DNA of 48,438 bases from positions 1 through 48,438 of the IMG/VR virus record IMGVR_UViG_3300017987_000135; one strand, 5' to 3'. Position numbers and translations under genes: made by a program. Positions 1 through 48,438 of this stretch are shown here, piece by piece; within the stretch, counting starts at the first letter, position 1, and each line of letters opens with the position of its first letter. The notes beneath the pieces were generated by a model. The model saw nothing but the letters and a program-made list of their open reading frames with translations. It made no database searches and was not told where the DNA came from. This stretch comes from a virus.

Positions 1-1664
1 CAGTGGCCATCCTTACCGACACCGCCAGCCGCGTGGTACATTGACAAAGACTGCTGGATCTTCGCGTCGTTCAGGTTCTGCGCAATCTCCACCAGATCGT
101 CAGTGCCGAAATGCTTCTTCAGGTACTCCGGGTTCCTGATGAGCCGCTCAGGGGGTATGAACCTGTCCTCGTCGGCCGGGATAATGAGCATACCCTTGCC
201 GAGCTGCTGGTTGTCGAACATCCACTGCAACTCGAAGAAGACAGCGCCCTCGGCTTCTGCCCTGGCCATCTCTCGCCCTCTCGCCTCGCGCTCGGCGTTG
301 CGCACAGCCCACTGGCCGTTGAGCTTCCTGTCGGTCTTGCCGCGAAAGCGCTCGTGGTGGTCGTCATCGAGGAAGGCAGGATGCAGGTCTACATCACCAG
401 CGGACTTCTGTGGTTCCCACGCCTTCTTGTAGTTCATGCTGAACCACTCGGCCTCGTCTACGGTGGGGAACTGGATTGCGTTGCCGGTCTTCTTCGCGTG
501 CTCGACAGCCTTGTCGTGCGGAAGCTCTACCAGCTTCCCGTCCTCCCCGGCTACGACTGTCGGGAAGACGATGGCACCCTCGTCCGTCTCGGCGTATGCC
601 ATCTTGTGGGTCGACACACTGCCGTCAGCGTTCTTGATCGGCTTGTGCTTCTTCGGGTCCAGGATTCTCTGTACGAACGGTTTGTCGCTATGCTTCCCGA
701 GGACCTCTTTAATACGGTCCTGCTCGCGCCGCTCTGCTCCAGGCTCAGGCAGCGCGCCAGCACGCCATGCACCGCGCCAGTCGTACTTGTAGTTCTCGTC
801 ATCTGGATTCGGATTGATGCCGAGGAGAGCAGCTTTTTCCTCGAAGTCCTTTCGGAAAGCCCTCTCGTCGTCCGGATGCAGCTTCGTCCGTGTGCGCGGC
901 ACACCTTCACGTGCCTGCTTCTCTGCGAGCGCCATGGCCACGTTCTTCCACGCCTCTCGCTCTTCTGCCTGATACGCGGCAACAGCGTCCCGCAAGTTGG
1001 TCGCATTCTTGAACGCTTCCGAGCTACCCGTAGGCCCGATGGCGTGTGGAGTAATGAGGCGCTGGCCCCACATAGTGGCTTTCCCGCCAAAATTACCTAT
1101 CGGTCCAAGGCCGATACTCGTAGAAGGAGTTACCTCCGTCTCGTACTCATACGTCTCAGTGGCCATCTTCTGGATCTCTTCCCAGTTCATGGCCTTCCGG
1201 ATGTCCAGGTCTGCGATCTTGCCGTCGATAATCTTGCCTGGGGGCATGTCGAAGGTTTGACCGTCTTTCGTCACAAACCTGTTTCGCCCGTCGATCCAGG
1301 CAATCTCAACGGGGTCGCCAGTGGTGCTGTCGATATACTTGTTGACGACACGCACAATGCGGTGGGGGTGGTCAGGATGCTTCCAGCGAGACGCCCAATG
1401 ATGATCCTTGTCGGTTCTTGGATCTACACCACCCTTCCACGCGCCACGATAATCGTAGTTGCCACGGTCAGGATTTACCGGCTCGTCCAGCTCCTGGTTG
1501 ACGTCATCGAGCCAGGAACGGAAGTCGCGCTCTTCATCCAGCGTGAGCGTTGTATTCCACTCATGGTCCGGTCCACGCATCGGGCTGAGGTCGGGAGTCC
1601 ATTCAATGTCCGAAGCCTCGCCACCATCTGCGATCCTGGCTTCAACCTCGTCGAAAAAACCCAT
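1..1664 (-). CDS. Internal-virion-like phage protein, C-terminus cut by left edge
   Basis: The ATG at 1664 follows GGAGG at 5-nt spacing, and the frame stays open for 554 codons to the edge without a stop. Two copies of a phage virion motif are seen: YDYRGAWKGG (residues 70-79) followed by HHWASRWKHPDHP, and YDWRGAWRAG (about 294-303). A second phage-associated segment, IVFPTVV then KTGNAIQFPTVDEAEWF (365-408), precedes a charged helical region. These motifs occur in large podovirus internal or ejection proteins; I see no transglycosylase or peptidase signature in the visible part. It is the last visible gene of the leftward virion operon, 20 nt after its neighbour. Function inferred from motif and position only. 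Confidence 0.75.
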   Translation of the reverse strand, partial: MGFFDEVEARIADGGEASDIEWTPDLSPMRGPDHEWNTTLTLDEERDFRSWLDDVNQELDEPVNPDRGNYDYRGAWKGGVDPRTDKDHHWASRWKHPDHPHRIVRVVNKYIDSTTGDPVEIAWIDGRNRFVTKDGQTFDMPPGKIIDGKIADLDIRKAMNWEEIQKMATETYEYETEVTPSTSIGLGPIGNFGGKATMWGQRLITPHAIGPTGSSEAFKNATNLRDAVAAYQAEEREAWKNVAMALAEKQAREGVPRTRTKLHPDDERAFRKDFEEKAALLGINPNPDDENYKYDWRGAWRAGALPEPGAERREQDRIKEVLGKHSDKPFVQRILDPKKHKPIKNADGSVSTHKMAYAETDEGAIVFPTVVAGEDGKLVELPHDKAVEHAKKTGNAIQFPTVDEAEWFSMNYKKAWEPQKSAGDVDLHPAFLDDDHHERFRGKTDRKLNGQWAVRNAEREARGREMARAEAEGAVFFELQWMFDNQQLGKGMLIIPADEDRFIPPERLIRNPEYLKKHFGTDDLVEIAQNLNDAKIQQSLSMYHAAGGVGKDGH

Positions 1665-1684
1665 GGCAACCTCCAGTCAAGGTG

Positions 1685-3043
1685 CTACTCGTTATCGAAC
1701 GCGGACAACGCTTTATACACCTCAAGCGCGTCCTTGACAGCAGCCTCCGTCCAAGGCACCTGCGCCTGCGGAAGTCCGCTCGACGGGTCCGTCTCGGCAA
1801 GCACCTTTTTCGCCCATGATTTCCAATGGTCGAACTCGTCTTGCGTGATAACGCCGTCACCGTGCGTGTCCAGCCGTTTGAAAACATCGTCAGGAAGGTC
1901 GATCTTCTCACGAGGGATAGACATGCCACGAGGTGGCCCACCTGCAGCCTGCCCGCCAGGGCCAACAGCAGGACCACCAACGCCCTGCTCTACACCTTCT
2001 GCGTACCGGCGCGCCATTCCGGCACTTACCTGCCTGCGCTGTGCCTGCTCGCGACGGATGATGCCGTTCAGCGCGTGCCATGGAGTGGTGCGCCTGAAAT
2101 CTACAGCCTTCTTCTTCCCGGCCAGTGTCTGCGTCAGCTTTTCGACTTCTGCTCGCAGATCGTTCCGCTTCTTTGTGTATTCTGCGGTCGCACCCTTGGT
2201 CTTGAACATGGGAGGAGTCATCTCTTTCAATTGGAGACTCTTCGCCTTCAATTGCTCCTCCAGCGCCGTGAGCTTGCCCGGGTTCTTCGGGGTTAACTGG
2301 AGGGCTGTAGCGATATCCGCAAACGAGGTGCGGGGATCGTCCAGCATAGCTTCGATCCCTTCGGCCATCGTTTTGCCGAACGGGTTCTCTGCGCCTTCTT
2401 CGCCTGCGACCCGCTCGTCGACACCTTCGTACAGATCCTTGAGCTGAGTCAGGCGCACAGCGCGTCTCTGCGCCTTGAGGTCCTGACCAATACGCTTGTA
2501 GCGCTCCGCTACCTGGGAGCCAAGGATTCCCATCTCTGCCAGCTCCTGGCGATTCCATACCCTGGTGCTCTGGTCTTCGTTCGTGATGACCATGTTGCCT
2601 TCCGAATCGATATTGACGTCAATCGCCTGCTTCGAGCCAGGAGGAAGTGACATATTCAGGTCGCGGAGAGCGATCTCGGGAAGGTCGAACAAGGCCATGT
2701 GGTAGGATGACTGGAGCATTCCTTTGCGGGCTTTCGAGCCAAGACTCTTCGCCTTGCGGCCATAGCGCTCGGATTCAGCACGCGCCTTGCGCCACTCGAT
2801 GGTCGCTTCGACATCCGCTTTCCACAACTCATGCCGTTCGCGCTCCTTTTCCATCGACCAGTCGTGCTTCTCACGATCCCAGCCGTGCTTCTCTTGGCGC
2901 ATATCCCACTCTTCGCCCTTGCGCTCTTCCTGCTTGTCGATACGCGCTTCAGCACGATCCTCACGCTTCCACTTACGCCCGCGCTCCATACCACCCATGA
3001 AGCCCCCGATGGCGCTTGATACTGTAGTTGGTCTGATTGCCAT
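1685..3043 (-). CDS. Virion-associated coiled-coil protein with one EF-hand loop
   Basis: 452 aa. I start at the ATG preceded by AGGAGG at 7-nt spacing; an in-frame start 21 nt upstream lacks such a site. The N-terminal quarter is a highly charged, Trp- and Lys/Glu-rich predicted helix (about residues 20-95), and the middle is helical and charged. Residues 392-403 read DTHGDGVITQDE, a near-consensus EF-hand calcium loop with D1, D5, G6, I8 and E12 present but His at position 3. The preceding helix (PDDVFKRL) and following helix (FDHWKSWAKKV) fit an EF-hand. Position between internal-virion-like genes suggests a virion protein. Calcium binding is inferred, not shown. Confidence 0.8.
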   Translation of the reverse strand: MAIRPTTVSSAIGGFMGGMERGRKWKREDRAEARIDKQEERKGEEWDMRQEKHGWDREKHDWSMEKERERHELWKADVEATIEWRKARAESERYGRKAKSLGSKARKGMLQSSYHMALFDLPEIALRDLNMSLPPGSKQAIDVNIDSEGNMVITNEDQSTRVWNRQELAEMGILGSQVAERYKRIGQDLKAQRRAVRLTQLKDLYEGVDERVAGEEGAENPFGKTMAEGIEAMLDDPRTSFADIATALQLTPKNPGKLTALEEQLKAKSLQLKEMTPPMFKTKGATAEYTKKRNDLRAEVEKLTQTLAGKKKAVDFRRTTPWHALNGIIRREQAQRRQVSAGMARRYAEGVEQGVGGPAVGPGGQAAGGPPRGMSIPREKIDLPDDVFKRLDTHGDGVITQDEFDHWKSWAKKVLAETDPSSGLPQAQVPWTEAAVKDALEVYKALSAFDNE

Positions 3044-3054
3044 TGGTCTGCCTC

Positions 3055-4194
3055 CTAGCCCCAAGCCATTCCGCTATCTCCGCCCCAGCTCGAACTCCCG
3101 GCTGGAGTTGTTGTCGGGTTCGTGGAAATTTGATATCCACCGTAATCCCCATCCCACGAATCTAGGTAATCTCCTCCGTATCCGATAGTGCCTGAAGCAC
3201 CGAGGCCGCTCTGGCTACCGGAAGAGAACTTTTGACCCACCATCCGCCCGGCTTGCCCGCCTACGGCACCACCAGCAGGCCCGCCGAAGTACCAGCCAGC
3301 AGCGGTACCAGCGAGGCCGAAGATGTTGCCCCACATGGCGTCTTCGCTCTGCTGAGCCTGCGCACGCATCGCCATGTCGGTTTCGTACTTCTTCATGGCA
3401 AGCTCGGCATTCGCAATGGATGCCCTCGTGTTGAGCTGTGCTGCGGTTGCCCAGGCGTTACCATAAATCTGCGCGCCGCGCCCGCCGGTAGCACCGGCTT
3501 GGCTCAGTCCCTCTATGGCCTGCGCCTTCTGCGCCCGCTGTTCCGGGATAAGTGCGCGGCCAAGCTCAATCGCTTGCAGCCTGCGCTTATCGTTGAGGTC
3601 ACGGACATACTTGCGGGCCTGATTCCTCGCACCGGCCTCTGCCGCAGCTCGGGCCACAGCCATCTCCGACTGGGTCGACGCATACTGAGGGCTGGAAGGG
3701 TCAAGGCCAAGGCCGCGCAGTTCACGGTCTCGTGACTGCTTCGCCTTCGTGAAGCTCTGCGTGATGTCCGCCACAGACTCACCGAGTGCTTGCTGGACAG
3801 GGAATCCGGCAAATGCTGCCTTCGTCCATCTCCTCTCCCCGGGGCGATAGTACTTCTTGTATTCCTTCCAGAGGACATCGCTTCGCGTATTAGCCTGCTT
3901 CGCGTACTCGGCCTGCTGCTCCATCAACTCGGAGGCTCGCGTGTAGTAATCCTTGAGTTCCTGCGGAACGGATGCACCAGCAATTTCGATGTCGGGATAT
4001 TCTGGAGGAGGTCCTTGCTGGCCACCGCCCATCCATTCTCCGAATTCGCCGAACCAGTCCATCAAGGTGCCGATCGGATACCAGTCACCAACTACGTCCA
4101 GGATATCGTCCCACTGCAGCTTGCCTGACCACGTCTTGTCCCAGAAGTCGTTGAACGGGTCTCTTACATTGTCATCCCACCAATCCCATCCCAT
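3055..4194 (-). CDS. Probable internal virion protein with glycine-zipper segment
   Basis: 379 aa, ATG preceded by GAGGAG at 6 nt. The N-terminus is rich in Trp and Asp (MGWDWWDDNVRDPFNDFW), the middle is a long charged Ala-rich helix (about 80-270), and about residues 285-320 form a Gly/Ala zipper (AGTAAGWYFGGPAGGAVGG) able to insert into a membrane. The C-terminal tail is Gly/Ser-rich. This architecture is common in podovirus ejected proteins that line the DNA channel across the envelope. Only 11 nt separate its stop from the next start, so it belongs to the same operon. The role is inferred from composition and position. Confidence 0.8.
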   Translation of the reverse strand: MGWDWWDDNVRDPFNDFWDKTWSGKLQWDDILDVVGDWYPIGTLMDWFGEFGEWMGGGQQGPPPEYPDIEIAGASVPQELKDYYTRASELMEQQAEYAKQANTRSDVLWKEYKKYYRPGERRWTKAAFAGFPVQQALGESVADITQSFTKAKQSRDRELRGLGLDPSSPQYASTQSEMAVARAAAEAGARNQARKYVRDLNDKRRLQAIELGRALIPEQRAQKAQAIEGLSQAGATGGRGAQIYGNAWATAAQLNTRASIANAELAMKKYETDMAMRAQAQQSEDAMWGNIFGLAGTAAGWYFGGPAGGAVGGQAGRMVGQKFSSGSQSGLGASGTIGYGGDYLDSWDGDYGGYQISTNPTTTPAGSSSWGGDSGMAWG

Positions 4195-4207
4195 GGCAAG
4201 CTCCTCT

Positions 4208-5059
4208 CTATACAGCGTCGTCTAGGCTATTGGTGGCCCAGTACACGATTCTGACGCGCACATCTCCTGCGAATGTACCTGTCGCGTTGCCAGCTCCGTC
4301 GGTTGCGTAGACCTGGATGTCCATTGCGGTGGCGGTAGTGTTGGCGATTGAGTCTATCTTCAAATTCTTGGTCAGGCCCGACGTCTCACCGAACTGGTCA
4401 GGGTCTGCTGCGACACCGACTCCGATAGCCGTGCATCCCCCCGCACCAGTGATGAGAGTCTCCAGGTTCGCCTGGACCGAAAGGATGTACCCGGTGAAGT
4501 CGATGTTGAGATCCTCGGCTGCAACGGTTGCGCCCGTCACGGTCTCCTCGAACACCTTCAACTCCAACCCTTCAGTGGCCGTCCCTCCGACCTGGAGCGC
4601 CGTAGCTCCACTGGTGCTGTCATTCGAGTGCAGAGTGTTATCGGACACCTCGCATCCGGTAAGCGTGCCACCGTCGATGGTGCAGCTCCCGCCAATAGTA
4701 CCGCCGCTTACCTTGTCCCCGCTGATCGCGTCGTCGTCAAGCGTCAGGATCTGCCCTGTCATATCGATGTCACCTGTAGCGAACCCTGTGCCAGCGATTG
4801 TACCGCCAGTGATCGCTACCGCGTTTGCGTCCTGGGTCGCAATGGTGCCGAGGTTGGACTGATCGATCTGGACCCATGTAGGGCCTGCCGAGTCGGTGAG
4901 AACCCAGAAAGAGTCATTGTCTGCCTGACGGGCAATCTTGCCCTCGTCCGAAGTGCCCAGGCCGGTCGCGCCGGTCCTGGCTGCTGCGTCAGCGTAGGAC
5001 CACTGATAGACGATATGGATCTCGCCAGTGCCTACGTCGGAATGTAGTCCTGTTGCCAT
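4208..5059 (-). CDS. Virion appendage-like protein, beta-rich repeats
   Basis: 283 aa. Residues about 15-75 contain a segment common in phage appendage proteins (YADAAARTGATGLGTSDEG, then IARQADNDSFWVLTD). Residues 85-165 consist of short Gly/Thr/Asp turns (GGTIAGT, GGTIGGS, DGGTLTG) typical of a beta-helix or pentapeptide-like coil. The C-terminal 100 residues look like a compact beta domain. It is sandwiched between a 120-aa coupled protein and internal-virion-like genes. Capsid or tail appendage is the best guess; no enzyme motif is seen. Confidence 0.75.
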   Translation of the reverse strand: MATGLHSDVGTGEIHIVYQWSYADAAARTGATGLGTSDEGKIARQADNDSFWVLTDSAGPTWVQIDQSNLGTIATQDANAVAITGGTIAGTGFATGDIDMTGQILTLDDDAISGDKVSGGTIGGSCTIDGGTLTGCEVSDNTLHSNDSTSGATALQVGGTATEGLELKVFEETVTGATVAAEDLNIDFTGYILSVQANLETLITGAGGCTAIGVGVAADPDQFGETSGLTKNLKIDSIANTTATAMDIQVYATDGAGNATGTFAGDVRVRIVYWATNSLDDAV

Positions 5060-5060
5060 G

Positions 5061-5423
5061 TTATGCGTCCTCTGGGTCTACGAAGTCGGTCCTGATAGGC
5101 TGACTTACTAGTTGCGCTCCTGAAGAATCGACGATAGGGATGCCAGTCGTGGTCGTGAGGATGAATTGCGTGTACTCGAACTCCGGGTCGGTGATCGGCG
5201 CGATCTCGTCGATTGGAGTGGTGGTGACGGTCTTGTCGTACAGCGTGACATTATCCTCGGCCACGCCGATCAGCCCCATCTCTGTCAGGTCCGACACCAG
5301 CAGGGCTCGGTCTTCCGTAGGCCCGCGCTCGCCGAACAGGACCTCAAGGCGCTCACGCATTGCCTCCAGGATGTCCCTGAGGTTCTTGTCCTCGATTCGC
5401 TGCGGTGACGGTATCCTTCTCAC
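5061..5423 (-). CDS. Small conserved-type virion protein
   Basis: 120 aa, starting with GTG that overlaps the upstream stop as GTGA, so it is translationally coupled to the large tail gene before it. The N-terminal 40 residues are helical and charged (PSPQRIEDKNLRDILEAMRERLEVLFGERG), a pattern seen in short phage proteins encoded beside stopper or appendage genes. The C-terminal half is beta-like. Function not recognised; virion assembly is inferred from coupling. Confidence 0.75.
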   Translation of the reverse strand: MRRIPSPQRIEDKNLRDILEAMRERLEVLFGERGPTEDRALLVSDLTEMGLIGVAEDNVTLYDKTVTTTPIDEIAPITDPEFEYTQFILTTTTGIPIVDSSGAQLVSQPIRTDFVDPEDA

Positions 5424-7357
5424 AGGTCCCTCATGCTCGTGCTCATGGTAATCTCGATGATCTCGTATTGCGACTCGACCTCAACCGACCAGCGGCGCTC
5501 GTCACGCTTCACTGGGATACGCTTGGCCCGCTCGCTGGTGAACGTATGCGTCCACACGAGGTCCTCCTCGGCGTAGATACGAAAGATGACGGGATAGCCC
5601 TCGGCCTTCACCTGGGCAACGGAGAAGGAACCAGTCCTGGCATAGAGGAACTGCTTGCTCCTCCATGTGGCCGTCAGAGGGTTGCTACCCTGGTTCCAGG
5701 CAGTGAGCTTCCCATCTTGGATCAGGTAAAGCGTGTCGTCTTCCAGGTTCGCGTGCCCGCCTGTAGCGAGTTGATCGGTTGTGACTAGCGCTCGCCCGCC
5801 AGCCGACGGATCGAATATCAGCGCTGTGCCGTCCGTGAACCAGCAGTGGTATCGGTTGTCATGCGCCTTGGCTATCATCGTCGCAGGATCAAGCGCCTTC
5901 CACTGTTTCTTCGAGTAGAACGACGTCGTGAGCACTTGGCTGTTCGCCCCATTCACGGCAATTAAACCGTCCGGACTTGCGTATATTACCAAGGCCGCAG
6001 CGATATCACCGAACGTAACTACAGACCTCTTGGCCGAACACGCCTGCCTGGAGTTGCTTCGGTCGACGCTCATGTACAGCGGGTCATTCCCGGTGATGAA
6101 ATGCGGATGTCCAGTCGTAAGCACGATGACCTGATTCAGCGTGTACGCAATCGCCACGATGTCCTCGTCAATCGTCTTGGCGTAGTCATCCGGCCATGCG
6201 TGCGGGCGGTTCGGCTCCGAGAAGTACACCGTCTTGCCGACGAACCCGGCCATCACTCCGTTCGTGCATTCAATCAGGCCGGTCAGGTCGTCTGGAGGCC
6301 CTTCCCAATCCACGGACGGCAGGATCTCGTTGACGTCAGCGTCCAGGGTTGTGTCTAGATACGACGTCGTCCCGATATCCAGCTCGGTAATGAAGAAGTA
6401 GGACGTCCCGCTGGTACCAGTCACCGTCCTGTACACCCTGATGTTCGTGATGTTGTAGTCGCCAGTTGGCGCGCCAGGGATATTCGTGAGCTGGCAATCC
6501 TCCGTAGGCTGGATGGCAACCACGGTGGACGGGTCGGAAGGAGGCCCTTCCTCTCCGAAGGCCGAGACATACGTCAGGACGTACGTGCGGTCTGCGGTGT
6601 AGTCAGAGGCCCGGGAGGTGTCGAAAGACAGCCTGAGGCGCGCTGAGGGGTCACCAGACGCCGGATAGCCGATCTTGCCGGTCACCCTGGCTCCGTTCAG
6701 GTAGAAATCGGTGTTCGCTGCGTATACGGAGTTGCTCGGGTAGCACGCACCGAGGTACACGCCCGTCTCGCTGTATGCCTGGAACCACATCATGAAGTTG
6801 GCGTCGTCGGTGGCGGTCGTCTTCGCCGGGAGCGTCTCGATCTTGAATACCGATAGCTGCGACTGCTGGAAGACAGTCTCTCCGCCGTACTCGCCCTCTG
6901 TCAGGTCTCCCTCCTGGGACACCGTCCCGTCCTCTTCTTCATAAAAATAATACCACGTGCGGGTCCAGGTCGTCTCCAGTGCGTCCACGGCTTCCACCGT
7001 AGGGGGAGAAGCGGGGGCCGGGATGCCAAGCGTGTACTCGACCTCGTTGCCGTCCAGGATGCCACGGACCTTCGGGACTCCGTCCCCGGTGTAGTAGATT
7101 CGGTCGTAGAGGTCCTCAGCGACGGGGCTTTTCACCACATCGACATCCGTTGCCCACTCCAGCCAGTTGCCGTTGTACGGGAAGACTGACACCGTGTCGG
7201 ACTGCAAGTCCTGGATCTCGTTCGGCTCATCGAAAGGAAGGACGGTACCGCCCCAGATATATGCGTTCTCTGCCGTCTGCGCCTGACTGGCACCGAGCAA
7301 GTTCGGTGCGGCCCGTGGAAGCAGTCCTTCGAATATGCTGATCTTGATCTTAGACAC
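5420..7357 (-). CDS. Phage virion/tail structural protein
   Basis: 645 aa, starting with GTG preceded by GGAG at 7 nt and overlapping the upstream gene by 8 nt. The N-terminus (IFEGLLPRAAPNLLGASQAQTAENAYIWGGTVLPF) is the usual opening of a large podovirus structural family in which residues 20-40 read A..AENA.I..G.L.P. The middle has Ig/fibronectin-like strands (SAFGEEGPPSDPSTVVAI) and a propeller-like part with GFVGKTVYFSEPNRPHAWP. No tape measure or tube gene exists nearby, so this is probably a short-tail tube or tail-hub component. Exact role inferred. Confidence 0.85.
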   Translation of the reverse strand: MSKIKISIFEGLLPRAAPNLLGASQAQTAENAYIWGGTVLPFDEPNEIQDLQSDTVSVFPYNGNWLEWATDVDVVKSPVAEDLYDRIYYTGDGVPKVRGILDGNEVEYTLGIPAPASPPTVEAVDALETTWTRTWYYFYEEEDGTVSQEGDLTEGEYGGETVFQQSQLSVFKIETLPAKTTATDDANFMMWFQAYSETGVYLGACYPSNSVYAANTDFYLNGARVTGKIGYPASGDPSARLRLSFDTSRASDYTADRTYVLTYVSAFGEEGPPSDPSTVVAIQPTEDCQLTNIPGAPTGDYNITNIRVYRTVTGTSGTSYFFITELDIGTTSYLDTTLDADVNEILPSVDWEGPPDDLTGLIECTNGVMAGFVGKTVYFSEPNRPHAWPDDYAKTIDEDIVAIAYTLNQVIVLTTGHPHFITGNDPLYMSVDRSNSRQACSAKRSVVTFGDIAAALVIYASPDGLIAVNGANSQVLTTSFYSKKQWKALDPATMIAKAHDNRYHCWFTDGTALIFDPSAGGRALVTTDQLATGGHANLEDDTLYLIQDGKLTAWNQGSNPLTATWRSKQFLYARTGSFSVAQVKAEGYPVIFRIYAEEDLVWTHTFTSERAKRIPVKRDERRWSVEVESQYEIIEITMSTSMRDL

Positions 7358-8114
7358 GTGGACACTCCATCGTTACAACGTCAACGTGGTGCTGGTGAAG
7401 GTGCCACGCCCGGTTCAACCCATGCCAAATCCACATCGGGCATGTTTCGTCTGCGCAGAGCTTCAGCCCCAGTAGCATCGAGTGTTTCCATATCGGATCT
7501 GCGACGAGATGGGCAACGAACTCGCAGCACGTCTTCTTCAGCGGGCTCTTGCTCTTGAGGGGCATCCCGCGTCCCCACAGCAGGAAGAAAAGGTTGTGGA
7601 CGAGCTGCACGGACGCATACTCCGTTGTGCCGGTCTCGCTCATCGCGACATCAAGCGCATGCTGCGCTTGCCCTGGCCACGGCGGTACCCTCCGGATTGC
7701 CAACCTCCGGCCAGTTTCATGGCAGTAGTGGACTTGCTCGCCGTCGGCATTCTTCGCCCGGGCCCAGTCAATCAGCTCGCCAATCGGGATTGGCCCGCGC
7801 ACGCCGCGATGCCCGGTGATCGGGTCCTTCTTCATCCAGCTCTCGAAGTAGTAGCTGCCAGCCTCGATCTCCACGCCGTTTACGACCACGTCCTGGTAGA
7901 TGTCGAAGATCACCCCGACATGGCTGAAGCGATGAGAGATCCCGTCACCGGAAACCCACGGGGCCTCTGGCAGCAGTTGCTCTTTGCCCTTCTTCTTCAG
8001 CGCCGTAGATTTGCGCTTCAATATCTCCTGCGCAATCGAGATAGAACCTGACGTCAATCCAGGCTGAGACGTCCAGAAGAGCCTCATCTCGACATGCGTG
8101 TCCTTGGGAGTCAT
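7350..8114 (-). CDS. Permuted papain-fold (YiiX/YaeF-like) hydrolase
   Basis: 254 aa. The ATG overlaps the upstream stop (ATGA), which fixes the start. A histidine in FSHVGVIF (His65) comes before a cysteine in TCCEFVAHL (Cys196). This order, with the local contexts SHVGI and CSELV, is the hallmark of circularly permuted NlpC/P60 proteins of the YiiX/YaeF/LRAT group, which cleave amide or ester bonds in lipids or peptidoglycan-related substrates. Residues 70-110 and 160-185 would form the rest of the fold. It is coupled to a one-TM protein and a transglutaminase-like protein, suggesting cell-envelope entry or lysis. The family is inferred from motifs alone. Confidence 0.6.
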   Translation of the reverse strand: MTPKDTHVEMRLFWTSQPGLTSGSISIAQEILKRKSTALKKKGKEQLLPEAPWVSGDGISHRFSHVGVIFDIYQDVVVNGVEIEAGSYYFESWMKKDPITGHRGVRGPIPIGELIDWARAKNADGEQVHYCHETGRRLAIRRVPPWPGQAQHALDVAMSETGTTEYASVQLVHNLFFLLWGRGMPLKSKSPLKKTCCEFVAHLVADPIWKHSMLLGLKLCADETCPMWIWHGLNRAWHLHQHHVDVVTMECPRV

Positions 8115-8545
8115 GGCAGTATCGGGCCTTTCGCAATCTCGTGGATGAGTTTAACGATTCCCCCGACGATCACAGCGACCGTCCCTACGATAATCATCAC
8201 GGCCGAAGCCCGCTTGACGAAATTATTCGCCTCAGCCATCCAGTCGACATCCCTCCTCGGGCGATTGGAGTTCGCAGGATTCGTAGCTACAGCGGCACGG
8301 ATAACTCCGATTTCCTCTGAATTCGCTCCAGTCTGCTTTTCGACACGCTCGAAACGCTCGTCACAGTGAGCACGATGACTCTTTGTCTCTGCCGCAATTA
8401 CCGCCAGCTTCTTGTCAAATTCCGCATCGGCCTTCTGCTGCGCCTCATGGTTCGCTTGACCTTCTTTCCTGGTCTCTCGGACCTCCGTCAAGATCGTGTT
8501 GAACAGCAGCTTCGTGGAATCATCAAGGCCGTCAGTTGCACTCAT
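8111..8545 (-). CDS. One-TM coiled-coil protein, holin/XhlA-like
   Basis: 144 aa, with both ends joined to neighbours by ATGA overlaps. Residues about 1-75 form an amphipathic coiled coil (LLFNTILTEVRETRKEGQANHEAQ onward), followed by a charged linker and one strong transmembrane helix at about 113-134 (ASAVMIIVGTVAVIVGGIVKLI) with a short tail. The topology matches XhlA/hemolysin-type phage membrane proteins found in lysis cassettes, and the two neighbours look like envelope hydrolases. Holin or membrane anchor role is inferred. Confidence 0.65.
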   Translation of the reverse strand: MSATDGLDDSTKLLFNTILTEVRETRKEGQANHEAQQKADAEFDKKLAVIAAETKSHRAHCDERFERVEKQTGANSEEIGVIRAAVATNPANSNRPRRDVDWMAEANNFVKRASAVMIIVGTVAVIVGGIVKLIHEIAKGPILP

Positions 8546-8979
8546 GCGTCATATACCTCATCGATCCGCCCATCGAATTTGCACTCCAGCAAGAACGTAC
8601 GTTCAGCTTCGCTCTGGATGGCGTGGCGCTGCTGGCCGAACTGGTCCGCCCACCACCAACCATCCTCTTCCCACATCACCCCAGTGTGACCCGTATACGT
8701 CTTCACCACACCTTGAGAAGTCTCTACCACCACTGTCGGCTCCAGCGGTACGACGTGAACCACTTTCGCCGGGATACCGAGCCGGCCGAACACTTCGCAC
8801 AAGGCGTCACGATAGGCCCAGCACCGGTCTGCGGTACGGCCCTGGCTAGACCACACAGGCCACGCCTTCTCACGCAGGAGCGCGGCAGCGTGTGCACCCG
8901 TTTCGGCTTCCTTGACTACGTCGGCAATCGACCAGCCGTTAAAGAACCGTCGGAACCAGGTTTTCAGTGACTCCCACAT
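8542..8979 (-). CDS. Transglutaminase-like cysteine protein
   Basis: 145 aa. I use the ATG that shares its A with the upstream TGA (TGATG), rather than the GTG one codon earlier. The core reads GRTADRCWAYRDAL...LGIPAKVVHVV, closely resembling the Cys-helix of transglutaminase-like proteins (C-x-x-x-A-x-L...GIPAR). A candidate triad is Cys53, His98 (TYTGHTGVMW) and Asp112 (WWWADQFG). Such folds hydrolyse or transfer amide bonds. In the cassette it lies between a secreted protein and a membrane protein. No signal peptide is seen, so it would act in the cytoplasm or in the virion. Activity inferred. Confidence 0.6.
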   Translation of the reverse strand: MWESLKTWFRRFFNGWSIADVVKEAETGAHAAALLREKAWPVWSSQGRTADRCWAYRDALCEVFGRLGIPAKVVHVVPLEPTVVVETSQGVVKTYTGHTGVMWEEDGWWWADQFGQQRHAIQSEAERTFLLECKFDGRIDEVYDA

Positions 8980-9614
8980 CACGTACCACCATTTGCTTCC
9001 AGGTATTCGCGGATGGCCCTGATGTCATCCTCGTCCAGCGCCATATCGTCGAGCATGTTGAACAGGGACAGGCTTATCAGCAGGTTGAACTTACCTGCCG
9101 CGTCCAGGGTGTCGTTGTCCACCTGCTCCAGCAGGCTTGCTTTGACCCCGTTGAATGTCCACGGCGGGGTGAACCCGAGCGCGATCAGGTGACGGCGCAG
9201 GAGCTTGACGCAGATAGCGATGGATGGGTCAGCGGCATACGCAGCAATCTGCGCTTCCCTCGCTGCAATAGCAGCAGCCTCCGCCTCGGCAGCGGCAGCG
9301 GCAGCAGCGGCCTCCTCGTCAGCGATGCTGACGGTGTCCGTGATGGCGATAGCAGCCGTACCATTGCTGAGTACCCATGCTGTGGACACCACACGATACC
9401 CATCGGCAGGCTGATGCCGTACCACCGTATACCAGCCGGGAGCCGGGTTATCCACCGTGTAGCCTGTCGTCTCTCCCTGACTACGTGGCGGGATGCGTGG
9501 GTAGTCCTCGGCAATGGGGAGGAGGACAGGTTCTGGCTCACCGTCAGGCCAGTACACCCAGTCGGCTGCAGCTACGGAAAGCGTCATTGCCAGTAGTGCG
9601 AGCAGGTACTTCAT
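8979..9614 (-). CDS. Secreted protein with poly-Ala helix
   Basis: 211 aa with a clear Sec signal peptide (MKYLLALLAMTLSVAAA, likely cut before DWVYW). The mature part has a Trp/Pro-rich N-terminal domain. Residues about 100-122 are an Ala/Glu helix with eight consecutive alanines, and the C-terminal helical domain ends in acidic helices. The middle-to-C-terminal layout (poly-Ala/Glu helix then helical bundle) resembles accessory proteins in phage tail-fibre regions, but I cannot name a family. It is the last of seven consecutive exported-type genes; its stop overlaps the transglutaminase-like gene. Confidence 0.75.
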   Translation of the reverse strand: MKYLLALLAMTLSVAAADWVYWPDGEPEPVLLPIAEDYPRIPPRSQGETTGYTVDNPAPGWYTVVRHQPADGYRVVSTAWVLSNGTAAIAITDTVSIADEEAAAAAAAAEAEAAAIAAREAQIAAYAADPSIAICVKLLRRHLIALGFTPPWTFNGVKASLLEQVDNDTLDAAGKFNLLISLSLFNMLDDMALDEDDIRAIREYLEANGGT

Positions 9615-9623
9615 CGGTTCTCC

Positions 9624-10781
9624 TTAGTCCACTGTGTAGGTGATGAGCGTGTCACGGAGGTTGTCATCCATCATCGTGATGAACGAGTTGCTGTAGATAT
9701 TCCCTGTATACCAGCACTCGTCGATGCTGTACGGAGTGGTGGCTTCTCCGTTGTTGTTGGCTATGTAGACAGGAAGGTTGTTCGTCTCCATCGATTGAGA
9801 ATCGGTGTTGGTGTCATCTGACGTCCCGTTGAGCCACACTTCCGCAGCATACGCAGTGCCGTTAGACCTATAGGAACAAGCTCCGTATAGCCACACCTCA
9901 TTGCCAACGGTGTCTGAGTCTTGTACGAGGTAATCGTTTGCGTTTGCCAATACCGCAGTACGCAGCCTGTCTGTCCCGCTTACATCACGCTGCGTCAATA
10001 GCCATTCGCTGTTGTCGTTGCTGCCTTCCCACTTATCGATCATGCGGATGGAGCCGTTAGGGTCGCTATCGAAATATACACACCCTATAGCCAGCACTCC
10101 GTCAGCACCCGAATGAATCGCAGGGTCAGCCACAGACACGTACTGGCTCTCCGTATCCGTGAAATGACTCGCAGTATTCTCGCAACCCTCGATGCCATTG
10201 GTCAGCGTCACGTTCGCACTGCCACCTACGCACGTCTGTCGGTTCACTGTACTGTCGAACTGCGTCACGGTATTGAAGCCCATGTGGTAAACGCTGATCC
10301 ACTCGGTCCACACGTTGGTGGCTACGTCAGAGTGCAGCCCGCCGAGATTGCTGTTATCATCACCGCTCGCGTTCCATGACAGAGACAACACTGTATCTGT
10401 AGCGTTGCTGATCGACTGCACACCAACCCACATGCCAGCACACTCCTCCGTCGCGTTGTAGTACTCCATCTCAATAGGGAGACTCGTACCATCCTGCGTG
10501 ACCGAGAGCTTATTGCTGTTCTCGCCAAGATCGTCGAATACCACGGTGACATCGGTACCGCTGATGCCTACGCTCGTACCCAAACACACCCGTATAGGAA
10601 TCACGCCAGTCTGGTCTAACGATATGAGGTCGCTGTCCAGCGTCAGCGTCAGGCTCCCGCTACCACCGGGTGTAGCCTCCTCCGCAATCGCCTGACCGGC
10701 GATAATCTTACGCAACCCGCTTCGCGCCTGCCCGTAGGCAATACCAGCAATCAACAGCAGTACCAGCGTCAGTTTCCTCAT
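9624..10781 (-). CDS. Secreted Ig-like plus LamG-like adhesin/fibre protein
   Basis: 385 aa. The signal peptide MRKLTLVLLLIAGIAYG ends in AYG before Gln, the same cleavage context as the giant fibre upstream. Residues about 40-150 look like an Ig-type beta domain, and 190-385 a LamG/concanavalin-like jelly roll (ESQYVSVADP, GVLAIGCVYFDSD, VWLYGACSYRSNGTAYAAEVWLNG). Such domains bind carbohydrate or protein surfaces. The gene overlaps the 1793-aa fibre by 4 nt, so the two are co-translated. Receptor binding or surface display is inferred. Confidence 0.75.
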   Translation of the reverse strand: MRKLTLVLLLIAGIAYGQARSGLRKIIAGQAIAEEATPGGSGSLTLTLDSDLISLDQTGVIPIRVCLGTSVGISGTDVTVVFDDLGENSNKLSVTQDGTSLPIEMEYYNATEECAGMWVGVQSISNATDTVLSLSWNASGDDNSNLGGLHSDVATNVWTEWISVYHMGFNTVTQFDSTVNRQTCVGGSANVTLTNGIEGCENTASHFTDTESQYVSVADPAIHSGADGVLAIGCVYFDSDPNGSIRMIDKWEGSNDNSEWLLTQRDVSGTDRLRTAVLANANDYLVQDSDTVGNEVWLYGACSYRSNGTAYAAEVWLNGTSDDTNTDSQSMETNNLPVYIANNNGEATTPYSIDECWYTGNIYSNSFITMMDDNLRDTLITYTVD

Positions 10782-13700
10782 GGGCTCACCTGATTGATGT
10801 ACCAGTTCGTCTCACCGAACTCGCTCCAGATAGCAATCGTGCTGTAGTAAGCGTTCGACAGGCTGATGCCACGGTAGGCATCGTTCGTCTGGAACGTCGT
10901 GCCGAGGCCAGTCCACGTCACCGTGTTGCTCGCACGCAATCCGAACCAGATCTCCTGCTGCTCGCCAGTGTTCCCAGGCTCGATGGCAATGGTCACTACG
11001 CCAGTGGCGAAATGCGCCTGCCACAGCCCGTTCGTCGGGTCTAGCGTGATGCTCGCCGCTGCCGCGATTTCATACGGTGCGTGACCTGCCTGATCGTACA
11101 TATTGTCCAGCGCCGTCACCTGCGTCTGGAGCGCACTCGTCGAGGTGTTCAGCGTCGTGATGCCGTTGGTTGCCGTGAACAGGTTGCTCAACTCGTCGGC
11201 TACGTTCGTGCTCCCTGCCAGGAGCGTGTCACTCTCTACCCTTGCGAAATCGCCTGTCGTGGCAGCAACCCTATCACCATTGGCCGTGTTGTATGTTATG
11301 TCACCAGTGAAACTGATCGTGCCGCTCTGGAACTCATGGGCCAACCCGTTTACGATGAGGTTCGTCTTCACGGTCACCTGCGACTCGCTCGCGTTGAGCC
11401 CGTCACCCGTGAACCCGCCACTGAAGCTCGGCGTCTGCGGGAAGTCCACGTTACCACTGATCTGCGCAGCCTCGAAATGGTCAACGTTCGTGATGTTGTT
11501 TCCGGTCATGTCCAGCGCCCCAGACATCGAGCCACCGTTCACATTTACATAGTCGCCAGTCGCGCCGTTCAGGATACCGATAGCCTGCATCACATTGGTG
11601 CCGTAAATGTTGGGGTCAGCGTCGAAGTGCCACTCGGCACTCACGGTATTCGTGGTTGTCCATGTGTTGCCCAGTCCAACGTAGGCGTAGTCATTTGTCT
11701 GCCCTTCCAGCCCGCTCACCGTGGTCTGCAACGCTGCCGTGCTGGTATTGAGTGTACCGATTGCAGAAGCAATGTTGGTGCCATGAACGTCGATACCTGT
11801 CTCGGCGTCCAGTTCGATGTACCTGCTCGGGGCATCCTCGCCTGCTACGTCGTACAGGTACATCTCACCAGCCCGATTAGCATTGAGACCGACTGTCCAG
11901 TGGTTTGTCGTTGTGTCTACGCTGAAACCTTCTACCGCAGATGTGTCATCGTACATCTCGATGCGTAGATCGGACTGGTTCGTGATTACGAGGTCAGCAG
12001 TATCGCCGCTCATGACAAGGTCGCCGGTCATCGTATCGCCAGCCTTCGCAACTTTCGCATCCACCTGTGTCTGCAACGCTGCCGTGCTGGTGTTGAGCGG
12101 GTCGATCCAGTCGCCCTTCAAGTCGTTGGTCGCACCGTCCACATACGCCTTCGACGCATAGATGCCAGCCTGCTCCAGATTCGGCGTGTCGAGGTGGGTA
12201 CTGTAAGCCTCGGTACCGCCCTGCACGTACAGGTCAGCCGATACACCGCCGCTGCGGAGCGCGTAGTAGGCTACACCGAGGTAGCTCGTCGCCGTGACGG
12301 TGATGTTCGTCTCCAGATAGATCGAGTCGTCGTATTCTGTGAGCGCAGAACTCAGTAGCCTGATGGTGCTGCGCTTGATCTCGTTGCTCGATCCTGTCGT
12401 ACCGTATACGAGCGCAACCTGCCCGCTGATCGTCGGCCCGCCAATACTGTCGTAGCCAATCCAGTAGTCCATGTTGTAGAGCCCCGCCGGGATAGTGACG
12501 TTCGCTCCTACTGCGTTCGTCCAGTACCAGTAGCCGATGAGGTTCGTGCCTGTGGAGAGCGCGTTCGTCACAGCCCACAACCCTGCCGCTGGCAGACTAC
12601 CTTCCAGTGCCGATGCGCCAGTGATGACAGGATGCGCGTTCGTCGTGCCGAATAGGCGCAAGGACGAGAACTGGCCGAACAAGTCGATGACATCACCGTA
12701 CCGCATTGCATCGTCGAGATCATACGGAGCACCCTCTTCCAGATGCACCTCGTCGGCGTAGAGCGTCGCAACGTTCGTGATGATGTTCGCGCCCATATTG
12801 ACATCGCCTGCAAAAGTATCGCCGTTGATGTTTGCGTAGTCGTTCGTCTGGCTAATCAGTTGCACCGCGTCATTAGTTGCCTGATCCCAATCGAGACTGC
12901 GCTGGCCGTACAGGTCGGCTGCGGCAGGCGCATGCTCAAGATGGATCTTGACCTGACCCTCGGTCGCATGCACGTACTCTACAATACCAATGTGCTCGGC
13001 ATACTCGCCGCTCGCACCGTCAGGTGCCACGTTCGTGATGACACCCGCCTCGGTCGGATGGAGGTACAGCTTATCGCCTACAGCCCAGTTGCTCGTATCA
13101 ATGTCATGAACCGCACCGGCCACCGTGACGTAACCGAACTGGTTATTCGCGATGTTACTGCTGGTCACCAGCCCGTATACTGTCGCGTTCGTTACTGCAT
13201 CACCAACCGCCAACTGTACTTCTGGCGCATGGGCAGCACCGCCAGAGATCCGTACCGCCATACCGTTAGTGAGCGTGTCGCCATTCGTGTTCTTCACACG
13301 CCTGACAAGCTCCTGCCCAATCTGCACAGTCACGTCGGCATCGTCGTTGTAGTAGGCAAACGCATGGTGGTCAGGATCGTAGAACATGGTGCCTTCTTCG
13401 TGTGTCGGATCAGATCCGATCAAGTTGAATATGATCCTGCCGTCACCGTTTATCTCTACGCCCTGTGTCCCGTTCGTATCGTTGACAGTGATCTTGCCAC
13501 CCTGCGCTCCGCTATCGGAACCGATGAACACTACCGCATCAGCAGTCTCGTCGTTTAGGACGCGCATGGCAGTCTCGTCGGCAGGAATCATCACGTCGAT
13601 CTGCGTCGTGTTCGTCACGAATATGCGCCCGCCACTCACCTCGATGCCGTCCTCGAAATAGTTGGTGGTTGCCCATTTGTTCAAGTCGTTCGTGCTCACA

Positions 13701-16159
13701 CCGGAGATCCCGGCGATCTCCTCCATGACGTTCGTCCCGCCTACGAGGATGTCCGTGTTGAAGTACACTGTGTTATCGAACTCGTTCGACGGGCCGGTGA
13801 AGTGGTTGTACGCCGCTAGGTTCACGCTGCCGGTCGGGCTAAGTGCGTCGATCTGCACCTGCAAGGCGTTCGTGCCGGTCACCAGTTCATCCAGGCGCGT
13901 GGTCACGTTCGTGGTGCCAACAATAAGCTCATTCGTGACAACGACATTGCCGTCTGCCTGCAACACCATGATCGTGTCGTTCGCCGTCTTGAAGTAAATG
14001 TTGCCAGTCTCGTTATCCGAATCCGAGATACCGAAGTTTACGTCGCTGTTGCCGTAGGTGAACGCGAACACATCGTTCCCGGTCTGGTCAAGGAAGGCGA
14101 TGGCGAAGTCCGCAGCACCGTTGGTGTCGCTGCTGTCGTACATATACAACTGCGGGAAAGCGTCCACTATCGACAGATCCTCGGTAGGATTGTTCGTGCC
14201 GATACCGACATCACCAGATCCGTCTACATACAAGCCCTCGTTCACGTTCTCGTCACCGTTGATCCAGTTACCGTTCAGGTTAATGAGCCCCTGCATCAAC
14301 AGTTCGCCAGCGTTCACCATGCCGCTGAACTCACCACCAACCATGTTCGTCACATCACCAACCGTCTGGCCGTCGATGTCACCGAAGATCGTGATCGTCC
14401 CGGCACCGGCGATGTTGCCAACGTTCATGTTCAGGTTGGCTGTTGCAGCACCACCCTTGAAGGTCACGTCGTTGGAGAATATCGTATCACCGAAGAACGT
14501 GTTCGTGCTCGCGGCAGTGAACACGTTGGGCTGGTTCGTGTAGACCTCTGTCCCGCCAGCGAGCGTCAGCAGGTTCGTGGTCCCTGCATAAATCGAACCG
14601 CCAACGTTCAGCTCTCCGGTGAAGTGGCCGTCGATGAAGTTCGTGACATTCGCGCTCGACTCACCGTCCACCTCTACACCAACGCCGACCGTCTCCGTAT
14701 CAACAAGGTTGGCCCATATCGTGGCGTCCGTTGCGTCGATATTCCCGACATCAACGATGACCCCACCAACGACGTGCAGGTTGTCCTGCGGATCGTTTGT
14801 GCCGATACCCACGTTGCCGTTGTACAGGGTCGTAGTGTTGAACGTGTTCGTAGCAGTGAACGTCTGGTTGCTCGCCAGGAAGGCAGTACCACTCGCGCCG
14901 GGGATCGCCGTGATCTGGGTCTGTAGCGCGTTCGTGGACGCAACCCACACCTCGTAGTCCATCAGGTCGCCCGAGTTGACAGAGGGGCCTGCCCAGCGGT
15001 CGCGCCACACCTGCATCTCGTCGGGCTCTCCCACTACGCACTCGTATCGGAAGTCGTCAGACCATGCGATACCCTCTCCCTGCGTGAAAGCATTCGTCTG
15101 TCGCTGGAGGATGTTGCCAGTCACCGGGTCGAACTCGAACACGAGAGGCGTAGCATCGCTGATGCAGAAGAACCGCCCGTCAACGATCTCGATGTCGGAT
15201 AGGTCATCTACGACATTCGACCACACCGCCTCTGCGTCGAACGGCTCGGTCATCGTGAGCTTGTTGCTGGCTGCTACGAGTCCGATCTCGAAGAACCGCA
15301 TCGCGTTATCGCCAGGGTCCTCGCCCTCTTGCACGCCGTACCACTTGTCGGCGTTCTCGTCGTAGGCAATACCTTCAAGGCCGTCGGTCGCGTTGCTGGG
15401 TGCGTTCTGGTCAAAGGTCCACTGGGTGAAGTCAGCATCGTCGATGGTCGTCGTGTTCGTATCGATCCCGATGAAGTAGATGCCCTGCGGAACTCCGCTG
15501 TCGTCGTATCCGCCCTCTTCGCAGATCGCGAAGTTCGTGCCACCGTACCACTCGATGCCTTCCAGGTCCTTGAACCCAGTCAGCGTTACGCGCTGCTGCA
15601 AGGTGTTGTCCGGCTCGAATCGGTGCGCGTAGACGTACTTCGTCTGGTTGAAGTTGTTCTCCATCCACCAGAACATTCTCCTGTTCTGGTCCCAGGTCAC
15701 GGCACCAACGTTATCGATCTCCGGGTCAGCCGCGTAATCTGAGGCGTTGACGATGTCTTCGAGGTCGTTCGTGAGGTAGGCATCGCCCATCGTCTCCAGG
15801 GTGTAGCGATTCCCGGTGGCTCGGACCCACGTGCCTGCACCAGTAACGTCGTTGGTGCAGACCCACTGGTAATTGCGCTCTGACCCGTCCACAAACCGGA
15901 TGATCGAGTTCGTGACCACGAACGGGCCATTCGTAAACCCGACTTCTCCATCCACGTACAGCTTGCCGTGTACAATACCCCCGTCCCAGGTCGATACGAG
16001 GCTGTCGCGGTGGTCCTTCGGCGAGATGTCCTGCGTTACGTTATCCTGTAGCAGCGTCAGCGTAGTGTCGCGATCACGGATCGTGGCATTTGTCTGCCCG
16101 TAGGCTGAGCCAACAACCAGCCACAGGGCGAGAGCGGTCATAAAAATACGGCTGGCCAT
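10778..16159 (-). CDS. Giant Thr/Asn-rich fibre protein with signal peptide and YjiK-like propeller
   Basis: 1793 aa; ATG preceded by AGGAG at 6 nt. The signal peptide is MASRIFMTALALWLVVGSAYG. Residues about 130-400 form a SdiA-regulated/YjiK-like beta-propeller (FKDLEGIEWYGGTNFAICEE, DGLEGIAYDENADKWYGVQEG, GEGIAWSDDFRYECVVGEPDE). After this come fibre repeats: NVGIGTNDPQDNLHVVGG and GDVGIGTNNPTEDLSI (the tail-fibre GIGT.xP motif) alternating with coiled-coil units LNTSTAALQTQV, of which I count at least five variants, and beta-helix-like GDVTNMVGGEFSGMVN segments. No intramolecular chaperone peptidase is evident at the C-terminus. Fibre or adhesin role is strongly suggested; the reason for export is unclear. 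Confidence 0.85.
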   Translation of the reverse strand: MASRIFMTALALWLVVGSAYGQTNATIRDRDTTLTLLQDNVTQDISPKDHRDSLVSTWDGGIVHGKLYVDGEVGFTNGPFVVTNSIIRFVDGSERNYQWVCTNDVTGAGTWVRATGNRYTLETMGDAYLTNDLEDIVNASDYAADPEIDNVGAVTWDQNRRMFWWMENNFNQTKYVYAHRFEPDNTLQQRVTLTGFKDLEGIEWYGGTNFAICEEGGYDDSGVPQGIYFIGIDTNTTTIDDADFTQWTFDQNAPSNATDGLEGIAYDENADKWYGVQEGEDPGDNAMRFFEIGLVAASNKLTMTEPFDAEAVWSNVVDDLSDIEIVDGRFFCISDATPLVFEFDPVTGNILQRQTNAFTQGEGIAWSDDFRYECVVGEPDEMQVWRDRWAGPSVNSGDLMDYEVWVASTNALQTQITAIPGASGTAFLASNQTFTATNTFNTTTLYNGNVGIGTNDPQDNLHVVGGVIVDVGNIDATDATIWANLVDTETVGVGVEVDGESSANVTNFIDGHFTGELNVGGSIYAGTTNLLTLAGGTEVYTNQPNVFTAASTNTFFGDTIFSNDVTFKGGAATANLNMNVGNIAGAGTITIFGDIDGQTVGDVTNMVGGEFSGMVNAGELLMQGLINLNGNWINGDENVNEGLYVDGSGDVGIGTNNPTEDLSIVDAFPQLYMYDSSDTNGAADFAIAFLDQTGNDVFAFTYGNSDVNFGISDSDNETGNIYFKTANDTIMVLQADGNVVVTNELIVGTTNVTTRLDELVTGTNALQVQIDALSPTGSVNLAAYNHFTGPSNEFDNTVYFNTDILVGGTNVMEEIAGISGVSTNDLNKWATTNYFEDGIEVSGGRIFVTNTTQIDVMIPADETAMRVLNDETADAVVFIGSDSGAQGGKITVNDTNGTQGVEINGDGRIIFNLIGSDPTHEEGTMFYDPDHHAFAYYNDDADVTVQIGQELVRRVKNTNGDTLTNGMAVRISGGAAHAPEVQLAVGDAVTNATVYGLVTSSNIANNQFGYVTVAGAVHDIDTSNWAVGDKLYLHPTEAGVITNVAPDGASGEYAEHIGIVEYVHATEGQVKIHLEHAPAAADLYGQRSLDWDQATNDAVQLISQTNDYANINGDTFAGDVNMGANIITNVATLYADEVHLEEGAPYDLDDAMRYGDVIDLFGQFSSLRLFGTTNAHPVITGASALEGSLPAAGLWAVTNALSTGTNLIGYWYWTNAVGANVTIPAGLYNMDYWIGYDSIGGPTISGQVALVYGTTGSSNEIKRSTIRLLSSALTEYDDSIYLETNITVTATSYLGVAYYALRSGGVSADLYVQGGTEAYSTHLDTPNLEQAGIYASKAYVDGATNDLKGDWIDPLNTSTAALQTQVDAKVAKAGDTMTGDLVMSGDTADLVITNQSDLRIEMYDDTSAVEGFSVDTTTNHWTVGLNANRAGEMYLYDVAGEDAPSRYIELDAETGIDVHGTNIASAIGTLNTSTAALQTTVSGLEGQTNDYAYVGLGNTWTTTNTVSAEWHFDADPNIYGTNVMQAIGILNGATGDYVNVNGGSMSGALDMTGNNITNVDHFEAAQISGNVDFPQTPSFSGGFTGDGLNASESQVTVKTNLIVNGLAHEFQSGTISFTGDITYNTANGDRVAATTGDFARVESDTLLAGSTNVADELSNLFTATNGITTLNTSTSALQTQVTALDNMYDQAGHAPYEIAAAASITLDPTNGLWQAHFATGVVTIAIEPGNTGEQQEIWFGLRASNTVTWTGLGTTFQTNDAYRGISLSNAYYSTIAIWSEFGETNWYINQVSP

Positions 16160-16169
16160 TTGGTTCTCC

Positions 16170-16628
16170 TTACTGCTCCGCAGGCAAGACTCCGTTGTCG
16201 GTCAGGACCTCTTTCCAGTCATCGCCGGTCTGGAGGATGAATGATGCCTTGTCCACGCGGCCGGTGATCGCGTTGCGGCGTGCCTGTAACTTCGCCTTGT
16301 TTGCGTCCCACCACATCTGAAAATGCGCGTTGCTCAACCGTCGGGCACCGGTACGCCCGAGCCACTTCGCGCAGAAGTGCTTCGTGTAGAACACGGCGTA
16401 GTAGACAACCGTGTTCGTGTCAGCAGCGAGGCTCCCCTCCTGGTAGTACTTCCACGGGTCGTTGTCCAACGTCTCGCTCGTTTTGAGGAGCGAACGCAGG
16501 CCGGTCTTCAGCTTCGTTCGCGTCGCGGCGTCAAGGTCGTCCTTCTGGATGCCGACTACCACGTACTTCGGGAATGCCAGGACCGAGACCACTGCCAGAA
16601 TCCAAATCAGGAATGCCATCTTCTTCAT
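16170..16628 (-). CDS. Small secreted protein of unknown function
   Basis: 152 aa. I choose the ATG at 16628 because AAGGAG lies 6 nt upstream; an ATG two codons earlier directly abuts the ribosome-binding site. The signal peptide is KKMAFLIWILAVVSVLA, cut before FPKYVV. The mature protein is basic and mixed alpha/beta, with a segment YYAVFYTKHFCAKWLGRTGARRL and a basic helix KAKLQARRNAITGR. It lies between two exported fibre genes. The family is not recognised. Confidence 0.7.
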   Translation of the reverse strand: MKKMAFLIWILAVVSVLAFPKYVVVGIQKDDLDAATRTKLKTGLRSLLKTSETLDNDPWKYYQEGSLAADTNTVVYYAVFYTKHFCAKWLGRTGARRLSNAHFQMWWDANKAKLQARRNAITGRVDKASFILQTGDDWKEVLTDNGVLPAEQ

Positions 16629-16638
16629 CGTCATCTCC

Positions 16639-18087
16639 TTAAAGACCGAACCCGCCGTCGGTATTTTCCTGGGCGAAGACTGCGGCGACCTCACCAGTAG
16701 TAAGCGCTCGGTTCCACAACTGCGGTCGAGCAAGCCACCCGTTCCATGCCAGATACCCATCGCCGCTATTAAAGTAACTGCTGAACGTCATCTTCGTCCA
16801 CGCAGACGCACCGTTGGTGTCTGCGTTGATCCAGCTACCGTGGTTGCTGCCGCTCGTGACGGTCCAGGTGCTCTGCGTACCGTTGATGTAGGTCACGTAA
16901 GACGAGCCGTCCGCTGTGAACGCCAGGTGGTACCAGGTGTTCGTCGTGAGCGCATCTCCGGCAGGTGCCTGGATGGCGCAGTAGCTGGAGATGGTCCGGC
17001 AAGTGAGGTACGGGCGTGCCGCATTGATGCCGAAACCGAGGTGGCGGTCGCCGTCGCTCGTCGGAGGGGCCATGCCGAAAACATCGTGCTCCCCAACCCC
17101 GTCGTCAGTGCTGTATGCCCAGCAGGCAAACGTACCCTCAGACGAAGCCTTGATCGCGCCGTAATCGTTCGTCGTGGCCAGCAGATGATCGTTGTTGCCA
17201 TCGAACTCGAAGGCGTTCCAGGCGATCCCGGCGTCGTTGCTGGACACGAACAACGGCTCCGCACTCGTGCCCTGGTTGATCGAAGCGTGATCCTCATACG
17301 GGCTTGTGTCAGCAGTCGTACCTGCGGTCGGGTTGTTCGTTGCGTCGAACGTGTACCGGCGCAGCACCTTCGTCCACCAGGGGTACGAGGCGCTGAGTGA
17401 CGTAGCGTTCGTCCACGCACCTCCGGTTGCCGTGACAGACCAGTTGCTGCCGTTGAGAGCTACAATGTCGGCACCTGCCGCGTTCGTTGCGTCACTCGAT
17501 GCCGGGGCACCGTCAGCCAACAGGCCCGCACCAGGAATGATGAGCGCGTCGGTAGATGCAGGAGTGATCTGCAACACCTGCTGGTAGGCCGTGTTACGGA
17601 CTGAAATCGAACGGCCCGCTACAGCGTCCGGCAACTCGATCTCCGTGGCACCGTCGTAGGTGACATTGAACACCGTGCCGAAGGTATCGTTCGTCGTGGC
17701 GGTGATGCCTGCGGCTGGGATCGAACGAACCGTAAGCGTCGGGTCGTACGGCGTGATCCCGCTCACCTGGGACTGAAGTGCAGACGTGCTCGTGTTGAGA
17801 GTCGTCACATCAGTCGTCAGGTTATTCGTGGCGGTAGAGAGCGACGAGACATCCGACACAAGACCGTTCGTCGCGGCCGCGAGATTCCCGATCTCGTCGG
17901 CTACATTCGTCGTTCCTGTCAGGAGCGAGCCGATCGTCTTCTGGCCGGAGATCACCTGGGCAGTATCGAGCGTCACGAAGTTGTTCGTAGGGATCGTCGT
18001 CCCAACATCCGTGCGCTCGCCATTCACGTACACGCCAGCGAAGGCGGTGGACGCGGCAAGAAGCAGTCCAACTGTAAGAAAACGCAT
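16639..18087 (-). CDS. Secreted fibre protein with coiled-coil stalk and LamG-like head
   Basis: 482 aa. The ATG at 18087 has AAGGG 7 nt upstream; an alternative TTG 30 nt earlier overlaps the preceding gene and has no site. The signal peptide MRFLTVGLLLAASTAFA is followed by a stalk whose sequence TNVADEIGNLAAATNG and LNTSTSALQSQVSGI repeats the C-terminal part of the 1793-aa fibre. Residues about 255-480 are a LamG-type sandwich (WNAFEFDGNNDHLLATTNDYG, GTFACWAYSTDDG, TNTWYHLAFTADGSSYVTYINGT, ARPQLWNRALTTGEVAAVF). Likely binds surface glycans or protein; inferred. Confidence 0.8.
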   Translation of the reverse strand: MRFLTVGLLLAASTAFAGVYVNGERTDVGTTIPTNNFVTLDTAQVISGQKTIGSLLTGTTNVADEIGNLAAATNGLVSDVSSLSTATNNLTTDVTTLNTSTSALQSQVSGITPYDPTLTVRSIPAAGITATTNDTFGTVFNVTYDGATEIELPDAVAGRSISVRNTAYQQVLQITPASTDALIIPGAGLLADGAPASSDATNAAGADIVALNGSNWSVTATGGAWTNATSLSASYPWWTKVLRRYTFDATNNPTAGTTADTSPYEDHASINQGTSAEPLFVSSNDAGIAWNAFEFDGNNDHLLATTNDYGAIKASSEGTFACWAYSTDDGVGEHDVFGMAPPTSDGDRHLGFGINAARPYLTCRTISSYCAIQAPAGDALTTNTWYHLAFTADGSSYVTYINGTQSTWTVTSGSNHGSWINADTNGASAWTKMTFSSYFNSGDGYLAWNGWLARPQLWNRALTTGEVAAVFAQENTDGGFGL

Positions 18088-18097
18088 AGCTTTTCCC

Positions 18098-18490
18098 TTA
18101 CTGAAGCGACTTCGCAAACGTCACGAAAGCCGTGTTCGTATCCGTGTTCTCGATAATCAACACACCGTTCTCGCAGACGGGGATCTTCCCGCCGTTTGAC
18201 TCGAACAAGAACGTCACCATTGCCGCGTCATTGTCTGTAGACACGGTGTTCGTGTACGTGTGCTGGACCGCGCCGTTGGTGTAGATGTTCTCGACGGTGT
18301 ACACGGTCGTCGTGTTCGCTGTGCCTGCAGGGAACGTGACCATGATGCTCTCGATCGAAACCTTGTACCCGCCACTGTTCGTCCAGGCTACAGTGCCATT
18401 CATCGGCGTCTTCCATACGGAATCCAGCGGCCCGGCAAGGCACAAGCTAGCCGCGCAGGCGATTGCGGCGATGATAACGAGCTTCTTCAT
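18098..18490 (-). CDS. Small secreted Thr/Asn-rich protein
   Basis: 130 aa, ATG preceded by AAGGAGAG. The signal peptide MKKLVIIAAIACAASLCLA is likely cut before GPLDS; the cysteines in it do not form a good lipobox. The mature part is a short beta-rich domain with NGTVAWTNSGGYKVSIESI and repeated TN pairs. It lies directly upstream of the LamG fibre and downstream of the collar fibre, and may be an accessory of those fibres. The family is not recognised. Confidence 0.7.
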   Translation of the reverse strand: MKKLVIIAAIACAASLCLAGPLDSVWKTPMNGTVAWTNSGGYKVSIESIMVTFPAGTANTTTVYTVENIYTNGAVQHTYTNTVSTDNDAAMVTFLFESNGGKIPVCENGVLIIENTDTNTAFVTFAKSLQ

Positions 18491-18499
18491 GTTCTCTCC

Positions 18500-19612
18500 T
18501 TAGTGTTTGATGATGAAGTTCACGTAGACATTCTTCGGGCGAGTCTCGTTCGTGGTTGTAGAGGAGGCTGCACCCGGCGGGAAACTCATCTGCGTCGTCG
18601 TCTGCGTATCGTCTGCGCTCTGCCCTCTATGCTCAAGGTAGGTGTCTGTTCCATCGGACGACTGAGCGGTTGGGAACGTGTGATTGTGTGCCTGAACGCT
18701 GTCTACCTGACGGCTACCTACGTTATCGCCCGAGTTGCCATCGCCTGTGTTCTTGAGGCGGTCAGCAGCGTCAGGGTCGCGGCCCTGGCCGTTGTCCCAT
18801 CCGCGCAAGAAGTAGCCGCGAAGATCAGGCACTCGGAACTTGCCTGCCGCAATGTTGAAGCCGAAGTTCGTGCCGATCGTGAAGTAGAGGTTTGAATATA
18901 CACCGTTCGTTTCGTACCCGGTTCCGTCACAGAAAAGGAATCCGCTCGGCGCGTTACTCATCGAGCCCCATGGAAGGATCGTGCCCGCAGGCACGACATT
19001 CGTGTCGAACCCTGGCCAGGAATCCCGCGCTACACCACCAAGCGTGATGCTGTTGCTTACGGTGAGGTTCGAAGCGACGACGAGGCTATCCTGACACTCG
19101 GCATAGTAGAAGCTCTGCGTGGTACCCGTCTTGTAGACGATCGTCTGTGTGTTCGTAACGACCCGCAGGATCTCGGATGAGTCGGCGCTCTGGATTACAC
19201 CAGTACCGCCTTTCGACTGGTCCCACAGCGGGTTCCAGTAATCCGCCTTGGGCGCGCCAGTAACGATTCCAGAGCCCTGGAATACCGTGAAGTATCCTGC
19301 ATCGACTCCACCGTTCACTGTCACGGTGACGCCGTTCGAGATGTCAAAGTATGTGTCCGCAGCGAACACGAGGTGAAGGTTGGTGGGGAAGGTAACGCTC
19401 TTATCGACATCCCAGCGACCGCCATCGATGACGACGTACGAGAACCTGTCTCCCATCCTGTCCACAAAATTGGTCAGCGTTGTCCCGTTGAGACTGCTGC
19501 CATATTGCGCTGCGAACACACGGTAAAAACTACGCTTCACCGACTGCGAGTACACGAGCACCGCTGAACACATCAGGAAGATCGTGTATACGATTATGGC
19601 TTTCTTGAACAT
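18500..19612 (-). CDS. Tail-collar fibre protein with signal peptide
   Basis: 370 aa; the start is set by AGGAGG just upstream of the ATG at 19612. The N-terminus KKAIIVYTIFLMCSAVLVYS is a signal peptide or anchor. Residues about 40-140 resemble the pectate-lyase-type N-module of tailspikes (GRWDVDKSVTFPTNLHLVFA, VTVTVNGGVDAGYFTVFQGSG). The C-terminal third is a phage tail-collar domain: VPAGTILPWGSMSNAPSGFLFCDG, FNIAAGKFRVPDLRGYFLRGWD, then AHNHTFP and the terminal PKNVYVNFIIKH. The histidines may coordinate metal as in T4 gp12-like tips. Receptor-binding fibre is the likely role. Confidence 0.85.
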   Translation of the reverse strand: MFKKAIIVYTIFLMCSAVLVYSQSVKRSFYRVFAAQYGSSLNGTTLTNFVDRMGDRFSYVVIDGGRWDVDKSVTFPTNLHLVFAADTYFDISNGVTVTVNGGVDAGYFTVFQGSGIVTGAPKADYWNPLWDQSKGGTGVIQSADSSEILRVVTNTQTIVYKTGTTQSFYYAECQDSLVVASNLTVSNSITLGGVARDSWPGFDTNVVPAGTILPWGSMSNAPSGFLFCDGTGYETNGVYSNLYFTIGTNFGFNIAAGKFRVPDLRGYFLRGWDNGQGRDPDAADRLKNTGDGNSGDNVGSRQVDSVQAHNHTFPTAQSSDGTDTYLEHRGQSADDTQTTTQMSFPPGAASSTTTNETRPKNVYVNFIIKH

Positions 19613-19620
19613 GTCTCCTC

Positions 19621-20247
19621 CTAAGAGCCGAGCGTGATGGCGTCGGTGATGTAAACGCGCCCGTCGACCTCGATGGCCAGATACCACGTGGTCGAAGAGC
19701 CCGTGTGAGTTATTGAGTGCGAGTATGCCCCAGACGAATCCGTGATGACCGTCCATTCAACGCTCGTGTCTCCGCCTGTTGGGACCGACAATGTGACATC
19801 GTTCGGGTTCGTGTTGTCGTCGATGAGCCACATCCGCAAAGAGGTGTACGTGAGGTTGTCCGGGTGATCGTTTACCTGGATGGATATCGTGGCCGTGTTA
19901 CTCACCACGCTAGGTGTGCCAAGGGTTAGGTTCGGCAGCGCGGCCAGCTCAAGCAGCAGAGCCCTGGTGACCCACATCTCTACGCGGTCGCCGTCGCAGA
20001 AGGTGTTGGCAATAGTGCCATCGGCTGCTCGCTCGATCGTCGCGACCTTGGTCGTTGCGTCGAACGCTGTCACCTTCACGATCTCCTTCGTGGCGTCCGT
20101 TGCTCGGACCAACACGAGGTAGAAGTAGTCGTCGTTCGTGATCGTTGGCCATCCGGACACGCTTGAGACCGTCATCGTGAGGTCAGTGTCCGTGATGTCT
20201 CCATCCAGCGTCGTCCGGATGTAGTTTGCAGGCAACGGTGCGTACAT
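19621..20247 (-). CDS. Virion fibre-base/appendage protein
   Basis: 208 aa; ATG preceded by AGGAG. Residues about 8-95 carry a widespread phage module (TTLDGDITDTDLTMTVSSVSGWP, EIVKVTAFDATTKVATIERAADGT, DGDRVEMWVTRALLLELAAL) found at the N-termini of fibre and appendage proteins. The C-terminal half is an Ig-like domain containing NTNPNDVTLSVPTGGDTSVEW. Unlike the next seven genes it lacks a signal peptide, so it is probably assembled directly on the virion and may link fibres to the tail. Confidence 0.75.
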   Translation of the reverse strand: MYAPLPANYIRTTLDGDITDTDLTMTVSSVSGWPTITNDDYFYLVLVRATDATKEIVKVTAFDATTKVATIERAADGTIANTFCDGDRVEMWVTRALLLELAALPNLTLGTPSVVSNTATISIQVNDHPDNLTYTSLRMWLIDDNTNPNDVTLSVPTGGDTSVEWTVITDSSGAYSHSITHTGSSTTWYLAIEVDGRVYITDAITLGS

Positions 20248-20258
20248 GATCGAGTCTC

Positions 20259-20531
20259 CTATCCGATGTCAAAGCCGGAGTCGTATCCGCTGTCGTAGGC
20301 ACCACCAGGGGTGTATGCCCCGCCGTGTAGCGGGTAGTCACCGATAACTGGACTGAATGCCGCGACGTCAGTCGTCTTCGAGTCATCCTGAAACACGATG
20401 AAAGCGCGGTTGATTCTAAACTGGTCGGCCGACACTGACGCAGTGAGCTTCGTCCCCTGGCTGATCTTCTGGCAATGGCTACTGCCGGAGGAACTCGTCG
20501 AACAACTACCGGTGTTGCACGTACTGCTCAT
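20259..20531 (-). CDS. Small Ser/Cys-rich virion protein
   Basis: 90 aa; start overlaps the upstream stop as ATGA. The N-terminal 20 residues are rich in Ser and Cys (CNTGSCSTSSSGSSHC). The middle SADQFRINRAFIVFQDDSKTTDVAAF looks like a beta hairpin, and the C-terminus is Gly/Tyr-rich (GGAYDSGYDSGFDIG). Co-translated with the Ig-like baseplate-type protein. Function not recognised. Confidence 0.65.
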   Translation of the reverse strand: MSSTCNTGSCSTSSSGSSHCQKISQGTKLTASVSADQFRINRAFIVFQDDSKTTDVAAFSPVIGDYPLHGGAYTPGGAYDSGYDSGFDIG

Positions 20532-20875
20532 GATGCTTCCGCAAACTGCTCGTAGACCCGAAAAGACTGTTTATCCAGAACCGTCTGTGCTCCCGATGAG
20601 AACGTGATGATTATCTGCCCCTCGTAACGACCCGGGGTCAGGTCCTCCAGGCCGTCAGATGGCCAGGAGAGCCGCACGTAGCCGGTCTCGCCTTCGTCGA
20701 CCTTCGTCATGGCCTGCTCGAAGAGCGTCGTTGCAGAGCCTTTCATGCGAAAGCGGAACGCCAGGGTGGTGTTGCTCCCGGACACATCGACGGGCTCATC
20801 GTTCGAATCGTTCTTCAGTTGAAAGATAACGTCAGGGAGTGTGTCGTTCGCTACGACGCGGATAAGTGAACTCAT
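20528..20875 (-). CDS. BppU-like Ig-fold baseplate protein
   Basis: 115 aa. The ATG overlaps the upstream stop (ATGA), which excludes the longer in-frame reading. The sequence follows the N-domain of phage upper-baseplate proteins: LIRVVANDTLPDVIFQLKND, then LAFRFRMKGSATTLFEQAM, GYVRLSWPSDGLEDLTPGRYEGQ and a final strand DKQSFRVYEQ. This domain is a small beta sandwich that attaches receptor-binding parts to the tail. Family assignment by pattern recognition only. Confidence 0.7.
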   Translation of the reverse strand: MSSLIRVVANDTLPDVIFQLKNDSNDEPVDVSGSNTTLAFRFRMKGSATTLFEQAMTKVDEGETGYVRLSWPSDGLEDLTPGRYEGQIIITFSSGAQTVLDKQSFRVYEQFAEAS

Positions 20876-21495
20876 AGAAGCCAACTCTCCCCTTGGGCAT
20901 CGGTCTCGGCACCAACACCCTGATTGCTGTAGAAGAAGATCGCATCGGCCAGGAGTCGCCTGTACTCCCCCTTGTAATAGCCTGCGAGCTGCGGGTTGTA
21001 GAAAGCCTTGCTTGGCATCGAGAGGAGCTTCATGGCCGTCCCTGCGGCCCAGCACTCGTACCAGCGGTTGAAGAAGTGAGTCGGGATGTAGACCGCGCAG
21101 GGCGATGGGACGATAACGAGGTCCATCGTGAGCCCATCCGCCTCATCCTCGCTGGGCTCGACGGCAAGCTTAATCATCGGCCCGTCATCGCCATCGAAGA
21201 GAGAGTAGTCCTCCCCAGCCGTCATCAAGGAATCCTTGTACTTGCAGGTGCCGTCCTTGATCGTCTCCACCCTCGTGCAAGCGATATCCACGTGAGTCGT
21301 GTCGTAGTCCAGGTCGTAATCGACCACGTCTTCGATCAGGCCAATCGTATCGGCCTCAATCGTCCAGCCCTCTGTCCTTCGGAAGAACTCGATGATAATG
21401 TTACGCGCTTCCTGGAGCATCAGCGGCTTGGGAGCGCCAGGAACGATCGTGACGACATGCGGCAGGAGGCATGATTCGATTTCAGTTTTCGCCAT
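20872..21495 (-). CDS. Head-tail adaptor / tail tubular A-like protein
   Basis: 207 aa; ATG preceded by GGAGAG. Pattern of the podovirus tail-tube-A/adaptor family: N-terminal helix LMLQEARNIIIEFFRRTEGW, a beta insert with a bound-water-type loop DGDDGPMIKLAVEPSED, and a C-terminal helical part IPTHFFNRWYECWAAGTAMKLLSMPSKAFYNPQLAGYYKGEYRRLL. This bundle forms a ring under the portal in P22/T7-like phages. It follows a smaller adaptor of the same operon. Assignment inferred from layout and helices. Confidence 0.7.
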   Translation of the reverse strand: MAKTEIESCLLPHVVTIVPGAPKPLMLQEARNIIIEFFRRTEGWTIEADTIGLIEDVVDYDLDYDTTHVDIACTRVETIKDGTCKYKDSLMTAGEDYSLFDGDDGPMIKLAVEPSEDEADGLTMDLVIVPSPCAVYIPTHFFNRWYECWAAGTAMKLLSMPSKAFYNPQLAGYYKGEYRRLLADAIFFYSNQGVGAETDAQGESWLL

Positions 21496-21504
21496 CTGAC
21501 TCTC

Positions 21505-21843
21505 CTACAGCGCTACACGGTCATTGAACTCCCGGAGATGCTGCTTGGATAGATCCATGTTGTCCACGTCCTCGGCATCCTCGCCAAGAGCGCGCCAGCA
21601 GACGTAACTGCACAACGCGGCGCGGTACTCCGTACGCATTGAAATCGTTGAGTTGGTGGCCGTTGCCTCGTCCGGCGCGTCGATCACCACTGAGGTAAGG
21701 TGGAAGGCGTCCGGGGCCAGACGCCATATCTCCTGGAGGCCATCGCTGATGTACCGGAGGAGTCGCGTATCGCCCCAGCGATACTCCTCTACGGTGTCGG
21801 AGATCAGGTCTCTCACTCGACTGATGATGTCCGCTGCTGTCAT
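21505..21843 (-). CDS. Small head-completion adaptor
   Basis: 112 aa; ATG preceded by GGAGAGG. N-terminal pattern MTAADIISRVRDLISDTVEEYRWGDTRLLRYISDGLQEI is the usual opening of phage DUF6682/gp16-like head-tail connector proteins, with a C-terminal helix containing YRAALCSYVCWRALGEDAEDVDNMDLSKQHLREF. It would sit between portal and tail tube. It is short even for the family but complete. Confidence 0.7.
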   Translation of the reverse strand: MTAADIISRVRDLISDTVEEYRWGDTRLLRYISDGLQEIWRLAPDAFHLTSVVIDAPDEATATNSTISMRTEYRAALCSYVCWRALGEDAEDVDNMDLSKQHLREFNDRVAL

Positions 21844-21861
21844 CGCTGGCCTCTCCAGTCC

Positions 21862-22230
21862 CTATTCCCCGCTGTAGACGGGCTGGGACTCCCTCATCCC
21901 GGTCTCAATCTCTTCGCTCTGCTTCAGAGCGTCGTAGATATGCCTGCGGATGGTTTCAGTCTTCCACTTGTCACCGACGTGAATCTTCAGCTCGTCGGCC
22001 TTCTGGATAAGCTCGTCGCGGAGCATGTCCTTGATCTCGGTCGGGGCGGGCGCGTTCAGCTTAGTCTCTACAGCCTTTGCGGCCCGGATCTGGCCGTCGC
22101 GCTTCTGCGCTTCGACGCAAGCGTCCCGCTCTTCCTGAGAGATCGGGATCATGTCCGGGCGCTGAGCCTGGATTGGGGTCCACTGGAGAACCACGTTGGT
22201 GCCGCGCCTGCGCAGATACGATTCGGTCAT
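21862..22230 (-). CDS. Small head-associated protein with SAP/HeH-like helix-extended-helix
   Basis: 122 aa; ATG preceded by AAAGGAAG and a GC-rich hairpin. The stretch LRDELIQKADELKIHVGDKWKTETIRRHI has the spacing of a helix-extended-loop-helix (SAP/HeH) motif, often found in small phage head proteins. The first 35 residues are extended and basic. Lies between the decoration-like gene and adaptors. Possible nucleic-acid or capsid binding; inferred. Confidence 0.65.
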   Translation of the reverse strand: MTESYLRRRGTNVVLQWTPIQAQRPDMIPISQEERDACVEAQKRDGQIRAAKAVETKLNAPAPTEIKDMLRDELIQKADELKIHVGDKWKTETIRRHIYDALKQSEEIETGMRESQPVYSGE

Positions 22231-22255
22231 GTCGCTTCCTCTTTCGTGTTGTGTC

Positions 22256-22283
22256 CCCCGGGGCGGAGTAAACCACCCCGGGG
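22256..22283 (-). other. Intercistronic GC hairpin
   Basis: Two CCCCGGGG blocks (22256-22263 and 22276-22283) can pair around a 12-nt loop between the decoration-like gene and the next gene. No U-tract follows on the transcribed strand, so it is unlikely to be a simple terminator. On the transcribed strand it is followed by ACACAACACGAAAGGAAG and the next start, the same layout as in the rightward operon. Confidence 0.7.
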
Positions 22284-22304
22284 CACTTTGTCGTCAAAGC
22301 CCGA

Positions 22305-22742
22305 CTACACGTTGTTGGACGCGCCGGTCGGGTCGTAGTACAGAACGTGGACGACGATCTTCGCCGTGTCCGCGTCGTTCTTCGGGGTCAGCGTCAGGAT
22401 GGACGCAGCCGTATAAAGGCTGTGAACAGTTGTGGTCGCGGTCGTACCGTCGCCACCGTCACCCATCAGCCACGCGGCGCTGTTGCCGTTCGCGCCGTCG
22501 ATGTAGTCGTCCGCAGCACTCGCGGCATCACCAACGTCGAACGTCAGCGTGCCACCCTCTGCGGTGACCACCTGAGCGGTGACTGCCTCGATGTAGCAGC
22601 CAGCCGGAATCGTCCACAGGTTCACGGTATCGTCAGCAACGACAGTCTCTTTCGAGAAGTCGACGACGATCTGCGCGACCTTGCGGTTTGCCTGGGCTGC
22701 GAGGAGCCCGCCAGCCTTCTTGAAGGTATTCGTCGATCCCAT
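22305..22742 (-). CDS. Probable capsid decoration protein
   Basis: 145 aa; ATG preceded by AAAGGA. Directly downstream of the coat gene, the usual place for decoration or head-fibre proteins. After a basic N-tail (KKAGGLLAAQANRKV) it is almost entirely beta strands with Gly/Thr/Asp loops (VNLWTIPAGCYIEAVTAQVV, GGTLTFDVGDAASAADDYIDG, ILTLTPKNDADTAKIVVHVLYYD). This resembles phage beta-sandwich proteins that coat capsids. Inferred from position and fold pattern. Confidence 0.65.
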   Translation of the reverse strand: MGSTNTFKKAGGLLAAQANRKVAQIVVDFSKETVVADDTVNLWTIPAGCYIEAVTAQVVTAEGGTLTFDVGDAASAADDYIDGANGNSAAWLMGDGGDGTTATTTVHSLYTAASILTLTPKNDADTAKIVVHVLYYDPTGASNNV

Positions 22743-22766
22743 GGTATCCTTTTCCTTTCCGCGTCA

Positions 22767-22784
22767 GGGGGCCTTGCGGCCCCC
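22767..22784 (-). other. GCAA-tetraloop hairpin after the coat gene
   Basis: On the transcribed strand GGGGGCC-GCAA-GGCCCCC forms a perfect 7-bp stem with a GNRA tetraloop, 15 nt after the coat stop. No U-tract follows. It could stabilise the coat mRNA 3' end or lower read-through into the next gene; both are inferences. Confidence 0.75.
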
Positions 22785-22799
22785 GTCAGCAATCATCTT

Positions 22800-23732
22800 C
22801 TAGCCCTGGTAAGCGTACAGCCAACCGAGCGCCTCCGGCTTGACGACCTTGTAACCGTAGACCTGGAGGCCACGGTACAGCGTGCCGAACCCGTTCGGGT
22901 TGCGGAGCGACTCGTTCTTCGTGAGCTGGCTCGCGAACGTGAGCGCGTGGTTCGTGCCGAAGATGCAGTTCGCAACTTCGTTCGCGCCATCGGTCGTGTT
23001 CGTGAGGTTGTTGCTCATGTAGATCGTGAAGCGGTCGATCATGCCGACGCGACCGTTCCGGATCACGCTGGTGCCGTCACCGGCCAGCGAAGCATCCTTG
23101 AGGTCGGACTTCTTAATCATCGCGCACGCCCACGCAGGAAGCACGATCCAGCGTCCCATCTCGGGGACGTTCTGCTCGTCGAGAACCTGACCACAGTCAA
23201 CGATCTTTTCGAGGATGTTGGCCTTGGTCAGCGCCAGCGGCGTACCGCTCACGCCCAGGTTGATGTTCGAGCTGATCGCGCCAGCCGTCGCGCCCTGGTT
23301 GCTAGCATTCGCGGAGCTGTAGATGTCACCGAGGATACCGGTGTCGATCGTGATGGCGAGCTGCTCGGCAGCATCGCCCGTCCACTGTTCGACGTAGTCC
23401 TTGATGTCGGTCTGCTTCTGGTCGACGTCATCGTCGACGAAGGCCCAGTACTTGCCCTTGTCGATGAGCAGATTCGTCGCGGTCGACGTCGGCTGCTCGT
23501 TGACGAGCGTCTGGCCCTTGCGGTAATCACGAATCGTGATGTCGGGAAGCGTGCGGATCTTGACTTCCTGACCCATCTTCGAGATCTGACCCTCGTAGTC
23601 GGTGTTGGAGATCGCGCCGAAAACCGTTCTCGCGTAGAACTTGATGAGCAGTTTCGGAGCGTACAGGGTCGGATGATAAATCATCGTGGTCGACCCAATG
23701 TCCCTGAATCCAGGTGCGGTCGGATATGCCAT
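22800..23732 (-). CDS. Major capsid protein (HK97/P22-type coat)
   Basis: 310 aa; ATG preceded by GGAGGAG. The sequence follows the P22-type coat family: an N-arm (MAYPTAPGFRDIGSTTMIYHPTLYAPKLLIKFYARTVF as the usual opening with sites for contact), E-loop-like part GQEVKIRTLPDITIRDYRKGQ, spine and A-domain VDQKQTDIKDYVEQWTGDAAEQLAITID, and a late GRWIVLPAWACAMIKKSDL typical of P22-like coats. It is preceded by the scaffold gene and followed by a decoration-like gene, the standard order. It builds the icosahedral shell. Confidence 0.9.
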   Translation of the reverse strand: MAYPTAPGFRDIGSTTMIYHPTLYAPKLLIKFYARTVFGAISNTDYEGQISKMGQEVKIRTLPDITIRDYRKGQTLVNEQPTSTATNLLIDKGKYWAFVDDDVDQKQTDIKDYVEQWTGDAAEQLAITIDTGILGDIYSSANASNQGATAGAISSNINLGVSGTPLALTKANILEKIVDCGQVLDEQNVPEMGRWIVLPAWACAMIKKSDLKDASLAGDGTSVIRNGRVGMIDRFTIYMSNNLTNTTDGANEVANCIFGTNHALTFASQLTKNESLRNPNGFGTLYRGLQVYGYKVVKPEALGWLYAYQG

Positions 23733-23764
23733 TTTCTTCTCCTCCAGCCCCGACTATCAGGCGG

Positions 23765-24712
23765 TTACGAGATTCCCTCGATGCGCCCTTCCATCGCGGC
23801 TTCTGTTAGTTCTTGTTCAATTCGAGACGCTTCCTTCACCCGCCCCTGCACGTTGTACTTGATCGCCTTCTGCGTCAGCCTGTTGGCCTCAGCGGCGGTG
23901 TAGTACTTCTTGCTCGCGTTCCTGGCCTCCGCAGAGCGGGGCGTAGGACGAGAGGGTGGAGATACGGTCTCGGGAGCTTTAGGCGCAGCGCCATTCAGCT
24001 TCAGGTAGGTCCTGAAGAATTCTGCAACCCTATCGACGTCACCTTCGCGGTAGGCTTGCTGTGCGATTTCGCCACGTGTAACAGCGGAACCATCGTCCTT
24101 GCCCATGAGCCACTCCATGAAGTCGGGATCAGGCTCGATGCCTCGGGATGGATCACCATTCAGCTTGATCGCACCCGGGCACTGAATCTCGACCTTGGAG
24201 AAGAACAGCTCGCTCTTCAGCGAGTTGAGCTTGGCGTTGATCGTCTCCTGCTGTTCGGTTACGGGCTTCAGCTTGTCCTCAATCACTCCCTCGGTAATCC
24301 GCCCCTGGAGGCCAACCGAGTCCTCATCGACGCTCTGACGTTCCTCTTCCGTCAGGTGTCGGAGATACGGCGGTACGGCATTCGCCGCTTCGCGTTCCTC
24401 TTTCTCCTGCATGAGGCCCTCGATCTTGGATGTCAGGCGAGTGATCTGTTCGGTCTGCTGTCGCACAGTTGCCGACAGACGCGGCACCTCGGCGTTGTAC
24501 TTGCCCTGGAGAACACTCCAGCGCTGCTTGTACGTCTCCGAGTTCTCATCCTCCGAGTGAGGCTGATGCGCGTCCTGCTCCGGTTCATGGCCGTAGTGCT
24601 GGTCAGCCTGGGGCTCATTGGCCTCGGTGTTGACATTCCCGCTCTCTATATCATCGAGAATACGGTCAGCTTCTCTTCCGGCTTCTACCAGTGCTTGTGG
24701 CAGCTTCGTCAT
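23765..24712 (-). CDS. Capsid scaffolding protein
   Basis: 315 aa; I start at the ATG at 24712 (AAAGGA upstream), not the longer in-frame reading. Highly acidic N-terminus, then a long coiled coil at about residues 65-130 (LSATVRQQTEQITRLTSKIEGLMQEKEEREAA), and a basic helical C-terminus (KKYYTAAEANRLTQKAIKYNVQGRVKEASRIEQEL). Immediately upstream of the coat gene, as expected. Scaffolds guide coat assembly and leave the procapsid. No protease motif is visible. Confidence 0.8.
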   Translation of the reverse strand: MTKLPQALVEAGREADRILDDIESGNVNTEANEPQADQHYGHEPEQDAHQPHSEDENSETYKQRWSVLQGKYNAEVPRLSATVRQQTEQITRLTSKIEGLMQEKEEREAANAVPPYLRHLTEEERQSVDEDSVGLQGRITEGVIEDKLKPVTEQQETINAKLNSLKSELFFSKVEIQCPGAIKLNGDPSRGIEPDPDFMEWLMGKDDGSAVTRGEIAQQAYREGDVDRVAEFFRTYLKLNGAAPKAPETVSPPSRPTPRSAEARNASKKYYTAAEANRLTQKAIKYNVQGRVKEASRIEQELTEAAMEGRIEGIS

Positions 24713-24775
24713 TCGTTTTTCCTTTCGTGAGCCCTTCAGGGTCTTCACAGGCGCGGAGCCCGTAATGGTGTTCCG

Positions 24776-25048
24776 CTACAAGTCTTCGAGAAAATCCTCA
24801 GGCCGCTCCAGGTACTCAACGAGATCAGCGTGAGTCAAAGCCATGCCCTGTCCTCGGTATATGGCTGTACCTTCGAGCTGGTCGTTTTTCACCCTCTGCT
24901 CCTGAAGACTGTCTTTCACCCATCGCCGGATGTTTTCGAAACGAGGGTCACCCGACAGACCCAATATCGACTCCAGAACTTTTTTGTCTGGTGATTTCAA
25001 GCGTTCTACCTGTTGCTGAGCCCGATGATGAGGAGCCGGGGGCTTCAT
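24776..25048 (-). CDS. Small protein upstream of scaffold
   Basis: 90 aa; ATG preceded by GAGGAG. Charged and helical (QQQVERLKSPDKKVLESILGLSGDPRFENIRRWVKDSLQEQ) with an acidic C-terminus (LVEYLERPEDFLEDL). The family is not recognised. The position between portal and scaffold suggests a minor head or assembly protein. Confidence 0.65.
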   Translation of the reverse strand: MKPPAPHHRAQQQVERLKSPDKKVLESILGLSGDPRFENIRRWVKDSLQEQRVKNDQLEGTAIYRGQGMALTHADLVEYLERPEDFLEDL

Positions 25049-25067
25049 GCCGGGCTCCTCTAAATCC

Positions 25068-25847
25068 TTACTTCACGCCGATGGCAATCCAATTGCACGT
25101 CAGGCCGTTCGCCACGTTCGTGCAAACAAAACCGGTCGTGCCCGCGCCGGCTGCATAAGCGTTCGTCCCGCCCGTAGCACCAAGTTCATCGACCAGAACA
25201 ATGGGGGTGCCGCTCGCAAAAGCGGTACCGAACGTGACCGCCTCGTCGGCCGTAGCCGTGCCGGTCTCGACACGCCAGGGCGTGTTGGACTCGGACAGGA
25301 GCATCGCGAACCCGTCGACACTCACCGTGTCGCCACTCGCCAGAGCCAGGCCGCTCGAACTGAACGTACCAACCGTAGTCTCCGTGCCAGCAACCGGTAC
25401 CGCGATAGCGACCGTTGCATCCTCGGTCCCGTCCGTAACGTCCGTGGCCGTGACCGTGATCTTGCCGTAGGTGACGTTCGTAGTCGTGGCGTCGTCCGCT
25501 GCCTGGAAGTCCAGGATGAACGTCTGGTTGTCGGCCATGTTGTTCGTAAGGTTGTCCGACTCGAACACGATGCTCAGAAGATTCGAGGCACCCGTAACAA
25601 CAGTGTCCTCGATGAACTTCAGGATCTTGGCCGTGTCGTTGTCCTGCACCATGCCGTTCGCCATCGTGATGTCGCCACCGATGGTCAGGCCACCGGTCTG
25701 CGTCACATCGCCAACCTGCGTCAGCGTGCCGTTGTTGACAATGCTCGACTCGATAGTCAACTCGCCAACACTGAACTGCTCGCGGTCGTTACCGAACGCG
25801 CACGTCGCAATGAGGCCCACCAGGGCCATCGCTACCCATTTCTTCAT
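25068..25847 (-). CDS. Exported lectin-like virion or surface protein
   Basis: 259 aa; ATG preceded by AGGAGAAGG. A signal peptide MKKWVAMALVGLIATCAFG is followed by short beta-helix-like repeats (GTLTQVGDVTQTGGLTIGGDITM). The C-terminus (VTFGTAFASGTPIVLVDELG then FVCTNVANGLTCNWIAIGVK) resembles the H-type lectin end of many tail fibres, whose last strand reads W.AiG. It is unusual for an exported fibre-like protein to lie between portal and scaffold. Role inferred. Confidence 0.7.
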   Translation of the reverse strand: MKKWVAMALVGLIATCAFGNDREQFSVGELTIESSIVNNGTLTQVGDVTQTGGLTIGGDITMANGMVQDNDTAKILKFIEDTVVTGASNLLSIVFESDNLTNNMADNQTFILDFQAADDATTTNVTYGKITVTATDVTDGTEDATVAIAVPVAGTETTVGTFSSSGLALASGDTVSVDGFAMLLSESNTPWRVETGTATADEAVTFGTAFASGTPIVLVDELGATGGTNAYAAGAGTTGFVCTNVANGLTCNWIAIGVK

Positions 25848-25871
25848 ATCCTTCTCCTGCTGGTTCGTTTG

Positions 25872-27974
25872 TTATTCCGGCCCCATCGGAGGACCTTGTG
25901 GAGGAGCCTCCATGGGTCCACCTTGAGCGGCACCCGCTGCCTGAGCTTCCTCAGCGGCCTGCTGCTTCATTCTCGCTTCTTCTCGTGCGTCCAGCTCCTC
26001 TTCCGACGGGATTATTCCTTCCCGAACGTCTTGCGCCCTGAAGATTTCGCGCAGCAGTTCGGCGCGGCCCTTGATACCCATGATCTGCATGTCGACCGGG
26101 TTCTGGGTCGCGGCGAGGAGTTCCTGTCGTCGAGCAGCCACCTGCTCCTTGATGATTAGGTGCAGCACACCCAGAGGACGAATGCGCACATCACCCTTTA
26201 TCGTCTCGTCAGATGAGTGATCCATGTTGTACTCGAACTGGCGCATCACTACTTCGCTGACAACTTCTTCGTAGATACGCGCAATCACCTTCCGGATGCC
26301 TCTGGCCGCAGAGTTCATGAGCATGGATAGCCCACCCATCGTACGGCCAGCACCAGCAACACGCTCGTTGCCATAGGCATACGCGGGGATTCCGGTGATG
26401 TCGTCCGACAGGCGGATGAACTGATCCAGAATCCTCAGAAGCTCAGGTGCGCGTGACTCGACATTGAAAAACGTCATCGGGGCTCCACCGCCCGGGGCTC
26501 CGGCATTGTTGAACTGCCAAATCTTGAGGGGGTGGATGGCGGTAACCTTCTTCTGGTTAGGGGGCAGCTTCGTGATGTCGTGGATAGCGGCCTGCGGCCC
26601 AGCGGCCAGACCCATATTCACCACCAGGGACCGCACAGCAGCGTTGATAATCTGCTGCGTGTCTTCCATGAGCTGCGGGATACCCTTGCCCCAGAACCCG
26701 CCCGGCACGATAGCGTAGCAGGACTTGGAGTACGGCCTCCGGTCCATCTCGTCCGGATTCGGACGTGCCATGATGAGCGTCTCAGCGCACGTGATGAGGT
26801 TGACCTCGTACTCGCCAAGAGGCTCGATGCCGGAGAAGCCCAGGCTCTCAAGGGCCCGGCCCTGGCCGTCGGCCCAATCCATAAGCAGAGCGCCCTGCAC
26901 GCTACCCCAGAAGTTGAGACCTTCGAGCGACTGGTCGCTCTTGTGCTGGTCCTGGGTGTTCTCTCTGCGCTGCTGGAGCCTCTTGCGCTCCTCGTTGTAC
27001 TCGTACCCCGTCTCGATCTCGTATCCGGTCATCCCGAAGGTCTGCAGGACTACGTCGATCGCCTCGGAATCGTATCCGGGCTCCTTCTTCAACCTGACCA
27101 AGTCTGCACGGCTGAGCCGGATCTTCTCGATGAAGAAGCTGCCGTCCTGGCAGGTCGTCGAGTCAGACGATGGGTAAGCATCAAACGGGCTGATGCACTC
27201 GTATTCAGGGCTCAGGTCGTGCGTAATCTGCCGCTTCCACCGCCCCGTCTTCTCGTTCTTGACCCACTTGTAGGTCTTCCTGCGCCGCACGATCGGCCCC
27301 TTGAGAATGCCGACGTGGAAGGTGCAGAGGTCGCTGATGAATTCGTTGAAAGCCTTGGTGAAGTTCCCCTCGACGAACTGGTCCTTGATTTTGACCTGCA
27401 TCCGCTTCGCCGCGTCATCGGCGTGCTTCTTCATGTCCGTCAGGGTGTCGTCCCGTAGCTGCCCGGCGCGCATGGCTATCTCGGATGGGTCGATAGGCGT
27501 GCCCATCCTCTGGCGCTCTTCCAGCCACTCCATGAGCGTCTTCTGGACGATTTGCTGCGTCACGTCCTCAGGCAGGTCCGGTATAGGCGTGCCCTCCAAC
27601 CCCCAGGTTTTCTCCTCGGGTGAAGAGAGGATGTCGGAGATCCACGCCTCTGCGGCTCTGCACTTGGTCTCGGTGACCTTCAAGAAGATCGGCTGGATGC
27701 CCTTCTTCTCGATTTTGGCCTTTTTCTCGGCGTCGTAGTAGCCGTCCCGCTGCCGTTGGAACTGCAGCATCTCGTACTGGACGGTCTGCTTCGCCTCGCT
27801 GGCCTGTAGGTACGACTCATGCACGAAGGCAGAAAGCATGGATTTCCAGGGAGAGCCCTGCTCGGCTACTTCCTCCTGGATCGCGGCCTCTTCCTGCTGA
27901 GAAAGCTGTTCAGCAGTCGAGTATTGGATCAGTCCGTGGGTTCCGCGTGTCTGCGTGAACTGCCCACCGTTCAT
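25872..27974 (-). CDS. Portal protein
   Basis: 700 aa. In-frame ATG and TTG starts exist 66 and 78 nt upstream, but the promoter -10 at 28043-28048 would place them at or before the transcript start, while the ATG at 27974 has GAGG 9 nt upstream; I therefore choose 27974. The pattern fits large P22-type portals: an N-terminal helical part AEQLSQQEEAAIQEEVAE, a wing containing DLSPEYECISPFDAYPSSDSTTCQDG, a stem-like QIINAAVRSLVVNMGLAAGPQAAIHD, and an acidic/Gln-rich C-terminal tail. Located between terL and scaffold as usual. Forms the DNA-packaging vertex. Confidence 0.85.
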   Translation of the reverse strand: MNGGQFTQTRGTHGLIQYSTAEQLSQQEEAAIQEEVAEQGSPWKSMLSAFVHESYLQASEAKQTVQYEMLQFQRQRDGYYDAEKKAKIEKKGIQPIFLKVTETKCRAAEAWISDILSSPEEKTWGLEGTPIPDLPEDVTQQIVQKTLMEWLEERQRMGTPIDPSEIAMRAGQLRDDTLTDMKKHADDAAKRMQVKIKDQFVEGNFTKAFNEFISDLCTFHVGILKGPIVRRRKTYKWVKNEKTGRWKRQITHDLSPEYECISPFDAYPSSDSTTCQDGSFFIEKIRLSRADLVRLKKEPGYDSEAIDVVLQTFGMTGYEIETGYEYNEERKRLQQRRENTQDQHKSDQSLEGLNFWGSVQGALLMDWADGQGRALESLGFSGIEPLGEYEVNLITCAETLIMARPNPDEMDRRPYSKSCYAIVPGGFWGKGIPQLMEDTQQIINAAVRSLVVNMGLAAGPQAAIHDITKLPPNQKKVTAIHPLKIWQFNNAGAPGGGAPMTFFNVESRAPELLRILDQFIRLSDDITGIPAYAYGNERVAGAGRTMGGLSMLMNSAARGIRKVIARIYEEVVSEVVMRQFEYNMDHSSDETIKGDVRIRPLGVLHLIIKEQVAARRQELLAATQNPVDMQIMGIKGRAELLREIFRAQDVREGIIPSEEELDAREEARMKQQAAEEAQAAGAAQGGPMEAPPQGPPMGPE

Positions 27975-28042
27975 AAGCTCGGACCTCGCTTGTAGGCACA
28001 CCGGGTGCCGCGCAGGATTCCCGAGCTTGAAATCCACCATAG

Positions 28043-28071
28043 AAGGTATCAAATAACGTCAACGCTGTCAA
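28043..28071 (-). promoter_or_regulatory. Sigma70-type promoter for the head operon
   Basis: On the minus strand TTGACA (28066-28071), a 17-nt spacer and TACCTT (28043-28048). The -35 is perfect and the -10 matches 3 of 6. Expected start near 28036 leaves a leader of about 60 nt before the portal ATG at 27974. The direct repeat GTCAAGCAA (28067-28075 and 28078-28086, plus-strand reading) covers the -35 and could be an operator. Confidence 0.5.
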
Positions 28072-28106
28072 GCAACCGTCAAGCAAAGTGGAAAATAACG
28101 CTAAAG

Positions 28107-28220
28107 CATGACGCCGTGACACCACTTTTTCCCCCTTATGAACACAAAAGGTATAGGGAATATAGAAAGAGAGAGTGTTCTCTTCTGACAAAGGCAGAAA
28201 CTTGCCGTCACGCCGTCATG
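28107..28220. repeat. Near-perfect 14-nt inverted repeat beside the parS-like site
   Basis: Arms CATGACGCCGTGAC (28107-28120) and GTCACGCCGTCATG (28207-28220) are inverted copies differing at one base, separated by 86 nt. The right arm touches the parS-like palindrome. In the terL-portal gap no coding sequence is seen. Could be paired protein-binding sites. Confidence 0.6.
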
Positions 28221-28240
28221 GATGTTCCACGTGGAACATC
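28221..28240. other. parS: parS-like centromere palindrome
   Basis: GATGTTCCACGTGGAACATC is a perfect 20-bp palindrome. Its core, TGTTCCACGTGGAACA (28223-28238), fits the bacterial chromosomal parS consensus TGTTNCACGTGNAACA exactly. ParB dimers load as CTP clamps at such sites. The palindrome overlaps the last bases of the terL stop region. I see no second full copy and no parA or parB in the window. The match is direct; function is inferred. Confidence 0.65.
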
Positions 28241-29771
28241 AAAACCAAGCGTCAACGACGTCGGCGTCTGGCTCGACATCGAAGGCGTGCTGCCCGCCGT
28301 ATCCGGTGCCGATTGTGTTTTCGCTCTCGTGGCCACCGCGAGCAGCCAGGGCAGCGTACTGGAGCGCGTCGTGCGCGTGTGAGAAGATGTTCTTGTCTGG
28401 CACCATGGCGTAGCGGGTGGCTCCCGGGACGTTCATTTTGCGCAGGCAGTACTTGCCCATGAATCCGCCCCTCAGCATCCGGCATTCCGGCGAGAGGGCG
28501 AATCCGGGCCGTCCGTCGAGATCGCTCACCATGAGGAAGCTGGCAACCGCGTCACGCCGCTTCTTGAACTTGTTCGTGGAGGCAGGGATGATCGGGAGCC
28601 CCTCCTCCTTGACAATGCGCATGGCGGTCATCTCGTCGGTTTCTACGCGCTGAGAGCCAGCAGGATCGCCCACAGACATCAGGTGCATTCCTGGGTACCG
28701 GTTGCGCATGAACGGGACAACCATGTTGCGGACGAACCTGCGCACGCCCATATCCTCTGAAATCAGCTCATGTAGCACAACGAACTGCCCAGTAGAGGTG
28801 AGCTGGCAGACTACGCAAGCCGGGTTCAGGCCGAAGTCCCACCCGAGAATTAACGGCAATCCGTAGAGAGGGGTGGGGGGATTCTCAAGTGCGTGCTTCC
28901 CGTCGTTGTACTCCGGATAAATTGGCTTTCCGGCCTGGATTACGCCGTATTCGCCCTGGATGAAGACCTTGATCCACTCGCGGTCCTTGCCGGGGATCTG
29001 CCGCATGTAGTAGTCGAAACCGCTGTTGTGGTTGACGATATTTTCCGCAGCGGGGATTCCAGGGACCTGTCCGGCATTCGGGACGTAGATCGGCTCCGTC
29101 TCGTCATCATGCTCCGGATTCATGAGGATCAGGCCCGGAGGCTGCTTGAAGAATATCATCTCCCTCGGCCGCTTCTCCTCGGCGATCTCGTACCACCAGG
29201 AGTCAGTGTCTGGAGGGTTCGTATCCATGATGACACCCGTCCAGGTCGTCCCGCCGAGCTTCTTGGAGGGGTAGCGGTCGACGCGGCCAGTCAGCATGTC
29301 GAAAACAGACTTCGGTATTTCGCACGCTTCGTTGATCCATCCGCCGGTCAATTCAAGCGATTTGAGCTTCCTGACGTCCTCATCTCGGTCGCAGGCCAGG
29401 AAGATGACCTCCATGTCCAGCGCCGTGCCGTCGCCGATGTCCGGGATCTTCATGCGCCCCGTGATCGGGGAGCCCCGGGTAATTGGGCAGATCTTGCGAC
29501 CACATCCGTCCTGCTCGGGAACCCACTCAGTCCAGGTCTTGATCGTCGTGCTCAAGAGTTCTGGATACGTGTTTCGGATGATCGCCCAACGACTCCTGCG
29601 GACTCCCCGAAACGGCTTTTGCCGTAGGGCACGCATGTATATCTCGACACAACAAGCACTCGACTTGCCGCTCCCGATAGGCCCCATAATGCCCCGCACG
29701 AAATGCTGGGAAGCATGGAACAGCTTCGGGGTGGCCTCAGGCGTGTACTTGATGTATTCGGTTTCCGGCAT
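28239..29771 (-). CDS. terL: Terminase large subunit
   Basis: 510 aa; ATG directly follows the previous stop (TAGATG). ATPase: Walker A GPIGSGKS (30-37) and Walker B with catalytic Glu in LTGGWINEA (141-149). Nuclease: Asp312 in LGWDFGLNPA, Asp369 in VGDPAG and Asp468 in HDALQYAAL, the RNase-H-like triad. Length is typical. It pumps DNA into procapsids through the portal and cuts concatemers. terS lies about 5.2 kb upstream in the same direction instead of adjacent. The stop abuts a parS-like palindrome. Confidence 0.92.
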   Translation of the reverse strand: MPETEYIKYTPEATPKLFHASQHFVRGIMGPIGSGKSSACCVEIYMRALRQKPFRGVRRSRWAIIRNTYPELLSTTIKTWTEWVPEQDGCGRKICPITRGSPITGRMKIPDIGDGTALDMEVIFLACDRDEDVRKLKSLELTGGWINEACEIPKSVFDMLTGRVDRYPSKKLGGTTWTGVIMDTNPPDTDSWWYEIAEEKRPREMIFFKQPPGLILMNPEHDDETEPIYVPNAGQVPGIPAAENIVNHNSGFDYYMRQIPGKDREWIKVFIQGEYGVIQAGKPIYPEYNDGKHALENPPTPLYGLPLILGWDFGLNPACVVCQLTSTGQFVVLHELISEDMGVRRFVRNMVVPFMRNRYPGMHLMSVGDPAGSQRVETDEMTAMRIVKEEGLPIIPASTNKFKKRRDAVASFLMVSDLDGRPGFALSPECRMLRGGFMGKYCLRKMNVPGATRYAMVPDKNIFSHAHDALQYAALAARGGHESENTIGTGYGGQHAFDVEPDADVVDAWF

Positions 29772-30014
29772 CTAGAACTGACGCTCCTTCTTCTTGATCT
29801 TGGCCACGGCTTTGTTGACGTGTCCTATCTGCCGCTTTGCCTTGCTGACATTCCGGTGACCACCGCCATCTAGCGGCTTGCTGTTGGAATTCAGCGAGAC
29901 CTCGCCCGTAGTTGAATCGACCACCCGCCATAGAGCCCCTACCTTCCGGACCTGCACGAACACGTCGTCCGGAATATCTGCTTCTGCGTCGTAGAGATCG
30001 TAATCTTCAACCAT
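29772..30014 (-). CDS. Small basic-tailed protein upstream of terL
   Basis: 80 aa. The ATG shares its A with the previous TGA (TGATG). Acidic N-terminus (VEDYDLYDAEADIPDD), a central beta segment VFVQVRKVGALWRVVDSTTGEVSL and a basic C-terminus (KAKRQIGHVNKAVAKIKKKERQF). Immediately followed by terL. Function not recognised. Confidence 0.65.
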   Translation of the reverse strand: MVEDYDLYDAEADIPDDVFVQVRKVGALWRVVDSTTGEVSLNSNSKPLDGGGHRNVSKAKRQIGHVNKAVAKIKKKERQF

Positions 30015-30175
30015 CACTCACCCTCCACAAACTCAAGGGTTCCGGAGTTATACGCTCGTTTTATCCGGCGGAAGAAGTTCTGGAACGTCTGCCCCGGGAC
30101 CTTCTGGCGCTGCGGCATCGCGTTCCATGTTCGCAGTGCGATTGTCCGCAACCATTTTGCGCGCTTGCTGTTCAT
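30014..30175 (-). CDS. 53-aa basic protein overlapping its upstream gene
   Basis: 53 aa; ATG preceded by AGGAGAGG. Very basic and helical (NSKRAKWLRTIALRTWNAMPQRQKV then FFRRIKRAYNSG). Its first 128 nt lie inside the end of the upstream gene in another frame. Both frames look coding: this one has its own strong ribosome-binding site and is coupled by TGATG to the next gene. Function not recognised; RNA/DNA binding possible. Confidence 0.6.
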   Translation of the reverse strand: MNSKRAKWLRTIALRTWNAMPQRQKVPGQTFQNFFRRIKRAYNSGTLEFVEGE

Positions 30176-30485
30176 TCGGTGCCTCTCCTGTGCAATGTGT
30201 CGAATCGATAAAGACCGGAGCGCCCGGCCCCATATATCGAGCGCCACGCGCTATATTGTACTCGAACCATTCGATCGCCTCGGGGAGGTTTAGCCCTTGC
30301 GTCATCAGCTTATTTAGTATCTTGGTCTCGTCATAGACTACGACCGGCTGATCGACATCGTGCATGACTCCTACGATAGCTTTGTCGTACCCGTAGCGCG
30401 CCTCCCCTTCCGCCCCGAACACGTCCAGGAACATCAGTTCGACGCCGTACCAGTCCGCCAGTCTGTCTCTCCAGGACTGATTCAT
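30048..30485 (-). CDS. Conserved-type phage protein
   Basis: 145 aa; start overlaps the previous stop (ATGA). The segment LNLPEAIEWFEYNIARGARYMGPGAPVFIDS matches a pattern frequent in small phage proteins next to terminase genes (eAlEyfeyNv.gAyvG..TPif). C-terminal 45 residues are disordered, Ala/Pro-rich, and overlap the next gene by 128 nt. Function unknown. Confidence 0.7.
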   Translation of the reverse strand: MNQSWRDRLADWYGVELMFLDVFGAEGEARYGYDKAIVGVMHDVDQPVVVYDETKILNKLMTQGLNLPEAIEWFEYNIARGARYMGPGAPVFIDSTHCTGEAPNEQQARKMVADNRTANMERDAAAPEGPGADVPELLPPDKTSV

Positions 30486-30937
30486 TCCTTGGTCTCCTCG
30501 GGAAAATCGCTCTTCTCAGCGGCGGGAGCGGGCTTCTTCGCGGCCTTCTTGCGGCGCGGGCGCTTCTTCTCTGCATTTCGGTTCTCCGCAATTCGGGAGA
30601 GGGAGCGCATCATGACGTCACCCACCGCGAGGATCGCCGCAGGAGCGAGCTTCCCTGGCCCCAGGACGGTCGAATAGTGGTGCATCGTCGCCAGGAGCAT
30701 CATGTTCAGCTCGTCGAGCTTCTGATCCTTCTCAACCACTGGCTGCGAGAACACCACGAGTCGGCTGAACTTGTCTTCGCCGCGACCCTTGTTGTCGACC
30801 TCAATCTCGTGCTCCCGGTCCATATCGAAGCCGTGGTGCGCGAGGAACCCCTGGACCTCGTCGTTCGAGTCCACGTCCTCGATCTCCACCGCCAGGAACA
30901 CCCGACCGTCAGCCTGCCACCTGTTCGTCGCTTTCAT
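30482..30937 (-). CDS. Unknown protein with basic Ala/Lys tail
   Basis: 151 aa; ATG preceded by GGGAG and overlapping the upstream gene by 29 nt. A compact N-terminal part (WQADGRVFLAVEIEDVDSNDEVQGFLAHHGF) is followed by a helix with LNMMLLATMHHYSTVLGP, then a Lys/Arg/Ala/Pro tail (KKRPRRKKAAKKPAPAAEK) that may contact nucleic acid. Family not recognised. Confidence 0.65.
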   Translation of the reverse strand: MKATNRWQADGRVFLAVEIEDVDSNDEVQGFLAHHGFDMDREHEIEVDNKGRGEDKFSRLVVFSQPVVEKDQKLDELNMMLLATMHHYSTVLGPGKLAPAAILAVGDVMMRSLSRIAENRNAEKKRPRRKKAAKKPAPAAEKSDFPEETKE

Positions 30938-31304
30938 TGAACTCCCTTCTTATGTCTACCGCTACCCCAGCGGGTGACGCCACGGACAACGAGTCCATGC
31001 CGCACTCTTCCGTAACCGCAAGAAGCCTCTCTGCATCTTGCGAAATTCGTCGTACGAGCTTCGAGATGACCGGACGGTACTGACTCGGCACCTGCTCCGG
31101 AGAGACCTCATCATGCGGGTCTACTCCGTCGTGCTTCATGAGCATGTACCTGGAGTCGTAGTAGCCCAGCTCGTACGCTACACAGGCTGGCACGTCGCAA
31201 GAGAAGTGGTCTGACGCCTGCCTCTCCATCACCTGGGCGACGTGGAGAACCTCAGGCCACAGCTTCCGCCCTGTCAGCAGCCTCTCGTCAATCATCGTTT
31301 CCAT
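30909..31304 (-). CDS. Unknown acidic protein
   Basis: 131 aa from ATG at 31304 (an ATG three codons later is an alternative; neither has a strong ribosome-binding site). Helical segments LLTGRKLWPEVLHVAQVMERQ and VISKLVRRISQDAERLLAVTEECG, with DHFSCDVPACVAYELGYYDS between. It overlaps the next gene by 29 nt. Family not recognised. Confidence 0.65.
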   Translation of the reverse strand: METMIDERLLTGRKLWPEVLHVAQVMERQASDHFSCDVPACVAYELGYYDSRYMLMKHDGVDPHDEVSPEQVPSQYRPVISKLVRRISQDAERLLAVTEECGMDSLSVASPAGVAVDIRREFNESDEQVAG

Positions 31305-31306
31305 GG

Positions 31307-31714
31307 TCAATACTCGAACAGTATGCCGGTCTTCCCGTGCCACGTGATTGGACGCTTCGGTTTACCTTTCCAGATCGTTGTCCCGCTGACCTCATCCTTG
31401 TGGATCAGCGCATGATTTCCGGCGTGCGAGCGGCACCTGCGTGCCGCCGCACTCCAGGTGTGAACTTGGCCATCGACGGCAATATGGCCAGAACGGATAC
31501 GAATCCCATCGTACGGTTCTTCCTCTTCTTCGACCGGTGGTGCCGGGGGAGCCTCAGTGACGGGGCAGGCTGGAACCCCGTCGGGAGGAGTGCTTGCTGG
31601 GGTAGCGTTCTCCCCCGGCGCGACCGATTCCACGATCTCGGGTATATCCGGGAGCGTGGTTGATCTACATCCGATTACGAGTGAGATCAAGAAGACGAGC
31701 GCCGTGCTTTTCAT
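31307..31714 (-). CDS. Proline-rich lipoprotein
   Basis: 135 aa. N-terminus MKSTALVFLISLVIGCRST is a lipoprotein signal with lipobox LVIGC (Cys16). It is followed by a Pro/Glu-rich stretch ending EEEEEPYDG and a small globular domain RIRSGHIAVDGQVHTWSAAARRCRSHAGNH. The start lies 50 nt inside the end of the upstream one-TM gene. An outer-membrane lipoprotein from a phage suggests an o-spanin or surface-exclusion role; this is inference. Confidence 0.7.
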   Translation of the reverse strand: MKSTALVFLISLVIGCRSTTLPDIPEIVESVAPGENATPASTPPDGVPACPVTEAPPAPPVEEEEEPYDGIRIRSGHIAVDGQVHTWSAAARRCRSHAGNHALIHKDEVSGTTIWKGKPKRPITWHGKTGILFEY

Positions 31715-31946
31715 ACATCACCTTGTGGTCGTTGCAGCAGAAGGTCTCTTTCGCTTCTGCACACCATCCATCCGGCAAACCTACCTTCCCTGCAGGCTTG
31801 CAGGTCGTGGTGCCGCAAAAAGAGCAGTGGAACCAGTCGAAATCCCCATATAGGACCCTGAGAGTTCGTAGCCGCAGGTACAGTCGTACGCCCATAATGA
31901 TCGCCGCAAGTGCCAATATCGTTAGGACTGTCAGGATCGGCTTCAT
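31665..31946 (-). CDS. One-TM protein with zinc-ribbon-like cysteines
   Basis: 93 aa; start overlaps the previous stop (ATGA). Transmembrane helix at about 4-22 (ILTVLTILALAAIIMGVRL), a basic stop-transfer RLRTLRV, then FHCSFCGTTTCK...WCAEAKETFCCNDHKV with a CxxC pair and further cysteines able to bind zinc. The 3' end overlaps the lipoprotein start. Orientation relative to the membrane is unknown. Confidence 0.65.
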   Translation of the reverse strand: MKPILTVLTILALAAIIMGVRLYLRLRTLRVLYGDFDWFHCSFCGTTTCKPAGKVGLPDGWCAEAKETFCCNDHKVMYEKHGARLLDLTRNRM

Positions 31947-32140
31947 GATGCGCGCTTCGCTTTAGAGTATCCACAGGCAGGACACTCCCCCTTTTCGACT
32001 GATTCCATTGCCCAAGCTGTTTTGTTCTTCTTCGCGATCTCGCTGAGAAGGCCGGTAGCCTTGTCGGCGTACAACCAGACCCAGCCGCAAGAGGAGCATC
32101 GGAAGCCCTTGTCTCGCGGTGGGTCTGGGATACAGATCAC
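31943..32140 (-). CDS. Zinc-ribbon protein
   Basis: 65 aa starting at GTG with GAGG 6-7 nt upstream. CSSC (residues 15-18) and CPAC (53-56) form a classic two-knuckle ribbon separated by a helix (GLLSEIAKKNKTAWAMESVEKG). Function unknown; nucleic-acid or protein binding is likely. Confidence 0.7.
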   Translation of the reverse strand: MICIPDPPRDKGFRCSSCGWVWLYADKATGLLSEIAKKNKTAWAMESVEKGECPACGYSKAKRAS

Positions 32141-32143
32141 GTG

Positions 32144-32359
32144 TTACCTCGCCATCTGTCCGGGTCCGTACTGGTTGCCTGCGCCACCGGGGCCGTAGGC
32201 CATGTTGGGGCGCTTCTTGGTGGCACTGGACGAGCCGTAAGTCATGGGGCACTTGCAGCGGTGAGCTTCGTGGTTGGTGCGGCCAACCTTGTAGCACTGG
32301 GAGTGGGAGGATTTCCCCCCCGTACCGCCGTGGCTGCTCTTCTGGTCGTACTGCTTCAT
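32144..32359 (-). CDS. Small Gly/Ser-rich protein
   Basis: 71 aa; ATG preceded by AAAGGAG. Gly, Ser, Lys and His rich with three cysteines (QCYKV, HRCKCP). C-terminal YGPGGAGNQYGPGQ is low complexity. It resembles short hydrophilic proteins near terminase genes. Function not recognised. Confidence 0.6.
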   Translation of the reverse strand: MKQYDQKSSHGGTGGKSSHSQCYKVGRTNHEAHRCKCPMTYGSSSATKKRPNMAYGPGGAGNQYGPGQMAR

Positions 32360-32389
32360 CTCTCTGGTCTCCTTTGCCCTGGTGGGCGG

Positions 32390-33076
32390 TTACATGATGC
32401 TGTCGGGGTCGGAGGGGCTTCTGGTGCCCATGATGAGGGACTCGTAGTCTTCGCCGAACTTGTCCTTCATGAGTTCGTCGGTGCGGGCATCGATGAGGTC
32501 GTCCGAGACGCCGAACTTGGAGAGTTGGCCACGGATGTTGTCCCTGGCCTCCTGGATTTCATCCATTGCTTGGCCCTGGCGACGTTCGAACTGCTCCCTG
32601 CCACGGTAGAGGCCGTAGAGTGCCTTGATGATACCGCCTCGACCTTCGGGCGTCCGAGTGCGCAGGAGGTCCTCGTAGGACGGCCCTTTGCCCTTTCCGG
32701 GTTTATAGAACCGGTTGTCGGTTGGGGCAGTCGGAGTCGGAGCCCACCCATCTTCCCCGATACGGCTGAATATATTGCCCTCCCCCGGCTGAGTCAGCGG
32801 GCCTTTTCTCCCTTTATCCGACCCGATCCCGCTGTCGGGCATGGGCTGACGCGGCTCCTCGGGTTCGGTATCCCAGTGTCCGATATCGCCCTCATCAAGC
32901 GGTCCTCGGCCGAGTTCCTTGCGTTTCTGGTCGCGTTTCGCTGCTCCCGACGGGGGCATACGGCGATCGAGGGGATGTTGCCCACCCCTGACCTTATTCT
33001 GCATCGCCATACCCATCCCTACCATGGAGGCTCCGCCGATGATCCTCTTGAGGATCTTGTTACGTGAGGTTCCCAT
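32390..33076 (-). CDS. Unknown protein with N-terminal hydrophobic Gly/Met segment
   Basis: 228 aa; ATG preceded by AAAGGAGAGG and overlapping the upstream gene by 17 nt. Residues 8-25 (LKRIIGGASMVGMGMAMQ) could be a short membrane helix. The middle is Pro/Gly-rich and charged, and the C-terminal 100 residues are helical (YGLYRGREQFERRQGQAMDE, DNIRGQLSKFGVSDDLIDAR). Possibly a minor virion protein; no family seen. Confidence 0.65.
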   Translation of the reverse strand: MGTSRNKILKRIIGGASMVGMGMAMQNKVRGGQHPLDRRMPPSGAAKRDQKRKELGRGPLDEGDIGHWDTEPEEPRQPMPDSGIGSDKGRKGPLTQPGEGNIFSRIGEDGWAPTPTAPTDNRFYKPGKGKGPSYEDLLRTRTPEGRGGIIKALYGLYRGREQFERRQGQAMDEIQEARDNIRGQLSKFGVSDDLIDARTDELMKDKFGEDYESLIMGTRSPSDPDSIM

Positions 33077-33233
33077 TTCTTCCTCTCCTTTCGCAGAGCC
33101 GGGAGCAGAACGTCTCGCCAGTGCTGTGGTTCTTCCTCCAACTGCCGGGCATCGTCTGTCGCATTTTACTACAACAAACGAGCACCCAGCAGGCTGCGCA
33201 CTGGTACCAGACGTTTTGGTTCTCGTCCGTCAC
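33060..33233 (-). CDS. Small cysteine-rich protein
   Basis: 57 aa from GTG at 33233, preceded by AGGAAGG. Cysteines occur as CAACWVLVCC and FCSRLC, giving a possible zinc knuckle. The start lies 5 nt after the basic-protein stop. Function unknown. Confidence 0.55.
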   Translation of the reverse strand: MTDENQNVWYQCAACWVLVCCSKMRQTMPGSWRKNHSTGETFCSRLCERRGRNGNLT

Positions 33234-33237
33234 GGCT

Positions 33238-33510
33238 CTACCTTCCTGGTCTCCTGAGTGCCGGGCCACTGAATCCGACCATTTCCTGCTTCATCGCGGT
33301 CTTGCGGCCGGGCTTGACCTTGACAGCTTTGCCAACCATGGCGACCTTCTTGCCGGGCTTGGGCTTCTTGACCTTGACCGGCTTGCCGACCATCTTCGTG
33401 GCTTTCCCAACACCCTTCCCCATCTTGCTGGGGCCGACCTTGCGGCCACCAGTTGCTTTCGAGGGGCGGGCAGGCTTGCTCGGGCGATACGGTCGCGGGG
33501 TCCTGGGCAT
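33238..33510 (-). CDS. Histone-H1-like Lys/Pro/Gly basic protein
   Basis: 90 aa; ATG at 33510 preceded by AGGAGAG at 7 nt. Almost entirely Lys, Arg, Pro, Gly, Val with repeated units GKATKMVGKPVKVKKPKPGKK and VAMVGKAVKVKPGRK. It is similar in style to histone-H1-like tails and to nucleoid proteins. DNA or RNA compaction is the obvious inference. The position with packaging genes would suit a packaged DNA-binding protein. Confidence 0.6.
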   Translation of the reverse strand: MPRTPRPYRPSKPARPSKATGGRKVGPSKMGKGVGKATKMVGKPVKVKKPKPGKKVAMVGKAVKVKPGRKTAMKQEMVGFSGPALRRPGR

Positions 33511-33532
33511 GTCTCTCTCCTGGTTACGGGTC

Positions 33533-34339
33533 CTATTCCATTTCCACCTTCGGTACGAACATCCACCGGCTCGTCGCGTCGTCCCACTGCTGAAGCAGGT
33601 ACCTGCCGTCAACCTTCACAAAACGAAGACTCGACTCGTGGTTCGCAGGAGCGTCGTGCTTCTTCTCCAACACTCCCAACCGAGAAAGGATCTGGTTGTT
33701 GACGTACGACATACTGTGGCCAAGGTTGTTCCGAGCCTTCTCCGCACCAGCGATATCCTTCTCCATCGTCTCAAAACTACGCTCCAACTCCTCGATCCGT
33801 GTCAGGACCGCATCGAACTCCACCACCGTTGCCCCGCTCGACTTCTCGCACCGAATATCGAGGCAGTTCAACTTGTCCTGCAGCCTGTTGATGTTGTTCC
33901 CGTCCTTCATCAGCAGGTCCATGTGCAGCTCCTGGCGCTCCTTCATCTCCTCCACAGTATCCTGTAGATCAGATGCACGCTCGAGCTTACGCACCGACTC
34001 GCGTGCTTCACGCGCAATCGCTTCAGCACGGTCATACCGGACCTTCACAAGCTTCTTCAGCTCGTCCAGACCCGCCCGCGCTTCTCTCTCACGCTTCTCC
34101 AATCCATCAAGCCGCTTGCTGTGGCAAGAGGTGATGAACTTGCTACTCGAATGGTTGTTCTCGCTCGTGAGCGCCTTCTGCTCAAGCACACCCACCCGCC
34201 CCCGCAGCGAGTCATCAACGTACGGCTTCCACGCCGCATACAACTCCGGGCCCATCACGCACCTGTCACTCGGCACATCTTGCCCCACCTCCACCACGCA
34301 CGGCCCAAATTCACCGCAATTACTGCAAATACACTTCAT
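33533..34339 (-). CDS. Coiled-coil protein with zinc knuckle and beta cap
   Basis: 268 aa; ATG overlaps the upstream stop (ATGA). Starts MKCICSNCGEFGPC, a zinc-knuckle. Residues about 50-215 are a long coiled coil. The C-terminus (SSLRFVKVDGRYLLQQWDDATSRWMFVPKVEME) is a small beta domain. It is the third in a row of CxxC proteins. Function unknown; a scaffold or linker protein is possible. Confidence 0.65.
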   Translation of the reverse strand: MKCICSNCGEFGPCVVEVGQDVPSDRCVMGPELYAAWKPYVDDSLRGRVGVLEQKALTSENNHSSSKFITSCHSKRLDGLEKREREARAGLDELKKLVKVRYDRAEAIAREARESVRKLERASDLQDTVEEMKERQELHMDLLMKDGNNINRLQDKLNCLDIRCEKSSGATVVEFDAVLTRIEELERSFETMEKDIAGAEKARNNLGHSMSYVNNQILSRLGVLEKKHDAPANHESSLRFVKVDGRYLLQQWDDATSRWMFVPKVEME

Positions 34340-34551
34340 TCCACCAACCCCCTCGCTGCCCTCAGCAGCCTCGTAGCCATCCAGCAACCAACCCCCTGCT
34401 TCTCCTCAACCCACTCCGGCCTCACTCCCTCCCCCACACGCACAGGGCACACCTCAGGCTCGCTCTCGTGCATCACCACGCAGCTACCGTACCCATGCGC
34501 CTTCTTCACCCCAGCCTCATCCGAGCATTTCGTGCAGTGCCACTCCCTCAT
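34336..34551 (-). CDS. Small zinc-knuckle protein
   Basis: 71 aa. ATG overlaps the upstream stop and the stop overlaps the next ATG (both ATGA). MREWHCTKCSDEAGVKKAHGYGSC then VCPV gives two cysteine pairs. Function unknown. Confidence 0.6.
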   Translation of the reverse strand: MREWHCTKCSDEAGVKKAHGYGSCVVMHESEPEVCPVRVGEGVRPEWVEEKQGVGCWMATRLLRAARGLVE

Positions 34552-34736
34552 TCCGCCATCCTCAATCCCAGCTCCCTCAAACACCCAGCACTACACACGT
34601 GCCACCCATCACCAGGACTCTTCGGCGATGAAACCACGTACCAGTCATCCGGTAACATCGCGTTGTACAACGCATCCAGCCCAGCCTCAGCCGTCACCCC
34701 ACACACATCGCAATCAACCACCCTCCGAAAACTCAT
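34548..34736 (-). CDS. Small zinc-knuckle protein
   Basis: 62 aa; ATG preceded by AAGGAG at 7 nt. CDVC (9-12) and CSAGC (48-52) pairs flank a short domain containing LPDDWYVVSSPKSPGDGWHV. First gene after the 244-nt terS downstream gap. Function unknown. Confidence 0.6.
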   Translation of the reverse strand: MSFRRVVDCDVCGVTAEAGLDALYNAMLPDDWYVVSSPKSPGDGWHVCSAGCLRELGLRMAE

Positions 34737-34980
34737 TCACCAACTCCTTGGCTTTCTTTTTCGCATTTCTGAGACCTAAGGGGGTTCTCAGCACATTTCA
34801 TAATTTTTCGCATAAGGGAGAAAAATACTGGCGTGTCGAGCGCGGGGGACCCCGATATGAAGTTTGACCCCGGCGAGCGCAAAAAATGGTCCCGCCCCCC
34901 CCCGCCCTGCGGGCCGTGCTCTGGAGTGAAAAGAGCGACCTGCGGGGAAAAAGCGAAGCAAGCGAATGAACCGAGTGGAG
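34737..34980. other. Structured non-coding gap after terS; candidate packaging or regulatory site
   Basis: No gene seen over 244 nt. It holds an AT-rich hairpin (34803-34826, 7-bp stem ATTTTTC/GAAAAAT), a second hairpin (34769-34791, CTGAGA/TCTCAG plus 2 bp), a mirrored pair GTCGAGCGC (34835-34843) and GGCGAGCGC (34872-34880), two copies of GACCCCG (34848-34854 and 34866-34872) and a run of nine C (34895-34903). cos or pac sites often lie beside terS, so this is a candidate. A promoter for the next gene may also be here, but I see none convincing. Confidence 0.45.
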
Positions 34981-35646
34981 TCACGAGCTGCCCCCGTCCT
35001 GCTGTGCGTCGGGAGGACCGAGCTGGTTCGGTGCGTGGCCGGGTGCGGGTGCATCGGGCAGCGGGTCGCACAACGAGGTGTCAATCTGAAAGACCACGCC
35101 TACGTGCTTGTGTGCGTGTTGGTGTTGGACCTTGTCCGAGAACTCAGCAGGGCGCTTTGCGGCCAGCAGACGCTCTAGGAGGCGGTCGGAATAGCGTCGG
35201 GTGTAGGCAACGACCTTGCCTTGCGACACAACAGGCTCCTCGACTCCATCAACGGCCCTGCGTCGAGCTTCGGATTCAAGTCGGTCTGCGGCCAGTTCTA
35301 AGCACGCGGCACGGGCAGCGGCGAAGTCGGGGACACGCTCCTTCCAGTGCTGCGGCGTATTGGCCGAGACCCCCGCAGCGAGGCAGGCATCGCGGTGGAT
35401 ACCGGTCTTCGCCAGGGCGGTGAGATAAGCCCGCATACGGCGCACACGCGGGATTCCACCCATGGGCAATATCCGGTCATCCGGCCCGACTTTCGACCGA
35501 GGCGCAATACCGCCGGTGCGGTGGGATGGCGCTTGTCCATGCAGGAGGTCAAAGCGTGAAATGGTTGCTTCAATGGCGCGGTCGTCGAGGGTGTCATTGG
35601 GCAGGCCGGGCGGTGGTTCGGGGGCGTGTTTGTAGGAGGTGCTCAT
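34981..35646 (-). CDS. terS: Terminase small subunit
   Basis: 221 aa; ATG overlaps the upstream stop (ATGA). The core RAYLTALAKTGIHRDACLAAGVSANTPQHWKE is the helix-turn-helix of phage TerS proteins, followed by FAAARAACLELAADRLESEARRRAVDGVEEPVVSQGKVV and YSDRLLERLLAAKRPAEFSDK, the characteristic second half of the same family. It recognises the packaging site and stimulates TerL. The His-rich and Pro-rich C-terminus is variable. The gene is separated from terL by some 5.2 kb of small genes. Confidence 0.85.
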   Translation of the reverse strand: MSTSYKHAPEPPPGLPNDTLDDRAIEATISRFDLLHGQAPSHRTGGIAPRSKVGPDDRILPMGGIPRVRRMRAYLTALAKTGIHRDACLAAGVSANTPQHWKERVPDFAAARAACLELAADRLESEARRRAVDGVEEPVVSQGKVVAYTRRYSDRLLERLLAAKRPAEFSDKVQHQHAHKHVGVVFQIDTSLCDPLPDAPAPGHAPNQLGPPDAQQDGGSS

Positions 35647-35819
35647 GGTTTACGGCGCTTGCGTGTAGCTCGTAGGCGCGATTGTGAAAGGGCATCGTGA
35701 AGCGCTTGTGCGTGCTCTATGACGGCAGCGGCTGCTTCTGTTGGACGGGAATAACCGAGGGGTGCAACGAGGGTTGCAGCGGCGTTAAGCAGACGCTCTT
35801 GGTATCTTACAGTAGGCAT
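35643..35819 (-). CDS. Small helical protein, first gene of the leftward late operon
   Basis: 58 aa; ATG at 35819 about 20 nt after the predicted transcript start, with a run of nine G just upstream serving as the ribosome-binding region. Helical (ERLLNAAATLVAPLG, EAAAAVIEHAQALHDALSQSRL) with a basic end RATRKRRKP. Coupled to terS. Function not recognised. Confidence 0.65.
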   Translation of the reverse strand: MPTVRYQERLLNAAATLVAPLGYSRPTEAAAAVIEHAQALHDALSQSRLRATRKRRKP

Positions 35820-35847
35820 ATCAACCCCCCCCCGTAGGTACCCCCCA

Positions 35848-35876
35848 ACTATAGCGATTTTGGGGTATTGAGTCAA
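35848..35876 (-). promoter_or_regulatory. Leftward sigma70-type promoter (terS operon)
   Basis: Minus strand TTGACT (35871-35876), 17-nt spacer, TATAGT (35848-35853): 5 of 6 matches at both boxes. The expected start near 35841 gives a leader of about 20 nt. The run of nine G lies between start site and ATG. It is divergent from the rightward promoter; the two -35 boxes are 28 nt apart. Confidence 0.7.
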
Positions 35877-35904
35877 GGCCGTAGTTCGGGAGTGAAAACG
35901 GGTG

Positions 35905-35933
35905 TTGACATACGTAAGGGGGTAAGGTAGCGT
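35905..35933 (+). promoter_or_regulatory. Rightward promoter (early operon)
   Basis: TTGACA (35905-35910), 17-nt spacer, TAGCGT (35928-35933, 3 of 6). The -35 is perfect. The first rightward gene starts at 35983. It is the only promoter-like site seen for the whole rightward operon. Confidence 0.55.
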
Positions 35934-35982
35934 AGTGATGTTGGTCGGGTGGTCTGGCCGACGCACACAAGGAGCCAAGGAG

Positions 35983-36174
35983 ATGGACGTTGACTACGAG
36001 GTGGAGAAGCACTTCCGCCCCGAGGCGGTCGCACTGCGGCGCAAGCTGGCGGTGTTCGTCGAGGAGAATCGGGTCGCAACGGGACTGCCCCCGAGGGGAC
36101 TCGACGCGTACGAGATGAGCAAGGACGAGCTGCGGCACCACCTTAGCGTGCTGGCAACGCGGTGGGGGATCTAA
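35983..36174 (+). CDS. Small protein, first rightward gene
   Basis: 63 aa; ATG preceded by AAGGAG at 8 nt (a second AAGGAG abuts the ATG). Highly charged helix (YEVEKHFRPEAVALRRKLAVFVEEN) and KDELRHHLSVLATRWG. Function unknown; the position immediately after the promoter suggests early expression. Confidence 0.65.
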   Translation: MDVDYEVEKHFRPEAVALRRKLAVFVEENRVATGLPPRGLDAYEMSKDELRHHLSVLATRWGI

Positions 36175-36185
36175 ACACACCAAGA

Positions 36186-36203
36186 GGGGGGCGCAAGCCC
36201 CCC
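36186..36203 (+). other. GCAA-tetraloop hairpin
   Basis: GGGGGGC-GCAA-GCCCCCC, 7-bp stem, 11 nt after a stop codon and followed by ACACACAAGGGAG, the next ribosome-binding site. No U-tract. Confidence 0.75.
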
Positions 36204-36226
36204 CGCACACACAAGGGAGACGAGCA

Positions 36227-36769
36227 ATGACAAGAGACGAGATAGACACACTGCGGGACGAAATCGAGACGGCGCAGGGGACGTTGGAAGACCACTACGC
36301 GGAAGTCTGCCGCAAGGTGGTGCACGGGGCGAACGAAAGCAACTCCTTTCTACTCTGCACAGCGGGGCTTAGCTTGTACGCTGCAAAGCAGGGTCTTGGG
36401 CTGGCCTACACGGCGATGTCATACGCCACGAACCATTGCGAAAGCGAGGAGCGTGACGAGCTGCAAAGCGCGCTTGATGACTGGGAATACATCGACTGCC
36501 CGAGCTGCGGCGGGGACGCGATCTACGACTGTATCGCGTCGCTTGTCTGGGATTTCGAGGACAAGCTTGAAGAGATTAAACAGGCGCTGCGGGACGCGGT
36601 CGAGGAGCATGAGGGCGAGTACATCGGTATGAGTGACCGGGAGCTGGTCGAGGCGCACTCCGAGGAGTGGGCCGCAGTGGTTGCGCGCCTGCGGCAGGAG
36701 CACAAGGAGCGGGCCGAGGCGAAAGCGAAGGCCGAGCGTGAGCGGGTCGAAGCCGAAGCGGGGCTGTAA
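36227..36769 (+). CDS. Coiled-coil protein with zinc knuckle
   Basis: 180 aa; ATG preceded by AAGGGAG. N-terminal coiled coil (RDEIDTLRDEIETAQGTLEDHYAEV), a hydrophobic stretch LCTAGLSLYAAKQGLGLAYTAM, CPSCGGDAIYDC (about 91-102) and a C-terminal Lys/Arg/Glu coil ending ERERVEAEAGL. Function unknown. Confidence 0.65.
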   Translation: MTRDEIDTLRDEIETAQGTLEDHYAEVCRKVVHGANESNSFLLCTAGLSLYAAKQGLGLAYTAMSYATNHCESEERDELQSALDDWEYIDCPSCGGDAIYDCIASLVWDFEDKLEEIKQALRDAVEEHEGEYIGMSDRELVEAHSEEWAAVVARLRQEHKERAEAKAKAERERVEAEAGL

Positions 36770-36775
36770 GGCCCC
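36760..36775 (+). other. Hairpin over a stop codon
   Basis: GGGGC-TGTAAG-GCCCC stem of 5 bp; the loop contains the TAA stop of the preceding gene. Part of the intercistronic hairpin series. Confidence 0.5.
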
Positions 36776-36800
36776 CTAAAACCCCCGAGGAGCTGACCCT

Positions 36801-37190
36801 ATGAAAGACACACCTAAGACCAAGAACGACGTACACACGGCAACCTGCCCTGCTTGCTGGTTGCCGAGGTCGGTATGCGACTGCCTGACCGAGGAGGACC
36901 GACACCCCGAGGAGCTGCCGGTTGCGGTGGACGGCGCAGACCCGCAAGCGCTTGCCTGCCTGCGGGCGTGCGAGCGGACGGGCGCGGTTGTCGAACTGTT
37001 CGTTCGGTGCATCGGGATGGAGCTGCACGGGTTCGGGACAGTCGAGTTCTCGACCGAGCGGGACAGCGTGGCGCGTATCACGGTCGCGCTGGACAGCGGG
37101 GAAGTCACGTTCCTTGCTGGGTGCGTGCGGCGGGTTGTCGAGCGGTACGATCGCGAGGTTGGCGTGCTGGTGGACGTGGTAGTGGGTTGA
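36801..37190 (+). CDS. Protein with N-terminal CxxC...CxC
   Basis: 129 aa; ATG preceded by GAGGAG. TATCPACWLPRSVCDCLTEED near the N-terminus looks like a zinc knuckle. The rest is a compact alpha/beta domain (LRACERTGAVVELFVRCIGMEL, RITVALDSGEVTFLAGCVRRVVERYD). Family not recognised. Confidence 0.65.
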   Translation: MKDTPKTKNDVHTATCPACWLPRSVCDCLTEEDRHPEELPVAVDGADPQALACLRACERTGAVVELFVRCIGMELHGFGTVEFSTERDSVARITVALDSGEVTFLAGCVRRVVERYDREVGVLVDVVVG

Positions 37191-37197
37191 TTAACCG

Positions 37198-37221
37198 GGG
37201 GGCGGGCTTCGGCCCGTCCCC
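37198..37221 (+). other. UUCG-tetraloop hairpin
   Basis: Ten-base-pair stem closed by C-TTCG-G, the most stable tetraloop type, with one G-U pair. It lies between stop (37190) and the next ribosome-binding site ACACAAGGAG. No U-tract. Confidence 0.75.
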
Positions 37222-37238
37222 GACACAAGGAGCGAGGC

Positions 37239-37553
37239 ATGGTAGCAGTAAACGACAAAGTGATGAGCGAGGAAACGGCGCGGGCGCTTTTCGAGCTGGG
37301 TGGCGCGGTTATCGAGGCGCGTGCAGCGAGTCAGGGGCTGGTGGACGTCCTGCGGGAGAACAAGACCGACTACCGCAAGGCCGAGGGCGTGGTTCTTGGG
37401 CTGGATACCGTCGTCGCTATGATCGCGTGGCGCATCGGACCCGAGCGGCTGGAGCGGTATCTGCGTGAGGGCGGTTGCGATATGACCGCGTACGAGGAGT
37501 TCAAGAATAGCCAGGGCGATTTCCTCGCGGGCAAGAACGGGGGTGCGCAGTGA
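37239..37553 (+). CDS. Small helical protein
   Basis: 104 aa; ATG preceded by AAGGAGCGAGGC. Helices (EETARALFELGGAVIEARAASQGLVDVL, RKAEGVVLGLDTVVAMIAWRIGPERLERYLREGG). The stop overlaps a GTG (GTGA) that begins a different frame leading towards the clamp-like gene. Function unknown. Confidence 0.65.
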   Translation: MVAVNDKVMSEETARALFELGGAVIEARAASQGLVDVLRENKTDYRKAEGVVLGLDTVVAMIAWRIGPERLERYLREGGCDMTAYEEFKNSQGDFLAGKNGGAQ

Positions 37554-37601
37554 GCTGGATAGCCGATATCGAGGCGCGGGCTAACGGTTCTGCCGGTCGG
37601 T

Positions 37602-38102
37602 GTGGATGCAGGCGACGGGCGCGCCCTGACCCACGCGGCAACGGCCGGCAATGGCCCCGGGATTATCATCCCGCCCGAGGCTTTCAAGCTGGCCCGCAAG
37701 GGTCGTACGAAGACCGACCCGGTCGGGGGTATCGCGCTGGATACCCCGAGGGCAATGCGGGTGCAAGACAAGAAGAGCGGCGCGGTGTCCGAGCTGCGGG
37801 CGATAGATGCGACGTTTCCGCGCTGGCAGGCTGTTGTCCCCGGCGATCCCGAGCGGCCCGATGTCCTCGCGGGCGCGCCCGAGGGAAGCAAGCGGGTGAA
37901 AGTCACTTTCAACCCGTGGCTCTTGCTGGCGCTGGCCGAGGCAATGGGTTGCGACAAGACCCAGCAGAATCTCGTACGGGTGGAGTTGTGTGCCGAGCCG
38001 AGCGAGGACGGCAGGCTGGACGTCAACAGCCCGGTTGTGCTCACGGCCCCGCAGGCCCCCGACGGTTGCTATTCGATCATGATGCCCGCCCGTATCGCGT
38101 AA
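37602..38102 (+). CDS. Shortened beta-sliding-clamp homologue, N-terminus uncertain
   Basis: 166 aa from the GTG at 37602; the frame is open back to 37563, but no ribosome-binding site is visible. Landmarks match the second half of DnaN: IIIPPEAFKL (domain-2 end, compare VIVPRKGV), AIDATFPRWQAVVP (68-80, compare LVDGRFPDYRRVLP), VTFNPWLLLALAEAMG (101-116, compare GFNVSYVLDVLNALK) and the C-terminal SIMMPARIA (compare YVVMPMRL). The first third of DnaN and half of domain 3 are missing. A GTGA-coupled start at 37550 in another frame would reach this frame only by a +1 shift. Might be a DNA polymerase clamp mimic. Confidence 0.6.
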   Translation: MDAGDGRALTHAATAGNGPGIIIPPEAFKLARKGRTKTDPVGGIALDTPRAMRVQDKKSGAVSELRAIDATFPRWQAVVPGDPERPDVLAGAPEGSKRVKVTFNPWLLLALAEAMGCDKTQQNLVRVELCAEPSEDGRLDVNSPVVLTAPQAPDGCYSIMMPARIA

Positions 38103-38105
38103 CCC

Positions 38106-38148
38106 GGGCGGAACGACGGCCCCGGGGGAAACCCCGGGGCTTCCGCCC
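38106..38148 (+). other. GAAA-tetraloop long hairpin
   Basis: Inner stem GCCCCGGGG/CCCCGGGGC (9 bp) closed by GAAA, outer stem GGGCGGAA/TTCCGCCC (8 bp), with a 5-nt bulge. Followed by CGCAAGGAAGG. No U-tract. Confidence 0.75.
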
Positions 38149-38170
38149 TCGCAAGGAAGGAAGCAAGACA

Positions 38171-38647
38171 ATGACAACGGAACACATCTGCCCGCTCCTG
38201 GATGAGGTCAGGGCGCAGCTTGTCGAGGCCACTGCGGCCGTAGCCGAGCGGGAGCAAGACCTACGCGAGGCCGATGCGCTGATAAAGGACAGGGATCGGC
38301 AGATAGAAGTCATGTCCAGACGAGACGACATCAACAAGCGGCTCCTGTCGCAGTACCGTGACGCGGCTGCTGTCACGTGGCACGGGATTCACGGGCTGGA
38401 CTATCCCGAGCGGGAAGCCCTGTGGGATCGCGGGCGCAAGTTGGGCCTATCATACGATCAGTGGGAAGATCAGACGCCCGAGGATGAGGCAGTAGAGCTG
38501 GGGACGGCTCTCCCGGGCAACCTGCGTTTCAACGTGATTGATGAGTCCACTACCGAAATTGTGGATACCGAGGGGCGTTTGATAGTGACGGCGGGCGATC
38601 CGGTCGAAGCGCTGTCCCTTTATCGCCGGGATATCAAAAGGGCATAG
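38171..38647 (+). CDS. Coiled-coil N-terminal protein of unknown function
   Basis: 158 aa; ATG preceded by AAGGAAGGAAGC. N-terminal coiled coil (LLDEVRAQLVEATAAVAEREQDLREADALIKDRDRQIEV) then a compact domain with AVTWHGIHGLDYPEREALWDRG and EIVDTEGRLIVTAGDPVEAL. Family not recognised. Confidence 0.65.
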   Translation: MTTEHICPLLDEVRAQLVEATAAVAEREQDLREADALIKDRDRQIEVMSRRDDINKRLLSQYRDAAAVTWHGIHGLDYPEREALWDRGRKLGLSYDQWEDQTPEDEAVELGTALPGNLRFNVIDESTTEIVDTEGRLIVTAGDPVEALSLYRRDIKRA

Positions 38648-38655
38648 AAAAGCAC

Positions 38656-38686
38656 GGCCCCGGGACCGGCAAGGAATCCCGGGGCC
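38656..38686 (+). other. Long-stem hairpin
   Basis: GGCCCCGGGA and TCCCGGGGCC form a perfect 10-bp stem with an 11-nt loop, followed by CAACAAGGAAGG. No U-tract. Confidence 0.75.
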
Positions 38687-38743
38687 AACAAGGAAGGCGA
38701 TGACGATGGACGTCAATCAACCCGAGGAAAAGCATACCAGAAA

Positions 38744-38757
38744 GCCCGCTTGCGGGC
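38744..38757 (+). other. CTTG-loop hairpin
   Basis: GCCCG-CTTG-CGGGC, immediately followed by AAGGAGG, the ribosome-binding site of the 55-aa gene at 38770. The ATGs at 38700 and 38706, preceded by AAGGAAGG, may start a short leader peptide; its frame runs without a stop into the gene at 38934. Confidence 0.6.
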
Positions 38758-38769
38758 AAGGAGGAACCG

Positions 38770-38937
38770 ATGAGGACAGTGTTGTGGGCCATGTTCGTGC
38801 GGATGCTGTGGACGGTTCTCAAGAGGGAGCCCGGGCCGCTGGCGTTGCTGGACGTGACAGTGCTGGGTTTTGCGGTCTGGATGGATGTCCGGTGTGTTCT
38901 ATCACGGACGGAAGCAACAAGGAGGGGAAGGCGATGA
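38770..38937 (+). CDS. 55-aa membrane protein
   Basis: 55 aa: ATG preceded by GGAGG at 5 nt, stop overlapping the next ATG (ATGA). A membrane helix at about 23-44 (PLALLDVTVLGFAVWMDVRCVL) follows a basic segment MRTVLWAMFVRMLWTVLKRE, and the C-terminus RTEATRRGRR is basic. Third codon positions are mostly G/C in this frame but rich in T/A in the overlapping long frame, which supports this reading. Function unknown; antiholin-like or host-takeover peptide possible. Confidence 0.6.
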   Translation: MRTVLWAMFVRMLWTVLKREPGPLALLDVTVLGFAVWMDVRCVLSRTEATRRGRR

Positions 38938-39365
38938 CGAACGGGCTGACAGAGAAGAAATCGAGACCGACGGGGGTAACGGTACAGGTTATCGACCTCA
39001 CGCCGCTCTTGGAGAGGGCCGTAGGGCTGTTTTCGGTCACGATGAGCAACGACAAGGTGACGCTTGTCGATTTCAAGACGCGGGCGTCCCGCTGGGCGAT
39101 CGCACCGAGCGCGAGGAATGAGGACACTACGGTTCTCTTGAACACCGAGGGGTGCGGCGGTTACCTGCCGTACCGGATCGACCTGTACGGTGAGTATTCG
39201 AACGGCGACGTGGCTTGCACGCCGACGCTCACGATGCGGCTGACCAAGCCCTTCGTGGATGAGCTGGATATCACTGGCGAGGAGGATCTTTCCGACTTCG
39301 TGCGGGTCTTCGGGGATCGGCTGGAGGGTAACTTCTGGCAACTCTACAGGGAGTTGACGCCATGA
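38934..39365 (+). CDS. Unknown protein
   Basis: 143 aa; start ATG preceded by GGAGGGG and coupled to the 55-aa gene by ATGA. The same frame is open upstream to 38700, but codon use in the upstream part does not look coding. Central VTVQVIDLTPLLERAVGLFSVTMSND and later YRIDLYGEYSNGDVACTPTLTMRL. Family not recognised. Confidence 0.65.
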   Translation: MTNGLTEKKSRPTGVTVQVIDLTPLLERAVGLFSVTMSNDKVTLVDFKTRASRWAIAPSARNEDTTVLLNTEGCGGYLPYRIDLYGEYSNGDVACTPTLTMRLTKPFVDELDITGEEDLSDFVRVFGDRLEGNFWQLYRELTP

Positions 39366-39640
39366 TGTACCTACACCTATTCCACGGGCGCACGCGCCCA
39401 GACGAGAAGCTGGAAGGCTGGGGGCGTGAAGGCCCGTGCCTGCGCGTATCGTGGGTCAAATGGACGTACGGGAGCATTGCGGTCGGGGAGCCGACTGTTG
39501 GCGTTCGTGTCGAGCTGCTGCACTACGACGACCTGATCGAGTACGACGGGATCTTCTACGCTGACATGGAGATCCGTTGGGCACCCGTGCCCGATATGAA
39601 AGTCGAAGACTTCGACCCGTCAAAGGGGGCGCGTTCGTGA
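39362..39640 (+). CDS. Small phage-type protein
   Basis: 92 aa; ATG overlaps the preceding stop (ATGA). N-terminal YLHLFHGRTRPDEKLEGWG is like other conserved small phage proteins beginning MYLHLYHGR; next SWVKWTYGSIAVG and VRVELLHYDDLIEYDGIFYADMEIRW. Function unknown. Confidence 0.65.
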   Translation: MMYLHLFHGRTRPDEKLEGWGREGPCLRVSWVKWTYGSIAVGEPTVGVRVELLHYDDLIEYDGIFYADMEIRWAPVPDMKVEDFDPSKGARS

Positions 39641-39858
39641 GCTACTCGACGTGTGACACGTGCGGTGAGCTGAGGGAGCTGAAGGTCACCAGCGAGGGGG
39701 CGAGCCTCTGCCTCCTCTGCTGGTGTCGAACGATGAGAGGGAGAAGGCAGATCAATCGGCTGGCCGGGAGGAAGCTGTGCCGAGTAGAGGCGTGGGAAGA
39801 TGCCGAGATGGCGTCGTATCGTGAAGTAACCGAGGGGGGCGACAAGCCCCTGATTTGA
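39637..39858 (+). CDS. Zinc-knuckle protein
   Basis: 73 aa starting at GTG that overlaps the previous stop (GTGA). CDTCGEL (7-13) and CLLCWCR form a knuckle; the rest is basic then acidic (RGRRQINRLAGRKL). A 5-bp hairpin lies near its 3' end. Function unknown. Confidence 0.6.
   Translation: MSYSTCDTCGELRELKVTSEGASLCLLCWCRTMRGRRQINRLAGRKLCRVEAWEDAEMASYREVTEGGDKPLI
39836..39850 (+). other. Hairpin near gene end
   Basis: GGGGC-GACAA-GCCCC (5-bp stem) inside the last codons of the preceding gene, followed by ACACAAGGAAGG. Part of the intercistronic hairpin series. Confidence 0.45.
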
Positions 39859-39878
39859 CACAAGGAAGGAACAGGACA

Positions 39879-40289
39879 ATGGTAACCAAGAAGCAGACGA
39901 AGAAGCAGATCGCAGACATCGACGGGATCAAGATCTACAGTGGAGTCCCGTGCCCGGGTGGAGAGACTGCCGGGATCGATTTCGATGCGATCGTGAGGGC
40001 CCTGAAGGTTGGCCACATGGCCGAGTGCAGCGAGAAGCAGGCGAAGGCGCTGGATAACGCTGCCCGCAAGGCCAAGATGAGCCTGAAAATCTGCAAACTC
40101 CCGGGTGGGATGTTCGGCGTGTGGCGCATCCGCAAGCGCGAGACGAAGCCGCGCCGACCGGCGAACGGGAAGATCCGCAGGGCCCGCAAGGCCAGCAAGG
40201 CGAAGCCCGTGGTAAAAGACCCTGGCCCCCCGCCCCCTGGCGTTGCCGACGGGACGGTCGGTGCTGGCGAGCAGACGGTGAAGCTCTAG
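39879..40289 (+). CDS. Basic protein, possible nucleic-acid binding
   Basis: 136 aa; ATG preceded by AAGGAAGG. The N-terminal KKQTKKQIADIDGIKIYSGVPCPGG is followed by a helix-rich part (VRALKVGHMAECSEKQAKALDNAARKAKMS) and a Lys/Arg/Pro tail (RIRKRETKPRRPANGKIRRARKASKAKP). Possibly DNA-binding. Family not recognised. Confidence 0.65.
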   Translation: MVTKKQTKKQIADIDGIKIYSGVPCPGGETAGIDFDAIVRALKVGHMAECSEKQAKALDNAARKAKMSLKICKLPGGMFGVWRIRKRETKPRRPANGKIRRARKASKAKPVVKDPGPPPPGVADGTVGAGEQTVKL

Positions 40290-40292
40290 GCT

Positions 40293-40481
40293 ATGGAGTG
40301 TCCAGTCTGCCATGTGGAATTCAAGCCGCGTTGCCCGATGTGTCACACAGACCCTACGGCGACTTTCGGCAGGGAGGGCGGTCGCAAGAGCAGGCGCACC
40401 CTGACCAGTGAGCAAGCGAAGGCGATGAGAGCCGCGAGAACGGCCAAGGAGGCGCAGGCGAAGCAGCCTACAATCGAATAA
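40293..40481 (+). CDS. Zinc-ribbon protein with basic tail
   Basis: 62 aa. CPVC (3-6) and CPMC (14-17) knuckles are followed by a basic helix (GGRKSRRTLTSEQAKAMRAARTAKEAQAKQ). Starts 3 nt after the preceding stop without a strong ribosome-binding site, so it is probably coupled. Last gene before the terminator. Confidence 0.65.
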   Translation: MECPVCHVEFKPRCPMCHTDPTATFGREGGRKSRRTLTSEQAKAMRAARTAKEAQAKQPTIE

Positions 40482-40483
40482 CT

Positions 40484-40505
40484 CCCGTGGCCCTGTGGCT
40501 ACGGG
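40484..40505 (+). terminator. Upstream hairpin of the convergent terminator
   Basis: CCCGTGGCC-CTGT-GGCTACGGG: 9-bp stem with one G-U pair, directly after the last rightward stop. Followed by CGGAAAAAC. No U-tract, so it may assist the larger hairpin. Confidence 0.5.
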
Positions 40506-40521
40506 CGGAAAAACTGACTCA

Positions 40522-40552
40522 GAGGGGCTTGGACTCGCCATCCAAGCCCCTC
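40522..40552. terminator. Bidirectional terminator between converging operons
   Basis: GAGGGGCTTGGA (40522-40533) pairs perfectly with TCCAAGCCCCTC (40541-40552), loop 7 nt. On the leftward transcript it is followed by a short U-rich stretch (CAGTTTTTCC) 9 nt downstream; on the rightward transcript only by GTTGCGTCT. It separates the rightward operon from the leftward replication operon. Confidence 0.7.
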
Positions 40553-40559
40553 GTTGCGT

Positions 40560-41156
40560 CTAGAACGGCGCTTCCGCAGGGGTGGCCACACTGGTATCCC
40601 ATTGGGCGTTAGCGGCAGCGAGAGCCGCTTCTGCCCGCTTCCAGCGCTTCCCTACGGTACGCCGCAGACTCAAGAGTCCGTCTAGTCCCTCGTCCTTACA
40701 CCGCGTCCGGATGCGATTCATGTGCTCCTCGCCTGCTTTGCACAGGCACGGCAGCGAGGTGTTGTGCTGGCCCGGGCGGTCAGGGAAGACATCGACCTCG
40801 GAGAGCGGCCCGTTCGGGTAGTCGTCGTATGTTGCCCTGAACGACAGCCAACCCTCGTAACACCGGTCGCAGGCTTCCGCCTCGGCTCCGCCCGATGCGT
40901 CCCTCGCCTCCCTGCGCCATTGGAACACCCAGATGCGGATGTCCTTCAGCGTGGGCTTGCTGCGGAACCGCCCTGGCTCCGTGTCCGACTGCCTCGACTT
41001 CCATCGTATCGCCGACGCAATCTCCCCTGGCATGAGGTGGCGTATCTCGCGCTCCAGCTCACCCTCCCAGCCGTCGATCTCGTCCTTGGTCAGCTTCACG
41101 CCGAAGTAGGCTGCGAGGAGTTTCCACCAGCGATCCATCCCGTGTGCTTCCATCAT
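40560..41156 (-). CDS. Protein with CxxC knuckle; possible replication accessory
   Basis: 198 aa; ATG preceded by GGAGG. N-terminal helices (MDRWWKLLAAYFGVKLTKDEIDGWEGELEREIRHLMPGEIASAIRW) precede CDRCYEGW and CLCKAG. N-domain is reminiscent of helicase-loader-type proteins placed after a replisome organiser, but similarity is weak. Last gene of the right-hand leftward operon. Confidence 0.6.
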   Translation of the reverse strand: MMEAHGMDRWWKLLAAYFGVKLTKDEIDGWEGELEREIRHLMPGEIASAIRWKSRQSDTEPGRFRSKPTLKDIRIWVFQWRREARDASGGAEAEACDRCYEGWLSFRATYDDYPNGPLSEVDVFPDRPGQHNTSLPCLCKAGEEHMNRIRTRCKDEGLDGLLSLRRTVGKRWKRAEAALAAANAQWDTSVATPAEAPF

Positions 41157-41168
41157 CGTGGCCTCCTC

Positions 41169-41606
41169 TCAGCCATGGTAGTCCACCCCCACGGCTATCC
41201 ATCCCGGGCGGTCGCGGTACGCCTTCAGGCACGTCCCCTTCCACGCATCCCCTTGAGCAGGGTCGTCCGACCTGTCATCCCACCCATCTGGCGTCAGGAG
41301 CGAGTACGGCACCTTCTCGCGCTCCAGGAGGGAGTCAGTGGTCGTCATGTTGCGCTCAAGGGTCTCAAACTCGCCCGTGAAGTTGAATCCCCGGCGCTCG
41401 TCATCGATGGCCCAGCCGTCCCATCTCCCCCCCGGCCGATACCAATCCCAGTACCCGTCAGGATTCCAGGTAGTCTCCTCGCCGTCCTCGTCGAGGTACG
41501 GCTCAACCTCCAGATCCTCGTCAAACGGGGCCATCAGCTCGGAGAGCCTATCCCTGACCCGGTCCTTCTGGTCCGGCTCGATCAACGCAACCAGCAGGTA
41601 GTGCAT
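41169..41606 (-). CDS. Conserved-type protein with YWDWY-GGRW motif
   Basis: 145 aa. The ATG shares its A with the upstream TGA (TGATG). Central GYWDWYRPGGRWDGWAIDD belongs to a common phage/bacterial family of unknown function whose core reads W.WY.iGGRW.G. N-terminus MHYLLVALIEPDQKDRVRDRLSELM is a typical opening. Substrate unknown. Confidence 0.65.
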   Translation of the reverse strand: MHYLLVALIEPDQKDRVRDRLSELMAPFDEDLEVEPYLDEDGEETTWNPDGYWDWYRPGGRWDGWAIDDERRGFNFTGEFETLERNMTTTDSLLEREKVPYSLLTPDGWDDRSDDPAQGDAWKGTCLKAYRDRPGWIAVGVDYHG

Positions 41607-42328
41607 CAGAACCTCCCCCATTCATCCGACGGGTCTTTCGTGGCCTCGGCGTAGTCGTCAGCCCAACGGTTGTACTTCAGCCAGCGCTCGGGGTCGAGGA
41701 TCTTCCTCTCCTCCCGTTCACACAGCCGTATGTACCCGCCGAGTGCGACAGTTGCAACGTCGGCCGTCATCCCTCGCTTCTTCGCTGCCTTCCACTCGGC
41801 GAACGCCCGAACCTTCCCGATCTTCTTCGGGTATCCAGCCCACCAGGAGGTGAACTCCTCGCTGTAGGCGGGGGCCTCTTTTCTCCCCCTCACACTCCCC
41901 CTCTTATCTTCTTCTTTTTCTTCTTCTTCTTCCTCTTCTTCTTCTTGCAGGGTAGGTACTACCCTTAAAGTACCCTTAGGGTACCCTTTGAGTGAATGTG
42001 CTTTGAGCAATGCAAAAACCCTTCGATGAGGAGCACAAGAGAGCTTCAACTCCCCGTACTGGAACTCGATGAAGGACGGTATTGCCCACAGCTTCCCGTC
42101 GTTGAACGGGATCACTCGGCCCTCGCAGGCTTCGAGGAAGTCCGAGACGAACTCGCCCATGTCGGGAGAGGCGCAGATGCAGAACTGCGCCATCTCCATG
42201 TCCACCTTCCAGACGCCTGCGGCATCGCAGTTGTCCGTGATGTAGACCCACATGAGCTTGTCCACCGGCCGCAGCTTCCGGAACCACGGGTCCGACCACT
42301 TCTCCGTGCAGGTGAAGCGTTTTGCCAT
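41606..42328 (-). CDS. Replisome-organiser/replication-initiation-like protein
   Basis: 240 aa; ATG at 42328 preceded by GGAGG at 7 nt. The N-terminal domain (EKWSDPWFRKLRPVDKLMWVYITDNCDAAGVWKVDMEMAQF...GRVIPFNDGKLWAIPSFIEFQYGEL) is the usual winged-helix N-domain of phage replication initiators (compare Klly.yl..N....G.y..). A tract of 9 Glu (EEEEEEEEE) links it to a C-terminal DnaT/loader-like domain FTSWWAGYPKKIGKVRAFAEWKAAKKRG...RWLKYNRWAD. It probably binds the origin and loads helicase; inferred. Confidence 0.7.
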   Translation of the reverse strand: MAKRFTCTEKWSDPWFRKLRPVDKLMWVYITDNCDAAGVWKVDMEMAQFCICASPDMGEFVSDFLEACEGRVIPFNDGKLWAIPSFIEFQYGELKLSCAPHRRVFALLKAHSLKGYPKGTLRVVPTLQEEEEEEEEEKEEDKRGSVRGRKEAPAYSEEFTSWWAGYPKKIGKVRAFAEWKAAKKRGMTADVATVALGGYIRLCEREERKILDPERWLKYNRWADDYAEATKDPSDEWGRF

Positions 42329-42345
42329 CTTCACACCTCCGGTGG

Positions 42346-42522
42346 TCAATCCCATTCCTCGACGTCCTCGCCGGAAATGAGTCGGTGGATTGCCGAGCAC
42401 AGGTCCACGGTGAGGTCTGACGCTCTGCGGATGCAGTCGCTCGCATCATTCACGTTGGCCTCGCACGGGTCTCGCGTGAGCTTGTCGTGTGCGATCTCCA
42501 TCTGCCTGCCGATACAATCCAC
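42346..42522 (-). CDS. Small Cys-containing protein, start ambiguous (possible frame disruption)
   Basis: 58 aa if started at the GTG at 42522. Sequence DCIGRQMEIAHDKLTRDPCEANVNDASDCIRRASDLTVDLCSAIHRLI clearly looks coding, but no ribosome-binding site precedes it. A strong AGGAGG and ATGATG lie at 42582-42600 in another frame; that frame has good codon use for about 16 codons, then coding use moves to this frame around 42535. Either an indel or a -1 shift joins the two. The next ATG in frame is at 42501. Confidence 0.5.
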   Translation of the reverse strand: MDCIGRQMEIAHDKLTRDPCEANVNDASDCIRRASDLTVDLCSAIHRLISGEDVEEWD

Positions 42523-42598
42523 GTTCTCGTAGACGTCATCAGGTGGTGGAGAGACACCTGTTGTGTCTTCGTCCTGAAGTCCATCATGGCAACCTCCT

Positions 42599-43042
42599 CT
42601 ACCAGGGACCAAGCTCATCTTCATCGGTCTCGGCAGCGGCGCTAGAAGCGTTGCACCCGAAGCGCGGGTCAGGCTTCTTCTCGGCAGGCGCTCGTGTCCC
42701 CTGGCCTTCCTCGCCCTTCTTGGGCCACACCTTCTGGACGCTCCCGCCGTAGCCGACGATGAAGTCGTGGCTAGTGCGCTCACCTCCGTCCTTCGCGTTG
42801 TACTTGCGCTGCTTGTACTCGGCGTTGGCGATGATGACGAGGTCACCCTTGGCGAGGTTGTCGCGGGCGAAGTCGGCCTGCTTACCAAAGCAGATGGCTC
42901 TCACCCATGAGGTTGTTGCCCGGTCTCCGAACCCGGCGCTGACAGCGACGGACAGCTCGCAGATACTCCCGCCGTCGTCGAAGCTCTTGATCTGCGGGTC
43001 GTGCCCGAGCCTCCCTGCAAACGTGCATGAATTGAGTTTCAT
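42599..43042 (-). CDS. ssb: Single-stranded DNA-binding protein
   Basis: 147 aa; ATG preceded by AAGGAAGGAG. OB-fold pattern of bacterial/phage SSB: MKLNSCTFAGRLGHDPQIKSFDDGG, ELSVAVSAGFGDRATTSWVRAICFGKQADFARDNLAKGDLVIIANAEYKQRKYNAKDGGERTSHDFIV. The C-terminal tail is acidic and ends DEDELGPW, like the DDDIPF partner-binding tip. Protects single strands and recruits replication proteins. In the replication operon. Confidence 0.85.
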   Translation of the reverse strand: MKLNSCTFAGRLGHDPQIKSFDDGGSICELSVAVSAGFGDRATTSWVRAICFGKQADFARDNLAKGDLVIIANAEYKQRKYNAKDGGERTSHDFIVGYGGSVQKVWPKKGEEGQGTRAPAEKKPDPRFGCNASSAAAETDEDELGPW

Positions 43043-43072
43043 TGCGCATCTCTCCTTCCTTGTTGTGTTTCC

Positions 43073-43603
43073 CTACCCTTGCCTTTTCAGAGCAGTGAGC
43101 GAGGAGATGTCGTATAGCCTGTCGCACGGGACTCCCCATCTTGGGCCGTTGCCGAAATCCCTCAACTCCTGCTGCACCATTACGTTATGCGTTGTCCACC
43201 CCATGATTGTCCAGCCTTCAGTGTCTCCACCGCCGACAACCACGTAAATATCTGCCCATCGCTGCGGTTCTTCCGGGTTCATGATGGCGTTTCCGTTGTA
43301 CCGCACGCTCCCATCCGGATGCCTTCCGAGCCACAGGATCTCGATCGTGAGCGACAGGACCGCATCCTGCCCGCCGTCTCCACCTCGGTAGATCCCCTCG
43401 TCAAAAGGCAGGCCAAGGTGCCTGCACGTGGCGAACTCGGCCAGGGTTGCCTCGATGTCATTATCCTCCCGGCACACCGATCCGTCCTTGCGCGTGGCGC
43501 TGAATCCCTGGCTTCGCTTGCTCCAGAAGCGCGCCTTACCTAGCGCCTTGACGTATTCGGCCGTCGCTTCCGGTATCCGGTCACATACCTGCGGCATCGA
43601 CAT
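43073..43603 (-). CDS. PD-(D/E)XK-like protein, possibly degenerate
   Basis: 176 aa; ATG preceded by AAAGGG and overlapping the upstream gene by 23 nt. Pattern DIEATLAEFATCRHLGLPFD...YRGGDGGQDAVLSLTIEILWLG...WADIYVVVGGGDTEGWTIMGWTTHNVMV follows phage proteins of the restriction-endonuclease fold (EfA...GGDGG.D...xEVK...ADiyvlV...i.GW). The expected Lys after TIEIL is missing, so catalysis is doubtful. Family assignment tentative. Confidence 0.6.
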   Translation of the reverse strand: MSMPQVCDRIPEATAEYVKALGKARFWSKRSQGFSATRKDGSVCREDNDIEATLAEFATCRHLGLPFDEGIYRGGDGGQDAVLSLTIEILWLGRHPDGSVRYNGNAIMNPEEPQRWADIYVVVGGGDTEGWTIMGWTTHNVMVQQELRDFGNGPRWGVPCDRLYDISSLTALKRQG

Positions 43604-43769
43604 CTCTCTGCCCTTTCCCGAAAAGCGCTAGAAGCCCGCCGAGCGCCATCGCAACGAATAGAAATATCATCACAAGCCACATCAATACTGGCCACACAAA
43701 CATCACAAATAGAAACCTCGCAACGCCTGTCAGTGTGTAGGTCACTGTGCCAGCATCGTCGTCACTCAC
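43581..43769 (-). CDS. Small membrane protein
   Basis: 62 aa starting with GTG overlapping the upstream gene end by 8 nt. Two hydrophobic stretches (GVARFLFVMFVWPVLMWLVMIFLFVAMALGGLLALFG) make one long or two short membrane helices. C-terminus KGQRDVDAAGM overlaps the next gene. Function unknown; holin-like topology possible. Confidence 0.6.
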   Translation of the reverse strand: MSDDDAGTVTYTLTGVARFLFVMFVWPVLMWLVMIFLFVAMALGGLLALFGKGQRDVDAAGM

Positions 43770-44010
43770 CGCTTACCTCCAGCAGCCTGCGGGCTGCGGC
43801 TTCGTGTTTGTCGGAAACGTACATGTCCATAACCGCCTCCGCCACCAACCGGATATCCTCCGGCGAGGGGGCGAGGGGGAGGTCGGTGAACTGCGGACCT
43901 TCGTCTACCGTCGGAACAGGTGCCCTGTTTTGGGCAGCAATGCCTGCTCGCCACCAGAAGTCGGCCACTGCATTCCACTCCTCCTCCGTCACGATCCTGC
44001 GTTCACTCAT
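43762..44010 (-). CDS. Small acidic protein
   Basis: 82 aa; ATG overlaps the end of the upstream 37-aa membrane gene, which carries GGAGG. Helical (ERRIVTEEEWNAVADFWWRAGIAAQ, PSPEDIRLVAEAVMDMYVSDKHEAAARRLLEVSG). Function unknown. Confidence 0.6.
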   Translation of the reverse strand: MSERRIVTEEEWNAVADFWWRAGIAAQNRAPVPTVDEGPQFTDLPLAPSPEDIRLVAEAVMDMYVSDKHEAAARRLLEVSGE

Positions 44011-44116
44011 CGCTCACCTCCTTCGGGCAGTCCGGGTGCGAGGTGGGCCGGTGGTGGTGCACGGCTGCGAACCACATCACGAGCATCAGGCTCGTTAGTA
44101 CTACTGGTACTATCAT
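44003..44116 (-). CDS. 37-aa membrane peptide
   Basis: 37 aa. The ATG shares its A with the upstream TGA (TGATG) and the stop overlaps the following gene start. Hydrophobic helix IVPVVLTSLMLVMWFAAV then HHHRPTSHPDCPKEVSDE. The overlapping longer frame in this region has no coding look. Function unknown. Confidence 0.55.
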   Translation of the reverse strand: MIVPVVLTSLMLVMWFAAVHHHRPTSHPDCPKEVSDE

Positions 44117-44304
44117 CAGTACGCCTCCCCGCGCCGATGGCACTCGGCCCGTTCGATCTCCCAGTCGGCAGGCTCCACATCGTCACGGGCGGAGTCAGGC
44201 GTGTCCTCGTCACTGTCCATCACGCAGTCACACGGCGTTGGGCCGTACGGGGCCTTGGGTGTACCCAGGTATCCTCTGCCTCCGCAGAATCTGCACGTCT
44301 TCAT
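44116..44304 (-). CDS. Zinc-knuckle protein
   Basis: 62 aa; ATG preceded by AAGGAGG. MKTCRFCGGRGYLG has the CxxCxGxG repeat of DnaJ zinc centres, followed by CDCVMDSDED and an acidic helix EPADWEIERAECHRRG. Starts about 20 nt after the tRNA-like element. Function unknown. Confidence 0.65.
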   Translation of the reverse strand: MKTCRFCGGRGYLGTPKAPYGPTPCDCVMDSDEDTPDSARDDVEPADWEIERAECHRRGEAY

Positions 44305-44325
44305 CGTATGCCTCCTTGTTGTTGT

Positions 44326-44394
44326 GCAGGGGAGAGGGGCTCGAACCCTCGACCTGGGCGCTACCCAGCCCATTCCCACTCTGGCATCCCCTGC
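44326..44394 (-). tRNA. tRNA-like element with abnormal anticodon arm
   Basis: On the minus strand: an 8-bp acceptor GCAGGGGA/TCCCCTGC (including G-1:C73 as in tRNA-His), D-like stem CCAG/CTGG or an alternative TGGGC/GCCCA stem, variable AGGTC, T-arm GAGGG-TTCGAGC-CCCTC. Total about 69 nt; the middle is 5-8 nt too short for both a D-arm and a normal 5-bp/7-nt anticodon arm. No encoded CCA (CACA follows). So it is a degenerate, indel-bearing or mimic tRNA. The identity cannot be read from an anticodon. Confidence 0.5.
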
Positions 44395-44550
44395 GGTAAT
44401 AAATGCCCTGGCACCCCATCGCTCACAGCAGGCCGACATGTCTCTCTCGGACCAGTCGGTTCTTCGTGGAAGAAACGGTTACTGTTACTTCTCACCCACT
44501 GTATCGGCCCTTCGCGCTGGTCATGGCGGAGGGATGCCAGGGCAAATTGT
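44395..44550 (-). other. Short non-coding structured region
   Basis: No gene seen over 156 nt between the tRNA-like element and the 52-aa gene. Inverted 13-nt repeats GCCCTGGCACCCC (44405-44417) and GGGATGCCAGGGC (44531-44543) match at 12 of 13 positions and may close one large RNA fold; GACATGTC lies inside. Confidence 0.45.
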
Positions 44551-44709
44551 CTACTTGAACTCGCCGCACGCCCTCGTGGTCGGCCGGATCTCGGGACGTC
44601 CGCCGTCACGCGCCGGGGGGAAGCGGAAGCAGTGGAACTGGTCCGGCTGCGGGTCGGTGTTCTCGAAATACTTGCAGTCCTTGCACGTCTTCCCATCCTT
44701 CGCGAACAT
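44551..44709 (-). CDS. 52-aa cysteine-rich protein
   Basis: 52 aa; ATG preceded by AAAGGAGG. CKDCKYF (9-15), HC and ACGEF form a zinc-ribbon-like set, and the PEIRPTTRACGEF ending is common in small phage proteins of this kind. It is too short for standard ORF limits but has a strong ribosome-binding site and G/C-rich third positions. Function unknown. Confidence 0.65.
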   Translation of the reverse strand: MFAKDGKTCKDCKYFENTDPQPDQFHCFRFPPARDGGRPEIRPTTRACGEFK

Positions 44710-44724
44710 CTCGTCCTCCTTTGG

Positions 44725-45141
44725 TTAGAACTCCTCGGTCTTCCATTCGCCATCCACCTTCTGGATAGCGATGAATCGAAACATCGGAAATAGCTCTGCC
44801 GCTACCTTGATCTTCACTCGCGCATCGTCTCGCCAGAACCCCTTGACCTCATGGAACTCGCAAGAGGCGTCCGTCTTGATTACGAAGAAGTCCGGCGTGT
44901 ACCACGTACGGTCGGCCAACCGGAGCTTGATCGTTTCGAACTTCCAGATCGCAACCTCGCTGCTGCAATCCAGTAGCTGGGAGTACAGGTGCTCCGTCCC
45001 GTTCATGCGGTTCTTCGCATCTGCCTGGATCTTCGCCTGCGGGCACTCGATCAAGGGTGGCACTCGGTGATCCGACAAGGCGAGCTGCTCCTCCACCTGT
45101 CGGCGCATCGCGGGAGGTAGGTCTTCCAGTCTCACTCTCAT
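44725..45141 (-). CDS. PD-(D/E)XK nuclease (DUF1064-like)
   Basis: 138 aa; ATG overlaps the upstream helicase stop (ATGA). Motif YTPDFFVIKTDASCEFHEVKGFWRDDARVKIKVAAELFP contains the conserved Asp of PDF and the Glu-x-Lys of HEVKG. The N-terminal MNGTEHLYSQLLD supplies the first acidic helix. Family is phage structure-specific nucleases; Holliday junction or flap cutting is plausible. Co-translated with the helicase. Confidence 0.7.
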   Translation of the reverse strand: MRVRLEDLPPAMRRQVEEQLALSDHRVPPLIECPQAKIQADAKNRMNGTEHLYSQLLDCSSEVAIWKFETIKLRLADRTWYTPDFFVIKTDASCEFHEVKGFWRDDARVKIKVAAELFPMFRFIAIQKVDGEWKTEEF

Positions 45142-46850
45142 GACTTCATCTCCGGCATGAACATGCTCTCGGGTTTAGTCGTCGAAGTGTTTGCGATCAT
45201 CAGGTGCTTCTCGGCCCTCGTGATGGCCACGTACGCAAGCCGTCGTTCCTCCTCCAGCCTACCCTCTCGGATAGATCCAGACGAGGGCCATCTTCCCTCG
45301 GTAAGGCCGATGACGCAGACGGCAGGCCACTCCAGACCCTTCGCTGCATGGACGGTGCATACGGTGATCCCTTCCGGAGCAGAGGGCATCTTGTCTTGCA
45401 CGCCACGCATGGCGAACACCTCGATCAGCTCTCGGATCTCCGTGATCCCCTCGGTCCACATCAGGTCACCAAGCCACTGGATGGCGTCCTTCACCTCGTG
45501 TATCTCCAGCCTGGAGAGAACCCTCGCCTGGAGCATGTGGTCCTGGATGCTTTCAAGCGTGTCCGGCTGGATTGAGCGGGTACACTGCGAGAGCGAGCAG
45601 CCACGGGCCAGTGCCTCCTTGCGAATCTCTAGGATCGCCTCTGGTGTGAGGCCCTCGTGCTGGGCCACTGCCATAAAGGCCCGGTTGTCTTTCGGGTTGC
45701 AGGCGAGCCTCACGTACCCCATCGCGGCCCGCATCATAGGCATCTTCGTCATCTCGTCGTTGGGCGTGATCCGGTCCACGGTATGGCCAGCCGCAATGAG
45801 CTGTGAAGCGGCCACGTCCAGTTGCCTATGGGTCCGCCCGATGACCGCGATGTCAGTCTCTCTGGCTCCGTCCTCTACCAGCGAGCTTATGAAGTCCACC
45901 ACCCCCGTGATGCCCGCCTGCTCCCCTGCGAAATACGTGAGCCCACCGCTAAGGTGATCGGCAGGCTTAATGGTGACCGGTATCCTGCTCATGTTCCGCT
46001 GGATGAGCGTGTTGGCAGGCTCGGCCACGTTGGCCCCGAACCGGTAGGTGGTCGGGAGGGTGTACCTCTCCGCCGTCTTGGAGAACTCGATGATGTTCTG
46101 CGGGCAAGCGCCACGCCACTCGTAGATCGACTGGTCGATGTCACCGACAGCGAAGATCGTGTCAGGCTCGAAGTCCTCCATGAGGGACCACTGTCCAAGA
46201 TCCGTATCCTGGCACTCGTCTACCAGGAAGTGCCGGTAGTTCTTGCGGATCTCGGGGGCGAGATATTCCATCCCCATGATCTTCCGTGCTTCGTAGATGA
46301 GCGTCTGGTAGGTGAGCACGTTCTGCGACTTCAGGCTTCCGCACAGTGCCCCCCATGCAGGCCCGTAGGTTTCACGCTCGCTGGCGCTGGCGCTCTCACC
46401 GGCTGGATCTACCAGCATCCTCGCCTTGTAGTGCTCCCACCCTGCCTTGTCCGCCCACGACACCCCGCTCCATCCGCCCCGCTTGCTCTTGAGGCCGACG
46501 TCTACGAGGACATCCCACTCCTCCTTCATGGCGGTCCAGTCGTCCAGCACGCCGAGCCAGGACGGCTCCCAGCCCTGCACCTTGCCCCACTGGCGGACGA
46601 TGGACAGGGCGAACGAATGGAACGTACCGATGAAAGCCAGTCCGGCCTTCTCTCCGATCCTTGCCTTGATCTCCCGTGCCGCATGTCGCGTGAATGTGAG
46701 CAGGACGATCTTGGAAGGAGGGACCTCCTCCACCAACTTCAAGAACCGGTGGGTGAGGGTGAGGGTCTTCCCGGACCCTGGTACTGCGGATACCAGAGCC
46801 CGGGCCGACGTTGTGTCTACTGCTGCTTGCTGGTGCTGGTCAAGCTGCAT
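45138..46850 (-). CDS. UvrD/Rep-like superfamily 1 DNA helicase
   Basis: 570 aa; overlaps the upstream ATPase gene by 11 nt. All SF1A motifs are present: Q-motif-like LDQHQQAAV, I AVPGSGKTLTLTHR, Ia LTFTRHAAREIKARI, II FLVDECQDTD, III AVGDIDQSIYEWRGA, V VCTVHAAKGLEWPAVCVIGLTEGRWP, VI EEERRLAYVAITRA. Unwinds DNA 3' to 5' in replication or repair. Slightly shorter than UvrD (about 720 aa), lacking much of the 2B insert. Works with the neighbouring nuclease and SMC-like ATPase. Confidence 0.88.
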   Translation of the reverse strand: MQLDQHQQAAVDTTSARALVSAVPGSGKTLTLTHRFLKLVEEVPPSKIVLLTFTRHAAREIKARIGEKAGLAFIGTFHSFALSIVRQWGKVQGWEPSWLGVLDDWTAMKEEWDVLVDVGLKSKRGGWSGVSWADKAGWEHYKARMLVDPAGESASASERETYGPAWGALCGSLKSQNVLTYQTLIYEARKIMGMEYLAPEIRKNYRHFLVDECQDTDLGQWSLMEDFEPDTIFAVGDIDQSIYEWRGACPQNIIEFSKTAERYTLPTTYRFGANVAEPANTLIQRNMSRIPVTIKPADHLSGGLTYFAGEQAGITGVVDFISSLVEDGARETDIAVIGRTHRQLDVAASQLIAAGHTVDRITPNDEMTKMPMMRAAMGYVRLACNPKDNRAFMAVAQHEGLTPEAILEIRKEALARGCSLSQCTRSIQPDTLESIQDHMLQARVLSRLEIHEVKDAIQWLGDLMWTEGITEIRELIEVFAMRGVQDKMPSAPEGITVCTVHAAKGLEWPAVCVIGLTEGRWPSSGSIREGRLEEERRLAYVAITRAEKHLMIANTSTTKPESMFMPEMKS

Positions 46851-48438
46851 CCTGCGTTTCCCCGCTGAGGTCGACCACGTTCCACTCCTCGGGAATACTG
46901 CGCGGCTGATGACAGGTCATCACCACGCACTGAAGGTCCTTGATGTTGCCGATGTGGGCAAGCACCTTGAACAGGTTGTCTCGGCCGGGCCACGTGTCAA
47001 CCTCGGCTGCTTCCAGCACGACGAGAGCCGTGGTGGCAAGCGCGTGCCCGACCGCTGCGTCGAAGATAACCTGCTCTCCGCCGCTGAGCGTCTCTCGCTG
47101 CACACCCTTCCACCTGATCGTAATATCGGTCCCGTCGTCATCCAACTCCAGCTCTCCCTCTGGGAGGACAGACCGGGAACGCTCTGCCAGCAGCGAGGCC
47201 GCTGCGCGCACCACGCTCGCCTGTGCGTCGATTGCTTTGCTCAGGTCGGCCTTGGCCGCATCCTCATCCGATACCTTCTCCTGGGCCGCAATACGCGCCT
47301 TCTCGGCCTCGTTCCTCACCGTATCGTACTTCACGATAGGCTCGATGGCCTTCTGGATGCCCTCGATCTTCTTGGCCGTCCCAGCCATGACCGCCTCGTC
47401 GTTCTTGTCCAACCCCTCGCCGATCTTGTCTCCGGCCTTTCGATCTCGCTCGATTGCGCTGATCTCTGCGTCCAGCATCTCGACCTGACGCTCCGCCTTG
47501 GACTTCACCTTCTGGAGCTTGTTGACCTTGCTCTGGAGGGTGCTCACCGTCGACCATGCGATCCGCGCCTGCTCCACCTGCTCCTCTGTTGGAGCGATAC
47601 GCTGGAGAACATACGCAACCTGCTTCGCAAGGTCGGGGTGGTTGGCCAGCAAGGCCATCACCTCGGCAATGGCGTCGATGATCTCCTTCGATGCCTCGTG
47701 GACCCGCGACTCCTCAGCGAGCTGCGTTGCGTCATCCAGCTCGGTGAGCAGAGCCATCAGCTTTTCCTCTGCGTCCTTCTGCTCAGCAGTGTAGGCGATC
47801 CGCTGGTTGTTCTTGTCCTCCAGCGAGTCCACGCGCTCTTTCAGGTGCGCCCGGGCCTTGTCGTTGGCCATCCCCTCTGCCACGCGCTTCTGCGCATCGG
47901 AGAACTCGACCTGCGCCTCGCTCAGCTCCTTCTTCAGCTCGCCAAGATCGCCGACAGGCCGCTCCATTTCGGAGAGCGACTTCACGATCGTCTCGACAGC
48001 TTTCTCGGCAGACTGGCGCGCCTTGCGTGCCCGACTGAGGGCGTCCCGCGCAGCCTTCTCGTCTGAGGTCAGCTTCTTGATTGTCTCCTGGTCGGACACC
48101 ATGCCGAGGATCATCCTCCGCTTATCGGTGCCGGTCATCGCCCAGAACGCGGGGATATCGATGAGGCGAGGCTCTGCGCCAAGGCACATCCTCAACATCG
48201 ACTCCGCCGCATTCCTATTCCCCGGAACCCCGTTCACGATAACCCTCTCACTCAGCGTCTTCCCGGCCGTCCACCGCCGCTCGACGTCAACCCCGTCGAC
48301 GACAACGCCAGCCATCATTGTGTCGGCCGAGGCGTTTGCCATGACGGCCTTCTTCTGGTAGCCGGGGAGGTAACCCAGCAGCGCCAGATCCACAGCGTGA
48401 ACCAGCGTGCTCTTGCCGGACCCGTTCGGCCCGATGAA
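46840..48438 (-). CDS. SMC/Rad50 (SbcC)-like ATPase, N-terminus cut by right edge
   Basis: At least 533 aa in the window. The first visible residues are FIGPNGSGKSTLVHAVDLALLGY, the Walker A, so only a short N-terminal piece is missing. Long coiled coils follow (residues about 120-400). Signature LSGGEQVIFDAAVGHAL and H-loop VVMTCHQP are present. The Walker B region reads ALVVLEAAEVD, with Glu in place of the usual Asp-Glu pair. No CxxC zinc hook is seen in the coil. With SbcD-like partner absent from the window, likely a phage recombination/exonuclease ATPase. Confidence 0.8.
   Translation of the reverse strand, partial: FIGPNGSGKSTLVHAVDLALLGYLPGYQKKAVMANASADTMMAGVVVDGVDVERRWTAGKTLSERVIVNGVPGNRNAAESMLRMCLGAEPRLIDIPAFWAMTGTDKRRMILGMVSDQETIKKLTSDEKAARDALSRARKARQSAEKAVETIVKSLSEMERPVGDLGELKKELSEAQVEFSDAQKRVAEGMANDKARAHLKERVDSLEDKNNQRIAYTAEQKDAEEKLMALLTELDDATQLAEESRVHEASKEIIDAIAEVMALLANHPDLAKQVAYVLQRIAPTEEQVEQARIAWSTVSTLQSKVNKLQKVKSKAERQVEMLDAEISAIERDRKAGDKIGEGLDKNDEAVMAGTAKKIEGIQKAIEPIVKYDTVRNEAEKARIAAQEKVSDEDAAKADLSKAIDAQASVVRAAASLLAERSRSVLPEGELELDDDGTDITIRWKGVQRETLSGGEQVIFDAAVGHALATTALVVLEAAEVDTWPGRDNLFKVLAHIGNIKDLQCVVMTCHQPRSIPEEWNVVDLSGETQDAA

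Follow-up and report, generated by a model that had tools for sequence, protein, structure and literature searches.

The window, a 48,438-nt stretch of phage DNA (IMGVR_UViG_3300017987_000135), carries on its minus strand, at positions 44325-44394, a 70-nt tRNA-shaped element (discriminator base counted in) that, as read from its sequence, is a derivative of tRNA-Ser. The serine origin goes beyond the preliminary description, which had rightly located a tRNA-like element at 44326-44394 without giving its strand. The anticodon stem, the long variable arm and every serine identity element that we tested have been lost, and the acceptor stem has been rewritten with all its pairs maintained. The upper half of the tRNA may, we tentatively propose, have been retained because RNase P and the tRNA 3' nucleases act on it; this is the most likely of the readings weighed below.

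A tRNA fold with a single central hairpin

The element was delimited by base pairing, folding, a descriptor search, alignment with tRNA-Ser and comparison of acceptor stems. Its full sequence, from 44394 to 44325, is GCAGGGGA TG CCAGAGTGGGAATGG G CTGGGTAGCGCCCAG GTC GAGGGTTCGAGCCCCTC TCCCCTGC A, or, with the arms separated, GCAGGGGA TG CCA GAGTGGGAA TGG G CTGGG TAGCG CCCAG GTC GAGGG TTCGAGC CCCTC TCCCCTGC A. The 8-nt 5' strand of the acceptor stem (GCAGGGGA, 44387-44394), the first G of which is a possible G-1, pairs with the 3' strand TCCCCTGC at 44326-44333; all 8 pairs are Watson-Crick, and their pairing probabilities in the predicted fold range from 0.86 to 1.0. A motif scan and the alignment with tRNA-Ser place the D-arm, CCA-GAGTGGGAA-TGG, at 44370-44384, with bases resembling A14, G15, G18G19 and A21. 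The T-arm, GAGGG-TTCGAGC-CCCTC, was identified from the sequence and the descriptor search at 44334-44350, and its 5 stem pairs are all Watson-Crick. CCA is not encoded; ACAACAACAAGGAGG comes after the 3' acceptor strand. As a whole, the element folds more stably than most of its shuffled versions (z -2.3).

At the site expected for both the anticodon and variable arms, sequence and folding indicate one hairpin only, CTGGG-TAGCG-CCCAG (44354-44368). It comprises 15 nt, as 5 bp plus 5 nt or 4 bp plus 7 nt, whereas tRNA-Ser has 17 nt and, in addition, a long variable arm. The earlier remark that the middle is too short for a normal anticodon arm is borne out. The acceptor, the variable AGGTC and the T-arm had also been called perfect. 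This holds for the acceptor and T-stems, and the letters of the proposed variable segment AGGTC are present, but the best cloverleaf uses their AG to close the central hairpin, which reduces the variable segment to GTC.

The element has the 7-bp acceptor and the 5-bp T-arm with a TTCRA loop of a canonical tRNA, but not the 5-bp/7-nt anticodon arm, nor is it recognized by tRNA models. ARAGORN called no tRNA at the element and no working tRNA in the window phage. Rfam searches at gathering thresholds yielded no match to it, and RF00005 (tRNA) had no match anywhere in the record. The ARAGORN and covariance-model check advised in the preliminary description found no normal tRNA; the best sub-threshold Rfam match was tRNA-Sec (RF01852), which scored 24.9 bits where 47 are required. 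A tRNA-Sec identity was rejected on this score and on the wrong D-arm, the 6-bp D-stem, UCA anticodon and long variable arm all being absent.

A descriptor made of the acceptor and T-arm retrieved 1 site in the window (both strands) and none in 300 dinucleotide-shuffled genomes, which led us to reject a chance origin. The suggestion of an assembly error was dropped as well, since another contig, IMGVR_UViG_3300017989_000014 (60,867 bp), which begins and ends elsewhere, has an identical 271-bp stretch with the element. The two records differ by 2 mismatches in 9,298 bp and are too alike for purifying selection to be demonstrable from them. Their shared gene coordinates suggest a single genome of ~61 kb seen in two circular permutations; the longer record adds ~13 kb beyond the window, including a 3,871-aa ORF. 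By protein family matches the phage is podovirus-like, with an SU10-type portal and adaptor, an SSB and a UvrD-type helicase. The exact middle of the element, its exact 3' half and a relaxed short-Ser pattern match only this phage in IMG/VR. The relaxed pattern was also absent from 395 genomes of a single bacterial phylum, the one to which a Bacteroidales MAG belongs, and scanning 84,980 bacterial and archaeal genomes for the exact 27-nt 3' half gave no match.

Serine descent and rewriting of the acceptor stem

We scanned the same 84,980 genomes for the D-arm motif GATGCCAGAGTGG-N0-3-GAATGGG and obtained at least 80 loci among the matches listed. All motif-bearing tRNAs called by ARAGORN in the first 80 bacterial loci among these matches were tRNA-Ser (78/78). 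In global alignments of the element the 12 best-scoring tRNAs were likewise all tRNA-Ser, in a comparison set that is itself rich in tRNA-Ser. The element is derived from tRNA-Ser on the strength of these two results. It has in common with bacterial (type II) tRNA-Ser the T8-G9 dinucleotide, the D-arm CCAGAGTGG-GAATGG, the T-arm GAGGGTTCGA..CCCTC and the A7:U66 pair.

The differences lie elsewhere. The gap between GTGG and GAATGG is 2 nt in 64/64 motif-bearing tRNA-Ser and 0 in the element, the D-loop of which is 2 nt shorter, and the spacing from the D-arm to the T-arm motif is 21 nt compared with 36-41 in tRNA-Ser. The element has a possible eighth acceptor pair and neither a normal-size anticodon arm nor a long variable arm. 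Bacterial serine determinants are G1:C72, G2:C71, G73 and the long variable arm (PMC9976931); instead, C1:G72, A2:U71 and C73 are found here, position 73 being G in 61 of the 64 tRNA-Ser compared. The Ser-type D-arm is therefore retained without any of these determinants.

For the acceptor stem, the reference was the common form of tRNA-Ser, and the 64 tRNA-Ser were also taken singly. Relative to the common form, 8 of 14 acceptor positions are changed, compared with 2 of 34 in the D- and T-arms (clustering P 2.7e-4); these two are both in the T-arm (2/17), and the compared D-arm positions are unchanged. Four acceptor pairs are changed on both sides, and all 7 pairs are still paired, an outcome that random substitutions reproduced in simulation with P about 0.001. 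The nearest of the 64 tRNA-Ser is still at least 6 acceptor substitutions away, all compensated. Such compensated rewriting argues for selection on acceptor pairing at some stage, and the acceptor changes could be earlier than the loss of the anticodon arm. They remove the three serine determinants of the stem and leave G-1:C73, a determinant of tRNA-His that is expected by chance in 1 case in 4. That pair had been noted before as His-type; the pair is indeed there, and its label is possible for a feature that may be fortuitous, on a body that is Ser-type and devoid of the GUG anticodon of tRNA-His.

Genomic setting and possible roles

The element sits in a 246-nt non-coding gap between two small Cys-rich ORFs of the minus strand, at 44551-44709 and 44116-44304, and by codon score none of the reading frames between them is coding. 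The upstream ORF (52 aa, CKDCKYF...) has a positive codon score. The downstream ORF (62 aa, CRFCGGRGYLG...PCDC) has AAGGAGG ahead of its start, which lies 20 nt past the discriminator base of the element. It had been described as a zinc-knuckle gene; a Cys-rich ORF does follow, with a CxxCxGxG...CDC pattern, yet it has no Pfam or PHROG family match. Promoter-like or terminator-like sites were not found near the element.

Just upstream lies a structured non-coding stretch (44403-44544, minus strand) with a 14-bp closing stem, TGCCCTGGCATCCC/GGGGTGCCAGGGCA, predicted to pair with probabilities of 0.87 to 1.0. Its fold has a z of -5.8 and was not equalled in 200 shuffles; of the 964 folding windows scanned, the one over the 150 nt preceding the element ranks first. 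Rfam holds no family for it, and searches of DNA collections gave no match in phages; in plasmids the only match was partial, over 32 nt at E 0.5. It is possibly a phage ncRNA outside known families. A short A/U-rich linker (44395-44402) leads directly into the acceptor stem, and both the linker and the trailer 3' of the element are unpaired in predicted folds. Elsewhere in the window, strong folds occur in or near gene gaps at 33090-33235 (z -4.5), 28090-28235 (z -3.9) and 31996-32140 (z -3.5), all on the minus strand, and a 21-nt overlapping palindrome, 86% complementary, lies at 36935-36964 within a block of plus-strand genes.

RNase P binds and measures the TSL-acceptor stack (PMC4919913). 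As the parts that it measures are kept and the linker and trailer are predicted to be unpaired, we favour use of the element as a processing tag between the structured RNA and the next cistron. The phage would have acquired a tRNA-Ser gene that then lost its anticodon arm, long variable arm and serine identity elements and retained the upper half of the L, that is, the acceptor/T stack and the elbow bases of the D- and T-loops. The second, unrelated phage described below, with the same upper half, counts in favour of this reading. Host RNase P, gauging how far the acceptor end lies from the elbow, would make its cut at the 5' end of the element, and the 3' end would be trimmed by tRNA 3'-end nucleases. 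Cleavage would part the stable structured RNA from the downstream Cys-rich cistron, which, once freed, would begin with an unstructured ACAACAACAAGGAGG leader. Transcription, cleavage at both ends and a benefit to the phage are what we infer here; retention of the upper half is in itself no proof of such a use, because RNase P cuts ordinary tRNAs too. If the element is processed, a DNA phage could use no more than a tRNA's upper half as a signal for cutting or for end protection, of a kind that standard tRNA finders overlook.

Nearly as likely, and the main rival, is that a tRNA-Ser gene carried by the phage is decaying as a relic: its anticodon and variable arms would have been deleted, and the remaining stems would not yet have mutated. 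A donor is available: terminase-related phages often have ordinary tRNA clusters upstream of the terminase, tRNA-Ser included, which makes a phage source plausible. The lack of a working tRNA in the window phage and of an encoded CCA would also fit decay, as would a second truncated element, described below, that resembles a similar collapse without a stable central hairpin. On the other hand, the acceptor and T-stems are perfectly paired despite the compensated substitutions that separate the acceptor from each of the 64 tRNA-Ser. The element is also far from the terminase-side clusters of its kin and adjoins another strongly structured RNA. The preliminary description had offered a decaying tRNA or a mimic: descent from a tRNA stands, through the Ser-type D-arm, and the compensated acceptor argues for selection at some stage. 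If it is a relic, the element records the collapse of a phage tRNA-Ser with its upper half still paired.

Among 50 records of terminase-related phages the element was absent, the one RNA-model match being an ordinary tRNA-Met. Two such phages carry a conserved tRNA-Ser(UGA) with an odd D-arm, GTGC-AGG-GCAC (L174, 480-565, and L176, 485-570, both plus strand), for which the nearest Rfam match is tRNA-Sec, below threshold. An 8/5 reading of these two was rejected because the eighth pair would use the discriminator G73, with CCA next.

A tRNA mimic or decoy seems improbable. On this view the acceptor and T-arm would act as a 13-bp minihelix with G-1:C73 that HisRS charges or to which some tRNA-targeting enzyme binds, and anticodon nucleases would find no anticodon to cut. 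HisRS does charge 13-bp minihelices with G-1-C73 (PMC9976931), the identity pairs and discriminator for serine have all gone, and tRNAs help some phages evade tRNA-cutting defences (PMC11555353). However, G-1:C73 may be a matter of chance, CCA is not encoded, no known partner gene lies nearby, and an element that lacks the anticodon loop would not serve well as bait for anticodon nucleases.

We give slightly less credit still to a structured operator, in which the element and the upstream fold would form a leader that regulates the Cys-rich cistron after it, with autoregulation or a pairing switch as conceivable mechanisms. The proximity of the start codon would suit this, as would the capacity of the 5' arm of the upstream stem to pair with the 5' strand of the tRNA (duplex -23.8 versus -30.0 kcal/mol); a 10-mer common to the upstream stem and the element in inverse orientation is weakly significant (40/2000 shuffles). 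The switch was nevertheless rejected, being unfavourable by more than 20 kcal/mol with the 3' arm blocked, and the Shine-Dalgarno sequence is outside the element.

Serine tRNA genes are common integration sites, and a U33-AGC loop can be drawn on a 4-bp/7-nt arm, but a phage attachment site, an assembly artefact or a working mini-tRNA with anticodon AGC is very unlikely, given that no integrase family was matched among the 56 proteins scanned and the 3' half lacks an exact host match in the 84,980 genomes, that two assemblies agree, and that the stem and variable segment are too short to decode.

A second truncated element and known tRNA relatives

With a second Ser D-arm subtype we found another truncated tRNA-Ser-type element, at 8561-8628 (plus strand) of L226 (IMGVR_UViG_3300028832_002324), a contig unrelated to the window phage that bears a putative tyrosine-integrase gene. 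Its 7-bp acceptor, D-arm and T-arm are intact around a 16-nt unstructured middle; Rfam scores it as a tRNA at 41.6 bits, and ARAGORN rejects it. Both elements have kept the acceptor, D-arm and T-arm, with 36 nt between acceptor and T-arm in each, and have no anticodon or variable arm. The L226 element differs in its 7-bp acceptor with one G-U pair, its D-arm subtype and the absence of a central hairpin. To judge from their sequences, the upper half of the tRNA is retained and the lower half lost in both phages. It is conceivable, if rather unlikely, that phages repeatedly pare tRNA-Ser down to the upper half of the L and retain it for transcript processing or for charging, as a class of modules that tRNA finders miss; these two would be independent members. 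L227 and the T-arm matches examined in other phages turned out to be ordinary tRNAs.

Among known RNAs, allo-tRNA-like and tRNA-Sec-like tRNAs are relatives of tRNA-Ser with a lengthened acceptor branch, some of which have G-1 and are unusable in translation (PMC7609411). The element resembles them in its serine kinship and lengthened branch. However, these relatives retain their anticodon and variable arms, and allo-tRNAs are defined by a 12-bp branch arranged as 8/4 or 9/3 and a long variable arm (PMC7609411), whereas the element is 8/5 and both of its lower arms, anticodon and variable, have collapsed. With the tRNA-His minihelix it shares a 13-bp acceptor/T stack with G-1:C73, on a Ser-type body without the GUG anticodon and with charging only putative. 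RNAs of the mascRNA/MALAT1 type are eukaryotic tRNA-like RNase P substrates within long transcripts; while processing of the phage element is conjectural, in both cases a tRNA-like fold is placed where structured RNA meets other sequence.
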